From assembly GCA_017475745.1 (NCBI GenBank), contig JAFVEZ010000018.1, forward strand, positions 1 to 64,000: 64,000 bases of DNA. Direction: 5' to 3'. Each line of letters opens with the position of its first letter. Positions within the stretch are counted from its first letter, which is position 1. The translations under genes and the position numbers were made by a program. Of the stretch, positions 1-64,000 are shown piece after piece. The notes below the pieces were generated by a model. The model saw nothing but the letters and a program-made list of their open reading frames with translations. It made no database searches and was not told where the DNA came from. The DNA is from Selenomonadaceae bacterium. Its GTDB lineage: Bacteria > Bacillota > Negativicutes > Selenomonadales > Selenomonadaceae.

Positions 1-1
1 G

Positions 2-718
2 ACGCTGATTCAAGCAATGTTTGACGAAGTAAATTTTGCTGAATTTGTTATGGCATTTGGAATAATTTTTTCTACATCAGAAATGGTGGCAATAGTTTTT
101 TCTGATTATGTGAATGAATTTTTCAAGCAGCAGAGAGAAATTGTTAATCAGCAAGCAAATATTTTGATTTTGCAAATGCGTCCGCACTTTATTTACAACA
201 CGATGACGAGTATTTACTATTTATGTTCGCAAAATCCTGAACAAGCGCAAAAAGTTACGCTGGAATTTACAAATTATTTGCGAAAAAATTTTACGGCTAT
301 AGCTTGCGAAGGGACGATTTTATTTTCTGAAGAATTGGAGCATGCAAAAGCCTATTTATCAATAGAGCAAGTTCAATTTGAAGAAAATTTATTCGTTGAG
401 TATGACACGCCGCACATAAATTTTAAAATTCCGCCACTTACATTGCAGCCGATAGTAGAAAATTCAGTAAAACACGGGCTTGATCCAGACTCAGGACCAT
501 TGCATATTTTAATTTTAACTCGTGAAACAGAATCCGGCAGCATGATTATTGTTGAAGATGACGGAGTTGGATTTAAATTTGACGGAAATAAAGAAAATTT
601 TGCGTTAAAAAACATAAAAAAGCGGCTTGAAATATTTTGCGGAGGAAATTTGACAATTTATCCACGCGAAGGCGGCGGCACTGTTGTAAAAATTTTGATA
701 CCTCTTGCACAAAAATAA
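2..718 (+). CDS. LytS/YesM-type sensor histidine kinase, 3' part
   Basis: The reading frame is open from the window edge, so the true start lies upstream; about 238 residues are visible. A short hydrophobic stretch is followed by a Q-rich helix and the His_kinase motif LQMRPHFIYNT, whose His is the likely phosphoacceptor. The HATPase part follows with N-box PIVENSVKHGL, G-box EDDGVGFKF and a final KNIKKRLEIF segment. This architecture is that of LytS/YesM kinases, which normally signal to a LytTR or AraC-type response regulator; no regulator gene is visible here, so it may lie upstream. Codon use is clearly more AT-rich than in bioB or recG next to it, which hints at recent acquisition. The catalytic type is well supported; the sensed signal cannot be told. 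Confidence 0.85.
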   Translation, partial: TLIQAMFDEVNFAEFVMAFGIIFSTSEMVAIVFSDYVNEFFKQQREIVNQQANILILQMRPHFIYNTMTSIYYLCSQNPEQAQKVTLEFTNYLRKNFTAIACEGTILFSEELEHAKAYLSIEQVQFEENLFVEYDTPHINFKIPPLTLQPIVENSVKHGLDPDSGPLHILILTRETESGSMIIVEDDGVGFKFDGNKENFALKNIKKRLEIFCGGNLTIYPREGGGTVVKILIPLAQK

Positions 719-720
719 AA

Positions 721-758
721 GACATTTTGCACCAAAAACAGGTTCAAATGTCTTTTTT
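721..758 (+). terminator. Rho-independent terminator after the kinase gene
   Basis: GACATTT at 721-727 pairs with AAATGTC at 746-752 around a loop of about 18 bases, and a run of seven T follows at once. It lies directly behind the stop codon of the kinase gene. Confidence 0.8.
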
Positions 759-803
759 TAATAGAGTGTAATGGATTCTGGTATACTCAATTAAATCATT
801 TAT

Positions 804-1817
804 TTAATTATTCCTAGCTATGATGCCTGCGTTTCCGGAAGTATCCTTATTTGAGAGACAAAGCTCTTCTAATAGTTTCATATCTTCAATAATTGTCGTA
901 CCGCTGGTTGTCAGCATATCGCCGGTGATTGAAGCCGAAGCACCATTAATGAAAGCCGTTGCACCATTTTGAGGAAGCAGTTTGCGGCCTGCTGCAAGGC
1001 GGATATTAGCAGTTGGATTGATATATCTGAAAAGCGCAATCGTCCTCAAAATTTCATCACCACCAAGTTGCTCACGACCTTCAAGAGCAGTACCTTTGAC
1101 GGGCATCAGAGCATTGATTGGGATCGACTCAATGCCAAGCTCACTTAGTGAGATCGCCATATCCAGGCGGTCTTCCCAAGTCTCACCCATGCCGATAATG
1201 CCGCCAGAACAAACACAGAAGCCTTCCGATTGTGCCAGCTTGATTGTATTGATCCTGTCATCGTAAGTGTGGCTGGTACAAATGTATGGAAAGAAGCGCC
1301 GCGAAGTCTCAATATTGTGATGATAGCTTGTTACACCTGCCATTCTGAGACGTTTTAACTGTTCGCGATTGAGTATTCCGTGAGAAGCGCAGAGGTCAAT
1401 AGTCAACTGATCTCTCATATACTCGTAAGCTTCGATTGCTTTGTCAAAATCCTTGCCGCTCAATGCCCTGCCAGAAGTGACTATACTAAAACGGTTGACA
1501 CCGGCGTTCTGATTCAACAGCGCATGTCTGTAAATTTCCTCTTTAGGCAGAAAGCCATACTCTTCGATACCGGTCTTGTGACAAGCCGCTTGGGCACAAT
1601 ACTTGCAGTTTTCACCGCAGCGACCACTTTTGCCGTTGATGATTGTACAAAGGTCTATATGGTTACCGCAAAAATGAGTTTGAATCTCATGCGCTCCGGC
1701 TTGGAGTTCCTCAAGAGGTGTCTCAAGCAGGAAGCTCAAATCATCACCGCGCTGAATCCGTTCACCTTTAATGATCCTCTGAGCAATGCTCTGTACATCA
1801 ATATCTTTAGTAATCAA
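804..1817 (-). CDS. bioB: Biotin synthase BioB
   Basis: Radical SAM enzyme of 337 residues that inserts sulfur into dethiobiotin, the last step of biotin synthesis. The SAM cluster motif is C67-x3-C71-x2-C74 (GRCGENCKYCAQ). Other family blocks are YHHNIETS, CVCSGGIIGMGE and IRLAAGR. An AGGAGG site lies inside a longer possible reading frame and sets the start at TTG 1817, seven bases downstream. Of the residues that hold the auxiliary cluster in the E. coli enzyme, the positions equal to Cys128, Cys188 and Arg260 are present (C143, C203, R273), but the one equal to Cys97 is Ser111, and there is an extra Cys at 201. This pattern suggests the anaerobe-type enzyme with a different auxiliary cluster. 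No other bio genes are next to it. It has its own consensus promoter and a leader of about 150 bases. Confidence 0.95.
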   Translation of the reverse strand: MITKDIDVQSIAQRIIKGERIQRGDDLSFLLETPLEELQAGAHEIQTHFCGNHIDLCTIINGKSGRCGENCKYCAQAACHKTGIEEYGFLPKEEIYRHALLNQNAGVNRFSIVTSGRALSGKDFDKAIEAYEYMRDQLTIDLCASHGILNREQLKRLRMAGVTSYHHNIETSRRFFPYICTSHTYDDRINTIKLAQSEGFCVCSGGIIGMGETWEDRLDMAISLSELGIESIPINALMPVKGTALEGREQLGGDEILRTIALFRYINPTANIRLAAGRKLLPQNGATAFINGASASITGDMLTTSGTTIIEDMKLLEELCLSNKDTSGNAGIIARNN

Positions 1818-1971
1818 GATAAAAGCCCTCCTATAATGCAATCAGTAGTAAAATAATTGGAAAAATATTTGAAAAGTATAGAAATATTTTAAATCTTATA
1901 GTAAAATGAATTTATTGTATGATTATAATGAACTTGTTAATTGTATGCATTTATTGTAAACTGTTGCTTTC

Positions 1972-2000
1972 ATTATACAAAAGACTTGATTGATTGTCAA
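1972..2000 (-). promoter_or_regulatory. Sigma-A promoter for bioB
   Basis: On the minus strand TTGACA (1995-2000) and TATAAT (1972-1977) are separated by exactly 17 bases, a perfect consensus. Transcription would start near 1966, giving an AT-rich leader of about 150 bases before the bioB TTG codon. I saw no inverted TTGTTAACC-type BirA operator in the leader. Confidence 0.75.
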
Positions 2001-2044
2001 CGCTGCAAAAAAACTTAGGTTTACAATCGGATGAGGTAAATGAT

Positions 2045-4138
2045 ATGAATAATTATGCGTTTGATCTGAATACAGACATAATGTATCTAAAGGGTGTAGG
2101 ACCTCGAAGGGCTGCTGCTCTAAATCACATGAATATCTTCAATTTTTACGATTTTTTGACGCATTATCCACGCGCTTATGAAGATGAGCGCGAAGTAACA
2201 CCCATGAATAAACTAGTAGTTGATGAAACTGCTATAGTCGTAGGACATCTTTCTAATATCACTTTTAGAGAGGTTCGCAGCAATCTAAAGATCATTAATG
2301 CAATCTTGGAAGACGAGACTGACTATATTCAGGTCACTTGGTTTAATCAAGACTATCTGAAGAAGAAACTTAGCAACGGCATGAAACTTTTGGTTAAGGG
2401 TAAAGTCTCTGAAGCTTTCGGCAGCAATAGATTGTTGTCGATAACAGTACAGGCCTTTGATATTCTCGGTGAAGAGGAGCACCCAAATCTCGGTATATTT
2501 CCAGTCTATCCTTCTACTGCCACACTCAATCAGAAATTCTTCCGAACAACAATGCGCGGACTATTAGAAAGACTGCCGAAAATGAAAGAGATTCTTCCAA
2601 AGAATATTATTGCAGAACATGAGTTAATTCCATATGATGAAGCTATTAGATCAATTCACTTTCCACAGAGTAGGCAGGACATCTCTGAAGCTCGACACAG
2701 GCTGGCTTTTAATGAGCTGTTCCTTATTCAATACGGACTCATGCTTATAAAGAAAGAAACGCAAGAAGAGGAACTGGGAATCACTCACAAACCCAACGGC
2801 AAATTGGTCCAATCGGTTTTAGAGAGTTTGCCCTTTGAGCTTACTGGTGATCAGCAGAATGTCTTTGAAGAAGTGATACAAGACATGGAAGACTCTGCTC
2901 CAATGCGCCGTCTCATTCAAGGAGATGTTGGCTCTGGCAAGACCGTTGTTGCAATGTTGGCACTCGTCAAGACAGTTGAAAACGGCTATCAAGGTATATT
3001 CATGGCACCTACGGAAATACTTGCTGTGCAGCATTACGAGAAGTTTTTAAAAATATTGGAACCTCTCGGAGTGAGAGTAGGTCTGCTCTCTGCTCAAGTC
3101 ACCAGAACCAAGAAGCGACGTGAAGAAGCTTATGAAAAGATCGCCAATCAGGAATTTGATATTGTTATCGGAACTCATGCATTAATTGAAGAGGGTGTAC
3201 AGTTTAAGCGTCTCGGTTTAGTCATAACTGACGAACAACACCGCTTTGGTGTAGTGCAGCGTGCAAAACTTGAGCGAAAAACTGATCTCAGTCCTGATAT
3301 ATTGGTCATGACAGCGACACCAATTCCGCGCACAATGACTTTAACTGTCTATGGCGATCTCGATGTATCGCAAATTAAAGAGCTGCCGCCTGGCAGAAAG
3401 CCAATTCAAACAGTAGTCAGACATAAGGCAGGCAGAAAACAGATATATAACTTTGTCAGAAAAGAACTTGCAGCCGGTCGCCAGGCTTATGTTGTTTGCC
3501 CATTGATTGAACGCAGCGAGAGTGAGAAGTTGCAACAAGTTTCCTCTGCTGAGGAGATTTTTGAGGAACTCAGCAAAAAGACCTTTAAAGACTTTAACTG
3601 CGCGCTACTCCATGGCAAACTCAAGCCCAAGGAGAAAGACGAGATCATGGAAGACTTCAGAAATAATCGAATCAATTTGCTCGTCTCGACAACTGTAGTT
3701 GAGGTCGGCGTTGATGTTCCAAATGCTTCTGTAATGGTCATTGAACATGCTGAGAGGTTCGGACTTGCCACACTCCACCAGCTCAGAGGGCGCGTTGGTC
3801 GTGGAAGTGAGAAGTCCTATTGTATTTTGATTTCAGATACAAAGTCTGACATAAGCAAAGCACGATTGGAGATCATGGAGACTGTAAGTGACGGATTTAA
3901 ACTTGCTGAAGAGGATTTGCAGCTTCGAGGCCCAGGTCAATTCTTTGGAGAAGCACAACACGGTTTGCCCGATTTAAAGATTGCAGACATATTCCGCGAC
4001 GTAGATATCTTAATTAAGGCTAGAAATGCCGCCGAAGCATTCGTCCAAAAAGAAAACAATGCTGACGAAATCACACTTCTCAATGAAAGTCTTTCGACAG
4101 CATATGGTAATAAATTCAAACAAATAGTGGATATTTAA
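2045..4138 (+). CDS. recG: ATP-dependent DNA helicase RecG
   Basis: RecG remodels stalled replication forks and branched recombination intermediates. The 697-residue protein has the usual family length. Order: N-terminal region with a GVGPRRA helix-hairpin-helix-like motif, wedge/OB domain, then superfamily 2 helicase motifs GDVGSGKT (Walker A), DEQH (motif II), TATPIPRT (III), VVEVGVDVP (V) and QLRGRVGRG (VI), and the C-terminal TRG region LQLRGPGQFFG. An ATGAGG site at 2031-2036 supports ATG 2045; a TTG 51 bases upstream is in frame but lacks a good site. The gene is divergent from bioB, and its last four bases overlap the end of the convergent acetyltransferase gene. No clear promoter was found for it. 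Confidence 0.97.
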   Translation: MNNYAFDLNTDIMYLKGVGPRRAAALNHMNIFNFYDFLTHYPRAYEDEREVTPMNKLVVDETAIVVGHLSNITFREVRSNLKIINAILEDETDYIQVTWFNQDYLKKKLSNGMKLLVKGKVSEAFGSNRLLSITVQAFDILGEEEHPNLGIFPVYPSTATLNQKFFRTTMRGLLERLPKMKEILPKNIIAEHELIPYDEAIRSIHFPQSRQDISEARHRLAFNELFLIQYGLMLIKKETQEEELGITHKPNGKLVQSVLESLPFELTGDQQNVFEEVIQDMEDSAPMRRLIQGDVGSGKTVVAMLALVKTVENGYQGIFMAPTEILAVQHYEKFLKILEPLGVRVGLLSAQVTRTKKRREEAYEKIANQEFDIVIGTHALIEEGVQFKRLGLVITDEQHRFGVVQRAKLERKTDLSPDILVMTATPIPRTMTLTVYGDLDVSQIKELPPGRKPIQTVVRHKAGRKQIYNFVRKELAAGRQAYVVCPLIERSESEKLQQVSSAEEIFEELSKKTFKDFNCALLHGKLKPKEKDEIMEDFRNNRINLLVSTTVVEVGVDVPNASVMVIEHAERFGLATLHQLRGRVGRGSEKSYCILISDTKSDISKARLEIMETVSDGFKLAEEDLQLRGPGQFFGEAQHGLPDLKIADIFRDVDILIKARNAAEAFVQKENNADEITLLNESLSTAYGNKFKQIVDI

Positions 4139-4704
4139 TTATCTACATCGTTTTCAAGTTCTCTGATGATTTTAGCTGGAATGCCGCCAATAAGAGAGTT
4201 GTCCGGAACATTTTTTGTCACGACTGCACCAGCAGCAACTACCACATTGTTACCGATCTTCACGCCAGGTAAGATAGTCACATTACCGCCAATCCAGACA
4301 TCATTGCCAATCGTCACTGGTTTGGCTGTTCCAAGATGTTTGCGACGACCCATTGGATTAAGTGGATGTCCAATAGTTGTTATCAATGTATTCGGACCAA
4401 TCCAAACGTCATTGCCACATCTGACTTCAAGAATGTCAAGAATTGTCACGTTGTAATTTGCTAAGAAGTTGTCACCGACGTGAATGTTTTGTCCGTTATC
4501 ACAGTTGAAAACCGGCAAGACAACCGGATTTGCACCAACACTGCCAAAGAGTTCCTTGATTGTCTCAGTCTTGGTTTTATAATCAGTGACATCAATACTG
4601 TTGAGCTTTTGACATCTCTTGACTGCACGGAGCTTCAAAGCATCAACTTCAGGATCAGTCACGTCAAACTCGAGACCAGCCTTTAACTTTTCTAATTCAG
4701 TCAA
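4135..4704 (-). CDS. Maltose/galactoside O-acetyltransferase family protein
   Basis: Left-handed beta-helix acetyltransferase of 189 residues (LacA/Maa/NodL group), using acetyl-CoA to acetylate a sugar hydroxyl. An N-terminal Mac domain (residues 1-60) precedes hexapeptide repeats such as GNDVWIG, occurring twice, and VKIGNNVVVAAGAVV. TIGHPLNP carries the family catalytic His. GAGGAGG sits inside a longer open frame and fixes the start at TTG 4704. The stop overlaps the end of recG by four bases, tail to tail. The substrate cannot be told from sequence. A second, only moderately similar family member is at 58714-59292. Confidence 0.9.
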   Translation of the reverse strand: MTELEKLKAGLEFDVTDPEVDALKLRAVKRCQKLNSIDVTDYKTKTETIKELFGSVGANPVVLPVFNCDNGQNIHVGDNFLANYNVTILDILEVRCGNDVWIGPNTLITTIGHPLNPMGRRKHLGTAKPVTIGNDVWIGGNVTILPGVKIGNNVVVAAGAVVTKNVPDNSLIGGIPAKIIRELENDVDN

Positions 4705-4790
4705 AACTCTTCCTCCTCTTATCATATGATAAATCACATTATATCAGAGAAGTAAGTTTATGTCTATGTGATAAAGGTTTTTCAAATGAA

Positions 4791-4819
4791 TTGACAGAAT
4801 AATTATTCTTTGTTACAAT
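4791..4819 (+). promoter_or_regulatory. Sigma-A promoter for the PTS IIA-like gene
   Basis: TTGACA at 4791-4796, a 17-base spacer and TACAAT at 4814-4819. The start codon follows about 40 bases downstream behind GAGGAGG. Confidence 0.8.
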
Positions 4820-4860
4820 AACATTGTAAATTTAATTTATTTCTATGAGGAGGTTTCATA

Positions 4861-5223
4861 ATGGAAATTAAGTATGAGTCGACTATCACAGCGGTTGGCA
4901 AACTGGCTCGCGAATTTCTTGACAATAATAACAGCGTTATCATTTTAAATGAAGGTCTTCATCCAAATTTGGCAGATATGGTTGTTGAACACACTATTAC
5001 TGAACTAGCTGCTGATATTGAAGCCGGCGACAAACTTAAAATCGGCAACACTGATTTCAAAGTTGTCAGGGTCGGAGATATTGCTAATAGTACCATTCGT
5101 GAAGAAGGACACTGCACGCTTGTAATCAATGCGGACGGAACAATGCCAGGTCAAATTATCGTCAAAGGTGCTATGCCTCCTCGTCTTCGCATCGGCGATA
5201 AGATTCAATTCTTTAAAAAATAA
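4861..5223 (+). CDS. PTS glucitol/sorbitol-type IIA component (GutA/SrlB-like), solitary
   Basis: A 120-residue single-domain protein that resembles the sorbitol-family PTS IIA: a YESTITAVG start, a G-rich middle, a VGDIANSTIREEGHCTL block and a PGQIIVKG ending. His44 is in the region where E. coli SrlB carries its phosphorylated His. In the classic system IIA passes phosphate from HPr to a IIB/IIC sorbitol transporter, but no IIB, IIC or sorbitol-phosphate dehydrogenase gene is nearby. The gene stands alone with its own promoter and terminator and a strong GAGGAGG site. It may serve a distant transporter or have a regulatory role. The family assignment is fairly good; the function is uncertain. 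Confidence 0.75.
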   Translation: MEIKYESTITAVGKLAREFLDNNNSVIILNEGLHPNLADMVVEHTITELAADIEAGDKLKIGNTDFKVVRVGDIANSTIREEGHCTLVINADGTMPGQIIVKGAMPPRLRIGDKIQFFKK

Positions 5224-5245
5224 GTAATGTTAGTATAAATATAAA

Positions 5246-5286
5246 ACCATCTCCATGTAAAGGTCGTATGGAGATGGTCTTTTATT
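5246..5286 (+). terminator. Rho-independent terminator after the IIA-like gene
   Basis: ACCATCTCCAT at 5246-5256 pairs perfectly with ATGGAGATGGT at 5268-5278, followed by CTTTTATTTTA. It lies between convergent genes and may also end the pseudopilin transcript, although the T run is weaker on that side. Confidence 0.85.
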
Positions 5287-5296
5287 TTAAGAGCCT

Positions 5297-5803
5297 TTAA
5301 TCGTTGGAAAAGCGTATTCGGCCAACGCTATCAAATACTATAAATGGCTTATATTGTTTATTTAAATTATCTATTAACACTATATTTCCACTATTTTTGT
5401 TAGAGGATCTAGCATTTGATACTACTCCTTCATATGTCATTCTAATAGAGAAATCATTTTTAAAAGACAAATTGGAGGGCAATTTATATTTACGCACTTC
5501 ATCGTCATCATCAAGTCTGATACGATATTGTTTATTGTCGTTGCTACTTATAACAATAAATGATCTTGTTGGTTTACTCACAGATAATACGTCTTCTTCT
5601 TGATATGAAGATATTCTTTTTGCTGCCTGCATGAAGCGCAACTCACTGTACAAACTCTTCATTAGATAGTCAGCTTGTGCAATTTGCAATCCATTACTCA
5701 TTTTAGGAATTGCAACAGCAGAGAGAACAGCTATCACAGCAATTAAAAACACCACTTCAATGAGAGCGTATCCTCGTTCATTCATAATCGCCAAATGTCT
5801 CAT
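5297..5803 (-). CDS. Type IV pilin-like (pseudopilin, GspH/FimT-like) protein
   Basis: The protein begins with a prepilin peptidase signal: MNERG followed by YALIEVVFLIAVIAV, with cleavage expected after Gly and Glu at position +5. A single N-terminal hydrophobic helix precedes a variable globular part of about 130 residues. Such minor pilins join type IV pilus, competence or type II secretion filaments in the inner membrane and periplasm. The first ATG (5803) is three bases after the stop of the upstream pilin gene; a second ATG at 5785 gives the more usual short leader. Neither has a strong ribosome site, so translational coupling is likely. No assembly ATPase or prepilin peptidase gene is in the window. 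Confidence 0.82.
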   Translation of the reverse strand: MRHLAIMNERGYALIEVVFLIAVIAVLSAVAIPKMSNGLQIAQADYLMKSLYSELRFMQAAKRISSYQEEDVLSVSKPTRSFIVISSNDNKQYRIRLDDDDEVRKYKLPSNLSFKNDFSIRMTYEGVVSNARSSNKNSGNIVLIDNLNKQYKPFIVFDSVGRIRFSND

Positions 5804-5806
5804 AGT

Positions 5807-6226
5807 TTAAGTTGTCTTTTTACTTTTTGTAATACTATCAGAAGTATATTTAGTACTATTAACCAGCACAACCGCTCTTGTCTTATCATCGCTCAAATCA
5901 TATGAAGAAGCCGTTTTTTCCTCACCATTTACATAGATATTTCCACTTGGCGGTTTTAAATCTTCAATATTGTCGACATAATCTTTTAAATTATTTTTAA
6001 GATCAGTAGGTGGAGTCCCATTATCCATTTGATAGAGTGCTATGGCAGTGTCAAGAGTTGAAAGGTCCGCTTGCACCTTTGCCGTGTTGGCTGATGTGGT
6101 TATAGCAGTAAAACGCGGAATGGCAACAGCAGAGAGTATTCCAAGTACAGTTATCATCAATATGACTTCCAAGGTTGCAAAACCACGTTCGTTTAACCTG
6201 CCAAACAAATCAGACACTCCCATCAT
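5807..6226 (-). CDS. Type IV pilin-like (ComGC-type) prepilin
   Basis: A 139-residue prepilin with leader MMGVSDLFGRLNERG and mature start FATLEVILMITVLGI, showing Glu +5 and the usual AIPRF turn after the helix. The short size and the LSTLDTAIALYQMDNG segment resemble ComGC/PilA-type major pseudopilins. It starts 18 bases after the lon stop behind a GGAG site and is followed at once by the second pilin gene, so both are probably carried by the clpX-lon transcript or a promoter within lon. Partner machinery must be encoded elsewhere. Confidence 0.85.
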   Translation of the reverse strand: MMGVSDLFGRLNERGFATLEVILMITVLGILSAVAIPRFTAITTSANTAKVQADLSTLDTAIALYQMDNGTPPTDLKNNLKDYVDNIEDLKPPSGNIYVNGEEKTASSYDLSDDKTRAVVLVNSTKYTSDSITKSKKTT

Positions 6227-6243
6227 TTAGCTAAAACTCCAAC

Positions 6244-8556
6244 TCACTTCAACAAAGCAGTCTTTAATACTTCGTCCATATGCTCTACCGGAACGAACTC
6301 CAACTTTTCTCTGACATTTTCGGGTATATCTTCAAGATCGCGGGTATTCTCTTTTGGTAAGATGATTGTGTGCATACCCTCACGATAAGCCGCTAGGACT
6401 TTCTCTTTGAGACCGCCAATCGGCAGGACATTTCCGCGAAGTGTGATCTCACCTGTCATTGCAACATCACTGCGGACCTTGCGCTTAGTGAGTGCTGAGA
6501 TCATCGCCGTCGCCATTGTAATACCCGCGCTAGGACCATCTTTTGGCACTGCACCCTCCGGAACGTGAACATGTATATCATTCTTTTCGTAGAAGTCCTC
6601 TTCAAGTTTAAGTATATCAGAACGGCTTCTGACGTAAGTCAAGCCAGCCTGGGCAGACTCTTGCATGACATCGCCGAGTTTGCCTGTTAGAATTAATTTT
6701 CCTTTGCCTTTGAGGACGATTGCTTCAGTTGGAAGAATATCTCCACCGACTTCAGTCCAGGCCATTCCCGTTGAAACACCAATTTGTGGCTTTTTCTCTG
6801 CCTTGGTCTGCACGAATTTAGGCTTGCCAATGAAGTCTGTCAAATTCTTCTTTGTGATTTTGATTGGCTTCTCAGTACCTTCAACGATCTTTCTTGCTGC
6901 TTTTCGACAAGCTTTGCCAATTATTCTTTCCAATTCACGGACTCCAGCTTCACGAGTATATTCGGCAATGATCTCTTGGAATACACCCGCGCCGAACTTA
7001 ACATCGGTAGCGCTCAAACCATTTTCAGACCTTTGCCGCTTAGTTAAATGACGTTTTGCAATCTCATACTTCTCGGCTTCAGTATAGCTGGATAGTGTGA
7101 TAACTTCCATTCTATCACGGAGAGGTTTGGGTATTGTGCCGAGATTGTTGGCAGTGACAATCCAAAGTACATGAGACAGGTCGAAAGGTGTGTCAATGTA
7201 GTGGTCACTGAAAGTATTGTTTTGAGCAGGATCGAGGACTTCAAGCAAGGCAGAAGAAGGATCACCACTATAACCAGCCGCTCCGATTTTATCAACTTCG
7301 TCCAGCAGGAATACAGGATTATTCGCCCCAACCTTTTTGAGACCTTGAATTATTCTACCAGGCATTGCACCGACATAAGTACGCCTATGACCTCTGATTT
7401 CCGCTTCGTCTCTAATACCACCGAGTGAAGCGCGTACAAACTTCCTATTCATTGCCTTGGCAATCGACGAAGCAAGTGAAGTCTTGCCGACACCAGGTGG
7501 ACCAACTAAACATAAGATAGGCGAGGGTTTATCTTTTACCAATTCTTTAACGGCAAGAAAGTCCAAGATTCTCTCCTTGACTTTTTCGAGACCATAATGA
7601 TCTTGATTAAGAACTTTCTCAGCATTAACAAGATCCATCATATCTTCAGTTGACTTACTCCAGGGCAAATCCATTAACCAATCAACATAGGTTCTAATAA
7701 CGCTCAATTCTTGTGACATTGACGGTAACTTGTCCATGCGCTTGAGTTCTTTTTCAACAATCTTTTTAACCTCGTCAGGATAGCCGTCTTCCTCTAGTCT
7801 TTTATGATATTCTGCAATCTCATCGGCACGGTCCTCGTCTTCTCCGAGTTCCTTGTGAATAGCCTTGAGTTGTTCACGAAGATAGTAGTCTTTCTGGATT
7901 TTCTCCATTTGCTGACGTACTTGCTGCCCAATTTTATTCTCCATTTTGAGGACTTCAAGCTCACGTGCAAGAATCTCGTAAAGCTTCTCCAGTCGCTTCT
8001 CAACGTCAATACATTCCAAGATGGCCTGCTTGTCTTCCAGTTTAAGGTTTAAATGACTGGCAATAAGATCGGCAAGGCGTCCAACATCTTCAAGAATTGT
8101 TACAGCCACAAAAGTCTCCGGCGGTATTTTGCGACTTAGTTTAACCCAATCTTCAAACTCATGCACAACACCACGAATCATTGCTTCCATATGCAGTGAC
8201 TCAGTCCATTGATCCTCATGTACTTCAACATCAACTTCGGCGTAACTTTCAAACTCACGATAACCGACCATTATGCCGCGCTGTATGCCTTCAACAAGCA
8301 CACGAATATTACCGTCCGGCAACTTTAGTATTTGTTTTATTTCCGAAACAGTACCTACTTCATATAAATCGTCGCGCGTTGGCGATTCGTTGTCTATTGT
8401 CTTTTGGGCGATCAAGAAGACTTTGCGATCTTCGACCATTGCTGCCTCTATAGCATTTACTGAACGGTCTCTGCCAACATCTAGATGAACTATCATATTG
8501 GGGAATATAGTCATACCGCGCAGTGGCACTAGCGGCAAATGTATTAATTCAGCCAT
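6244..8556 (-). CDS. lon: ATP-dependent protease Lon
   Basis: Cytoplasmic AAA+ serine protease of 770 residues that degrades misfolded and regulatory proteins. The N-terminal LON domain ([13 protein letters not shown]) is followed by a coiled region, the AAA module with GPPGVGKTS (Walker A) and [10 protein letters not shown] (Walker B), and a protease domain with PKDGPSAG (catalytic Ser) and [11 protein letters not shown] (catalytic Lys). An AGGAG site eight bases upstream selects ATG 8556 over a GTG nine bases earlier. It lies 49 bases behind clpX on the same strand and is followed by two pilin genes. Confidence 0.98.
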
Positions 8557-8605
8557 CAACTTCACTCCTGTTACAATTAGGACACTTTCTCACTCCTAAT
8601 TAGTG

Positions 8606-9889
8606 TCAGCCGGTTTTAGCCTTTTTCGTCTTAGTAGTACTATCAATTTGGAGTATCGGGTCTTGGTTTTGTTCGACGACTTCTTTTGTAATTACACAGC
8701 TCTTTTTGCCGCTTACAGACGGCGCTTCAAACATCACATTTCTCATTATCTTCTCTAGGATTGAACGGAGACCTCTTGCGCCGGTCTTTCTTATGATAGC
8801 TTCTTTGGCAATTAATCTTACCGCATCTTCCTCGAACACGAGTTTGGCGCCGTCCATTTCCATGAGTTTTTGATACTGTTTTATCAGTGCATTTTTGGGC
8901 TTTGTTAGAATCTCAATTAATGTCTCCTCATCAAGTGCATCAAGCGTAACAATTATTGGCAGTCTTCCAACTAATTCGGGGATTAGGCCATCTTTTAATA
9001 GATCATCAGGCAGCACTTCTTTCAATATAGCTCCAGGTTTTTTTTCTGATTTTGACTTCACATTTGCACCGAAACCAAGTTGACTGCCCTGCAGACGCTT
9101 TTCAATAACTTTGTCGAGTTCAGTGAAAGCACCACCGCATATAAACAAAATATTATGAGTATCTATGACTATAGGAGATGACATTTGTGTTGGGTGACGG
9201 AAACCTCCACCACTTTGCATACCAATAGTAACTTTTGTACCTTCCAAAACTTTCAATAGAGCTTGCTGAACACCTTCGCCGGATATATCACGTCCCATAC
9301 CGTTCTTGCGAGCAATCTTGTCGATCTCGTCAATATAAATGATACCACGTTCAGCTTTGGCTACATCGTTATTGGCCGCCTGGAAGAGCTTAAACAGAAT
9401 ATCGTCCACATCTTCACCGACGTAGCCTGCCTCTGTCATAGCATTGGCATCGACAATAGCAAGAGGTACATTTAAAATTTTAGCGAGAGTTTGCGCTAAA
9501 AGTGTCTTGCCGGAACCTGTAGGACCAATCATCAGAATATTTGACTTTTGTAGTTCGACTTCACCTTTTATGCGCTTTCCTCTTTGATTTATTCGTTTAT
9601 AGTGATTATAAACTGCTACCGAAAGTGTTTTCTTGGCATCATCTTGACCGATTACATACTGATCCAAGATTGAACATATCTCTTTTGGCTTTGGTAGTTC
9701 CTCAGCTTCCTTCACGACAATTTCAGCATTTTCCTCGTCGTCTTCCTCTATTATCTCACTACAAAGTTCTATACACTCATCACAAATATATACATTGTGC
9801 GGACCTGCTACCAATTTTCGGACTTGATGTTCTGATTTTTCGCAAAATGAACAACGAAGACTACCTAAATTACCTCCGAATTTTATCAC
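8606..9889 (-). CDS. clpX: ATP-dependent Clp protease ATP-binding subunit ClpX
   Basis: Unfoldase of 427 residues that feeds substrates to ClpP. An N-terminal C4 zinc finger (CSFC and CDECIELC) is followed by the AAA+ domain with [12 protein letters not shown] (Walker A), [11 protein letters not shown] (Walker B) and sensor motifs; the pore loop [11 protein letters not shown] is present. The start is GTG 9889, seven bases behind AGGAGGG. The neighbouring clpP found in many Firmicutes is not here: upstream lies a secreted GH114-like gene. A consensus promoter precedes it and probably also serves lon. Confidence 0.98.
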
Positions 9890-9927
9890 GCCCTAACCCT
9901 CCTATAGTTTCAAGTATTATAATACCA

Positions 9928-9956
9928 TTTATAACAAATATTACAGCATATGTCAA
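9928..9956 (-). promoter_or_regulatory. Sigma-A promoter for clpX-lon
   Basis: On the minus strand TTGACA (9951-9956), 17 bases, TATAAA (9928-9933). The clpX GTG is about 40 bases downstream. Confidence 0.8.
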
Positions 9957-10027
9957 GCAGTGATTTGCATTAGACGGAAAAATCTGTTAATTGTTTGGCA
10001 CCATCTTTTTTTGGCACTCTCATGGAA

Positions 10028-10987
10028 TCAGTTTCCACTGTTTTCAAAGAAGGAATATGAATCAATGGTGTCAAGGAATACTCCGTCGAATGAAGCCGCC
10101 ATAATCATATCTAAATAACTGCCGGAACTTCCATAGAGAATTGATTTCCATTGAGGATTCCAATACTTTACTCTATAACTGCCCCAATCTTTGTTTACTT
10201 TGCTTAACCACGCGGGTGGCTTATTATTCCATTCTCTTTTCCAATATGGTCTATAAGTTTCCGCTTCACCCACACTCATATATGCAAGCACTAATCGACG
10301 TTTACCATCAGCTCTTGTCTTCAAACGCTTGACTTGCTGCTTGGTGAGCGGAGTACCACCGAAGTATAGATCTATAATAAGCATGTCTTGTCGTGTTGCA
10401 GCGAGAGCATCTATATATTTTTTAACTGAGCCGTATCGTCCGGGATTTAACATTACAAGGAAACTCTTGACCGCTTTCAAATTACGGCATACTCTAGGTT
10501 TTTCATTAAGTTTCATGCGATATGGTATATCTAATTCCCAACGTGACGAAACGGATTCAACAATACCGAGAGAATTTGCCTTTTGATAAGCATCTCTGAT
10601 CTTTTCGGTTGAATGGCAATAGTCTAAATTGAATATAGGAAATTTTCTTTGCAGCGGCAATTTTAATAACTTTTTATGATAATTGGTATCTGCTGTGGAA
10701 GTTAATACATCTTCTTTCATGTTTCCACCATAGAACATAGACTCGACCATCAACCCATCGAGTGAATTAAATAATTGCGGATATTTCGCCATTAAAGACG
10801 AAGCACCGTTACCCAACATAATGAAGTTGGTACTCCTTAATTTAGAATAGGCTTTCATGTCCGTTAATAATTGAACCATTTGTTTCGATGGTGTCGAAGA
10901 ATTTGATGATTTTGCTGAAGTTGTCCCAATAGTCACAATCAAAGCCACGAAGATGATTAATAAGAATGATACATATTTATTCCTCAT
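10028..10987 (-). CDS. Secreted GH114/TM1410-like glycoside hydrolase family protein
   Basis: A 319-residue protein with an N-terminal signal peptide (MRNKYVSFLLIIFVALIVTI, then TTSAKSS) and a TIM-barrel-like domain. The blocks MLIIDLYFGG, LAYMSVGEAETYRPYW, PAWL, VKYWNPQWK and FDGVFLDTIDSY are those of the TM1410/MJ1477 family within GH114. Characterised GH114 members cleave alpha-1,4-polygalactosamine; for this subgroup the substrate is unproven. A TGGAGG site lies inside a longer frame and selects ATG 10987. It is the last gene of the series starting with the ChvE-like lipoprotein gene, 25 bases after the thioesterase gene. Confidence 0.8.
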   Translation of the reverse strand: MRNKYVSFLLIIFVALIVTIGTTSAKSSNSSTPSKQMVQLLTDMKAYSKLRSTNFIMLGNGASSLMAKYPQLFNSLDGLMVESMFYGGNMKEDVLTSTADTNYHKKLLKLPLQRKFPIFNLDYCHSTEKIRDAYQKANSLGIVESVSSRWELDIPYRMKLNEKPRVCRNLKAVKSFLVMLNPGRYGSVKKYIDALAATRQDMLIIDLYFGGTPLTKQQVKRLKTRADGKRRLVLAYMSVGEAETYRPYWKREWNNKPPAWLSKVNKDWGSYRVKYWNPQWKSILYGSSGSYLDMIMAASFDGVFLDTIDSYSFFENSGN

Positions 10988-11012
10988 GTTTAAGTTTAAC
11001 CTCCACACATGA

Positions 11013-11423
11013 TCAATTCAAAAAGGCACCAATAACAAAGAAGGTCGCATGTACTTTTGAGTAAAGTTTACCGGCAGAGTCAACTATATCACATTCACAG
11101 ACCATTGTTTGACGACCATTGTGAATGATTCGAGGAATGGCAATGATCCGGGCGTTGATCTTAACAGCATGCATGAAGTCAATAGACAGATTCATTGTTA
11201 AGACACTCTTATTGAGTTGATTGCATATTATTCCCATTGCAGTGTCAGCTATTGTTGTTAAAACTCCGCCGTGGCAAACGTTATAGAAGTTCGTATGGCG
11301 TTCCTTAACTGTAAGTTCAAGCTGAACATCATCATCATTAATTTTCACAACGTCGACACCGAGTGTATCAATGATTATGTTGCTGTGGCAAAAGTCTATT
11401 ATTTGTTGTTGTGTTGGTTTCAT
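11013..11423 (-). CDS. PaaI-type hotdog-fold thioesterase
   Basis: A 136-residue 4HBT-family protein, the usual size for PaaI/YbgC-like acyl-CoA thioesterases. The active-site block NVCHGGVLTTIADTAMG carries the His-Gly-Gly and the Asp expected in PaaI enzymes, and LTMNLSIDFMHAV is the matching beta-strand region. It probably hydrolyses an acyl- or aryl-CoA in the cytoplasm. It follows holA by 24 bases and has a modest GGAAG site. The physiological substrate is unknown. Confidence 0.85.
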   Translation of the reverse strand: MKPTQQQIIDFCHSNIIIDTLGVDVVKINDDDVQLELTVKERHTNFYNVCHGGVLTTIADTAMGIICNQLNKSVLTMNLSIDFMHAVKINARIIAIPRIIHNGRQTMVCECDIVDSAGKLYSKVHATFFVIGAFLN

Positions 11424-11447
11424 TTAAACATCTTCCAATCTTATACT

Positions 11448-12494
11448 TTAACTTTTAATGAGTTTGATTATGATTCGTTCCAACATTTCGGCACCAAACT
11501 TACCGCTCTTAAAGAAATAATCGGCATCTGCAAGCATTAGGAATACTTCCTCAAGGGTCTTGTCTGAGAATTTAGTTGCTGCTTCTCCAGTCTTTTGAGC
11601 TATGTAAGGATTGAGTGACAGCGGATTAGCTAGAGACTTGCCTTTAATACCTTGTTCCATATAATACTTTGCTCTTATCATTAATCGAACTTGCCGAACG
11701 AGCAAAGCAATTAGCGGAGCTTCTTTGTGTTCGTTTATCTGAACGGTGAGGAGATACATCGCCTTTTGAAGATTTCTTTCAGTCACTGCGTCAATTAGCG
11801 CAAAAGAGGATACTTCTGGCGGTTCTGCCATTATTGTCTGTAAATCTTTCTTAGTTATTATTGTGCCTGTCACATAGAGGGCGGTCTTCTTTAATTCGTT
11901 GTCGAGGTAGTTCAGTGATATTTCAGGCATCATGCTGATTATTTCAATGAAGTATTTGCGGGCTTCTGTATCCATATTCTTCTTGAGCGACTTTAAGGTA
12001 TAGTTAAGCCAGTTGTCTATCTGCCAAGGTCGAAGTGCTTCAGCTTCCAGGATAATACCGACTTTATTGACCGTCTTGTAGAGACTCTTGCGTTTGTCTG
12101 CTGGTTCGTTGGTGGTAAAGATGACGTAATTTGTATCAAGCATATCCGATAAGATATTAATCAATCTCTCAGTTGTCGGGTCTTTCCGTTTGCTGGATTT
12201 TGATTGTTCTTCCGAGGTTGCTGCCTTGGTTTTGAATAGAGTAATATTCTTTACCAATACTACATTTTTCTCAGCGAAGAAGGGCGCCGTCTCAATAGCA
12301 GCAATGATTTCGTTTACATCAGCCTTCTTGTCGCAGTCAATTTTCACAAGTCCTTCACTGCGATCTTCATTCTTCTTAAAGAGACGGCTGAGAATGTCCT
12401 CGACACCGCGATCAATATAATAACTCTCAACACCGGTGAGAAGGTAGACATGTTTTATAGTTTTGAGACTCATGACAAAATCTTTATAATTCAT
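11448..12494 (-). CDS. holA: DNA polymerase III subunit delta (HolA)
   Basis: Clamp-loader subunit that opens the beta sliding clamp during replication. The 348-residue protein has a typical delta layout: an N-terminal AAA-like domain (YLLTGVESYYIDRGVEDIL; APFFAEKNVVLVKN), a middle lid with YVIFTTNEPADKRKSLYK, and a C-terminal helical collar with RQVRLMIRAKYYMEQG. AAGGTG lies just upstream of ATG 12494. The start codon overlaps the stop of the Gx transporter gene by four bases (ATGA). Confidence 0.93.
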   Translation of the reverse strand: MNYKDFVMSLKTIKHVYLLTGVESYYIDRGVEDILSRLFKKNEDRSEGLVKIDCDKKADVNEIIAAIETAPFFAEKNVVLVKNITLFKTKAATSEEQSKSSKRKDPTTERLINILSDMLDTNYVIFTTNEPADKRKSLYKTVNKVGIILEAEALRPWQIDNWLNYTLKSLKKNMDTEARKYFIEIISMMPEISLNYLDNELKKTALYVTGTIITKKDLQTIMAEPPEVSSFALIDAVTERNLQKAMYLLTVQINEHKEAPLIALLVRQVRLMIRAKYYMEQGIKGKSLANPLSLNPYIAQKTGEAATKFSDKTLEEVFLMLADADYFFKSGKFGAEMLERIIIKLIKS

Positions 12495-12994
12495 TGATTC
12501 ACCTTTTGACTTGGTATATGTTTAACAATTTCATTTGATATGATTCCGATTATAACGCCGGTAAATACTCCGCAAATACCAAGCACTGTCAAATAGTTTA
12601 CAATTTGCCAACTGCTCATCACAAATACCGCGACAAGTATTTGACCGACATTGTGAAAAAAGCCACCCGCAGCGCTCACACCTATTATTGAAAACCTTTC
12701 ACTGCGTTTTACGATTATCATCGCTGCAAGACTTAACAGTCCACCGCTTAAGCTGAATATCAGAATTGACGGGCTGCCAATAAATATCGCAGACAATATG
12801 CTCCTCAAGGTCAATATCAATAATGTATCTACTTCGCTTGGCAAGATATATAGAGCGATAATGGTGATGATGTTCGACAGACCAAGCTTTGCACCTGGCG
12901 GCAAAATTGGCATTGGTATTAGACTTTCCAGTAGAAACATAGTCAAGGACATAGATATGAATATTGATATTGTAGTTAGTCGTCTTATTTTCAT
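12491..12994 (-). CDS. Gx transporter family / heptaprenyl diphosphate synthase component I-like membrane protein
   Basis: A 167-residue protein with about five membrane helices and the family block PPGAKLGLSNIITIIALY near the N-terminus, plus AAGGFFHNVGQI. The family is named after heptaprenyl diphosphate synthase component I but looks like an ECF-type S component; no component II or ECF module genes are next to it. It overlaps the YfhO gene upstream and holA downstream by four bases each, so translation is coupled. Membrane location is sure, the cargo is not. Confidence 0.82.
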   Translation of the reverse strand: MKIRRLTTISIFISMSLTMFLLESLIPMPILPPGAKLGLSNIITIIALYILPSEVDTLLILTLRSILSAIFIGSPSILIFSLSGGLLSLAAMIIVKRSERFSIIGVSAAGGFFHNVGQILVAVFVMSSWQIVNYLTVLGICGVFTGVIIGIISNEIVKHIPSQKVNQ

Positions 12995-15552
12995 TGTAAG
13001 TTACTTTTTGATATTTGTTTTTGTATTAACATGAGGAGGATTAAACTGATTATTGTTATTGACGCACCGAGTTTCAAGCCTGGCATTGAATATTCCATTT
13101 CAATTATATTGTCGCCAATCTTTAAAGTCAAGCCGATAAAACAGTCAAGGACAACCTCAACCGTAACAGGTTTGCCATTGATTTTAACATACCAGCCTTC
13201 GTAAGGAATGGTTGTGAACAGCTTTTCGCCTTCCTCAGCGGTGATCTGCATTTTGATATATTTATCTCCGAATTGAAGGAAGTTCACTGCACGTGATTGT
13301 GCTCTATCTCTTGCCGCGGATAGTGCTGCAAAGTCAACCATATAGAATTGAGGATTTAACTGTTCATTCACTTCTAGCTCTGTGGTAAAGTCAAAATGTA
13401 CGCTATCCTTTGCAGGTTGTGGAACATAGAAAACAGACGGACTGTTAAATCTTGAGAGAGTGTAGAGTCGTTTGTCATCAATGTTAAGTTTACCCTTATA
13501 ATCCACTTGAGTTGCCATATCGCCATAAATAGCACTGTGATTATCAACGCCAAACACCTCAAAAGTAAAGTGTCTATTATCAAGAGTAGTAACTTGACAA
13601 GGCAACTCCTTATAGACATCGACGCCAAACAATTCTTTGTAAATAGAATTGGTGTAAGTGAATGTATTGCCATCATATTTAATTGAAGACAAGTCAAAGT
13701 CATTACAGACAAAGGCAAAGGGTATGGCAAATTCATTCAGATAAGTACTTTTGCCATTGTGAACTCCAAGTTCTGGCATCAATGATAAGCCGACTATATC
13801 CTCATCAGAGAGAATATACTTAACACCCAAGAGTGAATCAGTCGGAAGAATTGGCAATCGGACTATACTCATACAGTCTGCCACTTCACGATAACCAAGA
13901 TGATCCAACAGAGCAAGCTGCGAACTGATCGGGCTGGAAGTATAGCTTGCAGGAGCAGAGTAATTATAGGCCAAATTTTCATTGAAATTAGCATTAAAAG
14001 CATCTGGATCAGTATTCTCCTCAAACGGTTCATAGTTCTTTGTCTGATTTATTCGGTATATTGAAGAGTCCTTCTGCTTGATATTATCTATCTGTTCACT
14101 TTGATGCTCAACATAATCTTTGTAATGATCAACATTGTGACAGGCGAAAAACTCTATATACTGCTTAGTGTTTGTGCCTAGACCAAAGATTATCATAATA
14201 GAAAGTACTGTTTTGCACAACTTGATAGAATTAGATTTAAGTTTAGGATACAGGCAGAAGAAAGCGGCTACTGCTGAGTACACCAAAAGTGAGCCGATTA
14301 CATTGTCGGCGGTGTTGAAGTGATCGGTGTCCCAATTCTGCAACGGTCTTTTAAAGTGTCTCCACAGAACCGCAACAGGATAAAGACTGAGCAAGAAGAT
14401 ATAGAGCTTGTGAGCTTGAAAACGCCACTGTGGCAACTTTGCATGATAGAGGAAGAAGAATGCTGCCAAATAAACCAACAGGAAGTGTGCAGGGAATGAG
14501 TACCTATACCAATAGGTGATAGGAGACTTTAGCAACGAAAACAAGAAGACCAGCGGTCGCCAGTAGAACATCAACCAGATAAAAATTACTGCAACAGCAC
14601 CGCCGATTAGCTGCCTTTTGCTGATGTTCTTTTGAAGGAAGAAGGCTATAAATCCGAATGTTACGAGATCACCTGTATAGAGGGCAACTTGATTAAAAGT
14701 ACTACGGTTACCCCAAGTCAAACCCTCGAAAATTGTCAAAACCTTAGTGTAGAGACTAGCATTTAGCCCGAACCATTCCGGCGAGCCTTTGCCTGCGGTG
14801 AGCGCTTCGAGTGTCGGCAGGAATATCACAGCACTTAAACCAACCGCCAAGGTTATACTCAACATCACCTTGCCAGTAAATCTTAACAAACTCTGCCAAC
14901 TCAACTTCAACTCACTAAAGAAAACATATTCCCAGACCGCGAACATTCCAGCAAACATCACAGCTATCAATCCGGTGTACCAGTTAAAGATGATCGCCAA
15001 TGCCATGGTTACAGTTAGAAAGACGATATTGTCGACAGTGCGGAGCTTATGCACGCCCAGCAACATCAGTGGCAACATGTAGACAGGATCAAGCCACATC
15101 AGATTGACCATTTGCTGAACGTTGTAATTCATTAAACCAAAACCAACTGACAGAAGAATTGTCACAAATGTGTCTAACTTGTGCTCAAATCGCTGTTCAA
15201 GGTAATAACTCATTGTAGCGGCTGATAAGCTTAATTTCAACACTACTAGTAAGTCGTAGAAGCTGTGCAGCTCCTCTTGAGGAAAGAAGACAATCAAGAT
15301 GTTCAGGGGTGAGAAGAGGTAGTAAGTCATAATCGCCCACATATTCCCGCCGAGACTTTTGTCAAAGGAAAAAGTAGCTGAGACACCGTCCAGGAAGAAG
15401 TGGCGCAAATAGGCGAAGAGGTCTATATATTGGATTTCACCATCACCGGCAACGAAACTCAAATTGCCGAAGGGTGCAAATTTTGACCACAGCATCAATC
15501 CAATGAGGAGTAGGACTGTTAATGTGAAAGAAGCGGCTATATTCCTAATCAT
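12991..15552 (-). CDS. YfhO family multi-pass membrane protein
   Basis: An 853-residue protein with about a dozen membrane helices in the first half and a large extracytoplasmic C-terminal part ending in one last helix. The GT-C-like block GFGLMNYNVQQMVNLMWLDP and AVIFLPTLEALTAGKGSP are typical of the YfhO family, linked in Gram-positive bacteria to glycosylation of lipoteichoic acid or other envelope polymers with lipid-linked sugars. Its role in a diderm cell is not established. It is translationally coupled on both sides (four-base ATGA overlaps), to a sugar-binding lipoprotein gene upstream and the Gx transporter gene downstream. Confidence 0.88.
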   Translation of the reverse strand: MIRNIAASFTLTVLLLIGLMLWSKFAPFGNLSFVAGDGEIQYIDLFAYLRHFFLDGVSATFSFDKSLGGNMWAIMTYYLFSPLNILIVFFPQEELHSFYDLLVVLKLSLSAATMSYYLEQRFEHKLDTFVTILLSVGFGLMNYNVQQMVNLMWLDPVYMLPLMLLGVHKLRTVDNIVFLTVTMALAIIFNWYTGLIAVMFAGMFAVWEYVFFSELKLSWQSLLRFTGKVMLSITLAVGLSAVIFLPTLEALTAGKGSPEWFGLNASLYTKVLTIFEGLTWGNRSTFNQVALYTGDLVTFGFIAFFLQKNISKRQLIGGAVAVIFIWLMFYWRPLVFLFSLLKSPITYWYRYSFPAHFLLVYLAAFFFLYHAKLPQWRFQAHKLYIFLLSLYPVAVLWRHFKRPLQNWDTDHFNTADNVIGSLLVYSAVAAFFCLYPKLKSNSIKLCKTVLSIMIIFGLGTNTKQYIEFFACHNVDHYKDYVEHQSEQIDNIKQKDSSIYRINQTKNYEPFEENTDPDAFNANFNENLAYNYSAPASYTSSPISSQLALLDHLGYREVADCMSIVRLPILPTDSLLGVKYILSDEDIVGLSLMPELGVHNGKSTYLNEFAIPFAFVCNDFDLSSIKYDGNTFTYTNSIYKELFGVDVYKELPCQVTTLDNRHFTFEVFGVDNHSAIYGDMATQVDYKGKLNIDDKRLYTLSRFNSPSVFYVPQPAKDSVHFDFTTELEVNEQLNPQFYMVDFAALSAARDRAQSRAVNFLQFGDKYIKMQITAEEGEKLFTTIPYEGWYVKINGKPVTVEVVLDCFIGLTLKIGDNIIEMEYSMPGLKLGASITIISLILLMLIQKQISKSNLQ

Positions 15553-16556
15553 TGGTTATTAACATTGCCCTTGTCGATGATATATGGCGTACAAAGATAG
15601 GCGGGCACAGCTTTCACGCCATTGTTATAGGTTGTTACATCATTGATACTCGGTTCGGTACCTTCGACAACTGCCTTAATCATTCGTACACATTTGGAAG
15701 TCAACAGATCCGGGTCTTTACTGACAGTGAAGGTCTGCTGACCTGCCTTGATTCGCTCAATGGCAGCAGGATCAGCGTCAAGACCGGAGATAAGAGGTGT
15801 CTGCATACCGCGTGCCTTCATCTCCTCAAGAATGACACCGGCAATGTCGTCGTTGGGACTCAACACTGCATGGAGAGGTTGTCCGGCATTATAGTAAGTG
15901 TCCAGCAGGCTTTTAATACGAGTTTTAGCGTTAGCACTGTTCCAATCGGCAGTGGCGCAGCGGTCGAAGTCCATTTGGCCGGAACGACAGACGAGTTGAC
16001 CAGTCTTGAAGTAAGGTTCTAAAATCTTCATACTGTTTTTGAAGAAGAGATGAGCGTTATTATCGGAAGGTCCACCAGCGAAGAGTTCAATATTGTAAGG
16101 TCCACCGCCGTTCTTGAGGTTGAGGGCAGCTTCAAAGTACTCACCCATCGCTTCACCGATAGCTTCGTTGTCAAATGAAGCATAATAGTTGACGGCGTCA
16201 GTATTCTTGATGATTCTGTCGAAGGCAATCACCGGAACTTGTTGTTCCTTGGCCTTGTTGAGAACATCGACAAAAGCTTCGCCATCAATGGCACCAATCA
16301 CCAGGCAACTCGGCTTGCCGTCCAAGAGTTCATCGACTTTTTTGACTTGTTCATCGGAAGTGGCGGAGAATTGAAGGTCAACTGTAAAACCTTCATCTTC
16401 AAGAGTCTTCTTCATAGAGTCGCCATTGCGCTGCCAGCTTGGTGTGGTGTTTGGAAAGGCGATTGCTACTTTCCTATCCACTGACGATTCTTCACCACAG
16501 CCACTTACAATTATCGCAGCCAACATCAAAAATACAGCTAAAACTTTCTTAATCAT
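15549..16556 (-). CDS. ChvE-like sugar-binding lipoprotein (periplasmic binding protein)
   Basis: A 335-residue type I periplasmic binding protein with a lipobox (LAAIIVSGC) followed by a two-lobed sugar-binding domain: KVAIAFPNTTPSWQRNGDSM, PVIAFDRII, LSPNDDIAGVILEEM and ISGLDADPAAIERI. The pattern matches ChvE/multiple-sugar binding proteins that serve xylose/glucose/galactose-type ABC importers and, in some bacteria, chemotaxis or virulence sensing. No permease or ATPase gene is nearby. A chemoreceptor gene lies 122 bases upstream on the same strand, and YfhO follows with a four-base overlap. The ribosome site is weak (GGTGAG). Confidence 0.88.
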   Translation of the reverse strand: MIKKVLAVFLMLAAIIVSGCGEESSVDRKVAIAFPNTTPSWQRNGDSMKKTLEDEGFTVDLQFSATSDEQVKKVDELLDGKPSCLVIGAIDGEAFVDVLNKAKEQQVPVIAFDRIIKNTDAVNYYASFDNEAIGEAMGEYFEAALNLKNGGGPYNIELFAGGPSDNNAHLFFKNSMKILEPYFKTGQLVCRSGQMDFDRCATADWNSANAKTRIKSLLDTYYNAGQPLHAVLSPNDDIAGVILEEMKARGMQTPLISGLDADPAAIERIKAGQQTFTVSKDPDLLTSKCVRMIKAVVEGTEPSINDVTTYNNGVKAVPAYLCTPYIIDKGNVNNQ

Positions 16557-16678
16557 TGCGTCTCACCCATCTTCATTTATCATATTTCACGCAACTTGTA
16601 CTTCTGATTCACCAGCAAACTGATATTTGACCACCAATATACCAATCATTAGGCATTTTGTATGGTTGCTTGTTCATA

Positions 16679-18427
16679 TTAAGCCTTTTTCTGAGACAAA
16701 TCGTTTCTGAGTCGGTCAGCACCCTTGAATATCTTGAACTGTGAAGCAGATTCGGTCAGCTCACCGGCAAGTTCTGAGAGTTTCTTACTTGCGGTGGCAA
16801 CCTCATCAATGGAAGCAGACTGCTCTTCCGTTGCCGCGGAGACTGATTCGGTCTCGGCAGATACAGCCTTGCCGGATTTATCAAGCTCGTCCATGGAAGC
16901 AGCCAACTTGTCAATACGCTGAGATGCCTTCTTTGCGTCGGCTAAAATACCCTCAGCTTGGGTTGTGAGGTCAGAGACAGAAGCCGCTATATTCTCGAAA
17001 GAGTTGCCGGCTGCCGCAACGACAGTCTTGCCGCTTTCGACATCAGCAGTGCCCTTCTGCATTTCCAGAACTGCCTTTTCGGTCTCTTCGTTGACCTTAG
17101 CAATGAGTTCAGCTATCTTCTGAGCCGCGCTGGTGCAGCCTTCAGCTAGTTTGCGAACCTCATCGGCAACAACAGCAAAACCCTTACCTGCTTCGCCAGC
17201 ACGCGCCGCCTCTATTGCCGCATTGAGTGCCAATAGATTAGTCTGATCGGCTATACCTGCAATGGTAGAACTGATATTGCCAATTTCGGCTGATCTATCC
17301 GCAAGCTTTTGAATTACCTCAGCAGATGCAGCAGTAGATGTAGCAATAGCCGACATCTGCTCAACTGCACCCTCAATCGCCGATTTACCCTCGCCGGCAA
17401 TTACTTCAACGCCTTTTGCTGCTTCAACGGAAGCACTTGCCTTGTCCTCGAAACCTTGAAGCACCCTTGCAAAGGCCCGAATATTGTGGGCACCTACTGC
17501 TACTGCTTCACCTTGCTTGTTGGCGTTTTCAGCGACATTGCCGATAGATACAGCAACCTGTTGTGTAGCAAGAGCGGACTGTGAAGCGTTTTCATTGAGC
17601 TGAGAGGCAAAGGTAGAAGCGTCGCGGGCATTTTGTTGGATACGTTCAATCAGCTTTCTCAGTGTCTCAATCGTCTCTGCATAAACTTCAGTAAGTTCAC
17701 CAAATTCGTCATTGGTCTCAGCTCTTGCTTCAACTGTCAGATTGCCCGCAGCAAGTTCCTTTGATACATTCATTAGATATTGAATGGACTTCATTATTGA
17801 TGTAGAGAGACCACATGCCATGAAGATTGAGAAAGCAACGACAATTAAAATGCTGACAATCAATATGATTCGCGTCTGATTATATCTTGCAGTAGCGTCG
17901 ATTGTCTCCATATGAATTGAGTCTTTACGGTTGTCGAGGATTCTATTGAGCTTTGTCTCAATCTTGGAATAGTCGCCACCGGCATTTTCAAGTAGTTTTG
18001 TAGCTTCCGTCGCTTGTCCTGCCTTGGCAAGTTGTATTAATCTCTTGGAGTTTTGCTTATACCTTTCCCAAATTTGACGCATTTCGTTAAAGTCACCTTC
18101 AACCTCTGAACCTTTCAGTTGTGGTGCCACTGCGTCAAAGGTTATATCAATCTGATCTGCAAGTTTAGAGGTCTCTTGTGAAGCATGTATCCTGTTTGGA
18201 AGTGTTGTGGCATTAAGGACAGCAAATTCGCCTTGGCGATAATCAGACATGGATCGCGAGCTGTCTGAGGCTGCCATCACGCCTTGAAGATGTTCGGTTG
18301 CAATTCTCAAGGCACCTGCATTTATACTTGACAAAGAATATGCACTATAAATTCCACTCCCAATGAAGGCTGCGATCAGTACTGCGAACACCAGAAATAA
18401 TTTCTGTCGTATGGTCAGGGAATTCAA
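16679..18427 (-). CDS. Methyl-accepting chemotaxis protein (4HB-type sensor)
   Basis: A 582-residue chemoreceptor. TM1 is at about residues 11-30, then a periplasmic four-helix-bundle-type region of about 155 residues, TM2 near 188-208, a HAMP domain, and a long cytoplasmic coiled coil whose tip carries the conserved [20 protein letters not shown] block. The C-terminus has no obvious CheB/CheR-binding pentapeptide. The start is TTG 18427 behind AGGAGGAG. It precedes the sugar-binding lipoprotein gene, so the two proteins could work together, but that is inference. It is divergent from the LCP gene. Confidence 0.95.
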
Positions 18428-18511
18428 AATTCTCTCCTCCTCAAGTCAAAATATTATGATGTATTTATTTGCAATCGTCGCGAAAAATCCTGCATTTATA
18501 TAAAATTAATC

Positions 18512-18540
18512 TTGCACTATCCTCAATACAGCATTATAAT
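18512..18540 (+). promoter_or_regulatory. Sigma-A promoter for the LCP-phytase-like operon
   Basis: TTGCAC at 18512-18517, 17 bases, TATAAT at 18535-18540. Transcription from here supports translation from TTG 18571 and excludes an upstream in-frame ATG at 18469. Confidence 0.75.
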
Positions 18541-18570
18541 ATATCCAGTTTGATTAAAGAAGGTGCATTA

Positions 18571-19983
18571 TTGGAAAACTCAACGACACGGCAGAGTCAA
18601 CCTAAGAGACAAAGGCGCATTTGGCCTGTTCTTCTGTTAATACTTTGCTTTCTCGGTTCGGCAGTTGCTGGTGCTATGTTCGCATCATCAAGCTTTGATA
18701 AGAAAACTAACCCTGAGAAAAAGATAGTAGAGATACTTGAGGAAGAAGGCTTAATCAAGGCTGAAGACAAGACTACTGTCATGATAATGGGCGTCGATGA
18801 GCGCTCTGATGATGTCGGACGTTCCGATACACTTATGATAGCAACTCTCGATCCTCATACCGACCACGCTGCTCTTCTGTCGATTCCTCGCGACACCCGT
18901 GTCAAGATTAAAGGCAGAGGTTATGACAAGATCAATGCAGCCTATGCCTACGGCGGTGAGAGACTCGCCGAGAGTACAGTTGAGTCCTTTCTCGGAATTG
19001 ACATTGATCACTACATCATCGTCAATACTAACTCCTTCGTTCGGTTGGTTGATGCCATAGGTGGAATCGACATAAATGTCGAGAAGCGTATGTATTACGA
19101 AGACCCTTGGGACGACAACGGCGGCCTTGTTATTGATATTTATCCGGGTTTGCAGCATATGGACGGCGAGAAGGCTGTAACCTATGTGCGCTACCGTGAC
19201 GAAGAAGGCGATATTGGCAGAGTTCGTCGTCAACAGGAATTTATGGCGGCTTGTATGGACAAACTCACGTCACCTTCCATTATACCAAAGATTCCTACAA
19301 TCATTAGTGAAATTATGGACGCCGTGCAAACGGATCTATCCTTCAGGCAGATTTTGGGACTTGCTGGTGCTTTGAAAGATGCACAGCAAAATGGTCTGGA
19401 CATGGAGATGGTACCGGGTAAACCTCTTTACATTGACGGTGTGAGTTATTGGATTCCCGATGTTGAGATGCTTAGGCTCTCCGTTGCAGACAGCTTGGGT
19501 ATTCATGTTGACCCGGCGCTTCGTGAGAGGTTTGAGCGTGCGGCAGGTGAATATAAAAACTCTATACCTTCCAATGCTGCTGATGTACCAGCGGGCGATA
19601 ATTCAATCGGCAGTGCTGTGAGGAATACTCGCGGACACATTAGAGAGCGCTCTTCTTACGATAATACCGATACCACTCGTCAATCCTATGATGTTGATGG
19701 CGATTATTTTGAAAACCGTTCCAGCATTAATGCAGATCGCAGCACTTCAAGCAATTCAACTTACAACCGTACTGATAGCACTACTGACGGCACATATCAA
19801 AGACGAAACAATCGCAACGATGGTTACACACGCCGAGAGAGTAGCGGCGTTGAAGATGACACATATCGTAGTGGCACGAGTTCTAACAGTCGTATGTCAA
19901 ATGATGATGTAAGTGTACCTTTTACCGATGATGATGATTATGCTCCGCCTTCTCGTTCTGACGGCGCCGGTAAGATGCGTTAA
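18571..19983 (+). CDS. LytR-CpsA-Psr (LCP) family protein with long polar tail
   Basis: A 470-residue membrane-anchored protein with one N-terminal helix (residues about 16-36) and an extracytoplasmic LCP domain: MIMGVDERSDDVGRSDTLMI, LSIPRDTRVKI, YDKINAAYAYGG and AVTYVRYRDEEGDIGRVRRQ. LCP enzymes transfer undecaprenyl-linked glycopolymers to peptidoglycan or similar acceptors. After about residue 330 there is a 140-residue tail rich in Ser, Thr, Asn, Arg and Asp that looks disordered. The start is TTG 18571 behind GAAGGTG, inside the transcript from the promoter at 18512. The phytase-like gene follows after 11 bases. Confidence 0.92.
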   Translation: MENSTTRQSQPKRQRRIWPVLLLILCFLGSAVAGAMFASSSFDKKTNPEKKIVEILEEEGLIKAEDKTTVMIMGVDERSDDVGRSDTLMIATLDPHTDHAALLSIPRDTRVKIKGRGYDKINAAYAYGGERLAESTVESFLGIDIDHYIIVNTNSFVRLVDAIGGIDINVEKRMYYEDPWDDNGGLVIDIYPGLQHMDGEKAVTYVRYRDEEGDIGRVRRQQEFMAACMDKLTSPSIIPKIPTIISEIMDAVQTDLSFRQILGLAGALKDAQQNGLDMEMVPGKPLYIDGVSYWIPDVEMLRLSVADSLGIHVDPALRERFERAAGEYKNSIPSNAADVPAGDNSIGSAVRNTRGHIRERSSYDNTDTTRQSYDVDGDYFENRSSINADRSTSSNSTYNRTDSTTDGTYQRRNNRNDGYTRRESSGVEDDTYRSGTSSNSRMSNDDVSVPFTDDDDYAPPSRSDGAGKMR

Positions 19984-19994
19984 GAGGTGCAACT

Positions 19995-20852
19995 GTGATA
20001 AGATACTTAAACTTTATATCAATACTGATATTTGCGATTGCAGTGATGACTTCAACAGCAGAAGCAGTTTGGCGACTGGATGGTTTGGATTTAACACAAG
20101 TTCGTAACTTCCGCGTCACTTCTTCAACAACTTCTGCAAGTGCCCAGCCTTCCCTAAAGAGTTTGCCTTTGCTCTATGATGTCCTCAAGAGTGAGACTCT
20201 CTCAAAGACGCCGATTTACATTGTCGATCTTCGCCAAGAGTCTCATGGCTTTGCGAACGGTGTACCGGTCAGTTGGTATGAGGAACACAATCACGCAAAC
20301 TTTGGTAAATCTGTGAATGAGATTGACCAAGACGAAGTCGATAAACTCAAATCAATCCTCGGCAAGCAGACAGAGTTCCTACCGCTTGGTAAGCATGATG
20401 AAGCGGCGTTTTCAAAATTGACTATGCTGATTGATAATGTGCAGAATGAACGGCACGCAGCAGAAAGTACAGGATTTAAATATATTCGTTTTGCTGCGGC
20501 TGATATGGTATTTCCCGATCCTGCTGTAGTTGATGATTTTATCAAATTCTACCTCTCATTGCCGCAAAAGCATTGGTTACACTTTCACTGTCATGCCGGT
20601 CACGGTCGTACTACTACCTTCTTAGTGTTTTATGACATCTTGACTTATCCTGATCTGTCGCTTGAGGAGATAGTACAGCGGCAACATTCACTTGGTGGAT
20701 CAGATTTACTAGCTGTCGGCGGCGGTGATGATTGGTATTCCGAAAAGAATCGCGAACGAGCGGAGAAGTTACGTCAATTCTATAGATATGTCAAAGAAGA
20801 AAGAGCATCAAACTTTACGATCAGTTGGAATGACTGGTTGAAAGATAAATAG
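19995..20852 (+). CDS. PTP-like cysteine phytase family phosphatase, secreted
   Basis: A 285-residue protein with a signal peptide (cleavage near residue 24, after AEA). The C-terminal half aligns by eye with Selenomonas/Mitsuokella PhyA: the general-acid Asp region AAADMVFPDP, then WLHFHCHAGHGRTTTF with nucleophile C199 and R205, then the RQHSLGG block, and a final FYRYVKEERA...W-x-DWL. Family enzymes remove phosphates from inositol hexakisphosphate with a cysteine-phosphate intermediate. The P-loop here is HCHAGHGR rather than the HCEAGVGR I know from Selenomonas PhyA, so two loop residues are His. Start is GTG 19995 with AGAGGTG. Operon with the LCP gene suggests an envelope role; phytate or another inositol phosphate is equally possible. 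Confidence 0.88.
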   Translation: MIRYLNFISILIFAIAVMTSTAEAVWRLDGLDLTQVRNFRVTSSTTSASAQPSLKSLPLLYDVLKSETLSKTPIYIVDLRQESHGFANGVPVSWYEEHNHANFGKSVNEIDQDEVDKLKSILGKQTEFLPLGKHDEAAFSKLTMLIDNVQNERHAAESTGFKYIRFAAADMVFPDPAVVDDFIKFYLSLPQKHWLHFHCHAGHGRTTTFLVFYDILTYPDLSLEEIVQRQHSLGGSDLLAVGGGDDWYSEKNRERAEKLRQFYRYVKEERASNFTISWNDWLKDK

Positions 20853-20900
20853 TATAATAATCAGATAAAATGTAAATGTCAGACAGAGGAATCTCAATCA

Positions 20901-20929
20901 TTAACACTATCCGCTGTCAATACAATAAT
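20901..20929 (+). promoter_or_regulatory. Possible promoter for the TopA-like gene and trmFO
   Basis: TTAACA at 20901-20906, 17 bases, AATAAT at 20924-20929. Each box has one mismatch to consensus, and the start codon follows about 20 bases later, so this is a weak call. Confidence 0.35.
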
Positions 20930-20949
20930 GTTGATATAGGAGAAAATTT

Positions 20950-22680
20950 ATGGCGAAAGCAGCAAAGAAATCTAAAAAAAAAGTAAAACTTCAAGGTAGT
21001 GTATCAAGATTAAAGACTTTGATATTGACTGATACTTCCGAAAAGGCACGGACTATCAAGAAACTCATTAGCCGTCAATATGTGGTGATGTCATCTGAAG
21101 GGTTCCTTCGTGATCTTCCAAAAACTCAGTTGGGAATAGACCCTGACAATCACTTTGAACCGCGATATATAACCGTACGCGGCAAGGGCAAACTATTAGA
21201 ACAAATTCGCAAAGAAACTATAACGGCGCGACGCATCTATGCTATTACCGATGAGGACCCACAAGGCGAGATGATTGCTCTTCACTACTGTCAACTCTTC
21301 GGTATAAATTCAAGTTCTAACTTCCGTATTGTCCTAAATGAAATCACAAAGGACAGTATTAAGGAAGGCTTAAAAAATGCCCGTGCTGTTGATATGAAGT
21401 TAATCAGAACTTATGAAGCACAAAGAGCTGTTAATCGCCTGTTCACATATAATCTGCACCCGATCCTCTGGAATAAAATATACCGTGGTGTTTCGGTAAA
21501 TCTCTCTCAGGCAGTTATCTTGCGAATGATCTGTGAGCAGGAGAAAAAACCGCAGCCATTCTCCGAAGAAGTGACTGTCGATAAGGAAAACGTATTAAAC
21601 TGGAAGAGTTTGCAACTTGCGGCAGCCAAAGAGCTAAACTTTCATGTCGGTACTACTTCAATAATAGCTAGACAATTCTACGAAGGAATGAAGATAGGAA
21701 ATACTTGCACCGGATTGATTACTTGGTACAAGTCTTCTAAAATCATACCTGCTGATGTTCAATACAGTCCTGAGACTGTGAAGGATTATTTGCCTGCTAA
21801 TCATTTCAAACTTTACAGCTTGATATGGCAGCACTTTCACGGTGAACTATCTGAAATTAAATCATCAAAGTCAGTGGAACCAATGATTCGATATAATGAC
21901 TATCTGTTAATGACAACCTTGGAGCAGCGAGGACTGCCTTGGGAAGATAACTTTTCCACTGCCGTCTGTTCTCTCCTCAAACGTAGATATATTGAGTTGA
22001 CAAACACTGGCTACAAGCCTACAAAACTTGGTTTGGAAGTAATGTCTGTCTTAAGGGATCACTTCGCAACCATTATCAGCGATAAGTTTATCAAGAAGAT
22101 ACATGAACAGTTAAGCTCTGCAGAAGATAAGATGAGTGCGGTTGAAGTATTTTGGAAGCAATTTAACAATACTTTAACGAAGGCGCTTGACAAAATTGGA
22201 GACGTAACGCCTAAAGAGCCGCCGGTACTTGAGAGTAACGAGGTCTGTGATAAATGCGGCAAGAAGATGGTCATTCGATACAGTCGTTATGGACAGTTTT
22301 TGGCGTGTTCCGGATATCCTGAATGTAAGAATACTAAGCCATATCTTGAGTATATTGATAATGAGGGCTGCCGTTGTCCGAAGTGTGGCGGGCGCTTGAC
22401 GAGACGTAGGTGGAATAAGGGTAAGATATTCTACAGTTGTGAGAACTATCCGGAATGTAGATTCAGCACTTGGGACGAGCCGCAGAGCAAGTTCTGTGAT
22501 ATCTGCGGAGGAGCGCTATTCCTTCACCGCTTCAAAGATCGCGCGCCAATGTTGTACTGTGGCAATGATGATTGCTCATCACGTCGAGATCACCCAATCA
22601 ACAAAATTCTTGAGAATCAACGCATTAAACGTGAAGTTAAGGCAAATAGGGCATCAAAAAAAGTGGAGGCGACACATTGA
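20950..22680 (+). CDS. Degenerate DNA topoisomerase I homologue, probably catalytically inactive
   Basis: An uninterrupted 576-residue frame with AGGAGA before the ATG. Its backbone aligns with bacterial TopA ([43 protein letters not shown], three C-terminal zinc ribbons). It is about 115 residues shorter than the usual 690, and the active-site motifs are changed. The first-motif Glu (VESPAK) is Asp28. The Toprim DxDxE is D101-E-D103-P-Q105. SAGRVQS reads SVNLSQA. The catalytic Tyr (GLITYMRT) is Trp259, with Tyr260 one position later. HEAIRP is absent and GRPSTY is lost. Zinc ribbons at 433-459, 475-503 and 516-542 keep their Cys pairs. The stop overlaps the trmFO start, the normal place of topA. 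It may bind nucleic acid without relaxing DNA; a working TopA should be elsewhere in the genome. Confidence 0.85.
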
Positions 22681-24002
22681 GCAGAGTATACATAATTGGT
22701 GCAGGACTGGCGGGTTGTGAAGCGGCTTGGCAAGCTGCAGAGCGTGGTTCTGAAGTTGTACTTTACGAGATGAGACCTGCCAAGATGACTCCTGCTCATA
22801 AGACCGGCAACTTTGCTGAACTTGTTTGCAGCAACTCATTGAGGGCGGCAAGTCTTGAAAATGCAGTGGGTGTCCTCAAAGAAGAGATGCGCCGTCTCGA
22901 TTCAATCATCATGCAAGCAGCAGACACAGCGAGTGTACCTGCTGGCGGTGCTTTGGCTGTTGATCGCAATGAGTTCAGTGAGTACATCACCAACAAGCTC
23001 AAATCTCATAGCCGCATTAAGATTGTCAATACGGAAGTTGAGGACATTGACAATTTACTGACAGAAGATGATGTGTTAATAGTTGCAAGTGGTCCACTGA
23101 CGAGCGGTGCTTTGGCTGAAGATCTCAAGAAGTACGTCGGTACAGATTCGCTCTACTTCTACGACGCAGCTGCCCCCATTGTAACACTTGAAAGTATTGA
23201 CTTTGATATCGCCTTTCGGGCATCAAGGTACGACAAAGGCGGCGATGATGCTTACATCAACTGCCCGATGACTTGCGAGGAGTATTTGAGCTTTCGTGAA
23301 GCGCTGGTGAGTGCTAATACTGCTGAACTTCATGACTTTGAGCCAGAAATCTTCTTTGAAGGGTGTCTTCCGATTGAAGTGATTGCCGCACGCGGTGAAG
23401 ATACATTGAGATTTGCCAATTTGAAACCAGTCGGCTTGATAGATCCACGTACAGGTGAGACACCCTATGCAGTTGTTCAACTGAGACAGGATAACCGCGA
23501 AGCGACACTCTTCAATCTCGTTGGTTTCCAGACACATTTGACGTTTGGAGAGCAGAAACGTGTCTTCTCAATGATACCTGGACTTGCAAAGGCTGAGATC
23601 GTCCGATATGGTGTTATGCATAGAAATACCTTTATCAACTCACCGCGTCTGCTAAAACCGACGATGCAACTCAAAGAACATGATAATATCTTCTTCGCTG
23701 GACAGATGACGGGTGTCGAAGGTTATGTGGAATCGGCAGCTTCGGGACTGGTGGCAGGAATCAATGCCGCTCGGTTGTGCCGTAAATTGGAGCCGCTAAC
23801 ATTCCCAAAGGAGACCTGCCATGGAGCATTAGCGAATTACATCACCTCTCCAGAATCAGCCAAGAACTTCCAACCAATGAACATCAACTTCGGATTGCTG
23901 CCGCCGCTTGAAGGCAAAGTTAAAAAGCGCGACAAGAAGTCTAAACTTGCAGATCGCGCCCTAAATTCACTCACAATATTCAAATCAGAAGTCAATTCTT
24001 AG
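22677..24002 (+). CDS. trmFO: Methylenetetrahydrofolate-tRNA-(uracil-5-)-methyltransferase TrmFO
   Basis: Flavoprotein of 441 residues that makes ribothymidine at position 54 of tRNA using methylene-THF. The N-terminal FAD motif is [13 protein letters not shown]. Other family blocks are [57 protein letters not shown] and [16 protein letters not shown]. The start is TTG 22677 behind GTGGAGG, overlapping the stop of the TopA-like gene (TTGA), so the two are translationally coupled. The topA-trmFO order is common in Firmicutes; xerC and hslVU, which often follow, are not here. Confidence 0.97.
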
Positions 24003-24051
24003 TTAAGGTCACCTTTAAGAACAAAGGCAAGCACTCTCACTATCCTAAGAA

Positions 24052-24555
24052 TCAATCAGCGCCCAAATCGCCCTTCTCCTTGATGTAATTGATGAGACCG
24101 CCGGCTTTGGATATATCCTGAACGAAGCCGGGCAGCGGGTGAGCATGGAAGGTGTCACCAGTCGTGATATCTTCAATAGTGCCGGTAGATGTGTCTATCT
24201 TGAGGACATCGCCGGCTTTTATCTTGTTCACATCGTCGCCAATCTCAAGGAGCGGCAAACCGATATTAATTCCATTACGATAAAATATACGGGCAAAGCT
24301 TGCAGCAATCACTACTGGAACACCGGAAGCCTTGATTGCAACAGGCGCATGCTCACGACTTGAGCCGCAGCCAAAGTTCTTGCCGCCAACCATTATATCG
24401 CCTTCTTTGACATTCTGCGCGAAGCTCTCATCAATATCAACCATACAATGTTTAGCAAGCTCTTTAGGATCGAATGTATTTAAATACCTTGCAGGAATTA
24501 TGACATCAGTGTCGATATTGTCGCCATATCTCCAAACTTTACCTTCAAGTTTCAT
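24052..24555 (-). CDS. leuD: 3-isopropylmalate dehydratase small subunit LeuD
   Basis: The 167-residue small subunit of isopropylmalate isomerase in leucine synthesis. Family blocks are YGDNIDTDVIIPARYLNT, GGKNFGCGSSREHAP and FARIFYRNGINIGLPLLE. The length fits the short, separate-subunit class. GGAGTG upstream selects ATG 24555 over an in-frame codon 18 bases earlier. It is the last gene of a leuC-small ORF-leuD unit; leuA and leuB are not in the window. Confidence 0.96.
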   Translation of the reverse strand: MKLEGKVWRYGDNIDTDVIIPARYLNTFDPKELAKHCMVDIDESFAQNVKEGDIMVGGKNFGCGSSREHAPVAIKASGVPVVIAASFARIFYRNGINIGLPLLEIGDDVNKIKAGDVLKIDTSTGTIEDITTGDTFHAHPLPGFVQDISKAGGLINYIKEKGDLGAD

Positions 24556-24611
24556 ATATTTCACTCCAATCAATAGTAACGGTTATTGAATAGCAGTCAG
24601 CATGTTAAGTA

Positions 24612-24884
24612 TCACATAACCGGCATAAATGTAAACTGTCGCCAAGGTATCTGACTTACCTTTATGGATTTGAGGAAGTTTACAATGTCACGCCTGCCGT
24701 AGTAGTGCGGCCGACCGTTAGAGTCCATTGACATTAAGATGATCGGCATATTCTTGAAGACCTTTTGTAATTCCTGTCTCATTCTGACTGCCCGATAGGT
24801 GTAGTTTGTGACTTCTGGGCGGACTGCCACCACTGCAAATGTCACACCCTGCTCAACTACTACTGCTGCCTGCATTGTCATCAT
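24612..24884 (-). CDS. Small conserved-looking protein between leuC and leuD, function unknown
   Basis: A 90-residue frame with a good GAAGG site eight bases before ATG 24884. It sits 38 bases behind leuC and 56 before leuD on the same strand. The sequence is not low-complexity: a beta-like start VTFAVVAVRPEV, an amphipathic helix YRAVRMRQELQKVF, a strand MPIILMSMD, then NGRPHYYGRRDIVNFLKSI and an aromatic ending IPWRQFTF. No signal peptide or membrane helix is seen. I do not recognise the family. The alternating strand-helix-strand-helix pattern could be a small regulatory or assembly domain tied to the leucine enzyme, but that is only suggested by location. Confidence 0.65.
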   Translation of the reverse strand: MMTMQAAVVVEQGVTFAVVAVRPEVTNYTYRAVRMRQELQKVFKNMPIILMSMDSNGRPHYYGRRDIVNFLKSIKVSQIPWRQFTFMPVM

Positions 24885-24922
24885 TGCCGTCACCTTCTCT
24901 CAAAGCCAAGTATGCCTAATCC

Positions 24923-26173
24923 TTAAACTTTGTCGGCAATCTTTCCGGCAATGGCAGAGCAAGCTGCGGCATAAGGTCCAGTAAGATAAACCTCACTATC
25001 AACGTGACCCATACGTCCGCGGAAATTGCGGTTGGTGGTAGAGACACAGCGCTCACCTGCACTGAGGATACCCATATAACCGCCGAGACAAGGACCACAA
25101 GTCGGCGTGGAGACTACACAGCCCGCGTCAATGAAGATATCGACCCAATCACGATGTATAGCTTCTTTGTAGATTGCTTGGCTACCAGGTATTATAATAC
25201 ATCTCACAGAGTCATTGACTTTGCGACCTTTAAGTATAGCTGCGGCGGTCTCCAAGTCTTCAAGTCTGCCGTTGGTGCAGGAACCAATTACAACCTGGTC
25301 AATCTTGATATCTCCAACGTCCTCAATCGCCTTGACGTTCTCCGGCAGATGAGGAAGAGCTACAACTGGCTTCAACTCAGACAGATTAATCTCAACTGTT
25401 GCTGAATACTTTGCGCCTTCGTCAGCGTTGGCAGGCTCGTAAGGCTTGGTAAATCTACCTTCAATGTAAGCCTTGGTCACTTCGTCGAATGGAAATACAC
25501 CTGCCTTGCCACCGGCTTCAATCGCCATATTGCTAATGGTTAGGCGATCTGTCATTGTGAGTTCCTTGACACCTTCTCCAGTAAATTCCAGCGACTTATA
25601 GAGAGCGCCATCAACACCGATCTTACCAATCAAAGTGAGTATCACGTCTTTACCGCTGATATTCTGCGGCTTCTTGCCGGTGAGGTGGACATTGATTGCT
25701 TCGGGTACTTTAAACCAAGCCTTGCCAGTTGCAAGGCCAACAGCCAAATCGGTAGTGCCAACGCCAGTAGAAAAGGCATTAAGAGCGCCGTAAGTACAAG
25801 TATGAGAGTCCGCACCGATAATCAGCATACCTGGTCCGACGATTCCAAACTCAGGAAGTATAACATGCTCAATTCCGACGCGCCCTGCTTCATAGTAATG
25901 CTTAATTTTGTGCTTTCGTGCGAAGTCGCGCATGGCCTTCGCTAAATCGGCACTCTTAATATCTTTAGCTGGCTGGAAGTGGTCTGGTATTAATGCAATC
26001 TTTTCGGGATCGAATACAGGTTTGCCGGTCTTCTCGAACTCTTTGATTGAAGGTGGACCCGTCACGTCGTTTGCCATTACTAAATCCAACGGACAGACAA
26101 CGAGCTGTCCTGCTTCGACACTCTGCAATCCGGCATGACGCGCCAATATCTTCTCGCTCATATTCATTGCCAA
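24923..26173 (-). CDS. leuC: 3-isopropylmalate dehydratase large subunit LeuC
   Basis: A 416-residue aconitase-family subunit of the short (HACN/LeuC2) class. It binds a [4Fe-4S] cluster through Cys in [12 protein letters not shown] and the pair in [10 protein letters not shown]. Substrate-side blocks are [20 protein letters not shown] and [19 protein letters not shown] nine bases upstream favours TTG 26173, giving the usual family start [11 protein letters not shown]; a GTG nine bases earlier overlaps the ribosome site. First gene of the leuC-ORF-leuD unit. I saw no T-box leader in the short upstream region. Confidence 0.96.
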
Positions 26174-26250
26174 ATCAATCACTCTCCTAATATTATCATA
26201 ATGATCTATTCTGAATGGAATTGTTAAAATATTCCAGTTTACTTTATATG

Positions 26251-27447
26251 TCAGCCACCTTGGTTTTGGCGATGTGTGATGATAATCTTACCAGCAACCA
26301 GGAGCATACCGATTAAAAACCAGTATTCTCGCATTATTGGTGCTAAGACTATATTTGTCTCAGTGAGACCCTCAAAATGTGTGCCAAGGAAGATCAAAAG
26401 TCCTGTTAAGCCTGCTGAGAAACACATTGTCGTACACTCTTGCTTATACAATTTGTAAAGTCTTTGACAGAAATATCCGTGCAGAAATATAAATGAGAAG
26501 GCTCCTATTATACCGCCCTCACAGAGAAACTTCATGAAGTTGTTGTGAGGGTGATCGTGGCCTTTGTTGTTTGCAGAAGGGCGTTCCTTGGCTTCTGGCA
26601 AGATATATTTTGTGTTATACATCTTGTTGAACATTCTCTGCCCTATTCCGTGGATTGGATAGTCTTTAAATATATTTGAAGCAGATTCCCACATCAGAAA
26701 TCTCTCTTTAATGGTTACTGTGTTCATATTCGATATACTTACAAAACGCTCTGTCAAAACGGGAAACTTTATGGAAGCGATCATAAATCCGATCAATATC
26801 ACAGAAAACAGTTTTAGAGCAGCAGTTCTGTAATCTTTGTTTATCAAGACAAATATCACCAGTGTTGCCAAAAAGGCTAACCAAGCGCCGCGTGTCTGCG
26901 AGAGAATGAGACACAATATTGAGAGCATGCTAGTGATACCTGCCAATATTCTCGACCATATTGGCATAACTGACAACGAAGCAATAAAAACCTGTACGGG
27001 AAACTGTATCAATAAGACGGAAGCAAACATTGTAAACCAATGCGTGAGTCCCCAAGCTCTTCCTCCAGAGAGTACAAAACTCTGAAATACTCCTGCAAGA
27101 TCATTGAGGAGACTTGCAAATAAGAATGATATAAGAACGACCTTCAACTGCTTGAAATTTTTAATATAGACCATAGCAAAGAAAAGGAGCAGAACCCTGT
27201 AAAATTCGCCCATAACTTCACCAATACTATCTTTAGGGTCTAATGAAAGTATAGCAACTATAACCTGCAGTGTAAAATATACTGCAAAAATACGGCCTAT
27301 CTCTTTATCTATCTGAGGTACTTCTTTGTATTTAAAATATCTAAATATCGCTGCTGCTATCATCAGAGCGATGATGGTACTCGAAACTGCTGTCGAAATA
27401 TGGACTGTAAAGATGAAGATTGCCAGTAATATGTATATAATCATCAC
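26251..27447 (-). CDS. O-antigen ligase/polymerase family (Wzy_C) membrane protein
   Basis: A 398-residue protein with about ten membrane helices and a large loop holding the Wzy_C signatures [26 protein letters not shown] and [19 protein letters not shown]. Such proteins join O-antigen or other lipid-linked glycans to lipid A core, or polymerise them, at the periplasmic face of the inner membrane. It follows the GmhA-like gene by 20 bases, which supports a lipopolysaccharide role. The start is uncertain: GAGAGGGTGATG places the ribosome site almost on top of the first ATG (27444). Confidence 0.88.
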
Positions 27448-27467
27448 CCTCTCAATTTCAGTGATAT

Positions 27468-28130
27468 TTATTGCTTAGTAAAAAATTCATTCTCAGCGGC
27501 GAGACAGAGCATGTGATAAACTGGTAAATGTAATTCTTGAATTGTGTGAGCTGAATCTGCAGGCACACAGATTGCAATATCAGCCAAAGTCTTAACTTTG
27601 CCGCCGGTACGCCCTGTCAACGCAATGGTTTTAAGGCCCTTTAACTTGGCAACCTTGACGGCATGTAAAACATTAGTGGAATTGCCAGAGGTAGTTATTG
27701 CAAGTAAAATATCACCTGCATTTCCAATTCCAAGAATTTGTTGGGCAAAGGCAAGATCGGGTGCTTGATCGTTTGCAAATGCAGTGGTAAGTGCAGTTTC
27801 TCCAACAAGTGAGATTGCAGGCAGAGCACACTGGAGATTATTTGCAAAGTACTCAGCATCATTAGGATAGTTTGTTGATAATCTCTCGTAGAAGGCAGAA
27901 TCAAAATCATTAATTGAGCGCGGCAAGATAAAACCCTTCATAAGCTCACCGACAATATGCATTGAATCAGAAGCACTGCCGCCGTTGCCACAAGTGAGGA
28001 GCTTATGACCGTCGCGAAAGCTCTCACAAATAGCCACAACCGATTTATTCAGAGAATCACGACAAATATCTAACATCGGGTAACGATTAATTAATTCATC
28101 AATCTTTGATGAGGTAGAAGATTTTAACAT
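27468..28130 (-). CDS. gmhA: Sedoheptulose-7-phosphate isomerase-like SIS protein (GmhA family)
   Basis: A 220-residue SIS-domain protein. CGNGGSASDSMHIVGELMKGF matches the GmhA phosphosugar-binding loop with the catalytic His/Glu, followed by AITTSGNSTNVLHAV and IQELHLPVYHMLC. GmhA makes D-glycero-D-manno-heptose 7-phosphate for lipopolysaccharide core or S-layer glycans. The protein is slightly longer than typical GmhA (about 195), with an insert around PRSINDFDSAFYERL, so a related DiaA-like or other isomerase role is not excluded. The downstream O-antigen ligase gene favours the glycan role. Confidence 0.82.
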   Translation of the reverse strand: MLKSSTSSKIDELINRYPMLDICRDSLNKSVVAICESFRDGHKLLTCGNGGSASDSMHIVGELMKGFILPRSINDFDSAFYERLSTNYPNDAEYFANNLQCALPAISLVGETALTTAFANDQAPDLAFAQQILGIGNAGDILLAITTSGNSTNVLHAVKVAKLKGLKTIALTGRTGGKVKTLADIAICVPADSAHTIQELHLPVYHMLCLAAENEFFTKQ

Positions 28131-28209
28131 ATTTCAGTTCCTTCCATAAATTTATATATGATATTTTCGCCGCTGTTGAGAGTTTTTCCTTCAATCAATA
28201 ATATCTTTA

Positions 28210-28238
28210 TTGACTTTGCCGATTTGTTTCGGTAAAAT
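28210..28238 (+). promoter_or_regulatory. Sigma-A promoter for hisC
   Basis: TTGACT at 28210-28215, 17 bases, TAAAAT at 28233-28238; the TTG start codon follows about 30 bases later behind AGGAGG. Confidence 0.75.
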
Positions 28239-28270
28239 GAATTTACTAATATTGACAGGAGGCTTTTGAT

Positions 28271-29323
28271 TTGAAGTATCGCAAAGATTTGGATAAAATG
28301 CCGTCATATGATGGAGTTGAACGTGATTACAGAATTAAAGTCAATGCAAATGAGTGTAATTTAAATCTGCCGCCACTTGTTGAGGAGCGTGTATTATCCA
28401 GGCTTTCGAGGGTGGCTTTTAATCGTTATCCCAACTATGAGTATGATTCGCTTCGCGAACAGATTGCCCGTAATTTTTCCGTAGATGTTGAGCAAATCTT
28501 ACTTGGTGGTGGCTCTAGTGAGATCATTGAGAAGTTATTTTATGCCTTTGGTGGATCGAGTTCAAGCAAAATTGTCTATCCACAGCCTTCCTTCTCGATG
28601 TACAAGATATATGCTAAGGCAGCAGAAGCTCAACCTATAGCCTTTGATCTTGATGACAAATATGATCTTGATGTTGACAATTACATTGCGGTTATTAAGA
28701 AGGAAGAGCCTGCCCTCGCTGTTGTTTGCAACCCTAACAACCCGACCGGCAATGTGTTGACTGTCGATCAGATTGAGGAGATTGCCAAAAGCGTTGACTG
28801 TGCCTTCCTAGTTGACGAAGCCTATGTTGAGTTTTACGGCAAATCGGCAGTCAATCTAGTCAAGAAGTATCCCAATCTGATAGTTGCACGCACCTTCTCG
28901 AAGGCTTACGGTCTCGCTGGTGCGCGTGTTGGCTATATGATTGCCAACAAAGAAGTCACCAAGATGATCGAGAAAACCTACATGCCATATCACATGAATA
29001 GCTTTTCACTAGCGACGGCTGATATTGTCTATCAGATGCGTGATGAATTTGTGCCACGTATTCAGATGATGATTGCCGAGCGCAAAAGAATGAGTGAACA
29101 GCTTAAAAACCTCAAAGGCGTGAAGGTTTATCCGTCAAATACAAACTTCGTACTGATTCACTATGACAAGGCGGTTGAGCTGAATGAGTATCTTGAATCG
29201 CTGAATATCGGTGTTAGAAGCTTCGGCAGTGCTCCAAGACTTGAGAACTGCTTGAGAATCTCAATGGGTACCCGCGAAGAGAATGACGAGTGGTTTGAAG
29301 CAATAAAGAAGTTCAACAAGTAA
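28271..29323 (+). CDS. hisC: Histidinol-phosphate aminotransferase
   Basis: PLP-dependent class I/II aminotransferase of 350 residues for histidine synthesis. Blocks are NANECNLNLPP, LGGGSSEIIEKLFYAFG, VCNPNNPTGNVL, FLVDEAYVEF and the Lys-containing TFSKAYGLAGARVGY, with the final LRISMGTREEN carrying the substrate-binding Arg. Start is TTG 28271 behind AGGAGG. It stands alone, without other his genes. Family members can also act on tyrosine or phenylalanine precursors, so the exact substrate is less sure than the fold. Confidence 0.92.
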   Translation: MKYRKDLDKMPSYDGVERDYRIKVNANECNLNLPPLVEERVLSRLSRVAFNRYPNYEYDSLREQIARNFSVDVEQILLGGGSSEIIEKLFYAFGGSSSSKIVYPQPSFSMYKIYAKAAEAQPIAFDLDDKYDLDVDNYIAVIKKEEPALAVVCNPNNPTGNVLTVDQIEEIAKSVDCAFLVDEAYVEFYGKSAVNLVKKYPNLIVARTFSKAYGLAGARVGYMIANKEVTKMIEKTYMPYHMNSFSLATADIVYQMRDEFVPRIQMMIAERKRMSEQLKNLKGVKVYPSNTNFVLIHYDKAVELNEYLESLNIGVRSFGSAPRLENCLRISMGTREENDEWFEAIKKFNK

Positions 29324-29339
29324 AATAACAAATGCACAA

Positions 29340-29680
29340 TCAAAACCACCGGTTGAACTGGTGGTTTGAACAGTCTCTATAAGGGGCAAATACCTGTGGT
29401 AGCACCCTAAAGGGCGCATCAAATGATCTGTCAATCACACTTATTAGACTGCTTTTACTCTTCAAATATCCCATAAACCCTGCAACATTCATGTACGGTG
29501 GAATAGACACCAACATATGGATATGATCCGGACAACATTCAGCTTCGATTATTTCTACCTTTTTCCTCTCGCACAGGGTTCTAAGTATTTTACCAATATC
29601 AACTCGCAACTGTCGGTAAATTACTTGTCTAAGGCGATATGGTATTTACATCTCCACTTACTATGTGATAAATTTTGCAT
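29340..29680 (-). pseudogene. IS200/IS605 family transposase TnpA remnant
   Basis: Reading leftwards from 29680, the frame begins MQNLSHSKWRCKYHIA, the normal start of an IS200-type Y1 transposase. It then breaks at a small deletion that replaces the KYRR region and creates a stop, and resumes in another frame as QVIYRQLRVDIGKILRTLC, EIIEAECCPDHIHMLVSIPP (with the HUH metal-binding HIH) and FMGYLKSKSSL. Behind this point the catalytic-Tyr half is deleted and the frame runs straight into the element's right-end hairpin. Frame loss plus deletion mean the transposase cannot be functional. Confidence 0.88.
29343..29367 (+). repeat. Subterminal hairpin of the IS200-like remnant
   Basis: AAACCACCGGTT and AACTGGTGGTTT form an inverted repeat with a single G:T pair and almost no loop. 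Such imperfect palindromes are the recognition structures of Y1 transposases at element ends. Confidence 0.75.
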
Positions 29681-29849
29681 ATCAGTCAATAACAAAACCT
29701 ACTGTTATAAAACCATAAGTTATAAGACAAATTCTAAATGAATATGGTAATGTGATTTATATTTATTATTCTAACAAAGAATGTACTCAAGATATAATAT
29801 TGATAGTCTCGACGAAGTGACAACGCCGCTCTTCATTCTTGATCTTAGT

Positions 29850-30106
29850 CCACTGTCAATAGCATTAAAAAATGTTCGGCAATGGCAGGTTTAAAACCTA
29901 TTCGCATACATGACCTGCGTCACTCACATGCAAGTTTACTGATATACAATGGTTTTCCAATAACTTTAATTAGCAAACGATTAGGGCATAAGTCGCCGGA
30001 CATAACTTTAAAAGTTTACTCGCATATGTACAAGGAAAGCGGTAAAAAAGTAGCACAATTTCTGCAAAATGCTCTTGTTGATCAAAATGTGGTCAAAGAT
30101 ATTTAA
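29850..30106 (+). pseudogene. Tyrosine recombinase (integrase) C-terminal fragment
   Basis: The last 85 or so residues of a phage/Tn916-type integrase. IRIHDLRHSHASLL holds the catalytic Arg-x-x-His, LGHKSPDITLKVYSHMY the second His and the nucleophile Tyr. A stop codon at 29846-29848 and the absence of the first Arg/Lys motifs and DNA-binding domains show that the 5' two thirds are gone. It is a relic of an integrated element. No tRNA or att repeat was recognised nearby. The remaining frame could start at ATG 29882 (74 residues), but recombinase activity is very unlikely. Confidence 0.85.
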
Positions 30107-30151
30107 AGAAGAATAATAAATTTAAAAAAGGCTTTGATGGAGGATTTAAAC

Positions 30152-31147
30152 TTGATAGTTTCATGGAATACAACCAATCAGTGCAACATGTACTGCGCTC
30201 ATTGTTATCGCGATGCCGGTTGCAAGGTAGAAGATGAGCTTTCAACCGAAGAAGCAAAGACTCTTTTAAATCAGATTGCCGCGGCTGGTTTTAAGATTAT
30301 GATATTCAGTGGCGGTGAACCACTTATGCGTCCTGATATTTTGGATTTGGTCAAACACGCTGCTCAGTTGAAGTTAATCCCGGTCTTTGGCACTAACGGA
30401 ACTCTAATCACCAAGTCAATGGCAAGAGATTTGAAGGCTGCCGGTGCTAAAGGTATGGGAATCTCTCTCGATTCACTAGACGCCGATAAGCACAATAAAT
30501 TCCGTTCATTCGACAATGCTTGGCAGGGTGCTGTAGAAGGCATGAAGAACTGTCAAGAAGTCGGATTGCCATTTCAAATTCACACGACGGTAATGGATTG
30601 GAATCAACATGAGCTTGAAGCAATGACAGACTTTGCCGTTGAGATCGGCGCCAAAGCTCACCACTTCTTCTTCCTGGTGCCGACAGGCAGAGCTAGGACT
30701 ATCGAGGAGGAATCATTGCGGGCTGAAGCTTACGAGGACGTACTGACACGAATCATGAAGAAGCAACAGACCGTTGACATTGAGCTTAAACCGACTTGTG
30801 CTCCACAGTTCTTGAGAATTGCCGATCAACTTGGTATTCAAACTCGCTTCAGACGCGGCTGTCTTGCTGGTCTTTCCTACTGTATCATCAGTCCACGTGG
30901 CAAAGTCCAACCTTGTGCCTACCTTAACATGGAACTTGGTGATGTTCGTGAGACGCCGTTTGATGTGATTTGGAAGTCAAGCGAAGTGTTGAATAAGCTG
31001 AGAACCTTGCAATATAGCGGCGGCTGCGGAAGTTGTCAGTATAATCACAAGTGTGGTGGCTGTCGGGCGCGGGCAGCTTACTATCACGAAGGTGACTATA
31101 TGGCAGAGGAGCCTTGGTGTCTCTATCATAATCGTAAAGGTTTCTAA
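30152..31147 (+). CDS. nirJ2: NirJ2-like radical SAM/SPASM protein of heme metabolism
   Basis: A 331-residue radical SAM enzyme. C11-x3-C15-x2-C18 (QCNMYCAHC) binds the SAM cluster; IMIFSGGEPLMRPDI and GISLDSLD are the following barrel motifs. The C-terminal SPASM-like region has CLAGLSYC, QPCAYLNMELGDV and CGSCQYNHKCGGCRARA for auxiliary clusters. The sequence is closest in my memory to the NirJ1/NirJ2 and AhbC/AhbD proteins that decorate siroheme-derived tetrapyrroles to heme. GGAGG at 30139-30143 selects TTG 30152. It is convergent with hemZ, which supports a tetrapyrrole role. Whether it acts in heme b or heme d1-like synthesis cannot be decided from the sequence. Confidence 0.8.
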   Translation: MIVSWNTTNQCNMYCAHCYRDAGCKVEDELSTEEAKTLLNQIAAAGFKIMIFSGGEPLMRPDILDLVKHAAQLKLIPVFGTNGTLITKSMARDLKAAGAKGMGISLDSLDADKHNKFRSFDNAWQGAVEGMKNCQEVGLPFQIHTTVMDWNQHELEAMTDFAVEIGAKAHHFFFLVPTGRARTIEEESLRAEAYEDVLTRIMKKQQTVDIELKPTCAPQFLRIADQLGIQTRFRRGCLAGLSYCIISPRGKVQPCAYLNMELGDVRETPFDVIWKSSEVLNKLRTLQYSGGCGSCQYNHKCGGCRARAAYYHEGDYMAEEPWCLYHNRKGF

Positions 31148-31153
31148 AAAATT

Positions 31154-31182
31154 GCCCTACTCGAAATGGAGCAGGGCTTTTA
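31154..31182 (+). terminator. Terminator between nirJ2 and hemZ
   Basis: GCCCTACTC at 31154-31162 pairs with GAGCAGGGC at 31169-31177 with one mismatch, then CTTTTAT. It sits between convergent genes, and the preceding run of A may let it work on both strands. Confidence 0.8.
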
Positions 31183-31190
31183 TATTTGAT

Positions 31191-32642
31191 TTACTCACCA
31201 TTGTAAATCTTATTGAGCAAGGCAGAGCGCTTGTCGATATAATAATCAATATCACGAATGTAAGTTATCAAATCTTTAGCGTTAAAACTAGATTGCAAGC
31301 AGTTGTGTTTGAAGTCAACTACTTTGGTTGTTGCCGCACCGCCAATCCCAAGAATGGTTTGCCGTTCGTCCATGATCTGCACATTGTAGACGCCAATAGC
31401 ACCGTTACGACAATATCCGATGTTTTCAATCTGTCCGCTCATATATCCTTGTCGGTAGAGGTAATAAGGTTCATATCCTGCTTCTCGAATCAGCTTGTCA
31501 GTGATTTTTGCCATCTCACGAACAGTATCATCACTTGGTAAGTTGAAGTCAGACAGAGTATTGACCTCATCATCTAAGTTCATTTGAAGCCTTGAACCGC
31601 GCTTGAGGGCAAGGGCATGTACTGTCACATCATCAGGTTTGAGAGATAAAACCCTCTTAACGCTGTAACGAACGTCCTCAACACTCTCACCCGGCAAGCC
31701 GAGGATTAAATCCATATTGATTTGCCAATCGCTGCCTGTTCTAAGGTCTCCAAAGGCGCGGACTATATCCTCTGGCGTATGACGGCGCCCAATTCTGTCA
31801 AGCGTCCTCTGCTGCATGGATTGAGGGTTGACACTCACCCGCGTGACATTATGTTCCCTCATGGCAGTGATCTTCTCCAGCGTGATAGTGTCCGGCCGCC
31901 CACATTCGACAGTAAACTCAACTACATCTTCGTGATAGAAGGCTTTGCAGACTCTTTCAAGCATTTGATCAAAGAAAGTATCAGGAATACTTGTAGGAGT
32001 GCCACCGCCAATATAGATGCTCTGCACCTTGAAACCATAACGCTCAACTTCAGATTCGGCCGCCGCAATATCCTTGGTTAGAACATTCATAAATTCAGCG
32101 ATCTTCTTCTCGTTCGGTAGGACATTAGATGGAAACGAACAATAGAGACAACGCGTCACACAGAAGGGTATTCCGACGTAGATACTGACAGTCTTAGGCG
32201 TTGAGTTCTGAAGAATAGGTATCTGTCTTACAGCAACTTCCGTCAAAAGTTTTGCTTTGTCTTCACTGACAAGATAGTCATCTTTGAGTCGTTCAATGAG
32301 TTCTCGTTCTGTGAAGTTACCGTTCATTGAGCGGATCCACCTATGAAGTATCTTCGTTGGTCTGACACCATGCATGATACCATAAGGCGCTGGCTCTTTG
32401 CCAAGTTCTCTGACGAATATGGTATAGAGATTACGTTTGACTAGACGGTGAATCTCTGCACCCTCGCGCTCATTTGGATTAATTCTATCGCTTTCGTTGA
32501 ATAATTTACCGTTAATCTCCAGCTTCGTTGAGACGATACCATTCGTCAAGTCATTCTCGATACTCAATTCATTGGTAACCTTAAAGAGAGTCAGGACTTC
32601 ACGCGTGATTTTAACTATAACTTCAGTATCTTCTATCCTCAT
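31191..32642 (-). CDS. hemZ: Oxygen-independent coproporphyrinogen III oxidase-like protein HemZ
   Basis: Radical SAM enzyme of 483 residues, the length of the HemZ class, which has an extra N-terminal domain (residues 1-150, with APYGIMHGVRPTKILHRW). The SAM cluster motif is IPFCVTRCLYCSF. Other blocks are YIGGGTPTS, ECGRPDTI, VSVNPQSM and INMDLILGLPGE. It is thought to oxidise coproporphyrinogen without oxygen; some relatives have other tetrapyrrole roles. The start ATG is one base behind the fur stop, so it is probably cotranscribed with fur. Confidence 0.92.
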   Translation of the reverse strand: MRIEDTEVIVKITREVLTLFKVTNELSIENDLTNGIVSTKLEINGKLFNESDRINPNEREGAEIHRLVKRNLYTIFVRELGKEPAPYGIMHGVRPTKILHRWIRSMNGNFTERELIERLKDDYLVSEDKAKLLTEVAVRQIPILQNSTPKTVSIYVGIPFCVTRCLYCSFPSNVLPNEKKIAEFMNVLTKDIAAAESEVERYGFKVQSIYIGGGTPTSIPDTFFDQMLERVCKAFYHEDVVEFTVECGRPDTITLEKITAMREHNVTRVSVNPQSMQQRTLDRIGRRHTPEDIVRAFGDLRTGSDWQINMDLILGLPGESVEDVRYSVKRVLSLKPDDVTVHALALKRGSRLQMNLDDEVNTLSDFNLPSDDTVREMAKITDKLIREAGYEPYYLYRQGYMSGQIENIGYCRNGAIGVYNVQIMDERQTILGIGGAATTKVVDFKHNCLQSSFNAKDLITYIRDIDYYIDKRSALLNKIYNGE

Positions 32643-32643
32643 A

Positions 32644-33105
32644 TCAATCCTGCATTGCTTCGTGACACTCTTTGCAGTAACCGAAGAACTTTACCTCATG
32701 ATTCAAAATCTCAAAGCCGGACTTCTTCGCGATCTCCGCTTCCAACTCATCAAGCTTATCCTCATTAAACTCAATAACCTTGCGACACTTCATACAGATT
32801 AAGTGGTGGTGCCTGTGAGAGTAAGGTTTTGTGGTGTTGAGTTCATAGCGAGTACAACCATCACCAAACTCAATATTCAGCAAAATATTCAAGCTTCCCA
32901 AAAGTTCCAAACTTCTGTAGACTGTGGCAAGCCCAATCTCTGACTTGTTGTTACGAAGAATACCGTGCACGTCTTCTGCACTCAAGTGATGCTCGCCAGG
33001 TTGGTCAAGAAATACTTGCAAAATCTCACGTCGCTGTTCAGTCATCTTGTAGCCTTTCTCTTGGAGCCGATACCGTAAATCTCCGATGTTGAACTTATTC
33101 GCCAT
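32644..33105 (-). CDS. fur: Fur family metal-responsive transcription regulator
   Basis: A 153-residue repressor with an N-terminal winged helix (YKMTEQRREILQVFL; GLATVYRSLELL) and a metal-binding dimer domain with HRHHHLICMKCRKVIEF and a second CKEC pair, which with CMKC forms the structural zinc site. Fur, Zur and PerR are hard to tell apart from sequence; the His-rich HRHHH run is usual for Fur. AGAGGAG precedes the ATG. It heads fur-hemZ, which would link metal status to heme synthesis. Confidence 0.93.
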   Translation of the reverse strand: MANKFNIGDLRYRLQEKGYKMTEQRREILQVFLDQPGEHHLSAEDVHGILRNNKSEIGLATVYRSLELLGSLNILLNIEFGDGCTRYELNTTKPYSHRHHHLICMKCRKVIEFNEDKLDELEAEIAKKSGFEILNHEVKFFGYCKECHEAMQD

Positions 33106-33129
33106 AACTTTTATCTCCTCTAAATTTAA

Positions 33130-35358
33130 TTAATCGTCAGATAATATTTTTTCTATCGGACGCGAAACACTATAGACTTCTTCAAGCCTTCGCATTTGAT
33201 TCATTAACTTGGAGACTTGATCTGCGTCCTTCACATATACCACCAAGTCGATTGTTGAAGTCTTGTTACTCTTGTTGGGCGCTGCATGGACGGAGTGGAT
33301 ATTCAGCTTCATTTCTGCCGGCATTGCTAGGAGCTGCGAGAGTACACCACTCTTGTCGTTACAGACAATCTCGATCTCAACAGTATAATCACGATCAACG
33401 TCAACGTCCCAGCTTACCTCAATCATTCGTTCAATGTCAGTGCCGGAGAGGATATTTGGGCAGTCTGCGCGGTGAACGGAGACGCCTCTGCCGCGGGTAA
33501 TGTAGCCTGCAATCGGATCACCTGGAATCGGGTTGCAACACTTTGCAAGTCTCACAAAGAAGCCACTCTCACCCTCAACGAGAATACCATGGCTTGTCTT
33601 GCGCTGATTGCCACTCTTCGGGCGCTGTTTTATCTCAGACAACAATGCAGAGACTTCCGGCGTTGTTTGCGCCTTGATCTCTTTGTTGTGTATTTCGACG
33701 AGTTTAGTAATAATGCCCTGGATAGCAACGCCGCCGTAGCCAAGCGCAGCAAGAAGGTCCTCTTCGCTGGCGATGTTGAGTCGCTCGGCAACTTCAGCAA
33801 GACGATGTTCCTTGAGTAGTTCTTTCGGTGAATAGCCGAACTTCTTGATCTCGCGCTCAATCATCTCATGGCCGCTTTGGATATTCTCTTCGCGATTTTC
33901 CTTCTTGAACCATGAGCGGATTTTACTTCTCGTATCCGACGATGCAACTATGTTCAGCCAATCGCGGCTAGGACCGTTGCTGGACTTATTAGTGATAACC
34001 TCAACTATATCGCCATTGTGGAGTTTGTATTCAAGCGGCACGATCTTGCCGTTGACCTTGGCACCGACACAGTGATGGCCAACTTCAGTGTGGACGCGAT
34101 AGGCAAAGTCGATTGGATTAGAGCCTTTGGGTAGAGAGAGAATATCTCCGCCCGGCGTGAAGACAAATACCTCATCACTGAAGATGTCGACCTTCAACGC
34201 TTCAATGTACTCTTTTGGATCGCTTATCTCATCTTGCAGAGCAGCCATGTGATGTAGCCATGCCATCTTCTCATCGAAGCGAGTTGAGGCAGTGACACTT
34301 TTGCCACCAGATTCCTTATACTTCCAATGGGCAGCAACACCGAACTCACTGATTCTGTGCATTGCAAAGGTCCTGATTTGTATCTCAAGTGGATAGCCCA
34401 GCGCCATGACCGTGGTGTGAAGTGACTGATATCCGTTGGACTTCGGCACGGCAATATAATCTTTAAAACGTCCGGGAATTGGTTTCCACTTCGCGTGAAT
34501 GATTCCCAAAACCGCATAGCAATCCTTGACGGTATCAACTAAAATCCTCACGGCGGAGAGGTCGTAAATCTCACCAATATCCTTGTGGTCGCGCATCATC
34601 TTCTTGTAGATGCTATAGAAGTGTTTTGCTCTTCCACTGATTGAAGCATGTATTTCTGAATCATCAAATTCTTCCTCAATCTGTCTAACTGCTTCACTAA
34701 TGAAGTTTTGACGCTCTCTGCGCTTCTGCTTAACGTTCTCGACGAGATCGTAGTAAATCTCCGGCTCAAGGAAGCGCAGACTTAAATCTTCCAGCTCCCA
34801 CTTGATACTGGAGATACCGAGACGATTGGCAAGCGGAGCATAGACTTCCATTGTCTCCTGAGCAATTCTCTTGCGTTTATCTTCGCGCATAAACTTCAAT
34901 GTCCGCATATTGTGTAGACGGTCGGCAAGTTTAATCATGATGACGCGAATATCCTTAGCCATTGCAAGGAACATCTTGCGATAAGTCTCAAGTTGCTGTT
35001 CCTCTTTAGACATGAACGGGATTTTGCCGAGCTTTGTCACACCGTCAATAAGATAGGCTATCTCTTCACCAAACATGTCTTCAACTTCCTCAAGGGTGAA
35101 AAGAGTGTCTTCAACGACATCATGAAGAATGGCAGCAGCAATGGTCTCATCGTCAAGATGCAGCTCTGCAAGTATTTGAGCGACATGCAGCGGGTGACTT
35201 ATATATGCCTCACCGGAAATGCGTGTCTGTCCTCGATGACCTTCAGCCGCAACGAGATAAGCGCGTTCAATCAAATCAAAATCCGCTTTCGGCTGATAAC
35301 TCCTAACCATGTCAATGATGGAGCTTATTGTTACTGGCTTCTTTCCCTTATCATTCAT
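33130..35358 (-). CDS. rel: Bifunctional (p)ppGpp synthetase/hydrolase Rel
   Basis: Stringent-response enzyme of 742 residues. Domains in order: HD hydrolase (ISHPLHVAQIL, ILHDVVEDT, KLADRLHNMRTL), synthetase (KHFYSIYKKM, YDLSAVRILVD, YQSLHTTVM), TGS (VFVFTPGGDILSLPKGSNPIDFAYRVH), a Cys/His region (RLAKCCNPIPGDPIAGYITRGRGVSVHR) and a C-terminal ACT domain. Both the HD and the synthetase motifs look intact, so it can probably make and destroy the alarmone. GGTGAT before ATG 35358 favours this start over a GTG 12 bases upstream. The dtd gene that often follows rel is missing; fur comes next after 24 bases. Confidence 0.97.
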   Translation of the reverse strand: MNDKGKKPVTISSIIDMVRSYQPKADFDLIERAYLVAAEGHRGQTRISGEAYISHPLHVAQILAELHLDDETIAAAILHDVVEDTLFTLEEVEDMFGEEIAYLIDGVTKLGKIPFMSKEEQQLETYRKMFLAMAKDIRVIMIKLADRLHNMRTLKFMREDKRKRIAQETMEVYAPLANRLGISSIKWELEDLSLRFLEPEIYYDLVENVKQKRRERQNFISEAVRQIEEEFDDSEIHASISGRAKHFYSIYKKMMRDHKDIGEIYDLSAVRILVDTVKDCYAVLGIIHAKWKPIPGRFKDYIAVPKSNGYQSLHTTVMALGYPLEIQIRTFAMHRISEFGVAAHWKYKESGGKSVTASTRFDEKMAWLHHMAALQDEISDPKEYIEALKVDIFSDEVFVFTPGGDILSLPKGSNPIDFAYRVHTEVGHHCVGAKVNGKIVPLEYKLHNGDIVEVITNKSSNGPSRDWLNIVASSDTRSKIRSWFKKENREENIQSGHEMIEREIKKFGYSPKELLKEHRLAEVAERLNIASEEDLLAALGYGGVAIQGIITKLVEIHNKEIKAQTTPEVSALLSEIKQRPKSGNQRKTSHGILVEGESGFFVRLAKCCNPIPGDPIAGYITRGRGVSVHRADCPNILSGTDIERMIEVSWDVDVDRDYTVEIEIVCNDKSGVLSQLLAMPAEMKLNIHSVHAAPNKSNKTSTIDLVVYVKDADQVSKLMNQMRRLEEVYSVSRPIEKILSDD

Positions 35359-35493
35359 TACCATCACCACAAAAAATTCTTATTTCCAAATCAAATAAAA
35401 AGCAACATGTATGTTCAATGTTAAAATAATTAAATAAAGATAATTATACTATATTTTTTTTAATAAGTCTATAGCTTTTTGTTCAAATTTACC

Positions 35494-35522
35494 TTGACAA
35501 TACATATATGCAATTATATAAT
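35494..35522 (+). promoter_or_regulatory. Perfect-consensus sigma-A promoter for the secreted orphan gene
   Basis: TTGACA at 35494-35499, 17 bases, TATAAT at 35517-35522. It fixes translation to GTG 35568, because an in-frame ATG at 35508 lies within the promoter itself. Confidence 0.85.
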
Positions 35523-35567
35523 GAATATGTTAATATATGTTTAATTTATGTGTTTGGAGGGATTGAA

Positions 35568-36227
35568 GTGAAAAAGTTGACATGTTTGGTAGCTTTGCTT
35601 ATTGGAATTATCATTACTCAAATACCTTTTTCAAATATTACATTTGCAAAATCAAAGAATACAAATAAAGCAAAAATTGCTATAGTAGTTGTTAGCCCTG
35701 ATGCCACATTTAAAACTAAGGGTTACACTAATCAAGCACGAAAAGACTTTGCCAAAGATAAAAGTAAAAACAAATTTAAATTTATTCCAGATTCAGTCAG
35801 AGGAAGATTTGAAAGAAATAAAAATGATTTTGAACTCTTAGCCGGTAGTGAAATACAAAATAAGTATCACAAATACTGGTTTGACAAAGGCTTTTTACAA
35901 GAAGGTCTACCATCAAAAGAAACTTTAGTGGAATTTGTTCAATATAGTGGCTATGACAAAGTAATTTTCCTGCTTGTGAATAATCCTATTGTAACACAAA
36001 CTGGAACGGTTGGCACAAATATTGCAACACCTACACCTAATGGTGGCTCAACCGGCTCAGTTTTTTATACCAATACATATGAAGCTGCACTTACCATGGA
36101 TGCATTTTTAGTGGATAAAGACAAAATCATCACAACTGCTAATGCTTCGGAGGTTAAAGGTGATAAATGGTCGGCTTTTAAAAAGTGCGTTCGTTCCATA
36201 TGCAGCGAAATTTATTCTTTGCTATAA
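35568..36227 (+). CDS. Secreted protein of unknown function, AT-rich gene
   Basis: A 219-residue protein with a clear signal peptide (KKLTCLVALLIGIIITQI, then NITFAKS). The mature part opens with a strand-like KIAIVVVSPD, followed by a Lys-rich middle (KDFAKDKSKNKFKFIPDSV, RGRFERNKNDFELL), the helix-strand block ETLVEFVQYSGYDKVIFLLV, a Gly/Thr/Asn-rich loop (about PNGGSTGSV) and a last alpha/beta segment. It looks like a small periplasmic alpha/beta domain. I do not recognise it. GTG 35568 follows GGAGG. The gene has its own perfect promoter and terminator, is AT-richer than its neighbours and has no operon partner, which suggests horizontal gain. Confidence 0.7.
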   Translation: MKKLTCLVALLIGIIITQIPFSNITFAKSKNTNKAKIAIVVVSPDATFKTKGYTNQARKDFAKDKSKNKFKFIPDSVRGRFERNKNDFELLAGSEIQNKYHKYWFDKGFLQEGLPSKETLVEFVQYSGYDKVIFLLVNNPIVTQTGTVGTNIATPTPNGGSTGSVFYTNTYEAALTMDAFLVDKDKIITTANASEVKGDKWSAFKKCVRSICSEIYSLL

Positions 36228-36259
36228 TTAATATAGCTCATTAAAGAGTAAAAATATTA

Positions 36260-36286
36260 TACCACATGAATATGTGGTATTTTTTG
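36260..36286 (+). terminator. Terminator after the secreted orphan gene
   Basis: TACCACAT at 36260-36267 pairs with ATGTGGTA at 36272-36279 around a GAAT tetraloop, followed by TTTTTTG. Confidence 0.85.
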
Positions 36287-36305
36287 TTATTGATTTAAAA
36301 GTATA

Positions 36306-38330
36306 TCAACGATCTGATTTATGATTTATACGCCAAAACCGCGAATCATCAAGATTTAACTTTCTTGAACTCTTCGGCATTATAAAACTGTCACCACAAG
36401 AGTTAAAATGAATTAGGCCAAGCTCCTCAAACACTTGGACTGCAGAGAGCATGGTGTAAGTTGAATTGAGTTTGGGATTTTTACTGGCAAACTCAGAGTT
36501 TCTAAATCCTACATTGAATTGACATATGTCATAAGGCTCATAGTTCAATTCATTGGAATACCGCCACAAGAACTTATATATACTTATCATTATCTCACGA
36601 TTAGGGAAGGCGCCAGTCTCTTCAGAAGGATCAATGGATTTAACCATACACTGGACACTGACCTTCTCATTAAAGGTGTTTAGTTCAGGCTCAAATATAA
36701 TATCAATGAGTTCATTTTCAATGAGCGGAATGAATGAAGATTTACTCCAGGCAACTGCTCTTATATCGAAGTTGGCATCATCAGACTTAATGAAAAAGCT
36801 TAGATGATTTTGCTCTTGACCCATTGCCTTTGGATAGACGCCCTTGACATTTTTGCAAGCGAAGACAGGCTGAGGATTATCAACGCCAAATGGTGCGATC
36901 TTATCCATCTCCTTCGCCAATTTAACATTTAATTCAGTAGGGTGAATCAGCGCATCTACCTTCTGAACAGGTATAAAGTCCTCTTCTTTGAGATTTTGCT
37001 TGACATAGCTGTCAAACTCATCTCTGAACTTTTCGAGATCTTTTGTCATCATCGTGAAACCGGCTGCCTTTGAGTGACCACCGTATTGAGTAAAATAATC
37101 CTTGAAGTGATCGAGGGTATGCTTCATGTGAAGTGCATCTATACTTCTGCATGACGCTCTGGCATATTCACCTTGAATTGAGAGTACAATCGTTGGAAGG
37201 TAATACTTCTCAAGAAGACGAGCAGCAGCAAGCCCTATAACACCTGGGTGCCATTTATCACTGGCTACTATAATGCTACTCATGTCGCCGCCGCGTTCCT
37301 TGCGGAGTTCCTTATACTTCTCATTAGCTTCGTCAACCATTCTAGTTTCTTTATCTTTGCGAATGTTGTTTTCCTCATCGAGTTTTTGAGCGATCGTTTT
37401 TGCTTCTTCTTGATTCTCACTGAGAAGCAGTTTAACACCTTCGGAGGCGTAGGTAAGTCTGCCAACGGCATTGAGACGAGGTGCCAGCTTGTAGCCTAAA
37501 TGATTAGTATTTAATGTCTTGCCGCTGAGTCCTGCCGTCTCAATCAATGCGCGCAAACCGATATTACTTGTTTTTGGCATATGCTTGAGACCGAGATATA
37601 CAATTTTTCGATTTTCACCGACAAGCGGCACAATATCAGCAACCGTGGCAAGCGCAACCAAATCTATATCATCAACATAAGTATGAAAGTCAATACCTTT
37701 AATTTTCGCATTGAGTGCTTGGCAAATCTTAAAGGCAACACCTGCACCACAGAGGTTTTTGTCTGGATATGTGCAATCTTCCTGGTGAGGATCAATTACT
37801 GATATGGCATTATTAATCGGATCAGATGGCAAGTGATGATCTGTGACAATGACATCAATCTGGTCTTTGACTTCTTCAATCTCTTTGACATTCGATATAC
37901 CGCAATCAACAGATATTAGGAGATTAACACCCTCATCAACGATATTTTGAAGAGCAGGAACATTGAAGCCATAGCCTTCTTCACGACTAGGAATATAGAA
38001 ATTGACTACAGCACCAAGTTTTCTGAGTGTCCTTACCATTATAGCTGAAGATGTTATTCCATCAACGTCATAATCACCATAAATAACAATCTTCTCCTTG
38101 CCATTGATGGCTTTGATGATTCTGTCAACAGCTTCCGGCATGCCTTTCATTGTGAATGGATCGTGAAACTTTTGCCTATTCTCAGGATCAAGGAACACTT
38201 CAGCTTCTTCTATATTTGATATTCCACGATGACATAACACTTTAGCCGTCAATGAAGATATATCTAAAGTATCAACCAAAGATTCAACGATTTTTTTATC
38301 TTCTTCGTAAAGTAACCATTTCTTTCGCAT
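36306..38330 (-). CDS. recJ: Single-stranded-DNA-specific exonuclease RecJ
   Basis: A 674-residue DHH-family 5'-3' exonuclease used in recombination and mismatch repair. DHH motifs: IVIYGDYDVDGITSSA (motif I), ISVDCGIS (II), VIVTDHHLPSD (III, the DHH itself) and PHQEDCTYPDKNLCGAGVAFK (IV). The DHHA1 domain has YARASCRSID and YGGHSKAAGFTM, and an OB-type nucleic-acid-binding part follows. Start ATG 38330 is preceded by AAGAGGTG. The C-terminal 120 residues are a variable extension, including a short winged-helix-like stretch. Monocistronic as far as can be seen. Confidence 0.95.
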   Translation of the reverse strand: MRKKWLLYEEDKKIVESLVDTLDISSLTAKVLCHRGISNIEEAEVFLDPENRQKFHDPFTMKGMPEAVDRIIKAINGKEKIVIYGDYDVDGITSSAIMVRTLRKLGAVVNFYIPSREEGYGFNVPALQNIVDEGVNLLISVDCGISNVKEIEEVKDQIDVIVTDHHLPSDPINNAISVIDPHQEDCTYPDKNLCGAGVAFKICQALNAKIKGIDFHTYVDDIDLVALATVADIVPLVGENRKIVYLGLKHMPKTSNIGLRALIETAGLSGKTLNTNHLGYKLAPRLNAVGRLTYASEGVKLLLSENQEEAKTIAQKLDEENNIRKDKETRMVDEANEKYKELRKERGGDMSSIIVASDKWHPGVIGLAAARLLEKYYLPTIVLSIQGEYARASCRSIDALHMKHTLDHFKDYFTQYGGHSKAAGFTMMTKDLEKFRDEFDSYVKQNLKEEDFIPVQKVDALIHPTELNVKLAKEMDKIAPFGVDNPQPVFACKNVKGVYPKAMGQEQNHLSFFIKSDDANFDIRAVAWSKSSFIPLIENELIDIIFEPELNTFNEKVSVQCMVKSIDPSEETGAFPNREIMISIYKFLWRYSNELNYEPYDICQFNVGFRNSEFASKNPKLNSTYTMLSAVQVFEELGLIHFNSCGDSFIMPKSSRKLNLDDSRFWRINHKSDR

Positions 38331-38412
38331 AATACACCTCTTGAAGAGGTATTATAAACTAAAATCCTAAGACTTGCAACAGGTTTATAATTTACAGTCA
38401 ATACAGCCGCTG

Positions 38413-38441
38413 TTGACAAATATTATCGAACGTAGTAAAAT
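38413..38441 (+). promoter_or_regulatory. Sigma-A promoter for htpG
   Basis: TTGACA at 38413-38418, 17 bases, TAAAAT at 38436-38441. No CIRCE inverted repeat (TTAGCACTC-N9-GAGTGCTAA) is visible, so HrcA control is not indicated. Confidence 0.8.
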
Positions 38442-38483
38442 TCCGTAAGTATGGGAAAACTTTTATCGAAGAAGGTTGATTTA

Positions 38484-40373
38484 ATGTCAAAAGAAACTTT
38501 GGAATTTCAAGCTGAGACCAAGCGCCTTTTGGACTTGGTCATCAATTCTATTTACACCAACAAAGAGATTTTTCTGAGAGAGCTGATCTCAAATGCCTCT
38601 GATGCTATTGACAAGTTGCACTTTGAATCACTGACTAACCAGGACATTTTGGAAGGCAACTCTGACTATGAGATTTTTATTCTTCCTGATGCTGACTCAA
38701 AGACTATCACTATTAGTGACAATGGAATCGGCATGACGCGCGAAGAAGTGATCAGCAATATAGGAACGATCGCCAAATCCGGTACAAAAGCCTTTTTGGA
38801 GCAGCTTAAGGACAGCGGCGAATCTAATGAGGAATTGATCGGTCAGTTCGGTGTGGGTTTTTACTCTGCCTTCATTGTTGCTGATAAGGTTACTTTAATT
38901 ACTCGCAAGGCAGGGCAACAGTCCGCCGTCAAGTGGGAATCTGACGGCACCGGTGAGTTTACAATCGAAGAGAGTGAGAAAGAATCACGCGGAACGACTA
39001 TCACCTTGCACCTCAAGAAAGAGTTCACTGAGGGTGAGGACAACTTCACTGACACAAGAGACATTGAGCGTCTTATCAAGAAGTACTCCGACTATATTCG
39101 CTATCCGATTAAAATGAACTTTGAAGTTACCGACAAGGACAATAAGGACAATAAGACGATAGAAGTCCGTACCGTCAATTCGATGCAACCGCTCTGGACG
39201 AAGAACAAGTCCGACATCAAGCAGGAAGAGTACAACGAGTTTTTCAAACAACAGTTCCACGAGTGGGAAGAGCCGCTGGAAATTTACCACACCAAGGCTG
39301 AGGGTACAATCGAATACACCGCGCTCCTCTGTATTCCAAAGAAAGCCTCAGTTGATTTGTACTACTCCAACTATGAGCCAGGACTGCAGCTCTATTCCCG
39401 CCATGTGTTTATTATGGACAAGTGCAAGGACTTCTTGCCAGATTATATGCGTTTCATGAAAGGTTTGGTTGATTCGCCAGATCTGCCGCTCAATATCTCG
39501 CGTGAAATTCTTCAACAGAGCCGCGAGGTCAAGAAGATCGGCAAGGCGCTAGAGAAGAATATTTTGAAGCAGTTGACGAAGCTTCTACAGAATGATCGCC
39601 CAAAGTATGAACAATTCTGGCATGAGTATGGTAAGTCCTTTAAAATCGGAATTTACAATGATATCTACAACAGAAGCGTTGCCGACGACTTGAAGGATTT
39701 GCTGATATTTAAAACCTCAAGCGAGGGCAAGTTCTCAACGCTCTCTGAATATGTCACACGAATGAAGCCCGACCAGGATAAAATCTATTATGCCGCTGCT
39801 AAAGATACCGCGACGATTGAGAAATTGCCGCAAATGGAACTTTTGAAAGATCGTGGCATTGAAGTCGTCTATCTGCTTGATCCTGTTGATGAATTTACAT
39901 TTGAGGCGCTCCATGAGTACGACGGAAAGCACTTCCAGTCAATCAGTCGCGAAGACTTCAAGCTTGACGATGAGCAGTCTAAGGCCGAACAAAAACAAGT
40001 TGAAGACCTCACGAAAGACAATGAGACGATTCTCAAAGATGTCAAAGAGACGCTCAAGGATAAAGTCTCCGATGTCAAACTCACCTCACAACTCAAGAGT
40101 GGTGCTGTTTGCCTTGTCACCGGTGCTCATGGTCCTTCGCTATCAATGGAAAAGACCTTTGAAGCAATGAATAATCCATTCTTCAAGGCGTCGAAGATTC
40201 TTGAGATTAATCCGAATCACCCACTGTTCGGTAAACTAAAAGAAGCGCACGGCACTGACAATTTCGCTAGTTTCTGCGATTTGATGTACTGTCAAGCACT
40301 TCTGATTGAAGGTATTTTGCCGGATAATCACGTTGAGCTTGCCAACAAGATCGCCGACCTCATGACAAAGTGA
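38484..40373 (+). CDS. htpG: Molecular chaperone HtpG (Hsp90)
   Basis: Cytoplasmic ATP-dependent chaperone of 629 residues. The GHKL nucleotide-binding site shows LISNASDAIDKL, ISDNGIGMT and GQFGVGFYSAFIVAD. The middle domain has PLNISREILQQSREVKKI with the ATP-gamma-phosphate Arg. The C-terminal dimerisation domain ends with ALLIEGILPDN. GAAGG just before ATG 38484 and the promoter position support this start over an ATG 33 bases upstream. It stands alone between recJ and an Rrf2 gene. Confidence 0.97.
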   Translation: MSKETLEFQAETKRLLDLVINSIYTNKEIFLRELISNASDAIDKLHFESLTNQDILEGNSDYEIFILPDADSKTITISDNGIGMTREEVISNIGTIAKSGTKAFLEQLKDSGESNEELIGQFGVGFYSAFIVADKVTLITRKAGQQSAVKWESDGTGEFTIEESEKESRGTTITLHLKKEFTEGEDNFTDTRDIERLIKKYSDYIRYPIKMNFEVTDKDNKDNKTIEVRTVNSMQPLWTKNKSDIKQEEYNEFFKQQFHEWEEPLEIYHTKAEGTIEYTALLCIPKKASVDLYYSNYEPGLQLYSRHVFIMDKCKDFLPDYMRFMKGLVDSPDLPLNISREILQQSREVKKIGKALEKNILKQLTKLLQNDRPKYEQFWHEYGKSFKIGIYNDIYNRSVADDLKDLLIFKTSSEGKFSTLSEYVTRMKPDQDKIYYAAAKDTATIEKLPQMELLKDRGIEVVYLLDPVDEFTFEALHEYDGKHFQSISREDFKLDDEQSKAEQKQVEDLTKDNETILKDVKETLKDKVSDVKLTSQLKSGAVCLVTGAHGPSLSMEKTFEAMNNPFFKASKILEINPNHPLFGKLKEAHGTDNFASFCDLMYCQALLIEGILPDNHVELANKIADLMTK

Positions 40374-40388
40374 AATATATAATCCTAG

Positions 40389-40418
40389 ACTTCACAGCAA
40401 TCGTTGTGAAGCTTTTTT
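40389..40418 (+). terminator. Terminator after htpG
   Basis: CTTCACA at 40390-40396 pairs with TGTGAAG at 40405-40411, with two further inner pairs, followed by six T. Confidence 0.85.
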
Positions 40419-40426
40419 ATTGAGTG

Positions 40427-40455
40427 TTGACAAAAGATTAAAACTTCGCTATCAT
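40427..40455 (+). promoter_or_regulatory. Sigma-A promoter for the Rrf2-CydC-like unit
   Basis: TTGACA at 40427-40432, 17 bases, TATCAT at 40450-40455; the Rrf2 ATG is about 40 bases further. Confidence 0.75.
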
Positions 40456-40493
40456 ATATGACATAGATTTACAGTACGAATAGAGGTTTTAAT

Positions 40494-40934
40494 ATGAAAA
40501 TTTCTGCAAAAGGGCGCTATGGGCTTGTGGCAATGACCCATCTGGCGCAGTGTTATGAGAGCGAAATACCGATAACCATCATCAGCATTTCACAAAAATT
40601 AGGTATTTCAAAGATTTACCTTGAACAAGTGTTCTCACTGCTAAAGCGAGCGAAGTTAGTGAAGAGCATCAAAGGTTCACAGGGCGGTTATCAGTTGGCA
40701 CGTAGTCCTAGAGATATAACGGCTTATGACATACTCTCAGCGATAGAGTTGGGATTGATGGAGCAAACTGTATCGGAATCCAAGTTTCCTGAATTGGACA
40801 AGGCAATTAACGAGAACGTCTACAGGCCACTGGACGAGGGTATAAATGAGATATTGAGATCGGTGAATCTGGAAAATGTATTAAATGCCGTCAACAAAGA
40901 GATGGACGCATCAAGTCAAATGTATTTCATCTAG
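40494..40934 (+). CDS. Rrf2 family transcription regulator without cluster cysteines
   Basis: A 146-residue winged-helix regulator. KISAKGRYGLVAMTHLA is the classic Rrf2 start, followed by ISQKLGISKIYLEQVFSLL and SIKGSQGGYQLARSPRDITA. The three Cys that hold the iron-sulfur cluster in IscR, NsrR and RsrR are absent (the only Cys is near residue 20), so it is more like the CymR type that senses through a partner protein or ligand. It ends three bases before the ATG of a CydC-like ABC gene, probably its target or partner. Many Rrf2 members also repress their own operon. Confidence 0.9.
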   Translation: MKISAKGRYGLVAMTHLAQCYESEIPITIISISQKLGISKIYLEQVFSLLKRAKLVKSIKGSQGGYQLARSPRDITAYDILSAIELGLMEQTVSESKFPELDKAINENVYRPLDEGINEILRSVNLENVLNAVNKEMDASSQMYFI

Positions 40935-40937
40935 TCT

Positions 40938-42443
40938 ATGTTTAAGATGTTTCCGGCGATAGTAGTCAACATAGCGGCGGCGGTGACAGGTATAATATTG
41001 ATGGCGGCGTCGGCTTGGCTTATAACTTCCGCTTCATTCCATTCGCCGCTGTCTGCCTTGGCAGTCGGTATCACTTTAGTGAGAGCGGCAGGTCTTTTTA
41101 GAGCTATTTTTCGCTACTTGGATAGGTATTTGAGTCATGAGATAATGTTCAAGGCATTGACTCAGATTCAATTAAATCTCTATCAGAAAGCGCTTAGAGT
41201 ATTACCTTTAAAGAGTGGCGGCACCTTTGAAGCACAAATATTGCACGAGTTGGCAGTTTGGGCAAATGAAGTGAAATACCGTTTTGCAAGGGTAATACAG
41301 CCACTTTTAAGTACTGCCTTGATAACAGTTGCAGTGACAGTCTATCTGTTCGGAACCATTGGAACAGTTAGTTTATTATTGCCGCTCTCAATGCTGCTGA
41401 CAATCATAATTGCCTTGACTTTCAGAGAATCAGTAAAAGTCAACGACATAGCCTATCGCGAAAGGTTGTTAGATTTCTTCGATGGCTTTGAAGAGCTAAA
41501 GGCAGCAAAGAACTCAGAGGAAGCAATCAACAAACTTGACGAGACGGCTTCAAACCTCAAAGAGATGGAGCAACTCAGGAGAACTAAAACGATCAATATT
41601 GACAGTTTTTGTGCTGTCATGAATACCATGGCGATGTTGGTATTGTTAAAAGAGCTTGCAGGCCAAGTCGATATAATTGACTTGGCAATGTGGCTCTTTA
41701 TTTTGCTCATGTCGTTTGAGATGTTCAATGCTTTGCCGAATGTCGCAAGAAGTTTATTTAACGCGGAATGTGAAATACTAAATGCCGAATCAAAATGTAC
41801 AAGCGTCGTGTACAATGAAACAAGAAGGTTAAATTGCGCTTTAAATATTGAGCACATCTCATTTGGATATGTGACTTCCTCTAAAATACTAAACGATATC
41901 AATCTTGAAATTATACACGGCAGCAAGATTGCCATTATCGGTGAGAGTGGCAGTGGCAAGACGACGTTACTGTATTTAATGCTTGGACTTTGGAAACCAG
42001 ATTCAGGGCAAATATCTATCAATGGAAGCATAGCCGCTGCGACAGTGAACAATTACATCTTTTCGCAATCGGTTCGTGAGAACTTCTCACTGTTGTACCC
42101 AAATGTCACGGAAGAAGAAATGCTCAGATCATTGAAGATATGTCAACTTGACCATCTCGATCTTGACAGAGAGCTTGGAGAGAACGGAATTAAAATTTCC
42201 GGCGGTGAACGCAATAGATTACAAACTGCTCTGGCATTAGCAATGAACAGTGATATACTTATTCTTGATGAGCCAACGGCAGGACTGGATAGAATCACAG
42301 GCACCAATTTGATTAGAGCTATAATCGACGAGACAAATGAAAAAGACCGCACGCTGATTGTAATAACGCACGATCTTTCCGTTGCCCGGTTGATGGACAG
42401 AATATATAAACTGTACGAAGGTAAACTTATTTACGAAGGTTGA
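40938..42443 (+). CDS. CydC-like ABC exporter half-transporter
   Basis: A 501-residue fused membrane/ATPase protein. Six helices come first, with [20 protein letters not shown] and a [20 protein letters not shown] block that is characteristic of CydC. The ATPase has Walker [10 protein letters not shown], signature ISGGERNR, Walker [13 protein letters not shown] and the switch His in VITHD. CydDC exports cysteine and glutathione and is needed to assemble cytochrome bd; here the partner CydD and the oxidase genes cydAB are absent, and the protein is shorter than the usual 570 residues. No strong ribosome site is seen, so it is probably coupled to the Rrf2 gene. Its last 17 bases overlap convergent rpsO. 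Confidence 0.82.
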
Positions 42444-42693
42444 GTTGAGCAATAATCTCACGATAGCGGTTAATGTCCTTCTTTTGGAGGTAGCTGAGAA
42501 GTCTGCGACGATGACCTACCATCTTGAGAAGACCGCGACGAGAGTGATGATCCTTCTTGTGAACTTTAAGATGTTCGGTAAGGTAAATGATACGATTGGT
42601 GAGGATAGCAATCTGGACTTCTGGTGAACCGGTGTCACCATCATGAGTTGCGTACTTTTGAATGATCTCCTGTTTGTTATCTTTTGTAAGCAT
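42427..42693 (-). CDS. rpsO: 30S ribosomal protein S15
   Basis: An 88-residue primary 16S rRNA-binding protein. Family blocks are [31 protein letters not shown] and [23 protein letters not shown] lies before the ATG. The 3' end overlaps the tail of the convergent CydC-like gene by 17 bases. In many bacteria pnp follows rpsO directly; here pnp is 13 kb away on the same strand. A consensus promoter and a leader of about 80 bases precede it. Confidence 0.98.
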
Positions 42694-42778
42694 AGTATTA
42701 CTCCTTTGATTTTGATTATCCTACGGCTTGAGAAAGCGCCGGAGAACGTCAAACCCAGCCGCGGACTTGAACTGAGAT

Positions 42779-42807
42779 AGTATAACACACCTAATATATA
42801 ATGTCAA
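42779..42807 (-). promoter_or_regulatory. Sigma-A promoter for rpsO
   Basis: On the minus strand TTGACA (42802-42807), 17 bases, TATACT (42779-42784). The transcript leader of about 80 bases (42694-42772) is GC-rich for this genome and contains possible pairing such as CGGCGCTTT/AAGCCG, so it could be the S15 autoregulatory region; this last point is inference. Confidence 0.8.
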
Positions 42808-42918
42808 TGCTTTCGTATCCAATCGCTCATTGTGACTTGACTTTTAACTTGATTAGGGAATGAAGCAATCAAAATATCATTTATCACATCATGTTCGCGC
42901 TTAGATTCTCCTCAAAAT

Positions 42919-44352
42919 TTAACGAACATATTCACCGCGAATATCTTCAACAGGCGGAGGAATAGGATAATCTCCGCTGAAGCAGGCTGTACAGATAGGC
43001 TTGCCGCCGCTCAGTTCCTTTAGACATTCAATCGGCAGATACCCAAGCGAATCGGCACCAATGATCCTGCAGATCTCCTCAACACTGCGATTGTGAGCAA
43101 TCAACTGATCTTCAGAAGGAATATCAATGCCAAAATAGCAAGGGTGATAAAACGGCGGCGAAGATATTCTCATATGTACTTCTTTGGCACCGGCATTTCT
43201 CAACATTGTGATAATCTGATCGCTCGTCGTGCCGCGGACTATAGAATCATCAATTATGATAACTCGCTTGCCCTCAACCATCTCACGAAGGACATTAAGC
43301 TTGATTTTGACACTCTGAATACGGCTGGACTGTTGAGGTTTAATAAAAGTCCTGCCGACATAGGTGTTCTTGGTGAAAGCAATGCCATAAGGTATGCCGG
43401 ATTCCATGGAGTAGCCAAGCGCCGCCATATTGCCGGATTCTGGAATACTCACCACAACATCAGCCTCTACGGGATGAGTCTTGGCAAGAAGACGACCAGC
43501 AATAATCCTAGACTTAGTGACACTCATTCCGTCGAAGATTGTATCCGGTCGACAAAAGTAGATATACTCAAAGACACAGCGAGCTTCTTGGTTGTAAGGA
43601 AGGGCAAGCTCAAGATTGGACTCAATGGAGCCGTCAACGTTGATTGTCACGACTTCACCAGGCAATACATCACGAATAAACTTAGCATTGACGGTCTCAA
43701 GGGCGCAACTCTCCGAAGCGATTATATAGGCGCTGTCGAGTTTGCCAATTACTAGAGGGCGGAAACCGTAAGGATCGCGGGCACCAATGAGCTTACGTGG
43801 GCTTGCAATTACCAGAGAATATGATCCTTTAACCTTCTTGAGTGCTCTGACAGCCGCTTCTTGAACTGTCGGAGCTTCAATTCTTTCACGGGCGATGTGA
43901 TAAGCAATGGTCTCGGTATCAATGGTGGTTTGGAATATGGCACCGCCCTTGGCGAGTTCTCGGCGAAGCTGTGGAGCATTGACAAGATTGCCGTTATGAG
44001 CAAGCATAAGGGTACCTTTGATGTAAGCAAGAACCAACGGTTGAGAGTTCTCATGAGTCGAAGCTCCGGCAGTAGAATAGCGTACATGACCAATGCCAAG
44101 ATTGCCTTTGAGCTTGGAAATGTTCTCCTTGTTGAAAACTTGATTCAGACGGCCAAGTCCTTTTTGGCAGAGAACCTTATCTCTGCCCTTGAAGGTATTT
44201 GTCACAGCAATACCAGCGCTCTCCTGCCCGCGATGCTGCAGAGCATAGAGACCATAATAAATCGTCTGGGCAACATCACCGCCCTCAAGATCATACATTC
44301 CGAATACGCCGCACTCTTCACCGATTTGTATTTCCATTGAACCTAAATCCAT
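42919..44352 (-). CDS. purF: Amidophosphoribosyltransferase PurF
   Basis: First committed enzyme of purine synthesis, 477 residues. A short propeptide precedes the catalytic Cys of the glutaminase domain (EECGVFGMYD); LQHRGQESAGIAV, GHVRYST and SQPL follow. The PRPP-binding motif is VIIIDDSIVRGTT. Cys in CVFEYIYFCRPD and CTACF near the end match the Bacillus-type enzyme with a structural [4Fe-4S] cluster. The first ATG (44352) has GGTGAGG very close; an ATG 15 bases later is also possible. No purine riboswitch was recognised upstream and no other pur genes are adjacent. Confidence 0.97.
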   Translation of the reverse strand: MDLGSMEIQIGEECGVFGMYDLEGGDVAQTIYYGLYALQHRGQESAGIAVTNTFKGRDKVLCQKGLGRLNQVFNKENISKLKGNLGIGHVRYSTAGASTHENSQPLVLAYIKGTLMLAHNGNLVNAPQLRRELAKGGAIFQTTIDTETIAYHIARERIEAPTVQEAAVRALKKVKGSYSLVIASPRKLIGARDPYGFRPLVIGKLDSAYIIASESCALETVNAKFIRDVLPGEVVTINVDGSIESNLELALPYNQEARCVFEYIYFCRPDTIFDGMSVTKSRIIAGRLLAKTHPVEADVVVSIPESGNMAALGYSMESGIPYGIAFTKNTYVGRTFIKPQQSSRIQSVKIKLNVLREMVEGKRVIIIDDSIVRGTTSDQIITMLRNAGAKEVHMRISSPPFYHPCYFGIDIPSEDQLIAHNRSVEEICRIIGADSLGYLPIECLKELSGGKPICTACFSGDYPIPPPVEDIRGEYVR

Positions 44353-44373
44353 TACCTCACCCCTTATAACAAA

Positions 44374-44437
44374 TAGTTGACAGCAGATAGCAGACCGTTC
44401 GCTATCATTAGAACTATCCGCTAACTTCCGTCAACTA
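44374..44437. repeat. Nested inverted repeat between a chemoreceptor gene and purF
   Basis: TAGTTGAC (44374-44381) pairs with GTCAACTA (44430-44437), and inside it GATAGC (44386-44391) pairs with GCTATC (44401-44406). There is no T run, so it is not a classic terminator. It lies in the leader of purF or the tail of the chemoreceptor transcript. Confidence 0.5.
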
Positions 44438-44447
44438 ACAATCACTA

Positions 44448-46250
44448 TTAAATTTTGAACTTGGCAATAACTTCTTGCATGTTTTGTGCTTGCATTGCCA
44501 ATGAGCGGCTTGCATCTGCAATCTCGTGCATAGTTGCAGTCTGCTCCTCGCTTGCTGCAGAGACAGTTTCCGATTCCTTTGCAACCTCACGGCTCTTGGT
44601 ATTGATGTGATCTACCGACTTGGTGATGACATCAGTACTGTCAACGAGTTCAGCAACAATCGCTTCCATACGCTCAGAACCTTCGGCAACATCAGTGACC
44701 ATGACAGCAATCTCTTTGAATGTCTTGCCTGCACCGTCAACGGAACTTGCACCACTTTGAACTTGTTTGACGCTATCCTGCATTGAATGAACGGCGTCTT
44801 GAGCTTTAGCTTGAATAGAGCCAATCAAGTTGGAAATCTCTTGAGCTGAAGTCTGAGACTGTTCGGCGAGTTTGCGGACTTCATCAGCAACGACTGCAAA
44901 GCCACGGCCATGCTCACCGGCACGCGCCGCTTCAATAGCTGCATTGAGTGCCAAAAGATTGGTTTGATCCGCGATTGCAGCAATGGCGTCAACAATTTTG
45001 CCAATCTTGTCGGACTCTTCGCCAAGTTGTGCAATAACGGTAGAGGCGTCACTTACAGAGGACTCAATGACCTTCATCTGGTCGACAGCGTCAGCCACGC
45101 TCTTGCCACCCATTTCAGCAGCGTTGTTGGTCTCCTGTATTTTGCTACTTGAAGCGGACAGCGTATCAGTGAAGGTGTTCATATTCTTCATGAGCTGTTC
45201 AGATTGACGAGTCGCATTCTCAACCTCACCAAACTGCTCAGTAGCAGCGCCGGCGACTTTAACAATCGAATCGGCAACCTGATTGATTGCCAGTGAAGAC
45301 TGATCGGCGGAAGCTGTAAGCTGTTCGGAAGCTGCTGCAACTTGCTCTGCTGCTTCGGCAACCTTCTTGACCATATCATTAACATTTTTGCGAAGATTTA
45401 GGACAGCTTGACCCATGACACCAATTTCATCACCGCGTTCAGTGTCAATCGGTATGGAATTGTTGGTCATTCTGAAGTCACCAGTCGCAAGTACATCGAC
45501 TGCTTCTGTCAAATCTCTGATAGGCTGAATCATTCTCTTAGATACGAACAACGAAGCTACTATCAACAAGACTTCAAGGATAATCATCACAACGACGACC
45601 ATTATGAGGTTGGAGCGGAACTCAGCATCAGCTCTCTCCTGGACTGCTGCCACTTTAGTGTCGATATAGTCAATCCATACACCAGTGCCGATAACCCAGC
45701 GATAAGGTGCGAATGAAGCGGTATAGTTGCGTTTTGGAAGAGGTTCAGTCTGATTAGGCTTTGCAAACATAAGGTCAGTATATCCGCCACCGGACTTTTG
45801 ACCATTTTCGATCATTTCTTTGATAAATTGTTTGCCGTGTGGGTCTGTGAGATTGATACGAGATTTACCCTCAGTCTCAGTTCTGCCAAGCAGAACGACA
45901 TTGACGCCTTCATAAGTGTCAATCCAGAAGTAACCTGCACCGTTGTCATAGCGAAGATTGCGAACAAGTGCAGCGGCCTCAGTCATAGCCTGCTCTTGAG
46001 TGAGTTGGCCTGCCTGTTGACGCTTGTAGACGGTATCAATAATACTTATCGCGGTTTCAGTTTCGATTTTGAGTTCTCTTTCAACGTCCTCTGTGAGAGC
46101 CGCTCTGTATTGGTTCACCTCTGCCTCAGTGGAATCAAGAGAACTTTTGAAGAAAATTACGCCCATAAGGAGCATAGTAATCATCGAAGCGCCTATCATA
46201 ACAAGCAAGAATTGTGTTCGCATAGACGATTGCATTTGAAGCCCACCCAT
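44448..46250 (-). CDS. Methyl-accepting chemotaxis protein with single Cache sensor
   Basis: A 600-residue receptor. TM1 is near residues 11-33. The periplasmic part is a single Cache domain ([32 protein letters not shown], then [16 protein letters not shown]), a type known to bind small organic acids or amino acids. TM2 (residues about 215-238), HAMP and the cytoplasmic signalling domain with [20 protein letters not shown] follow. GGAGATG upstream of ATG 46250 is preferred, because the longest open frame would begin at the transcription start of the promoter at 46355-46382. The gene follows a LivJ-like lipoprotein gene on the same strand. Confidence 0.94.
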
Positions 46251-46354
46251 TAGAAATTCATCTCCTCTGTTGTTTCTTTTATCGGAATGATGAGTTGTTT
46301 CCTGGGCTTTTTTAAAACAACCCTCTATCCGACAAAAAATCACGAATAATTTAT

Positions 46355-46382
46355 AGTATACTTATTCTATTTAGTGAGTTAA
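46355..46382 (-). promoter_or_regulatory. Promoter for the Cache chemoreceptor gene
   Basis: On the minus strand TTAACT (46377-46382), 16 bases, TATACT (46355-46360), followed by a leader of about 100 bases. Confidence 0.6.
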
Positions 46383-46401
46383 ATTCCTGCGTGACTCTAA
46401 T

Positions 46402-46443
46402 AAAAAAAGGCTTTTTCTGCAAATTAAACAGATAAGCCTTTTT
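46402..46443 (-). terminator. Terminator after the LivJ-like gene
   Basis: AAAAAGGCTT and AAGCCTTTTT (46404-46413 with 46434-46443) form a 10-bp stem; on the minus strand the hairpin ends in TTTTTTTATT. Confidence 0.85.
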
Positions 46444-46464
46444 AATCTCTATATCATTGTCAAT

Positions 46465-47640
46465 TTAGCTTTCTGGAGCAATAGTAGTGCGGAGTTCACG
46501 TGTGCCGTTTTTGGTCTCAATGACAACAATGCCCTTAATTGGGTTATGAGTCTTAGCGTCCATAGTGATGACACCCGTGCCGACTTTGAGGTCTTTGATA
46601 TTTTCGATACTCTCGCGAATCTTCTCAGGATCGTCACCGCCGCGCTTAATGGCATCAATCAGCATCTTGCCTGCATCATAGCCGAGAGCCGCAAAGACAT
46701 TAGGATCGGTCTTGTATTCCTTCTTGTAGGATTCAAGGAACTCTTGGACATTCGGATCACCCTCGAAGTAGTGAGTGCAGAAATAAGTATTGTTGAGTGC
46801 GTCCTTACCGGCAATGTCGATGACCTTGGTGTCGTCCCAACCGTCAGTGCCAAGCATTGCAGCGGTGATACCAAGCTCACGGGCCTGCTTGACGATCTTG
46901 CCGACTTCCTCATAATAAGCCGGAACGAAGATGACATCAGCATTAGCCGTTTGAATCTTAGTAAGTGTTGCCTTGAAATCCTGATCTTTTGCGAGGAAAG
47001 CTTCTTCCATCACGACTTGACCACCGAGAGCTTCAAAGGTCTCCTTAAAGACTTTGCCGAGAGACTTGGAGTAATCGGAACTGGAATCAAGATAGAGTAC
47101 AGCCGTCTTGGCGTTCAAATCTTTAGCTGCAAACTCAGCCATAACGTTACCCTGCTGCGGGTCAATGAAGCAAGCGCGGAAGATGTAAGACTTCAACTCA
47201 CCATTATCAACAGTCACATCAGGATTGGTTGCTGCCGGCGCAATGACGGAGACCTTATTCTGAGCCGCCACGTCTGACTCTGCAATGACATTAGCCGTAA
47301 CTGCAGGACCAACAAGCGCTTTGACCTTATCGTCAGAGATCAACTTAGTAGCCGCGTTGACGGATTCAGCAGTCTCTGATTTTGCATCAGCCTCAACGAC
47401 CTTGATCTTCTTGCCGTTGATACCGCCGGCATCATTAGCTTCTTTGATGGCGAGCTTGAAACCGTTGTTAGCGTTTGAACCATACTGAGCATGGTTGCCG
47501 GTCAGCTCAAAGTTAGAACCGACAACGATCTCATCTGCATTTGAAGCGGACTGCTCACCGCAGCCTGCAAAGATACCGCAAGCCATAAGACCGCCGACAA
47601 TCAATGCAGCAAGTCTGGCTTTCTTCTTACCAAATAACAC
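46465..47640 (-). CDS. LivJ-like branched-chain amino acid/amide-binding lipoprotein
   Basis: A 391-residue type I periplasmic binding protein. The lipobox FAGC follows a hydrophobic signal (LAALIVGGLMACGI). Binding-domain blocks are IVVGSNFELTGNHAQYG, LVGPAVTANVIAESDVA, KTAVLYLDSSSDYSKSLGKVF and LGTDGWDD. The family (HAAT) delivers Leu/Ile/Val, other amino acids, amides or urea to LivHMGF transporters, but no such genes are close. Start is GTG 47640 behind AGGAGG. It ends at its own terminator, then a chemoreceptor gene follows. Confidence 0.92.
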   Translation of the reverse strand: MLFGKKKARLAALIVGGLMACGIFAGCGEQSASNADEIVVGSNFELTGNHAQYGSNANNGFKLAIKEANDAGGINGKKIKVVEADAKSETAESVNAATKLISDDKVKALVGPAVTANVIAESDVAAQNKVSVIAPAATNPDVTVDNGELKSYIFRACFIDPQQGNVMAEFAAKDLNAKTAVLYLDSSSDYSKSLGKVFKETFEALGGQVVMEEAFLAKDQDFKATLTKIQTANADVIFVPAYYEEVGKIVKQARELGITAAMLGTDGWDDTKVIDIAGKDALNNTYFCTHYFEGDPNVQEFLESYKKEYKTDPNVFAALGYDAGKMLIDAIKRGGDDPEKIRESIENIKDLKVGTGVITMDAKTHNPIKGIVVIETKNGTRELRTTIAPES

Positions 47641-47660
47641 TACAATTCCTCCTAATTAAA

Positions 47661-47712
47661 TAGCAGTTAAACGTGCAGTTTAAAACTGTCTTCTGTTTGA
47701 CTCTATCTGCTA
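47661..47712. repeat. Palindromic region upstream of the LivJ-like gene
   Basis: CAGTTTAAAACTG (47676-47688) is a perfect 6+6 inverted repeat, enclosed by TAGCAG (47661-47666) and CTGCTA (47707-47712). It lies 35-70 bases upstream of the GTG start and could be an operator or a leader stem; it has no T run. Confidence 0.4.
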
Positions 47713-47714
47713 CC

Positions 47715-48221
47715 TTACTTTTGAGATAACGCTTTAGCTATACCGCCAAGCAGATCAGCGGCAGTTGCTTGAGGGTTCTGCTGCTGGGCTTGACCTTGAG
47801 TCTGTTGAGCTGTTCCACCGAGTGCTCCAGCAAGTGCCCCAAGAGCACCAAGAGCTGCAGCTGCATTAGGTTGATTTGAAGCTTGCTGTTGAGCTTGTGC
47901 CTGCTGACCGGCACCCTGAGCAACTGCGCCAAGGACAGCCGCCAAAGGATTAGCTGCAGCGCCGCCTTGAGCCTGCCCTGCACCTTGAGCCGCACCAGAG
48001 AGAAGTCCGCTAACCATGCCAATCAAATCGCCCATTTTGTCGCCTGGCGTATTGGCAATGCCCATTACCACAAGCTGGAACATGGTTTTATCAACTTTCA
48101 TTCCATGTTGTGACATTACATTATAAATAGTATCGACAACATTTTGATTTTTTAATGCTTCTTTAATGCCGAATTTTTCAAGCATTTCGGAAATCTTCAC
48201 GAAAATTTCTTTAGTGTCCAT
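47715..48221 (-). CDS. Ala/Gln/Gly-rich low-complexity protein, function unknown
   Basis: A 168-residue protein. The first 75 residues are an ordinary helical domain (MDTKEIFVKISEMLEKFGIK, NVVDTIYNVMSQHGMKVD, QLVVMGIANTPGDKMGD). After that the chain is almost only Ala, Gln and Gly with short AALGALGALAGALGG-like runs, and it ends in an amphipathic DLLGGIAKALSQK. No signal peptide is seen. No good ribosome site lies at the ATG; GGAGGG is about 30 bases upstream, so translation may be weak or regulated. A promoter is inferred at the end of deoB. I do not recognise a family. Such tails occur in self-assembling or phase-separating proteins. Confidence 0.7.
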   Translation of the reverse strand: MDTKEIFVKISEMLEKFGIKEALKNQNVVDTIYNVMSQHGMKVDKTMFQLVVMGIANTPGDKMGDLIGMVSGLLSGAAQGAGQAQGGAAANPLAAVLGAVAQGAGQQAQAQQQASNQPNAAAALGALGALAGALGGTAQQTQGQAQQQNPQATAADLLGGIAKALSQK

Positions 48222-48282
48222 AATAAAATCGCTGCAAAGTACCTACAGCTTCTCCCTCCATCAATATTTTTATTAATTTTAC

Positions 48283-48311
48283 ATTGTATAACACATATTG
48301 AAGTTTAACAA
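48283..48311 (-). promoter_or_regulatory. Promoter for the Ala/Gln-rich protein gene
   Basis: On the minus strand TTGTTA (48306-48311), 17 bases, TACAAT (48283-48288). The -35 box overlaps the last codons of deoB. The leader is about 55 bases with GGAGGG in the middle. Confidence 0.6.
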
Positions 48312-49474
48312 TTTAATTGCTGAATGTCAACCCAAAATTTATTAATTTTAAACATGTCCGCAATGGTTGACGCGATCACGGCGAAGGTCGGGCGGGTGCC
48401 AAGATTTAATCCGGCTTCTATACTCTTACCGTAGACCAGCAAAGGAACATATTCACGAGTGTGGTCAGTACCCGGAGCGGCAGGATCGCAACCATGATCG
48501 GCAGTTATCATCAAAATGTCATCATCGCGCATTTTGCTCATAAACTCTCCAAGCTGTACATCAAAATCAGTCATTGCCTGCGCGTAGCCGTCAACGTCAC
48601 GCCTATGACCGTAGACCATATCAAAATCAACTAAATTGACGAAGCAAAGACCGTTGAAGTTTGTTTTCATGAGATTTAGAGTTTTGTCCATTCCATCCGC
48701 GTTGTTTTCGTTGACTCCAAGTGAACGAGTCAAACCGCGACTCGCAAAGATGTCAGCGATCTTGCCGACACCGATAACGTCAAAACCTTTTTGCTTGAGG
48801 GCATCAAGGACAGTTTCTTTCGGCGGCTCAAGTGAGAAGTCGTGGCGACGAGGTGTTCGCTCATAGTTGGGATACTCTCCAACGAATGGTCTGGCAATGA
48901 TTCTACCGACGCTATGTTCGCCTGTCATGATCTTTCGGGCAATTTGACAATATTTATAGAGCTTATCAACTGGCACTTTAGTTTCATGAGCGGCGATTTG
49001 TAGAACTGAATCAGCAGAAGTATAGACAATTAATGCGCCGGTCTCTTCATGTTCGCGACCGTAGTCATGAATGACCTTCGTGCCGGAATATGGCTGGTTG
49101 CAGATAATTTTACGGCCAAATGCTCTTTCAAGTTCGGCAATCACTTCAGCAGGAAAGCCGTTGGGATAAGTTGGAAGAGGTTTATCAGATATGACGCCTG
49201 CGATCTCCCAATGACCGATTGTTGTATCTTTGCCGCGTGACTTTTCCCTCAATCTTGCAAAAGTAGCCAGAGGGTTATCAATAGGATTGCCACATTCAAC
49301 GCCATCAATATTAAATAATCCAAGTTTTCGCAGATTCGGCACATTGAACTTGTCTGAAGTTGCAATCGACCTCAAAGTATTGCAGTCACCGTCGCCGAAG
49401 TCAGAAGCATCTGGTTCGGCACCTATACCAAAACTATCCAGAACTATCAAAAATACTCGTTTAATGTCACTCAT
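48305..49474 (-). CDS. deoB: Phosphopentomutase
   Basis: A 389-residue enzyme of the alkaline phosphatase superfamily that interconverts ribose/deoxyribose 1- and 5-phosphates in nucleoside salvage. Metal-site blocks are IVLDSFGIGAEPDA, NLVDFDMVYGHRRDV and ITADHGCDPAAPGTDHTRE; the phosphorylated Thr lies in GKDTTIGHWE. AAGAAGG precedes ATG 49474. No deoA, deoC or deoD is next to it. Confidence 0.97.
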   Translation of the reverse strand: MSDIKRVFLIVLDSFGIGAEPDASDFGDGDCNTLRSIATSDKFNVPNLRKLGLFNIDGVECGNPIDNPLATFARLREKSRGKDTTIGHWEIAGVISDKPLPTYPNGFPAEVIAELERAFGRKIICNQPYSGTKVIHDYGREHEETGALIVYTSADSVLQIAAHETKVPVDKLYKYCQIARKIMTGEHSVGRIIARPFVGEYPNYERTPRRHDFSLEPPKETVLDALKQKGFDVIGVGKIADIFASRGLTRSLGVNENNADGMDKTLNLMKTNFNGLCFVNLVDFDMVYGHRRDVDGYAQAMTDFDVQLGEFMSKMRDDDILMITADHGCDPAAPGTDHTREYVPLLVYGKSIEAGLNLGTRPTFAVIASTIADMFKINKFWVDIQQLNC

Positions 49475-49598
49475 TTTTGACCTTCTTCCTTAAATACTAC
49501 TACAGATTGTATCACCCTACTCTATACCCGTCAACGAGTTTTTACAGATACTCAATCTCATATCTGCCATTTGAAATCCTTACCTTTCATTATTAACC

Positions 49599-49627
49599 TT
49601 GATAATCTCTCAAATAAATGGTATACT
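49599..49627 (+). promoter_or_regulatory. Sigma-A promoter for the CNNM/CBS gene
   Basis: TTGATA at 49599-49604, 17 bases, TATACT at 49622-49627. Confidence 0.75.
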
Positions 49628-49679
49628 CTTCTTAATAGTAAAGACTTTACCTGCTGTTGAAAAGAAGGAGTTACAATAA

Positions 49680-51002
49680 ATGGACATTGTGCCTATATTA
49701 CTTCAAGCTCTACTGGTTCTATTTCTGATCTCAATGAATGGTTTCTTTGTTGCGGCTGAGTTCTGCTGTGTCAAGATGAGGTCAAGTCGCCTGGAAACAC
49801 TCATTCAAGAAGGCAACAAGCGCGCCAAATATGCAAAGCAGCTAACAGATGAACTTGATGAGTCCCTCTCTGTTACTCAACTTGGAATCACCTTGGCTTC
49901 ACTGGGTCTAGGCTGGGTCGGAGAGCCTTTTGTTGCTGAATTGATTTTACCTATAACACGCTCGGCGGGCTTCAATGACACTGTTGGTCATACTATTGCC
50001 CTTGCCGTTGCCTTTACGATTATTACCTCAATGCACATCATATTGGGAGAACTCACACCAAAGTCAATGGCAATCGCTAATACCGAGAAGATTATGTTGA
50101 CAATCGCTCTGCCAATGTTGATATTTTGGAAGGTCTTCTATCCGTTCGTTTGGTTATTAAACTCAACAGCGAACTTTGTCAGCAGACATTTGGGATTTAC
50201 ACAGAGCGGCGAGGGTGAAGTAGCTCACAACCCTGAAGAGATACGCCTTCTTATGGAAGAGAGCCACAGGCAAGGTTTGGTTGATGACACTGAGGTTGAC
50301 TTCGTTGATAACGTGTTTGACTTCACTGAACTCAATGTCCGTGAGATAATGGTCCCGCGAACTGATATGGTTTGCATTTATCTTGACAAATCCTACGAAG
50401 AGAATCTCAAGATCATACTTGAAGAGCAGATGACGCGTTATCCGATTTGCAAAGAGGATAAGGATCATATAATCGGCTTCTTGCATGTCAAGGATTTAAT
50501 GAACTCAATCGCTAGTGGCAAGAGTAAAGTCAGCTTTCGTCACCTCGCCCGCAAGGTCTTTGTAGTGCCGGAGAGCATGGACGTTTCAGTCTTGTTGAAG
50601 ACCATGCAGAAGAATCGTTCACAACTTGCCATTGTAGTTGATGAGTACGGTGGTACTGCGGGCATGGTGACCATTGAGGATATCATTGAGGAGATTGTCG
50701 GTGATATTCAAGATGAGTTTGATGAGGAGCGCCCGACTGCGGAGAAGCGCAGCGATAATGTCTATTCCATTGACGCCAAGATGATGCTGGAAGATTTAGA
50801 GGATACCCTTGGCATCAAGATTGAAGATGATGATGTTGACACTATTGGCGGTTGGCTCTACGATCAACTTGGCGGTGATCCACAAGTCGGTCAGCAGAGT
50901 TCTTACGAAGGTAACATCTTCAGTGTTGAAGAAGTAGAAGGTGTCAGAATCACTCGTATCCTTGTGCAGCTCTCCAAGAAGGTTCCGGCAGAAGATCAAT
51001 GA
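49680..51002 (+). CDS. Hemolysin-family CNNM/CorC-like membrane protein with CBS pair
   Basis: A 440-residue inner-membrane protein. The N-terminal CNNM (DUF21) domain has about four helices (LVLFLISMNGFFVAAEFCCV; VTQLGITLASLGLGWVGEP; HIILGELTPKS). It is followed by two CBS repeats (REIMVPRTDMVCIYLD; AIVVDEYGGTAGMVTIEDII) and a C-terminal CorC/HlyC domain (STIGGWL-like DTIGGWLYDQLGG). Relatives act in Mg2+ or Na+/Co2+ homeostasis rather than as hemolysins. AAGGAG lies before ATG 49680 and a clear promoter precedes it. Confidence 0.93.
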   Translation: MDIVPILLQALLVLFLISMNGFFVAAEFCCVKMRSSRLETLIQEGNKRAKYAKQLTDELDESLSVTQLGITLASLGLGWVGEPFVAELILPITRSAGFNDTVGHTIALAVAFTIITSMHIILGELTPKSMAIANTEKIMLTIALPMLIFWKVFYPFVWLLNSTANFVSRHLGFTQSGEGEVAHNPEEIRLLMEESHRQGLVDDTEVDFVDNVFDFTELNVREIMVPRTDMVCIYLDKSYEENLKIILEEQMTRYPICKEDKDHIIGFLHVKDLMNSIASGKSKVSFRHLARKVFVVPESMDVSVLLKTMQKNRSQLAIVVDEYGGTAGMVTIEDIIEEIVGDIQDEFDEERPTAEKRSDNVYSIDAKMMLEDLEDTLGIKIEDDDVDTIGGWLYDQLGGDPQVGQQSSYEGNIFSVEEVEGVRITRILVQLSKKVPAEDQ

Positions 51003-51015
51003 GTCAAAGTTAGAT

Positions 51016-51044
51016 TTGTCAAGTGTCCAATCTTAATGTATAAT
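51016..51044 (+). promoter_or_regulatory. Sigma-A promoter for the small anchored protein gene
   Basis: TTGTCA at 51016-51021, 17 bases, TATAAT at 51039-51044. Confidence 0.75.
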
Positions 51045-51081
51045 ATGATTAACATATTGAACATCAGAGGTGATCGCCTAA

Positions 51082-51546
51082 TTGCAAAGGATTTTAGTAG
51101 CATTTGGCATTACATTAATGTTAGTCGGTGTATTCGGCTTATCATATATTTGGCATTTCGACAATCGAGATGCCGATAGTCTATCGGATTATGCAAGAAT
51201 AGAGTTTAACGTTTCACGTGACGGAGAAGGCTACGTTGAAGGTGCTGTACTCTCGCTATGGGATTACAGATTTGATCGAGCTGAACTCTTGCCCAAAGCG
51301 ATCTTATTCACTGATGGTGCTCCTTGGGACATGAAGGCAACTACCAAACACACGCCGCCGCCAATGAGTGGAGACCGATTCAAGAGTGAGAATAAACTCT
51401 TCGTTGAGTTCCCAAAGTCAAGTTTAAAGTCAATATTGAGTGCCGAATCAATCAGATTTAGATTCTTCTACGACAACGGTCAATCTATAGATTTACCTCT
51501 GGACAATAAGGAATTGGCACTTTGGAAGCGAAGGTTGAGATGGTAG
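51082..51546 (+). CDS. Membrane-anchored protein of unknown function
   Basis: A 154-residue protein starting at TTG 51082 with AGAGGTG upstream. An N-terminal hydrophobic anchor (ILVAFGITLMLVGVFGLSYI) is followed by a beta-rich extracytoplasmic part: YARIEFNVSRDGEGYVEGAVLS, WDYRFDRAELLPKAILFTDG, KLFVEFPKSSL and IRFRFFYDNG. The pattern of alternating strands suggests a small beta sandwich. No family was recognised. It has its own promoter and is not clearly tied to either neighbour. Confidence 0.7.
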   Translation: MQRILVAFGITLMLVGVFGLSYIWHFDNRDADSLSDYARIEFNVSRDGEGYVEGAVLSLWDYRFDRAELLPKAILFTDGAPWDMKATTKHTPPPMSGDRFKSENKLFVEFPKSSLKSILSAESIRFRFFYDNGQSIDLPLDNKELALWKRRLRW

Positions 51547-51551
51547 TGACC

Positions 51552-51580
51552 TTGCCTTTAGTGTATCTTTGTGATATAAT
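51552..51580 (+). promoter_or_regulatory. Sigma-A promoter for the acyl-CoA ligase gene
   Basis: TTGCCT at 51552-51557, 17 bases, TATAAT at 51575-51580. Confidence 0.7.
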
Positions 51581-51621
51581 CTCTTAGTTATGAATATTAC
51601 AATGAAGGAGAGACTTATATA

Positions 51622-53268
51622 ATGCCTGTTATGGAGTACTTGGAGCGCAATGCCGAGCTTTACGGTGACGAAGTTGCGCTTGTTGAGCTGAATCCTGCCG
51701 AGCCTGAAGATCGTCGAATGAGCTGGAAGGAATACAGCTTGATTGAAGCTAACAGATTTGAACCTTATCGACGCGAGATAACCTGGTCGGTTTTCAACGA
51801 GAAGGCTAATCGCTGCGCTAATCTTCTGCTTGAGCGTGGTGTGCAAAAGGGCGACAAAGTTGCAATCATTATGTATAACTGCCTTGAGTGGTTGCCGATT
51901 TACTTCGGTATTCTCAAGACCGGTGCCATAGCTGTGCCGTTTAACTTCAGATATGACGCCGAAGAAATCCTCTACTGTGCAGAGCTGGCTGAGGTCGATG
52001 TGATAATCTTTGGCAGTGAGTTCATAGGCAGACTTGAAGTTCATGCCGAGAGATTGAGTCAAGGTCGTCTTTTGATTTACGTTGGTGACAACTGTCCGAG
52101 CTTCGCCGAGAGTTACCACCTACTTGCTGCAAACTGTTCCAGCGCCAAGCCTAATGTTGACGAGATAACCGACGACGACTTCGGTGCAATTTACTTCAGC
52201 TCCGGTACAACGGGCTTTCCAAAGGCAATACTTCACAAACACCAATCACTTACTCAAGCGGCGCAAATGGAGCAGAAGCACCATTTAACTGGTCGAAATG
52301 ATGTGTTCCTCTGTATACCACCACTCTACCACACCGGTGCAAAGTTCCACTGGATGGGCAGTTTGGTTGCCGGAAGTAAAGCCGTCTTGCTTAAAGGCAC
52401 TAAGCCGGAAGTGATTCTTGACGCTGTCTCAAAGGAGAAGTGTACGATCGTCTGGCTATTGGTGCCTTGGGCGCAGGACATTCTGGACGCTCTTGACAAC
52501 GGTACTTTGAAGATTTCAGACTATGAGCTTGAGCAATGGCGCCTAATGCATATCGGTGCACAACCAGTGCCGCCGTCGCTGATTCAGCATTGGAAGGAAT
52601 ACTTCCCGCACCACGACTATGACACCAACTACGGTCTCAGTGAGTCAACTGGTCCGGGCTGTGTTCACCTTGGACTTGAGAATATCAGCAAAGTCGGTGC
52701 AATCGGCATACCAGGCTATCGCTGGCAATGCAAGATTATCGACGAGAATGGCGTAGAAGTCAAACAGGGTGATGTTGGTGAACTCTGCGTCAAAGGTCCC
52801 GGCGTTATGACTTGCTACTACAACGACGAGAAGGCGACTGCTGAAGTTCTCAAGGATGGCTGGCTTCTCACTGGTGATATGGCTATGCAGGACGACGACG
52901 GCTTCATCTTCCTGGTTGACCGCAAGAAAGATGTCATTGTCAGCGGTGGTGAGAACATCTATCCTGTACAGATTGAAGACTTTCTACACAAGTTCGACAA
53001 AGTTAAAGATGTTGCCGTTATTGGTCTTGCTGACAGGCGTCTCGGCGAGATTGCTGCAGCTATTATTGAGATCAAAGACGGTATGACGTGCACTGAGGAC
53101 GAGATCAACTTATTCTGCAAAGAGTTGCCGAGATACAAACGCCCGAAGAAAATAATCTTCGCCGATATTCCGCGCAACGCTACAGGCAAAATCGAGAAGC
53201 CGGCTCTTCGCAAGCGCTATGGTGCAGATAAACTTGTTCGCGATCAAATAACAAGGAGCAAGGGATAA
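51622..53268 (+). CDS. AMP-dependent acyl-CoA synthetase (fatty-acid CoA ligase family)
   Basis: A 548-residue adenylate-forming enzyme that activates a carboxylic acid with ATP and joins it to CoA. Motifs: YFSSGTTGFPKA (A3, P-loop), YGLSESTG (A5), WLLTGDMA (A7), DRKKDVIVSGGENIYP (A8) and ATGKIEK with the catalytic Lys (A10). The acid substrate is unknown; overall look is that of medium/long-chain ligases. An unusual polar insert (about residues 30-52, PEDRRMSWKEYSLIEANRF) precedes the first conserved helix. The final TRSKG and the stop codon lie inside a dispersed repeat (53251-53320), so the C-terminus may have been replaced by its insertion. Confidence 0.92.
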   Translation: MPVMEYLERNAELYGDEVALVELNPAEPEDRRMSWKEYSLIEANRFEPYRREITWSVFNEKANRCANLLLERGVQKGDKVAIIMYNCLEWLPIYFGILKTGAIAVPFNFRYDAEEILYCAELAEVDVIIFGSEFIGRLEVHAERLSQGRLLIYVGDNCPSFAESYHLLAANCSSAKPNVDEITDDDFGAIYFSSGTTGFPKAILHKHQSLTQAAQMEQKHHLTGRNDVFLCIPPLYHTGAKFHWMGSLVAGSKAVLLKGTKPEVILDAVSKEKCTIVWLLVPWAQDILDALDNGTLKISDYELEQWRLMHIGAQPVPPSLIQHWKEYFPHHDYDTNYGLSESTGPGCVHLGLENISKVGAIGIPGYRWQCKIIDENGVEVKQGDVGELCVKGPGVMTCYYNDEKATAEVLKDGWLLTGDMAMQDDDGFIFLVDRKKDVIVSGGENIYPVQIEDFLHKFDKVKDVAVIGLADRRLGEIAAAIIEIKDGMTCTEDEINLFCKELPRYKRPKKIIFADIPRNATGKIEKPALRKRYGADKLVRDQITRSKG

Positions 53269-53320
53269 GGAGCAAGGGACAAGTGAACTCAAGCCCCACT
53301 TGCTCCTTGACCCTTGACCC
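53251..53320 (+). repeat. Dispersed hairpin repeat, copy 1
   Basis: The repeat has GGGACAAGT, a 16-base gap and ACTTGCTCCTTG, then CCCTTG and CCTAATTA-like ending; AAGGAGCAAG (53267-53276) pairs perfectly with CTTGCTCCTT (53299-53308). Copy 2 at 59311-59382 has the same order in the same orientation. This copy carries the stop codon of the acyl-CoA ligase gene. Confidence 0.7.
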
Positions 53321-53325
53321 TAATT

Positions 53326-53362
53326 AAAAATCCTCTGCCATATCTCACGACAGAGGATTTTT
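53326..53362 (+). terminator. Bidirectional terminator between the ligase and chemoreceptor genes
   Basis: AAAAATCCTCTG (53326-53337) pairs with CAGAGGATTTTT (53351-53362), a 12-bp stem with T runs on both strands, between convergent genes. Confidence 0.9.
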
Positions 53363-53386
53363 CTTTGGGAATTTCAATGCTGTATA

Positions 53387-55144
53387 TTAGAACTTAAATT
53401 TCTGAAGTTCACCTTGCAGGTCTTGAGCGAGTTGAGCAAGTGCATCGGAAGCAGATGCAATCTCTTCAGCAGAAGCAGACTGCTCTTGTGAAGCTGCAGA
53501 GACAGATTCCATCTCGCCAGCAACTTGTGCACCCTTCTCTGAGATTTTTTCCGAACGACCTTTGATCTTTTGTGTATCTTCCAATACGGCTTGAATCTCT
53601 CTCACCATGTTAGCTGCATCTTTGGAAGAATGAATTGAGGCTTCTTTAATTTCATCAAAGTTGACACGAAGCTGTTCAACACTCTTACTGCCCTCACGAA
53701 CGGCAACAGAACCGTCATGCATTGACTTGACAGCAGCATCGGTATCATTTTGAATGGCACCAATAAGATTTGCGATCTTCTGCGCTGCGCCTTGTGACTC
53801 TTCGGCAAGTTTACGAACTTCGTCAGCGACGACAGCAAATCCGCGGCCATGTTCACCTGCACGCGCTGCCTCAATCGCTGCGTTGAGAGCAAGCAAGTTA
53901 GTTTGTTCAGCGATACCGCTGATAGCTTCAACAATTTGACCGATTTCCTTAGAACGCTGACCAAGCTTGTCAACAGTTGCTGCTGATTCATTGACGATCT
54001 TTTCAACGCCAAGAATCTGATTGATAGCTGATTCAACGGCACTGCTACCGGCTTCAGCTTGTGAACTTGAAAGTTCAGCATGTTCGGAAACGGTATTAAC
54101 AGTCTTATTCATGGTATCAATGGAAACCAAAGCATGGTTGATGGAATCCATTGCGTCGCCAACCAACTGCTGCTGCTCAACAACTGCACCGGCGGAACTG
54201 GTAACAGAATTTGCAACCTGTTCGGAAGCCTGTGCACTTTGATGAGCGGAAGCTGTTAACTCTTGAGAGGAAGCTGCAAGCTGTTCGGAGGACTGACTTG
54301 CCTTTTTGATAAGCTCATTGATAACCTTTCTGACTATTACCAGTTTTTCATTCATTTCACCGAACTCATCACCGCGATGTTCAACAGGCTCGCGACCTTC
54401 ACGGAAGTCACCATTAGCGAGTTTATCAAATACGCGAATGAGGTGTTCCAGAGGATTAGTAACAGCTTTGATTATCAAAGTACTGGTCGCAAGAAGGATC
54501 AATGCAATGACGATACAGGTTATAATCATGTTACGCGTTGCAGCATTGGCGTCTTCTTCACCTTTTTTAAGCATTTCCTGTGCATCTTCACTTGCTAATT
54601 GTTGAAGTTTGGCAAGTGAATCGCCCAAGCTCATTGCATATGGCATACATTCTTTTTCATAGTAAGCCATTGCGGCATTTCTGTGGTCTGCCATTACAAT
54701 TCTGTCAGTTTTGGCAGCTTCAGGTGGTCTCATGTTCATCAAGTTTGTACCTGCCTGCCTAAATTTTTCCCATTCACCTTTAATTTCATTAAGTGTAGCC
54801 ATCAATTCCGGATCATCCGCAATGATTTTGCTGAAGTTGGCGATGTTTTCGTCCATATCCTTTGCAGCACCTTCAAACTTGGCCTTGCGAGACGAAACTA
54901 AACTTTCATCAGCCGTGAGTGGTGCGAGTGCTGCCTGAACTTGTGCGTATCGCGTTGAATATCTTGATCTGCCAATATAAAAAATGCTCATTAGGTTTCG
55001 ATTATACATGACATCCATTTGCTCTTTTGAAGACTGGATACCAACATAACCGACAATACCAACGATTATCATTCCGATCAAAGCAACGACGTTAAGGATT
55101 ATGAGTTTATACACCACCTTAATGTCATTCATCATACCGCCCAT
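53387..55144 (-). CDS. Methyl-accepting chemotaxis protein (4HB-type sensor)
   Basis: A 585-residue receptor. TM1 spans about residues 10-35, then a four-helix-bundle-like periplasmic region with [20 protein letters not shown] (the usual Arg-rich first helix), TM2 ([19 protein letters not shown]), HAMP and the cytoplasmic domain with [24 protein letters not shown] upstream of ATG 55144 is used; a longer frame would start within the promoter at 55185-55213. No CheB/CheR pentapeptide is visible at the end. Confidence 0.95.
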
Positions 55145-55184
55145 ATAAATTCCCTCACTTTCACAAATAAATATAACACTAATT

Positions 55185-55213
55185 ATTTTACAATTAATTT
55201 CACAAACTGTCAA
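55185..55213 (-). promoter_or_regulatory. Sigma-A promoter for the third chemoreceptor gene
   Basis: On the minus strand TTGACA (55208-55213), 17 bases, TAAAAT (55185-55190). Confidence 0.8.
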
Positions 55214-55278
55214 CATTTACAGTTCGTATTTTCATCACAATTTCAGACTTTGTATTTTGAGTCTTCCTCAACTAATCG

Positions 55279-55662
55279 CTATCTTCCTGCGCTCACACCA
55301 TCTTCAATCTTTTTGGCGAGTTTATGAGACTCATGTGCTGCCCCATCAAGTTTAAGAAGTTCGGTACGGCAGTCGTTGAGTACTTTGATAGCATGATCAA
55401 TATTTTTTAGGTCCTTCAAGCCATTTTCATCGTCAACCAAGTTTTTGAGAGTATTTCGGCAACTGTTCAAAAGTTTGGCTTTAAAGTCATCACGCTTCTT
55501 GTTACGATCCTTGAACTCAGTAGCAAGGTCTTGTAATTGATCCATGGTGTGAACAGCCGCAAGATAGTCATACTTCAACTGAGCGTCCAACTTCATTGAA
55601 GCTCCCTCAGTAAAGATTTTTCCTATCTGGAGAGCATCTTTAAATCTGTCTATTGTTGCCAT
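55279..55662 (-). CDS. Small all-helical cytoplasmic protein, function unknown
   Basis: A 127-residue protein starting at ATG 55662 behind GGAG. It is strongly charged and helical: MATIDRFKDALQIGKIFTEG, LKYDYLAAVHTMDQLQDLA, a Lys/Arg/Asp-rich KDRNKKRDDFKAKLLNSC, and LKNIDHAIKVLNDCRTELLKLD. No signal peptide or membrane helix. Heptad-like spacing suggests a three- or four-helix bundle. It lies 86 bases after pnp and 65 bases before the chemoreceptor promoter, all on the minus strand. I do not recognise the family; a role with RNA decay or chemotaxis is only suggested by the neighbours. Confidence 0.7.
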   Translation of the reverse strand: MATIDRFKDALQIGKIFTEGASMKLDAQLKYDYLAAVHTMDQLQDLATEFKDRNKKRDDFKAKLLNSCRNTLKNLVDDENGLKDLKNIDHAIKVLNDCRTELLKLDGAAHESHKLAKKIEDGVSAGR

Positions 55663-55748
55663 TATATAATCATCTCCATTTTTAACCATTGAATAAGTAA
55701 GAGAGAAGAGAATGAAGAACCCTTACCTATCACTTAATTATCTCATAA

Positions 55749-58019
55749 TCAATTACGACGGCGCCCTCTGTCTCCTCTTGGGTCTCTGGAATTAGTGCGT
55801 GAACCGAAGCCTTTTAGGTTGGTCATTGAACTTTGTGAGGAACGGTTTCCACCTCTTGAATCGGAGCGGGAATCACTGCGCCTGTTACCACTACCGCTAC
55901 TGTTGGCATTTGAACGAGACCTCTGTGGTGAGTTAGGGTCTAAAACTGCGCTGTGGCTGACATCAATCTTACCGCGGTCGTCAATCTCCATAACCTTGAC
56001 TTGCAGCTTATCACCGACCTTGACAACGTCTTCAACCTTCTCTACACGCTTAGTATCAAGTTGAGAGATGTGACACATGCCCTCACGACCGGGCAAAAGC
56101 TCAAGGAAGGCGCCAAAGGTGGCAATCCTCGTCACAGTACCCTCGAAGACCTCACCGACCTTAATTTCACGTACAATGTCCTCAATCATCTGAATCGCCT
56201 TGTCAATTCCGTCGATATTAGGCGAAGTGACGAAGATATTGCCGTCATCGTTAATGTCGATTGTGACACCGGTCTCCTCAATGATCTTGTTGACCATCTT
56301 ACCGGCAGGACCAATGACTTCGCGAATCTTGTCAACCTCAATCTTGATCGTCTTGACGCGTGGAGCATATGGCGAGAGGTCAGATGCAGGCTCGCTGATA
56401 ACTTCAAGCATTTTGCCGAGAATGAAGGAGCGGCCGCGTTTGGCTTGTGCCAAGGCATCAGAAAGTATTTCACGATCTATGCCGGCAACCTTGATATCCA
56501 TTTGGATTGCTGTGACGCCTTCAGTGGTACCGGCGATCTTAAAGTCCATATCTCCGAGGGCATCTTCCATGCCTTGGATATCAGTGAGGATTGTGTGGGC
56601 GTCGCCGTCCTTGACAAGACCCATGGCCACACCGCTAACAGGGCGCTTAATCTTGACACCTGCCTGCATGAGCGAGAGAGTAGAACCACAGACAGAACCC
56701 ATTGAGCTTGATCCGTTGCTCTCAAGAACTTCAGAGACGAGACGAATTGTATAGGGAAAGTCCTCGATTGACGGAATGACAGGCACCAAAGCTCTCTCAG
56801 CAAGAGCACCATGACCTATTTCACGACGACCAGGACTTCTTGCTGGCCTTGCTTCGCCGACAGAGTAACCGGGAAAGTTGTACTGATGTAGGTAGTGCTT
56901 GGTGTACTCAGGCTCAAGACCGTCAACAATCTGTTCATCACCAATCGCGCCGAGGGTTGTGATCGTCAAAACCTGTGTCTGACCACGCGTGAACAAGCCG
57001 GAACCGTGAGCGCGTGGCAGAAGACCTACTTCGCAAGAAATTGGGCGAACTTCCTCAAGTTCACGCCCGTCTGGTCTGATCTTCTCATGAGTAATCATAT
57101 GGCGGACGACTTCCTTGGTGATATCGTGAACAATAGTGCCTATCGCCTTGTCAACGTTCTCATCAACCTCATCAAGTTTACTGTGCATGTACTCTATGGT
57201 TTCATCGAGGACAGCTTTGAGTGACTCTTCGCGTGCAAGTTTATCAGGATTGCGAACAGCGGTATCAATCTTTTCTGTTGCGAACTCACGAACGGCAGCA
57301 TCTATCTCTGGATCAACCTCAAAGAGTTTGTATTCCTTCTTCTCTTTGCCACAAGCTGCAGTTATCTCATCTTGGAAGGCGACAAGGCGCTTGATCTCCT
57401 CATGGCCGAAAAGGATAGCTTCAAGAATAACATCTTCCGGCAGTTCCTTGGCGCCGGCTTCAACCATCATAACCGCATCACGAGAACCAGCAACCATCAA
57501 GTCAAGATCGGATTTGTTGCTCTGCTCAACGGTTGGATTTATCAAGAACTCACCGTCAATTCTACCGACGCGAACACCAGCAATCGGGCCGTTGAAGGGT
57601 ATATCAGACACACAGAGAGCGCAGGAAGCACCCAGCATTGCGGCGACTTCCGGCGGGTTATCCTGCTCAAAACTGAGGACAGTTGCGGTCACCTGTACAT
57701 CATTCCTAAAACCCTTTGGAAAGAGCGGACGGATTGGCCTGTCAATCAGTCTGCTCTTGAGTATAGCTGACTGTGGCGGGCGACCTTCGCGCTTAATGAA
57801 GCCACCTGGAATCTTACCGGCGGCATACATCTTCTCCTCGTAGTCTACAGTGAGCGGAAAAAAATCTACTCCTTCGCGAGGTTCGGCTGAGGACGTGACC
57901 GCAACGAGGACTGCGGTGTCACCGTAACGGATCAAGACGGCGCCATTTGCTTGCTTTGCCATCTTGCCGTTCTCGACGATTAATTTGCGTCCGCCGAGTT
58001 CTATCTCGAAACTTTGCAT
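55749..58019 (-). CDS. pnp: Polyribonucleotide nucleotidyltransferase (PNPase)
   Basis: Phosphorolytic 3'-5' exoribonuclease of 756 residues. Two RNase PH domains ([35 protein letters not shown] and [12 protein letters not shown]) flank the helical domain; KH ([16 protein letters not shown]) and S1 ([20 protein letters not shown]) domains follow. The last 60 residues are a disordered Ser/Arg/Asn/Gly tail, longer than in many PNPases. AGGAGG selects ATG 58019 over an in-frame codon 24 bases earlier. It is separated from rpsO by 13 kb. Confidence 0.97.
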
Positions 58020-58099
58020 TACATTTCCTCCTAATATATTCATTCAATTTAAATGTTTCGACAAAAAATTTAGACTTCCTTTGTCAAGAATCAGAAATT

Positions 58100-58128
58100 T
58101 AAAAGAGACAGGCGATTGAGCTGTCTCC
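58100..58128 (-). terminator. Terminator after the chromate-transporter-like gene
   Basis: GAGACAG (58105-58111) pairs with CTGTCTC (58121-58127); on the minus strand the stem is followed by TTTTAAATTT. Confidence 0.75.
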
Positions 58129-58134
58129 TTTGTT

Positions 58135-58707
58135 TTAAGCGTAAATTTTGTTGCGCATTAGGAAGAATCCAATAATTCCGTCAATCACAACCAGTAAAAT
58201 GATGTTAGCATTGAAGAAGAGATTGGCAATGAAGGTCCCTATGATTATGATTGTTGGCAGGAGCAACTTCTTGGCAAATTGCTTGCTTAAAAGGTCGATT
58301 GCAACATTCAGCAAGAGTGCAGTTGCGCCGCATTGCATACCCTTCAGCACGAGTTTGACGTATTCATTGTTGGCAATTAGGTCGTAGAAGGTTGCGACAG
58401 CGGTGATGATTATTAACGGTGGCAAGACAGTTGCAAACATTCCGCAGAGTGCTCCTAAGAAACCACCCATCTTGTAGCCGAGCATGATTGAGGTATTGAC
58501 TGCCATAATACCGGGTGTTGACTGAGCGATTGCTATCATGTCGAGGGTTTGTTGATCGTCAATCCAGTGGTACTCGTCGACGAATTTTGCCTTGAGAAGT
58601 GGGATTATAACATAGCCGCCGCCGACAGTGAACATACTCACAATGAAGGTTGATTTGAACAGTAGCCAATAACTAAATTTGATATTTGTATTTGTCTCCA
58701 TATCCAT
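58135..58707 (-). CDS. Chromate transporter (CHR) single-domain protein
   Basis: A 190-residue membrane protein with about five helices. FIVSMFTVGGGYVIIPLL is the CHR-family N-terminal motif, and AIAQSTPGIMAVNTSIMLGY and KMGGFLGALCGMFATVLPP follow. It is one half of the usual transporter: short-chain CHR proteins normally come as adjacent pairs of opposite topology, but only one copy is found here. The real substrate of such proteins in anaerobes is unclear. It starts six bases after the acetyltransferase gene and ends at a terminator. Confidence 0.88.
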   Translation of the reverse strand: MDMETNTNIKFSYWLLFKSTFIVSMFTVGGGYVIIPLLKAKFVDEYHWIDDQQTLDMIAIAQSTPGIMAVNTSIMLGYKMGGFLGALCGMFATVLPPLIIITAVATFYDLIANNEYVKLVLKGMQCGATALLLNVAIDLLSKQFAKKLLLPTIIIIGTFIANLFFNANIILLVVIDGIIGFFLMRNKIYA

Positions 58708-58713
58708 CTCAAT

Positions 58714-59292
58714 TTAAATGCTCAGTCTATCTTCAAGTATAGGTTTAACGACGCGGCAAGGATTGCCAAAAGCGAGAACACCGGCTGGAATGTCTTTTGA
58801 AACCAGACTCTTGGCACCGATTACAGAACCCTCACCGATCTTAACACCCGGCAGGATTGTCACGTCGGCGCCTATCCAGATATTATCGGCTAACTCAATC
58901 GGTTTTGCCATTTCAAGCCCCTCATTACGTGGTTCGATTAACATAGGGTGAATTGCAGTATAGAAGCCGCAGTTGGGTCCTATAAAGCACTTCTTACCGA
59001 TCTTGATCTCAGCGCAGTCCATCAAGTAGACATTGTGGTTGAGGAATGATCCTTCGCCCATTTGTACATTGTAGCCATAGTCTACCATGAACGGTGAGAG
59101 AATCTCAACTTGCTCAACGTCGACATTTGGAAGGATTTGTCTCAATATCTCCAAGCGTTGTTTGAGTCTACTTGGAAGTGTTTGATTGAATTGGCAGCAG
59201 AGGTCTTTGACGGTCATTCTCTCCTCGATGAGAGCTTCGTCAAAGTTGGCGTTGTACCACTCTCCAGCCAGCATTTTATCTTTCTCAGTCAT
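58714..59292 (-). CDS. Maltose O-acetyltransferase family protein
   Basis: A 192-residue hexapeptide-repeat acetyltransferase. The Mac domain MLAGEWYNANFDEALIEER is followed by repeats IKIGKKCFIGPNCGFYTAIH (with the catalytic His), NIWIGADVTILPGVKIGEGS and VIGAKSLVSKDI, and ends FGNPCRVVKPI. It would acetylate a sugar with acetyl-CoA. Start ATG 59292 is behind AGGAG. It forms a two-gene unit with the CHR gene, an unexplained pairing. Confidence 0.92.
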   Translation of the reverse strand: MTEKDKMLAGEWYNANFDEALIEERMTVKDLCCQFNQTLPSRLKQRLEILRQILPNVDVEQVEILSPFMVDYGYNVQMGEGSFLNHNVYLMDCAEIKIGKKCFIGPNCGFYTAIHPMLIEPRNEGLEMAKPIELADNIWIGADVTILPGVKIGEGSVIGAKSLVSKDIPAGVLAFGNPCRVVKPILEDRLSI

Positions 59293-59310
59293 ATTTAACT
59301 CCTTTAAATA

Positions 59311-59382
59311 GGGGCAAGAGTATAGGGTCTAGGGACAAGTTGGATTTGAGTTACTTGCTCCTTGTCCCTTGCTCCTTGTTCC
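59311..59382 (+). repeat. Dispersed hairpin repeat, copy 2
   Basis: AGGGACAAG (59331-59339) pairs with CTTGTCCCT (59361-59369). The order GGGACAAGT, gap, ACTTGCTCCTTG, CCCTTG, CCTAATTA matches copy 1 at 53251-53320. It ends four bases from the stop codon of the efflux transporter gene. Confidence 0.7.
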
Positions 59383-59385
59383 TAA

Positions 59386-62300
59386 TTACATATAGTCGAT
59401 AGAGCGTTTGCGCTTCTCCTGCTTCATGAAGCCAAGCTTACTCGCCACCCACTCTGTGATGACGAAGAATACAGGTATCAAGAAGATACCAAGACTCGTT
59501 GCAAAGAGCATACCGCCGACAACCGCCACGCCCATACCGTTGCGCGCTGCGGAGCCTGCACCTGTAGCAATCGCAAGCGGTAGACAGCCGATAATGAAGG
59601 CGAACGAGGTCATTAGGATTGGACGCAGACGCAGGCCTGCCGCTTCGATAGCTGCCTTAACTGGCTGCATGCCACGATCGACACGGATTTTGGCGAACTC
59701 GACTATCAAGATCGCGTTCTTTGCCGCTAGACCGATTATCATTATGATACCGATCTGCATGTAGACGCTATCCTGCAGGCCGGAGTTTTGGTGTCCCATA
59801 GTCGCTTCGAGCCACGATAGACCGTACTCAGAGACCACAGCGCCGAAGATACCTGTTGGCACTGTCAGCAGGACGGCGTAAGGTACCGACCAGCTCTCGT
59901 AGAGTGCTGCAAGGCAGAGGAAGACGAACACCAACGCCAGCGCCAACACTTGGCCCGTGGAGCTTTGTGCCTTCTTCTCTTCGCGTGACTGTCCACTCCA
60001 CTCAATGTTGAAGCCAGTGCCAGCTTCTTGACGGACGATCTCCTCAATAGCGTTCATAGCCTGTCCGGATGAGTAGCCTTGGGCGGCGTTGCCCTGGATA
60101 GTGACGGCGCGTGTCGAATTAAACCTTGAAATCTGCGTCGGGCCGGTGGACATCTTGGGTGTGATGAGTGAATCTAGTGGGACCATTTGACCGTTGGCGC
60201 CCTTGACGAAGACGAACTTAGCAGACTCAGCTTCGGAACGATAGAGGATATCAGACTGAACGACGACCTTATAGGTACGGCCGAATTCGTTGAAGTCGTT
60301 GACTTCCATGCCACCGAAATTGACTTGAAGAGCAGTGAAGACATCGCTCAATCGGACACCTAGGAGCTTGACCTTCTCGCGGTCGACATCATACTCATAA
60401 GTCGGTGAGGTAATACTGAAGGTAGTGCGAACGCCTTGAAGTTCCGGCCGTTGATTACCCTTAGCAACGATCCTGCCGGTGATCTCGTTCAGCTCTTGAT
60501 CGCTGTGACCGCTCATATCCTGCAGCTGCAGTGCCCAGCCGCCGACGGATCCAAGACCTGGCAGAGCAGGCGGATTGAATGCAATGACCTGCGCTTCCGG
60601 CACAACCTTAGCACCAAGTCCAAACATTGTACCAATACAGGCATCAACCGATTCGGCAGGGCCGCGCTTATCCCAAGACTTAAGGCCGCAGACTATCAGA
60701 CCGGCGCTTGGCTTTGAACCAAACGATAAGATATCGAAGCCCGTTATTGCCATGCAGCTATCAAGTCCAGGCATTTCCTTCATAACTACCTTGGCGAGCT
60801 TGTCAATCGTCTCAACTGTATGATTCATTGAAGTACCTTCGGGCAGGCTCACCGCCGTCATGAAGTAGCCCTGGTCCTCTTCTGGCACGAAGGTAGACGG
60901 CAACATGGTGTAGACCCAGCCGGTCAGAATACAGATTATCAGCATGATGAGAAACGAGACCTTTGAAACGCCGATCATCTTAGCAACGGCATGAACGTAG
61001 CTGTTCTTAGTGCGCTCAAACCAGTTGTTAAAGCCGTCAAAGAATCTATCGAGGAGACCGTGCTTGGCGTTTGGATCATGTGGTTTGAGGATCATGGCAC
61101 AGAGGGCCGGTGTCAAAGTCAGTGCTACGAAGGCCGACAGTGCCATTGAGATTGCAATCGTCAAAGCGAACTGTCTGTACAAGACGCCCATCATGCCGCC
61201 GAGGAAAGCGACTGGCACGAAGACGGCAGCCAAGACGAAGGCAATCGCCACGACAGGGCCTTGGACCTCGTCCATGGCGCGTTCAGTGGCGTCGACCGGC
61301 GTCAATCCTGACTCCATGTGATGTTCGACGTTCTCGATGACGACGATTGCATCATCAACGACTAGACCGATTGCCAACACCATTGCGAAGAGCGTCAGCG
61401 TGTTGATTGAGAAGTCCAGGATAATGAAAGCTGCGAAAGTACCAATCAGTGAGACCGGAACTGCAAGAAGAGGTATAATCGTTGCGCGTGCGGACTGCAG
61501 AAAGATGTATATGACGAACACGACTAGCAAAAGCGCGATGACGAAGGTTTCAACGACTTCGTGAATTGAAGCGTTGATGTAGTCCGTGCTGTCGAAGATT
61601 TGGTCAATGTGAAGACCGGGTGGCAAGTTCTCCTTCTGACGATCGAGAATGTCGCGAATGTCGGCAACTGTCTGCATGGCGTTGGCGTCAGAAGTCAACA
61701 TGATACCGAACGCGACAGCAGGGTAGCCATTGAACTTAGCAACGATGTTGTTCTGGCGCTGACCAGTCTCAATCCTTGCCACGTCCTTCAATCGTACAAA
61801 GGCACCGTTGCCGGCAGACTTGAGGATAATGTTTCCGAACTCCTCAACGCTGACCAGACGCCCTTGCACCTTACCGGTATACTGTTTCTCTTGACCTTGA
61901 CTTACAGGCATGGAGCCGACAGTACCGGCAGCCGCTTGAAGGTTCTGTTCACTGATGGCGCTTGACACATCGGCGACGGTAAGATTGAGTTCTGCCAACT
62001 TGTCAGGGTTGAGCCAAATACGCATTGCGTAGTCAGAGCCGAAGATTTGAACATCGCCGACGCCACTGACGCGCTTAATTTCGTCCATCATGTAGATATC
62101 GGCATAGTTCTTCATGAAGGCGCGATCGTAGCGGCCGTCAGGAGAGTTGACAGAGACCATGTAGGCCATATCGTTGGAAGCCTTACGAGTAGTAACGCCG
62201 CGATTCTGGACATCAGTAGGCAGGCTTGGGTTAGCAACAGCGACGTTGTTCTGGACCTTAACTGAGTCCATATCGCCGTCGGTTCCGACCTCGAACGTGA

Positions 62301-62574
62301 CGGACAGACTGTAACGTCCGGTATCGTCAGAGTTGCTGGACATATAGTCCATACCTTGAGTGCCGTTGACTTGCTGTTCGATAACCTGTGCAACCGTCTC
62401 ATTGACAACGGCGGCATTAGCGCCGGTGTAAGTTGTGCTGACTGAAACTGTTGGGGGTGAAATCTGCGGATATTGAGCGATTGGAAGTTGAATAGCTGCG
62501 AGTATTCCAACTAGAACAATGATGACTGCGATAACGATTGCGAATATTGGTCGGTGGATAAAGAACTTTGACAT
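59386..62574 (-). CDS. RND multidrug efflux transporter, HAE1 (AcrB) family
   Basis: A 1062-residue inner-membrane proton/drug antiporter. N-terminal FFIHRPIFAIVIAVIIVLVG, pore and docking domains, and helix 4 with MVLAIGLVVDDAIVVIENVE, which contains the paired Asp of the proton relay; IIGLAAKNAILIVEFA in helix 10 supplies the Lys. The start ATG 62574 follows TGAGG 13 bases after the adaptor stop; an in-frame upstream extension has no site. With the lipoprotein adaptor it forms an efflux pump that needs an outer-membrane TolC-like channel, which is not next to it. Its presence is strong evidence for a diderm cell. Confidence 0.97.
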   Translation of the reverse strand: MSKFFIHRPIFAIVIAVIIVLVGILAAIQLPIAQYPQISPPTVSVSTTYTGANAAVVNETVAQVIEQQVNGTQGMDYMSSNSDDTGRYSLSVTFEVGTDGDMDSVKVQNNVAVANPSLPTDVQNRGVTTRKASNDMAYMVSVNSPDGRYDRAFMKNYADIYMMDEIKRVSGVGDVQIFGSDYAMRIWLNPDKLAELNLTVADVSSAISEQNLQAAAGTVGSMPVSQGQEKQYTGKVQGRLVSVEEFGNIILKSAGNGAFVRLKDVARIETGQRQNNIVAKFNGYPAVAFGIMLTSDANAMQTVADIRDILDRQKENLPPGLHIDQIFDSTDYINASIHEVVETFVIALLLVVFVIYIFLQSARATIIPLLAVPVSLIGTFAAFIILDFSINTLTLFAMVLAIGLVVDDAIVVIENVEHHMESGLTPVDATERAMDEVQGPVVAIAFVLAAVFVPVAFLGGMMGVLYRQFALTIAISMALSAFVALTLTPALCAMILKPHDPNAKHGLLDRFFDGFNNWFERTKNSYVHAVAKMIGVSKVSFLIMLIICILTGWVYTMLPSTFVPEEDQGYFMTAVSLPEGTSMNHTVETIDKLAKVVMKEMPGLDSCMAITGFDILSFGSKPSAGLIVCGLKSWDKRGPAESVDACIGTMFGLGAKVVPEAQVIAFNPPALPGLGSVGGWALQLQDMSGHSDQELNEITGRIVAKGNQRPELQGVRTTFSITSPTYEYDVDREKVKLLGVRLSDVFTALQVNFGGMEVNDFNEFGRTYKVVVQSDILYRSEAESAKFVFVKGANGQMVPLDSLITPKMSTGPTQISRFNSTRAVTIQGNAAQGYSSGQAMNAIEEIVRQEAGTGFNIEWSGQSREEKKAQSSTGQVLALALVFVFLCLAALYESWSVPYAVLLTVPTGIFGAVVSEYGLSWLEATMGHQNSGLQDSVYMQIGIIMIIGLAAKNAILIVEFAKIRVDRGMQPVKAAIEAAGLRLRPILMTSFAFIIGCLPLAIATGAGSAARNGMGVAVVGGMLFATSLGIFLIPVFFVITEWVASKLGFMKQEKRKRSIDYM

Positions 62575-62587
62575 TATAACACCGTCC

Positions 62588-63793
62588 TCACTTTGCCGAA
62601 GAATTGGCGCTATCGGCGTTGTAGGTGCTGGTGACCTCAGCAAGAGTGAAGCCCATTTCGCCGGGTGTGACCTCAGTGGTAGCGAGTTCGACGCCTTCTT
62701 GGAGATTGGTTAGGCCCTCAACGATGACAGTATCCTGCGAAGTGACGCCGTCTTCAATGATGTAGTAGCTGCCGACCTTATCACCCAAGGTTACGGTACG
62801 TGCTTCAGACTTGCCATCTTTGCCAACTATCATGACGAAGGACTTGCCGAGAAGCTGCTGAACTGAGCGTTGAGGAACGAGGATAGAGTTTGGGCGGGTG
62901 TCGCCGGAGAGCTTAACGCGGGCGAACATACCGGGCATGAGAAGGCCACTTGGGTTAGGGAAGATTGCCTTAATGGTGAGAGAGCCGGTGTTGTTGGCCA
63001 TTTCGCGGTCGGACTCGACAATCTGACCGACGAATGGGTATTCGGTGCCGTCGGCGAGGGTAAGAGTGACATCAATGGCGATATTTTCGGACTTAAGAGC
63101 CTGAACATTGAGGAACTTGAGGTACTCAGTCTCACTGACGGAGAACTGAGCGTAGATTGGGTTGGTAGTGCCGATAGTGACGAGAGAAGTTTGGCCGGCG
63201 GTGACGAAGGTGCCGACAGCGACATCGTCGACGCTGATTTGGCCACTCATTGGGGCATAGATCATGGTATCTGCGAGGTTCTCCATGGCGGTCTTAAGGA
63301 GAGCTTCGTTGGCGGCAGCTTGAGCTTCATAAGCTCTGACTTGAGCTTCTTGGGTGGTGACGACCTGTTCGGCGATAGCGGCGTATTCGAGGAGCTTTTG
63401 ATCGCGATAGAGGTCAATTTTGGCGTTGTTGAGGGTAGCTTCGGCCTGAGCCAAGTCGGCGCGGGCCTTGAGGACGGCTGATTCGTAGGTACGAGAGTCA
63501 ATCTTGTAGAGAGGTTGATTGACCTCAACGAACTGGCCGCCGGTGACATACTTTTCAACTACGTTGCCGGAGACTTTGGACTGAACCTTTACTTCATTGG
63601 CAGCGAGTATCTGGCCGGCGAACTCGGATACAAGCGGGGTATCGCGTTGAATGACTTTCATGACTTTGACTTGTGACTTGCGAGCTTGTTGCTGAGATTG
63701 TTGTTGCTCATCTTCACCGCAACCAATGAACAGTGTGGTTGTGAGGATTGTTATGAGTGCAATGAATATCAATCTGGACTTTATAGAGAACAA
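62588..63793 (-). CDS. RND efflux periplasmic adaptor lipoprotein (AcrA/MexA family)
   Basis: A 401-residue membrane fusion protein. The signal ends in lipobox FIGC, then a Gln-rich linker. Lipoyl halves (VQSKVSGNVVEKYVTGGQFV and APMSGQISVDDVAVGTFVTA) flank a long coiled-coil hairpin rich in Ala, Glu and Gln, followed by beta-barrel and membrane-proximal domains. Start is TTG 63793, seven bases behind AGGAGG. It is the first gene of the pump operon. A TATAAT-like -10 (minus strand, about 63807-63812) lies upstream without a clear -35 box. Confidence 0.94.
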   Translation of the reverse strand: MFSIKSRLIFIALITILTTTLFIGCGEDEQQQSQQQARKSQVKVMKVIQRDTPLVSEFAGQILAANEVKVQSKVSGNVVEKYVTGGQFVEVNQPLYKIDSRTYESAVLKARADLAQAEATLNNAKIDLYRDQKLLEYAAIAEQVVTTQEAQVRAYEAQAAANEALLKTAMENLADTMIYAPMSGQISVDDVAVGTFVTAGQTSLVTIGTTNPIYAQFSVSETEYLKFLNVQALKSENIAIDVTLTLADGTEYPFVGQIVESDREMANNTGSLTIKAIFPNPSGLLMPGMFARVKLSGDTRPNSILVPQRSVQQLLGKSFVMIVGKDGKSEARTVTLGDKVGSYYIIEDGVTSQDTVIVEGLTNLQEGVELATTEVTPGEMGFTLAEVTSTYNADSANSSAK

Positions 63794-63890
63794 ATGAAAC
63801 CCTCCTACTCTATATTATAGTGAATTGTAATATTGACTCATTGTTAATGGGGTTTGACTCTGAGGGTAGTTTGGGTGGTATGTTGAAGGT

Positions 63891-63914
63891 TGAGATTGAG
63901 ATTGAGATTGAGAT
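63891..63914. repeat. Short tandem repeat TGAGAT x4
   Basis: Four perfect copies of a six-base unit, followed by TGATCA. The flanks GTTGA and TCAAC make the whole tract an inverted repeat. The remaining sequence from 63794 to the window edge holds the upstream region of the efflux operon and no gene that I can support. Confidence 0.8.
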
Positions 63915-64000
63915 TGATCAACTTTCTGTTTGGTCAGAAGACGCGTCGCTCAATAGCAGGCGCTCCGCTGTTGCACAAGACCCCCTTACTCTTCAGGAAG

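Follow-up and report, generated by a model that had tools for sequence, protein, structure and literature searches.

Does a secreted homologue of the PTP-like phytases, encoded immediately downstream of an LCP (LytR-CpsA-Psr) glycopolymer transferase, still act on phytate, or has it been turned toward the cell envelope? This question is raised by a gene pair in the 64,000-nt stretch of Selenomonadaceae DNA analysed here (the window; positions 1 to 64,000 of contig JAFVEZ010000018.1). The genome that contains it is fragmented (1.6 Mb, 81% complete), and its host belongs to Quinella or to the GTDB counterpart of that genus. Quinella are uncultured diderm rumen bacteria (PMC9585023).

Table 1. 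Coordinates of the features of the LCP-PTP locus in the window.
Feature	Position	Strand	Evidence
Promoter-like TTGCAC-17 nt-TATAAT 5' of the LCP gene (putative)	18512..18540	+	sequence read
LCP (LytR-CpsA-Psr) glycopolymer transferase gene, 470 aa, TTG start	18571..19983	+	PF03816, 1.1e-46
Intergenic gap of 11 bp, LCP gene to PTP gene	19984..19994	+	sequence
Likely ribosome-binding site AAGAGGTG, overlapping the LCP gene end	at gap 19984..19994	+	
Secreted PTP-like phytase homologue, 285 aa, GTG start, non-DH subfamily	19995..20852	+	PF14566, 1.2e-26
Likely signal peptide, residues 1-24 (...STAEA/VWRLDG)	19995..20066	+	read by eye; helix 3-17 in the model
General-acid loop A168-A169-D170-M171-V172-F173-P174	20496..20516	+	alignment
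P-loop H198-C199-H200-A201-G202-H203-G204-R205-T206	20586..20612	+	sequence, alignment
Segment W247-R255: PhyA K305 to Tyr, Y309 to Asn, K312 to Arg	20733..20759	+	alignment with S. ruminantium PhyA

The two genes are closely apposed (Table 1), and the 11-base spacing given in a preliminary description of this DNA is borne out. The TTG start of the LCP gene is supported by the sister species G007, where the LCP gene starts with the same residues. The same description had proposed a shared promoter. A promoter-like element does precede the LCP gene, and a scan of the window found no terminator-like site on the + strand between the two genes; however, the first hexamer of the element falls under the threshold of the promoter scan. 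Judging from the sequence, one promoter common to the LCP and PTP genes is plausible. Elsewhere in the window, a YfhO membrane protein is encoded at 12991-15552 on the - strand (PF09586, 7.5e-110), and a TopA-like protein of 576 aa at 20950-22680 on the + strand. The latter has Toprim and zinc ribbons, with a partial topoisomerase domain match only. Its active-site-like motif, GLITWYKSS, has Trp at the position where the TopA consensus has Tyr. The genome also encodes a separate topoisomerase I of normal length, and short TopA-like copies similar to that of the window occur in G007 (with Trp), G130 (Tyr kept) and G017.

By profile and by fold, the window PTP belongs with the phytases. It scores above the cut-off of the Pfam PTPlike_phytase profile and carries the HCxxGxGRT P-loop. 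Its predicted model (mean pLDDT 87.4) matches the Selenomonas and Mitsuokella phytases with Z of about 33 over 262-281 residues, including the phytase insertion, against Z of about 14 for other PTPs. An identity with the XopH effector was rejected (120 bits for a cut-off of 500), the likeness being that of a shared family. The HCHAGHGR loop and the general acid Asp170 that had been noted earlier hold in the alignment with Selenomonas ruminantium PhyA, in which Asp170 falls opposite the general acid D223. Likewise, a signal peptide remains likely, as an N-terminal hydrophobic segment followed by AEA/VW is recognised by eye. C199, D170 and R205 are unchanged across 21 relatives. Moreover, dN/dS is 0.04 and 0.18 where estimable, dS being near or at saturation, and such low values indicate a functional protein. 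Since these relatives all keep the Cys, Arg and Asp needed for the two-step PTP mechanism, and dN/dS is low, the window PTP is likely an active phosphatase.

These observations make it very improbable that the PTP is a remnant with lowered activity, on its way to being lost in the lineage of the window. Such a view could draw on the G007 assembly, where a 2-base gap breaks the PTP frame soon after the loop, and on the 11 of 66 Quinella genomes that gave no PTP match (the other 55, that of the window included, gave one). However, past the gap in G007, coding goes on in the other frame with high identity. As the later codons are still alike, a MAG assembly error and a recent change are both possible. 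The absences may similarly reflect incomplete MAGs.

The preliminary description had laid emphasis on the two histidines of the P-loop, on the grounds that Glu follows the nucleophilic Cys in characterised phytases. This is true of S. ruminantium PhyA but is no general rule. The Mitsuokella tandem phytase repeats have HCYAGMGR and HCQAGAGR, with Tyr and Gln after Cys, and two basic residues stand in the loop of Bdellovibrio Bd1204 (HCRAGKGR), an enzyme nonetheless strictly specific for InsP6 (PMC3981807). It had also been proposed to look by alignment for a clade of HCHAGHGR variants tied to LCP genes; the alignment does not delineate one. HCHAGHGR is found in 32 of 105 sequences, 30 of which belong to the 82-member non-DH branch described below and two of which have a classical D-H general-acid loop. 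A further 32 of the 82 branch members carry HCQAGHGR, which makes HC[H/Q]AGHGR the standard loop in this Selenomonadaceae subfamily (62/82). The residue after Cys switched between His and another state at least 16 times on the tree, inside the non-DH branch, which rules out HCHAGHGR as a diagnostic clade. In addition, the LCP-linked G007 has HCQAGHGR. In view of these changes and of the Gln in G007, the position after Cys is labile rather than an LCP-linked innovation, and the two histidines of the window PTP are ordinary for their branch.

The stronger signal lies outside the preliminary description. It is carried by residue losses that extend over a whole subfamily and by a fusion with a wall gene in a sister genus, so that the branch is more interesting than the loop. 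Among the motifs given for cysteine phytases is a D-H general-acid loop (PMC12406696). The window PTP lacks it, the general acid being followed by Met171 and not by His (D170-M171), a feature on which the preliminary description was silent. Residues were counted in 105 sequences, 82 from the non-DH branch and 23 of the classical type. The classical-type sequences have His (19) or Tyr (4) after the general acid; the non-DH ones have Met (61), Gln (11), Arg (5), Gly (3) or Lys (2). In all 82, PhyA His224 is replaced and Asn is found at Asp153, and the equivalents of the contact residues K301, K305 and Y309 are mostly lost. In a quick tree from which the nine trait columns had been removed, a single branch sets the 82 sequences apart from the others (SH-aLRT 84). 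Its members come mainly from the Selenomonadaceae, a family in which 25 of 30 genera have a PTP match. A likely member with D-M, HCHAGHGR and a lipoprotein-like leader occurs in another family of the class (G260). The best reading of these sequences is that the non-DH subfamily derived from phytases and split from the classical ones.

This raises the question of whether the enzyme has kept its substrate. It may still be an inositol-phosphate phosphatase, a phytase or a lower-InsP enzyme with a rearranged pocket, taking phosphate from the plant phytate of the rumen. The loss of D-H, a cysteine-phytase motif (PMC12406696), in 82 of 82 subfamily members stands against this. In the window PTP, the residues at PhyA positions 189, 299, 301, 305, 309 and 312 are E, G, G, Y, N and R, respectively, the one matched to 189 hinging on the alignment of a variable region. 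Among the substrate residues of PhyAsr (PMC3981807), K189, K299 and K301 are replaced, whereas R57 and R68 have retained equivalents, recognised by a match of the WR and RNFR motifs. These two equivalents, together with the homology to phytases and the fold, favour the inositol-phosphate role. Bd1204 provides a precedent. It lacks PhyAsr R57, R68, K83, K189, K299 and K301, and yet strictly prefers InsP6 (PMC3981807). The basic contacts of PhyAsr are thus not all required, and, with a basic loop and a reduced contact set coexisting with strict InsP6 activity in Bd1204, contact loss cannot be read as a loss of that activity. A rumen host would also suit this role, and nearly all Quinella genomes searched have a single PTP match, with no second, classical one. 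Overall, a retained inositol-phosphate role is a serious possibility, if one with less than an even chance.

The partner gene offers a second line of evidence. The LCP protein has an N-terminal membrane segment and a low-complexity tail rich in Ser, Asn, Asp and Arg. It passes the cut-offs of the LytR_cpsA_psr and TIGR00350 profiles. Its nearest solved structures are TagU/TagV (2e-35 over residues 65-301), and it misses the TagU equivalog cut-off (175.6 versus 441 bits). In BLAST searches against all ORFs of the fetched PTP loci, an LCP gene was found near a PTP gene only in the window genome and in G007, G130 and G209. The window's clade has four members (SH-aLRT 99), and LCP is directly upstream of PTP in three of them, with gaps of 11 bp in the window and of about 19 bp and at most 14 bp in the other two, G007 and G130; in the fourth, G115, the two genes are on separate contigs. 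In G209, LCP is three genes upstream of PTP. As the genes flanking the pair differ on both sides among the three species, it has apparently survived rearrangement of its surroundings as a unit. LCP linkage in relatives is therefore real in G007 and G130 but narrow, being confined to one small clade and not seen in G115. Beyond this clade, no LCP gene adjoins PTP at the other Quinella loci examined. A genus-wide linkage was rejected, as LCP and PTP are apart in most species examined. In G007, a homologue of the window YfhO gene lies directly downstream of the pair. In other fetched Quinella loci, the gene after LCP belongs to the YrbL family (PF10707) or is of another kind, but is not PTP; the YrbL-family arrangement is seen at L128, L129, L130, L131 and L136, with a small membrane protein in some. 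A text search of the paper collection consulted returned no paper on LCP together with Negativicutes, nor on PTP-like phytase together with peptidoglycan.

The wider gene-context argument combines neighbour counts with a fusion. In all three species of the sister genus g50 (G208, G209, G210), the PTP continues into a C-terminal region, giving proteins of 695-710 aa. In the two scanned with Pfam (G208 and G209), this region consists of Glucosaminidase (PF01832) and TPR repeats. Moreover, an amidase gene lies 13-25 bp downstream of the fusion in G209 and G210 (Amidase_2 verified by Pfam in G209, the G210 gene being assigned by the same cluster). A YkuD gene is directly upstream of PTP in G036, and in G120 PTP is preceded at 11 bp by an SLT transglycosylase gene. 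The N-terminal domain that seemed to be fused to PTP in G207 was dismissed as an open-frame artefact. The wall-gene links are suggestive of a function. However, since many non-DH loci adjoin housekeeping genes (named by eye: PriA, ComEC, MiaA, SecA, RsmE), the wall neighbours may be partly due to chance. Such varied neighbours, many of them housekeeping, would also fit a broad, low-specificity secreted acid phosphatase used for phosphate scavenging, with LCP and wall genes as incidental neighbours; low activity and broad specificity are the traits under which the Mitsuokella D1 repeat has been discussed (PMC3981807). This scavenging role is nevertheless unlikely, in view of the domain fusion in the sister genus and of the LCP-PTP pair retained despite changed flanks.

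In Quinella, the commonest context is a PTP gene followed by genes for a secreted transglutaminase-like protein (26 genomes) and a PTS IIBC permease (32 genomes), which is not clearly a wall context. The three genes recur as a cluster in most of the genus, L035:10149-12128 being one example, and many species show a 4-bp overlap between the PTP stop and the start of the transglutaminase-like gene. In the window genome, the PTS permease is encoded elsewhere (C18) and the transglutaminase-like match is weak. A MurNAc specificity of the permease was not retained: its best NCBIfam match is MurNAc IIBC, at 291 bits for a cut-off of 516. In addition, the window genome, incomplete at 81%, gave no MurQ match that exceeded the cut-off. 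By contrast, a classical-type locus in G059 encodes a beta-propeller phytase (PF02333, 2e-149) alongside three PTP phytases. This locus (L065:5814-11221), from another Negativicutes family, is likely a phytate-use island. It also encodes a secreted protein without Pfam match, homologues of which lie near classical-type PTPs in G193, G108, G195 and G203. At the subfamily loci looked at, no second phytase accompanies the PTP. This difference from G059, like the glucosaminidase fusion, argues against the inositol-phosphate role.

LCP enzymes attach glycopolymers to muramic acid by way of a phosphate, a linkage that makes wall phosphate attractive as a substrate. Given the observed fold, subfamily membership, residue changes and several gene-context ties to the wall, it can be proposed, tentatively and with a chance still short of even, that the subfamily PTP is an envelope-side phosphatase acting on a cell-envelope phosphomonoester and not mainly a phytase. 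We place this slightly ahead of a retained inositol-phosphate role. The protein would be secreted with an apparently intact core, in which Cys199 would serve as nucleophile along with Arg205 and the general acid Asp170. After the split from classical phytases and the loss of the general-acid-loop His, of Asp153 and of most K301/K305/Y309 contacts, it would remove phosphate from an envelope phosphomonoester in the periplasm or outer envelope. Candidate substrates include a phosphate on muramic acid, or one on a glycopolymer of the type that LCP enzymes link to peptidoglycan; in the window's clade, the PTP gene is probably co-transcribed with the LCP gene. The envelope substrate toward which the preliminary description had pointed thus gains from the glucosaminidase fusion and the adjacent amidase of the sister genus, while we infer the substrate itself. 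A bolder proposal, to which we give less than an even chance, is that a Selenomonadaceae-wide branch turned from phytate degradation to phosphate trimming on peptidoglycan or LCP-linked glycopolymers, with the residue losses as its signature.

Non-DH proteins match the phytase family and are easily counted as phytases in rumen surveys. If the cell wall is where the branch acts, the share of Quinella and other rumen bacteria in phytate breakdown is overestimated by such counts. In that case, the poorly understood role of LCP proteins in diderm Firmicutes would also gain a testable enzyme partner.

Among known systems, the closest are S. ruminantium PhyA (1u24, 3mmj) and the M. multacida tandem phytase (3f41), both at Z of about 33, with identities of 42% and 35-36%, respectively, over aligned residues. 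Like them, the window PTP has HCxxGxGRT, an Asp general acid and an N-terminal WR..RNFR; unlike them, it has D-M instead of D-H, Asn instead of Asp153, two His in the loop, and replacements at K189, K301, K305 and Y309. With Bd1204 (4nx8), it shares two basic loop residues (H and H versus R and K), a reduced InsP6 contact set and a signal peptide. However, Bd1204 keeps D-H, is a strict InsP6 phytase (PMC3981807) and has a lower structural score to the window model (Z 28.7). Pseudomonas MupP, a MurNAc-6-phosphate phosphatase of peptidoglycan recycling (PMC5371407), is a comparison of function only, with no likeness in sequence or fold implied. Finally, the upstream gene resembles TagT/TagU/TagV in encoding an LCP glycopolymer transferase (domain match 2e-35), and differs from them in its long low-complexity tail and in its diderm host (PMC9585023).
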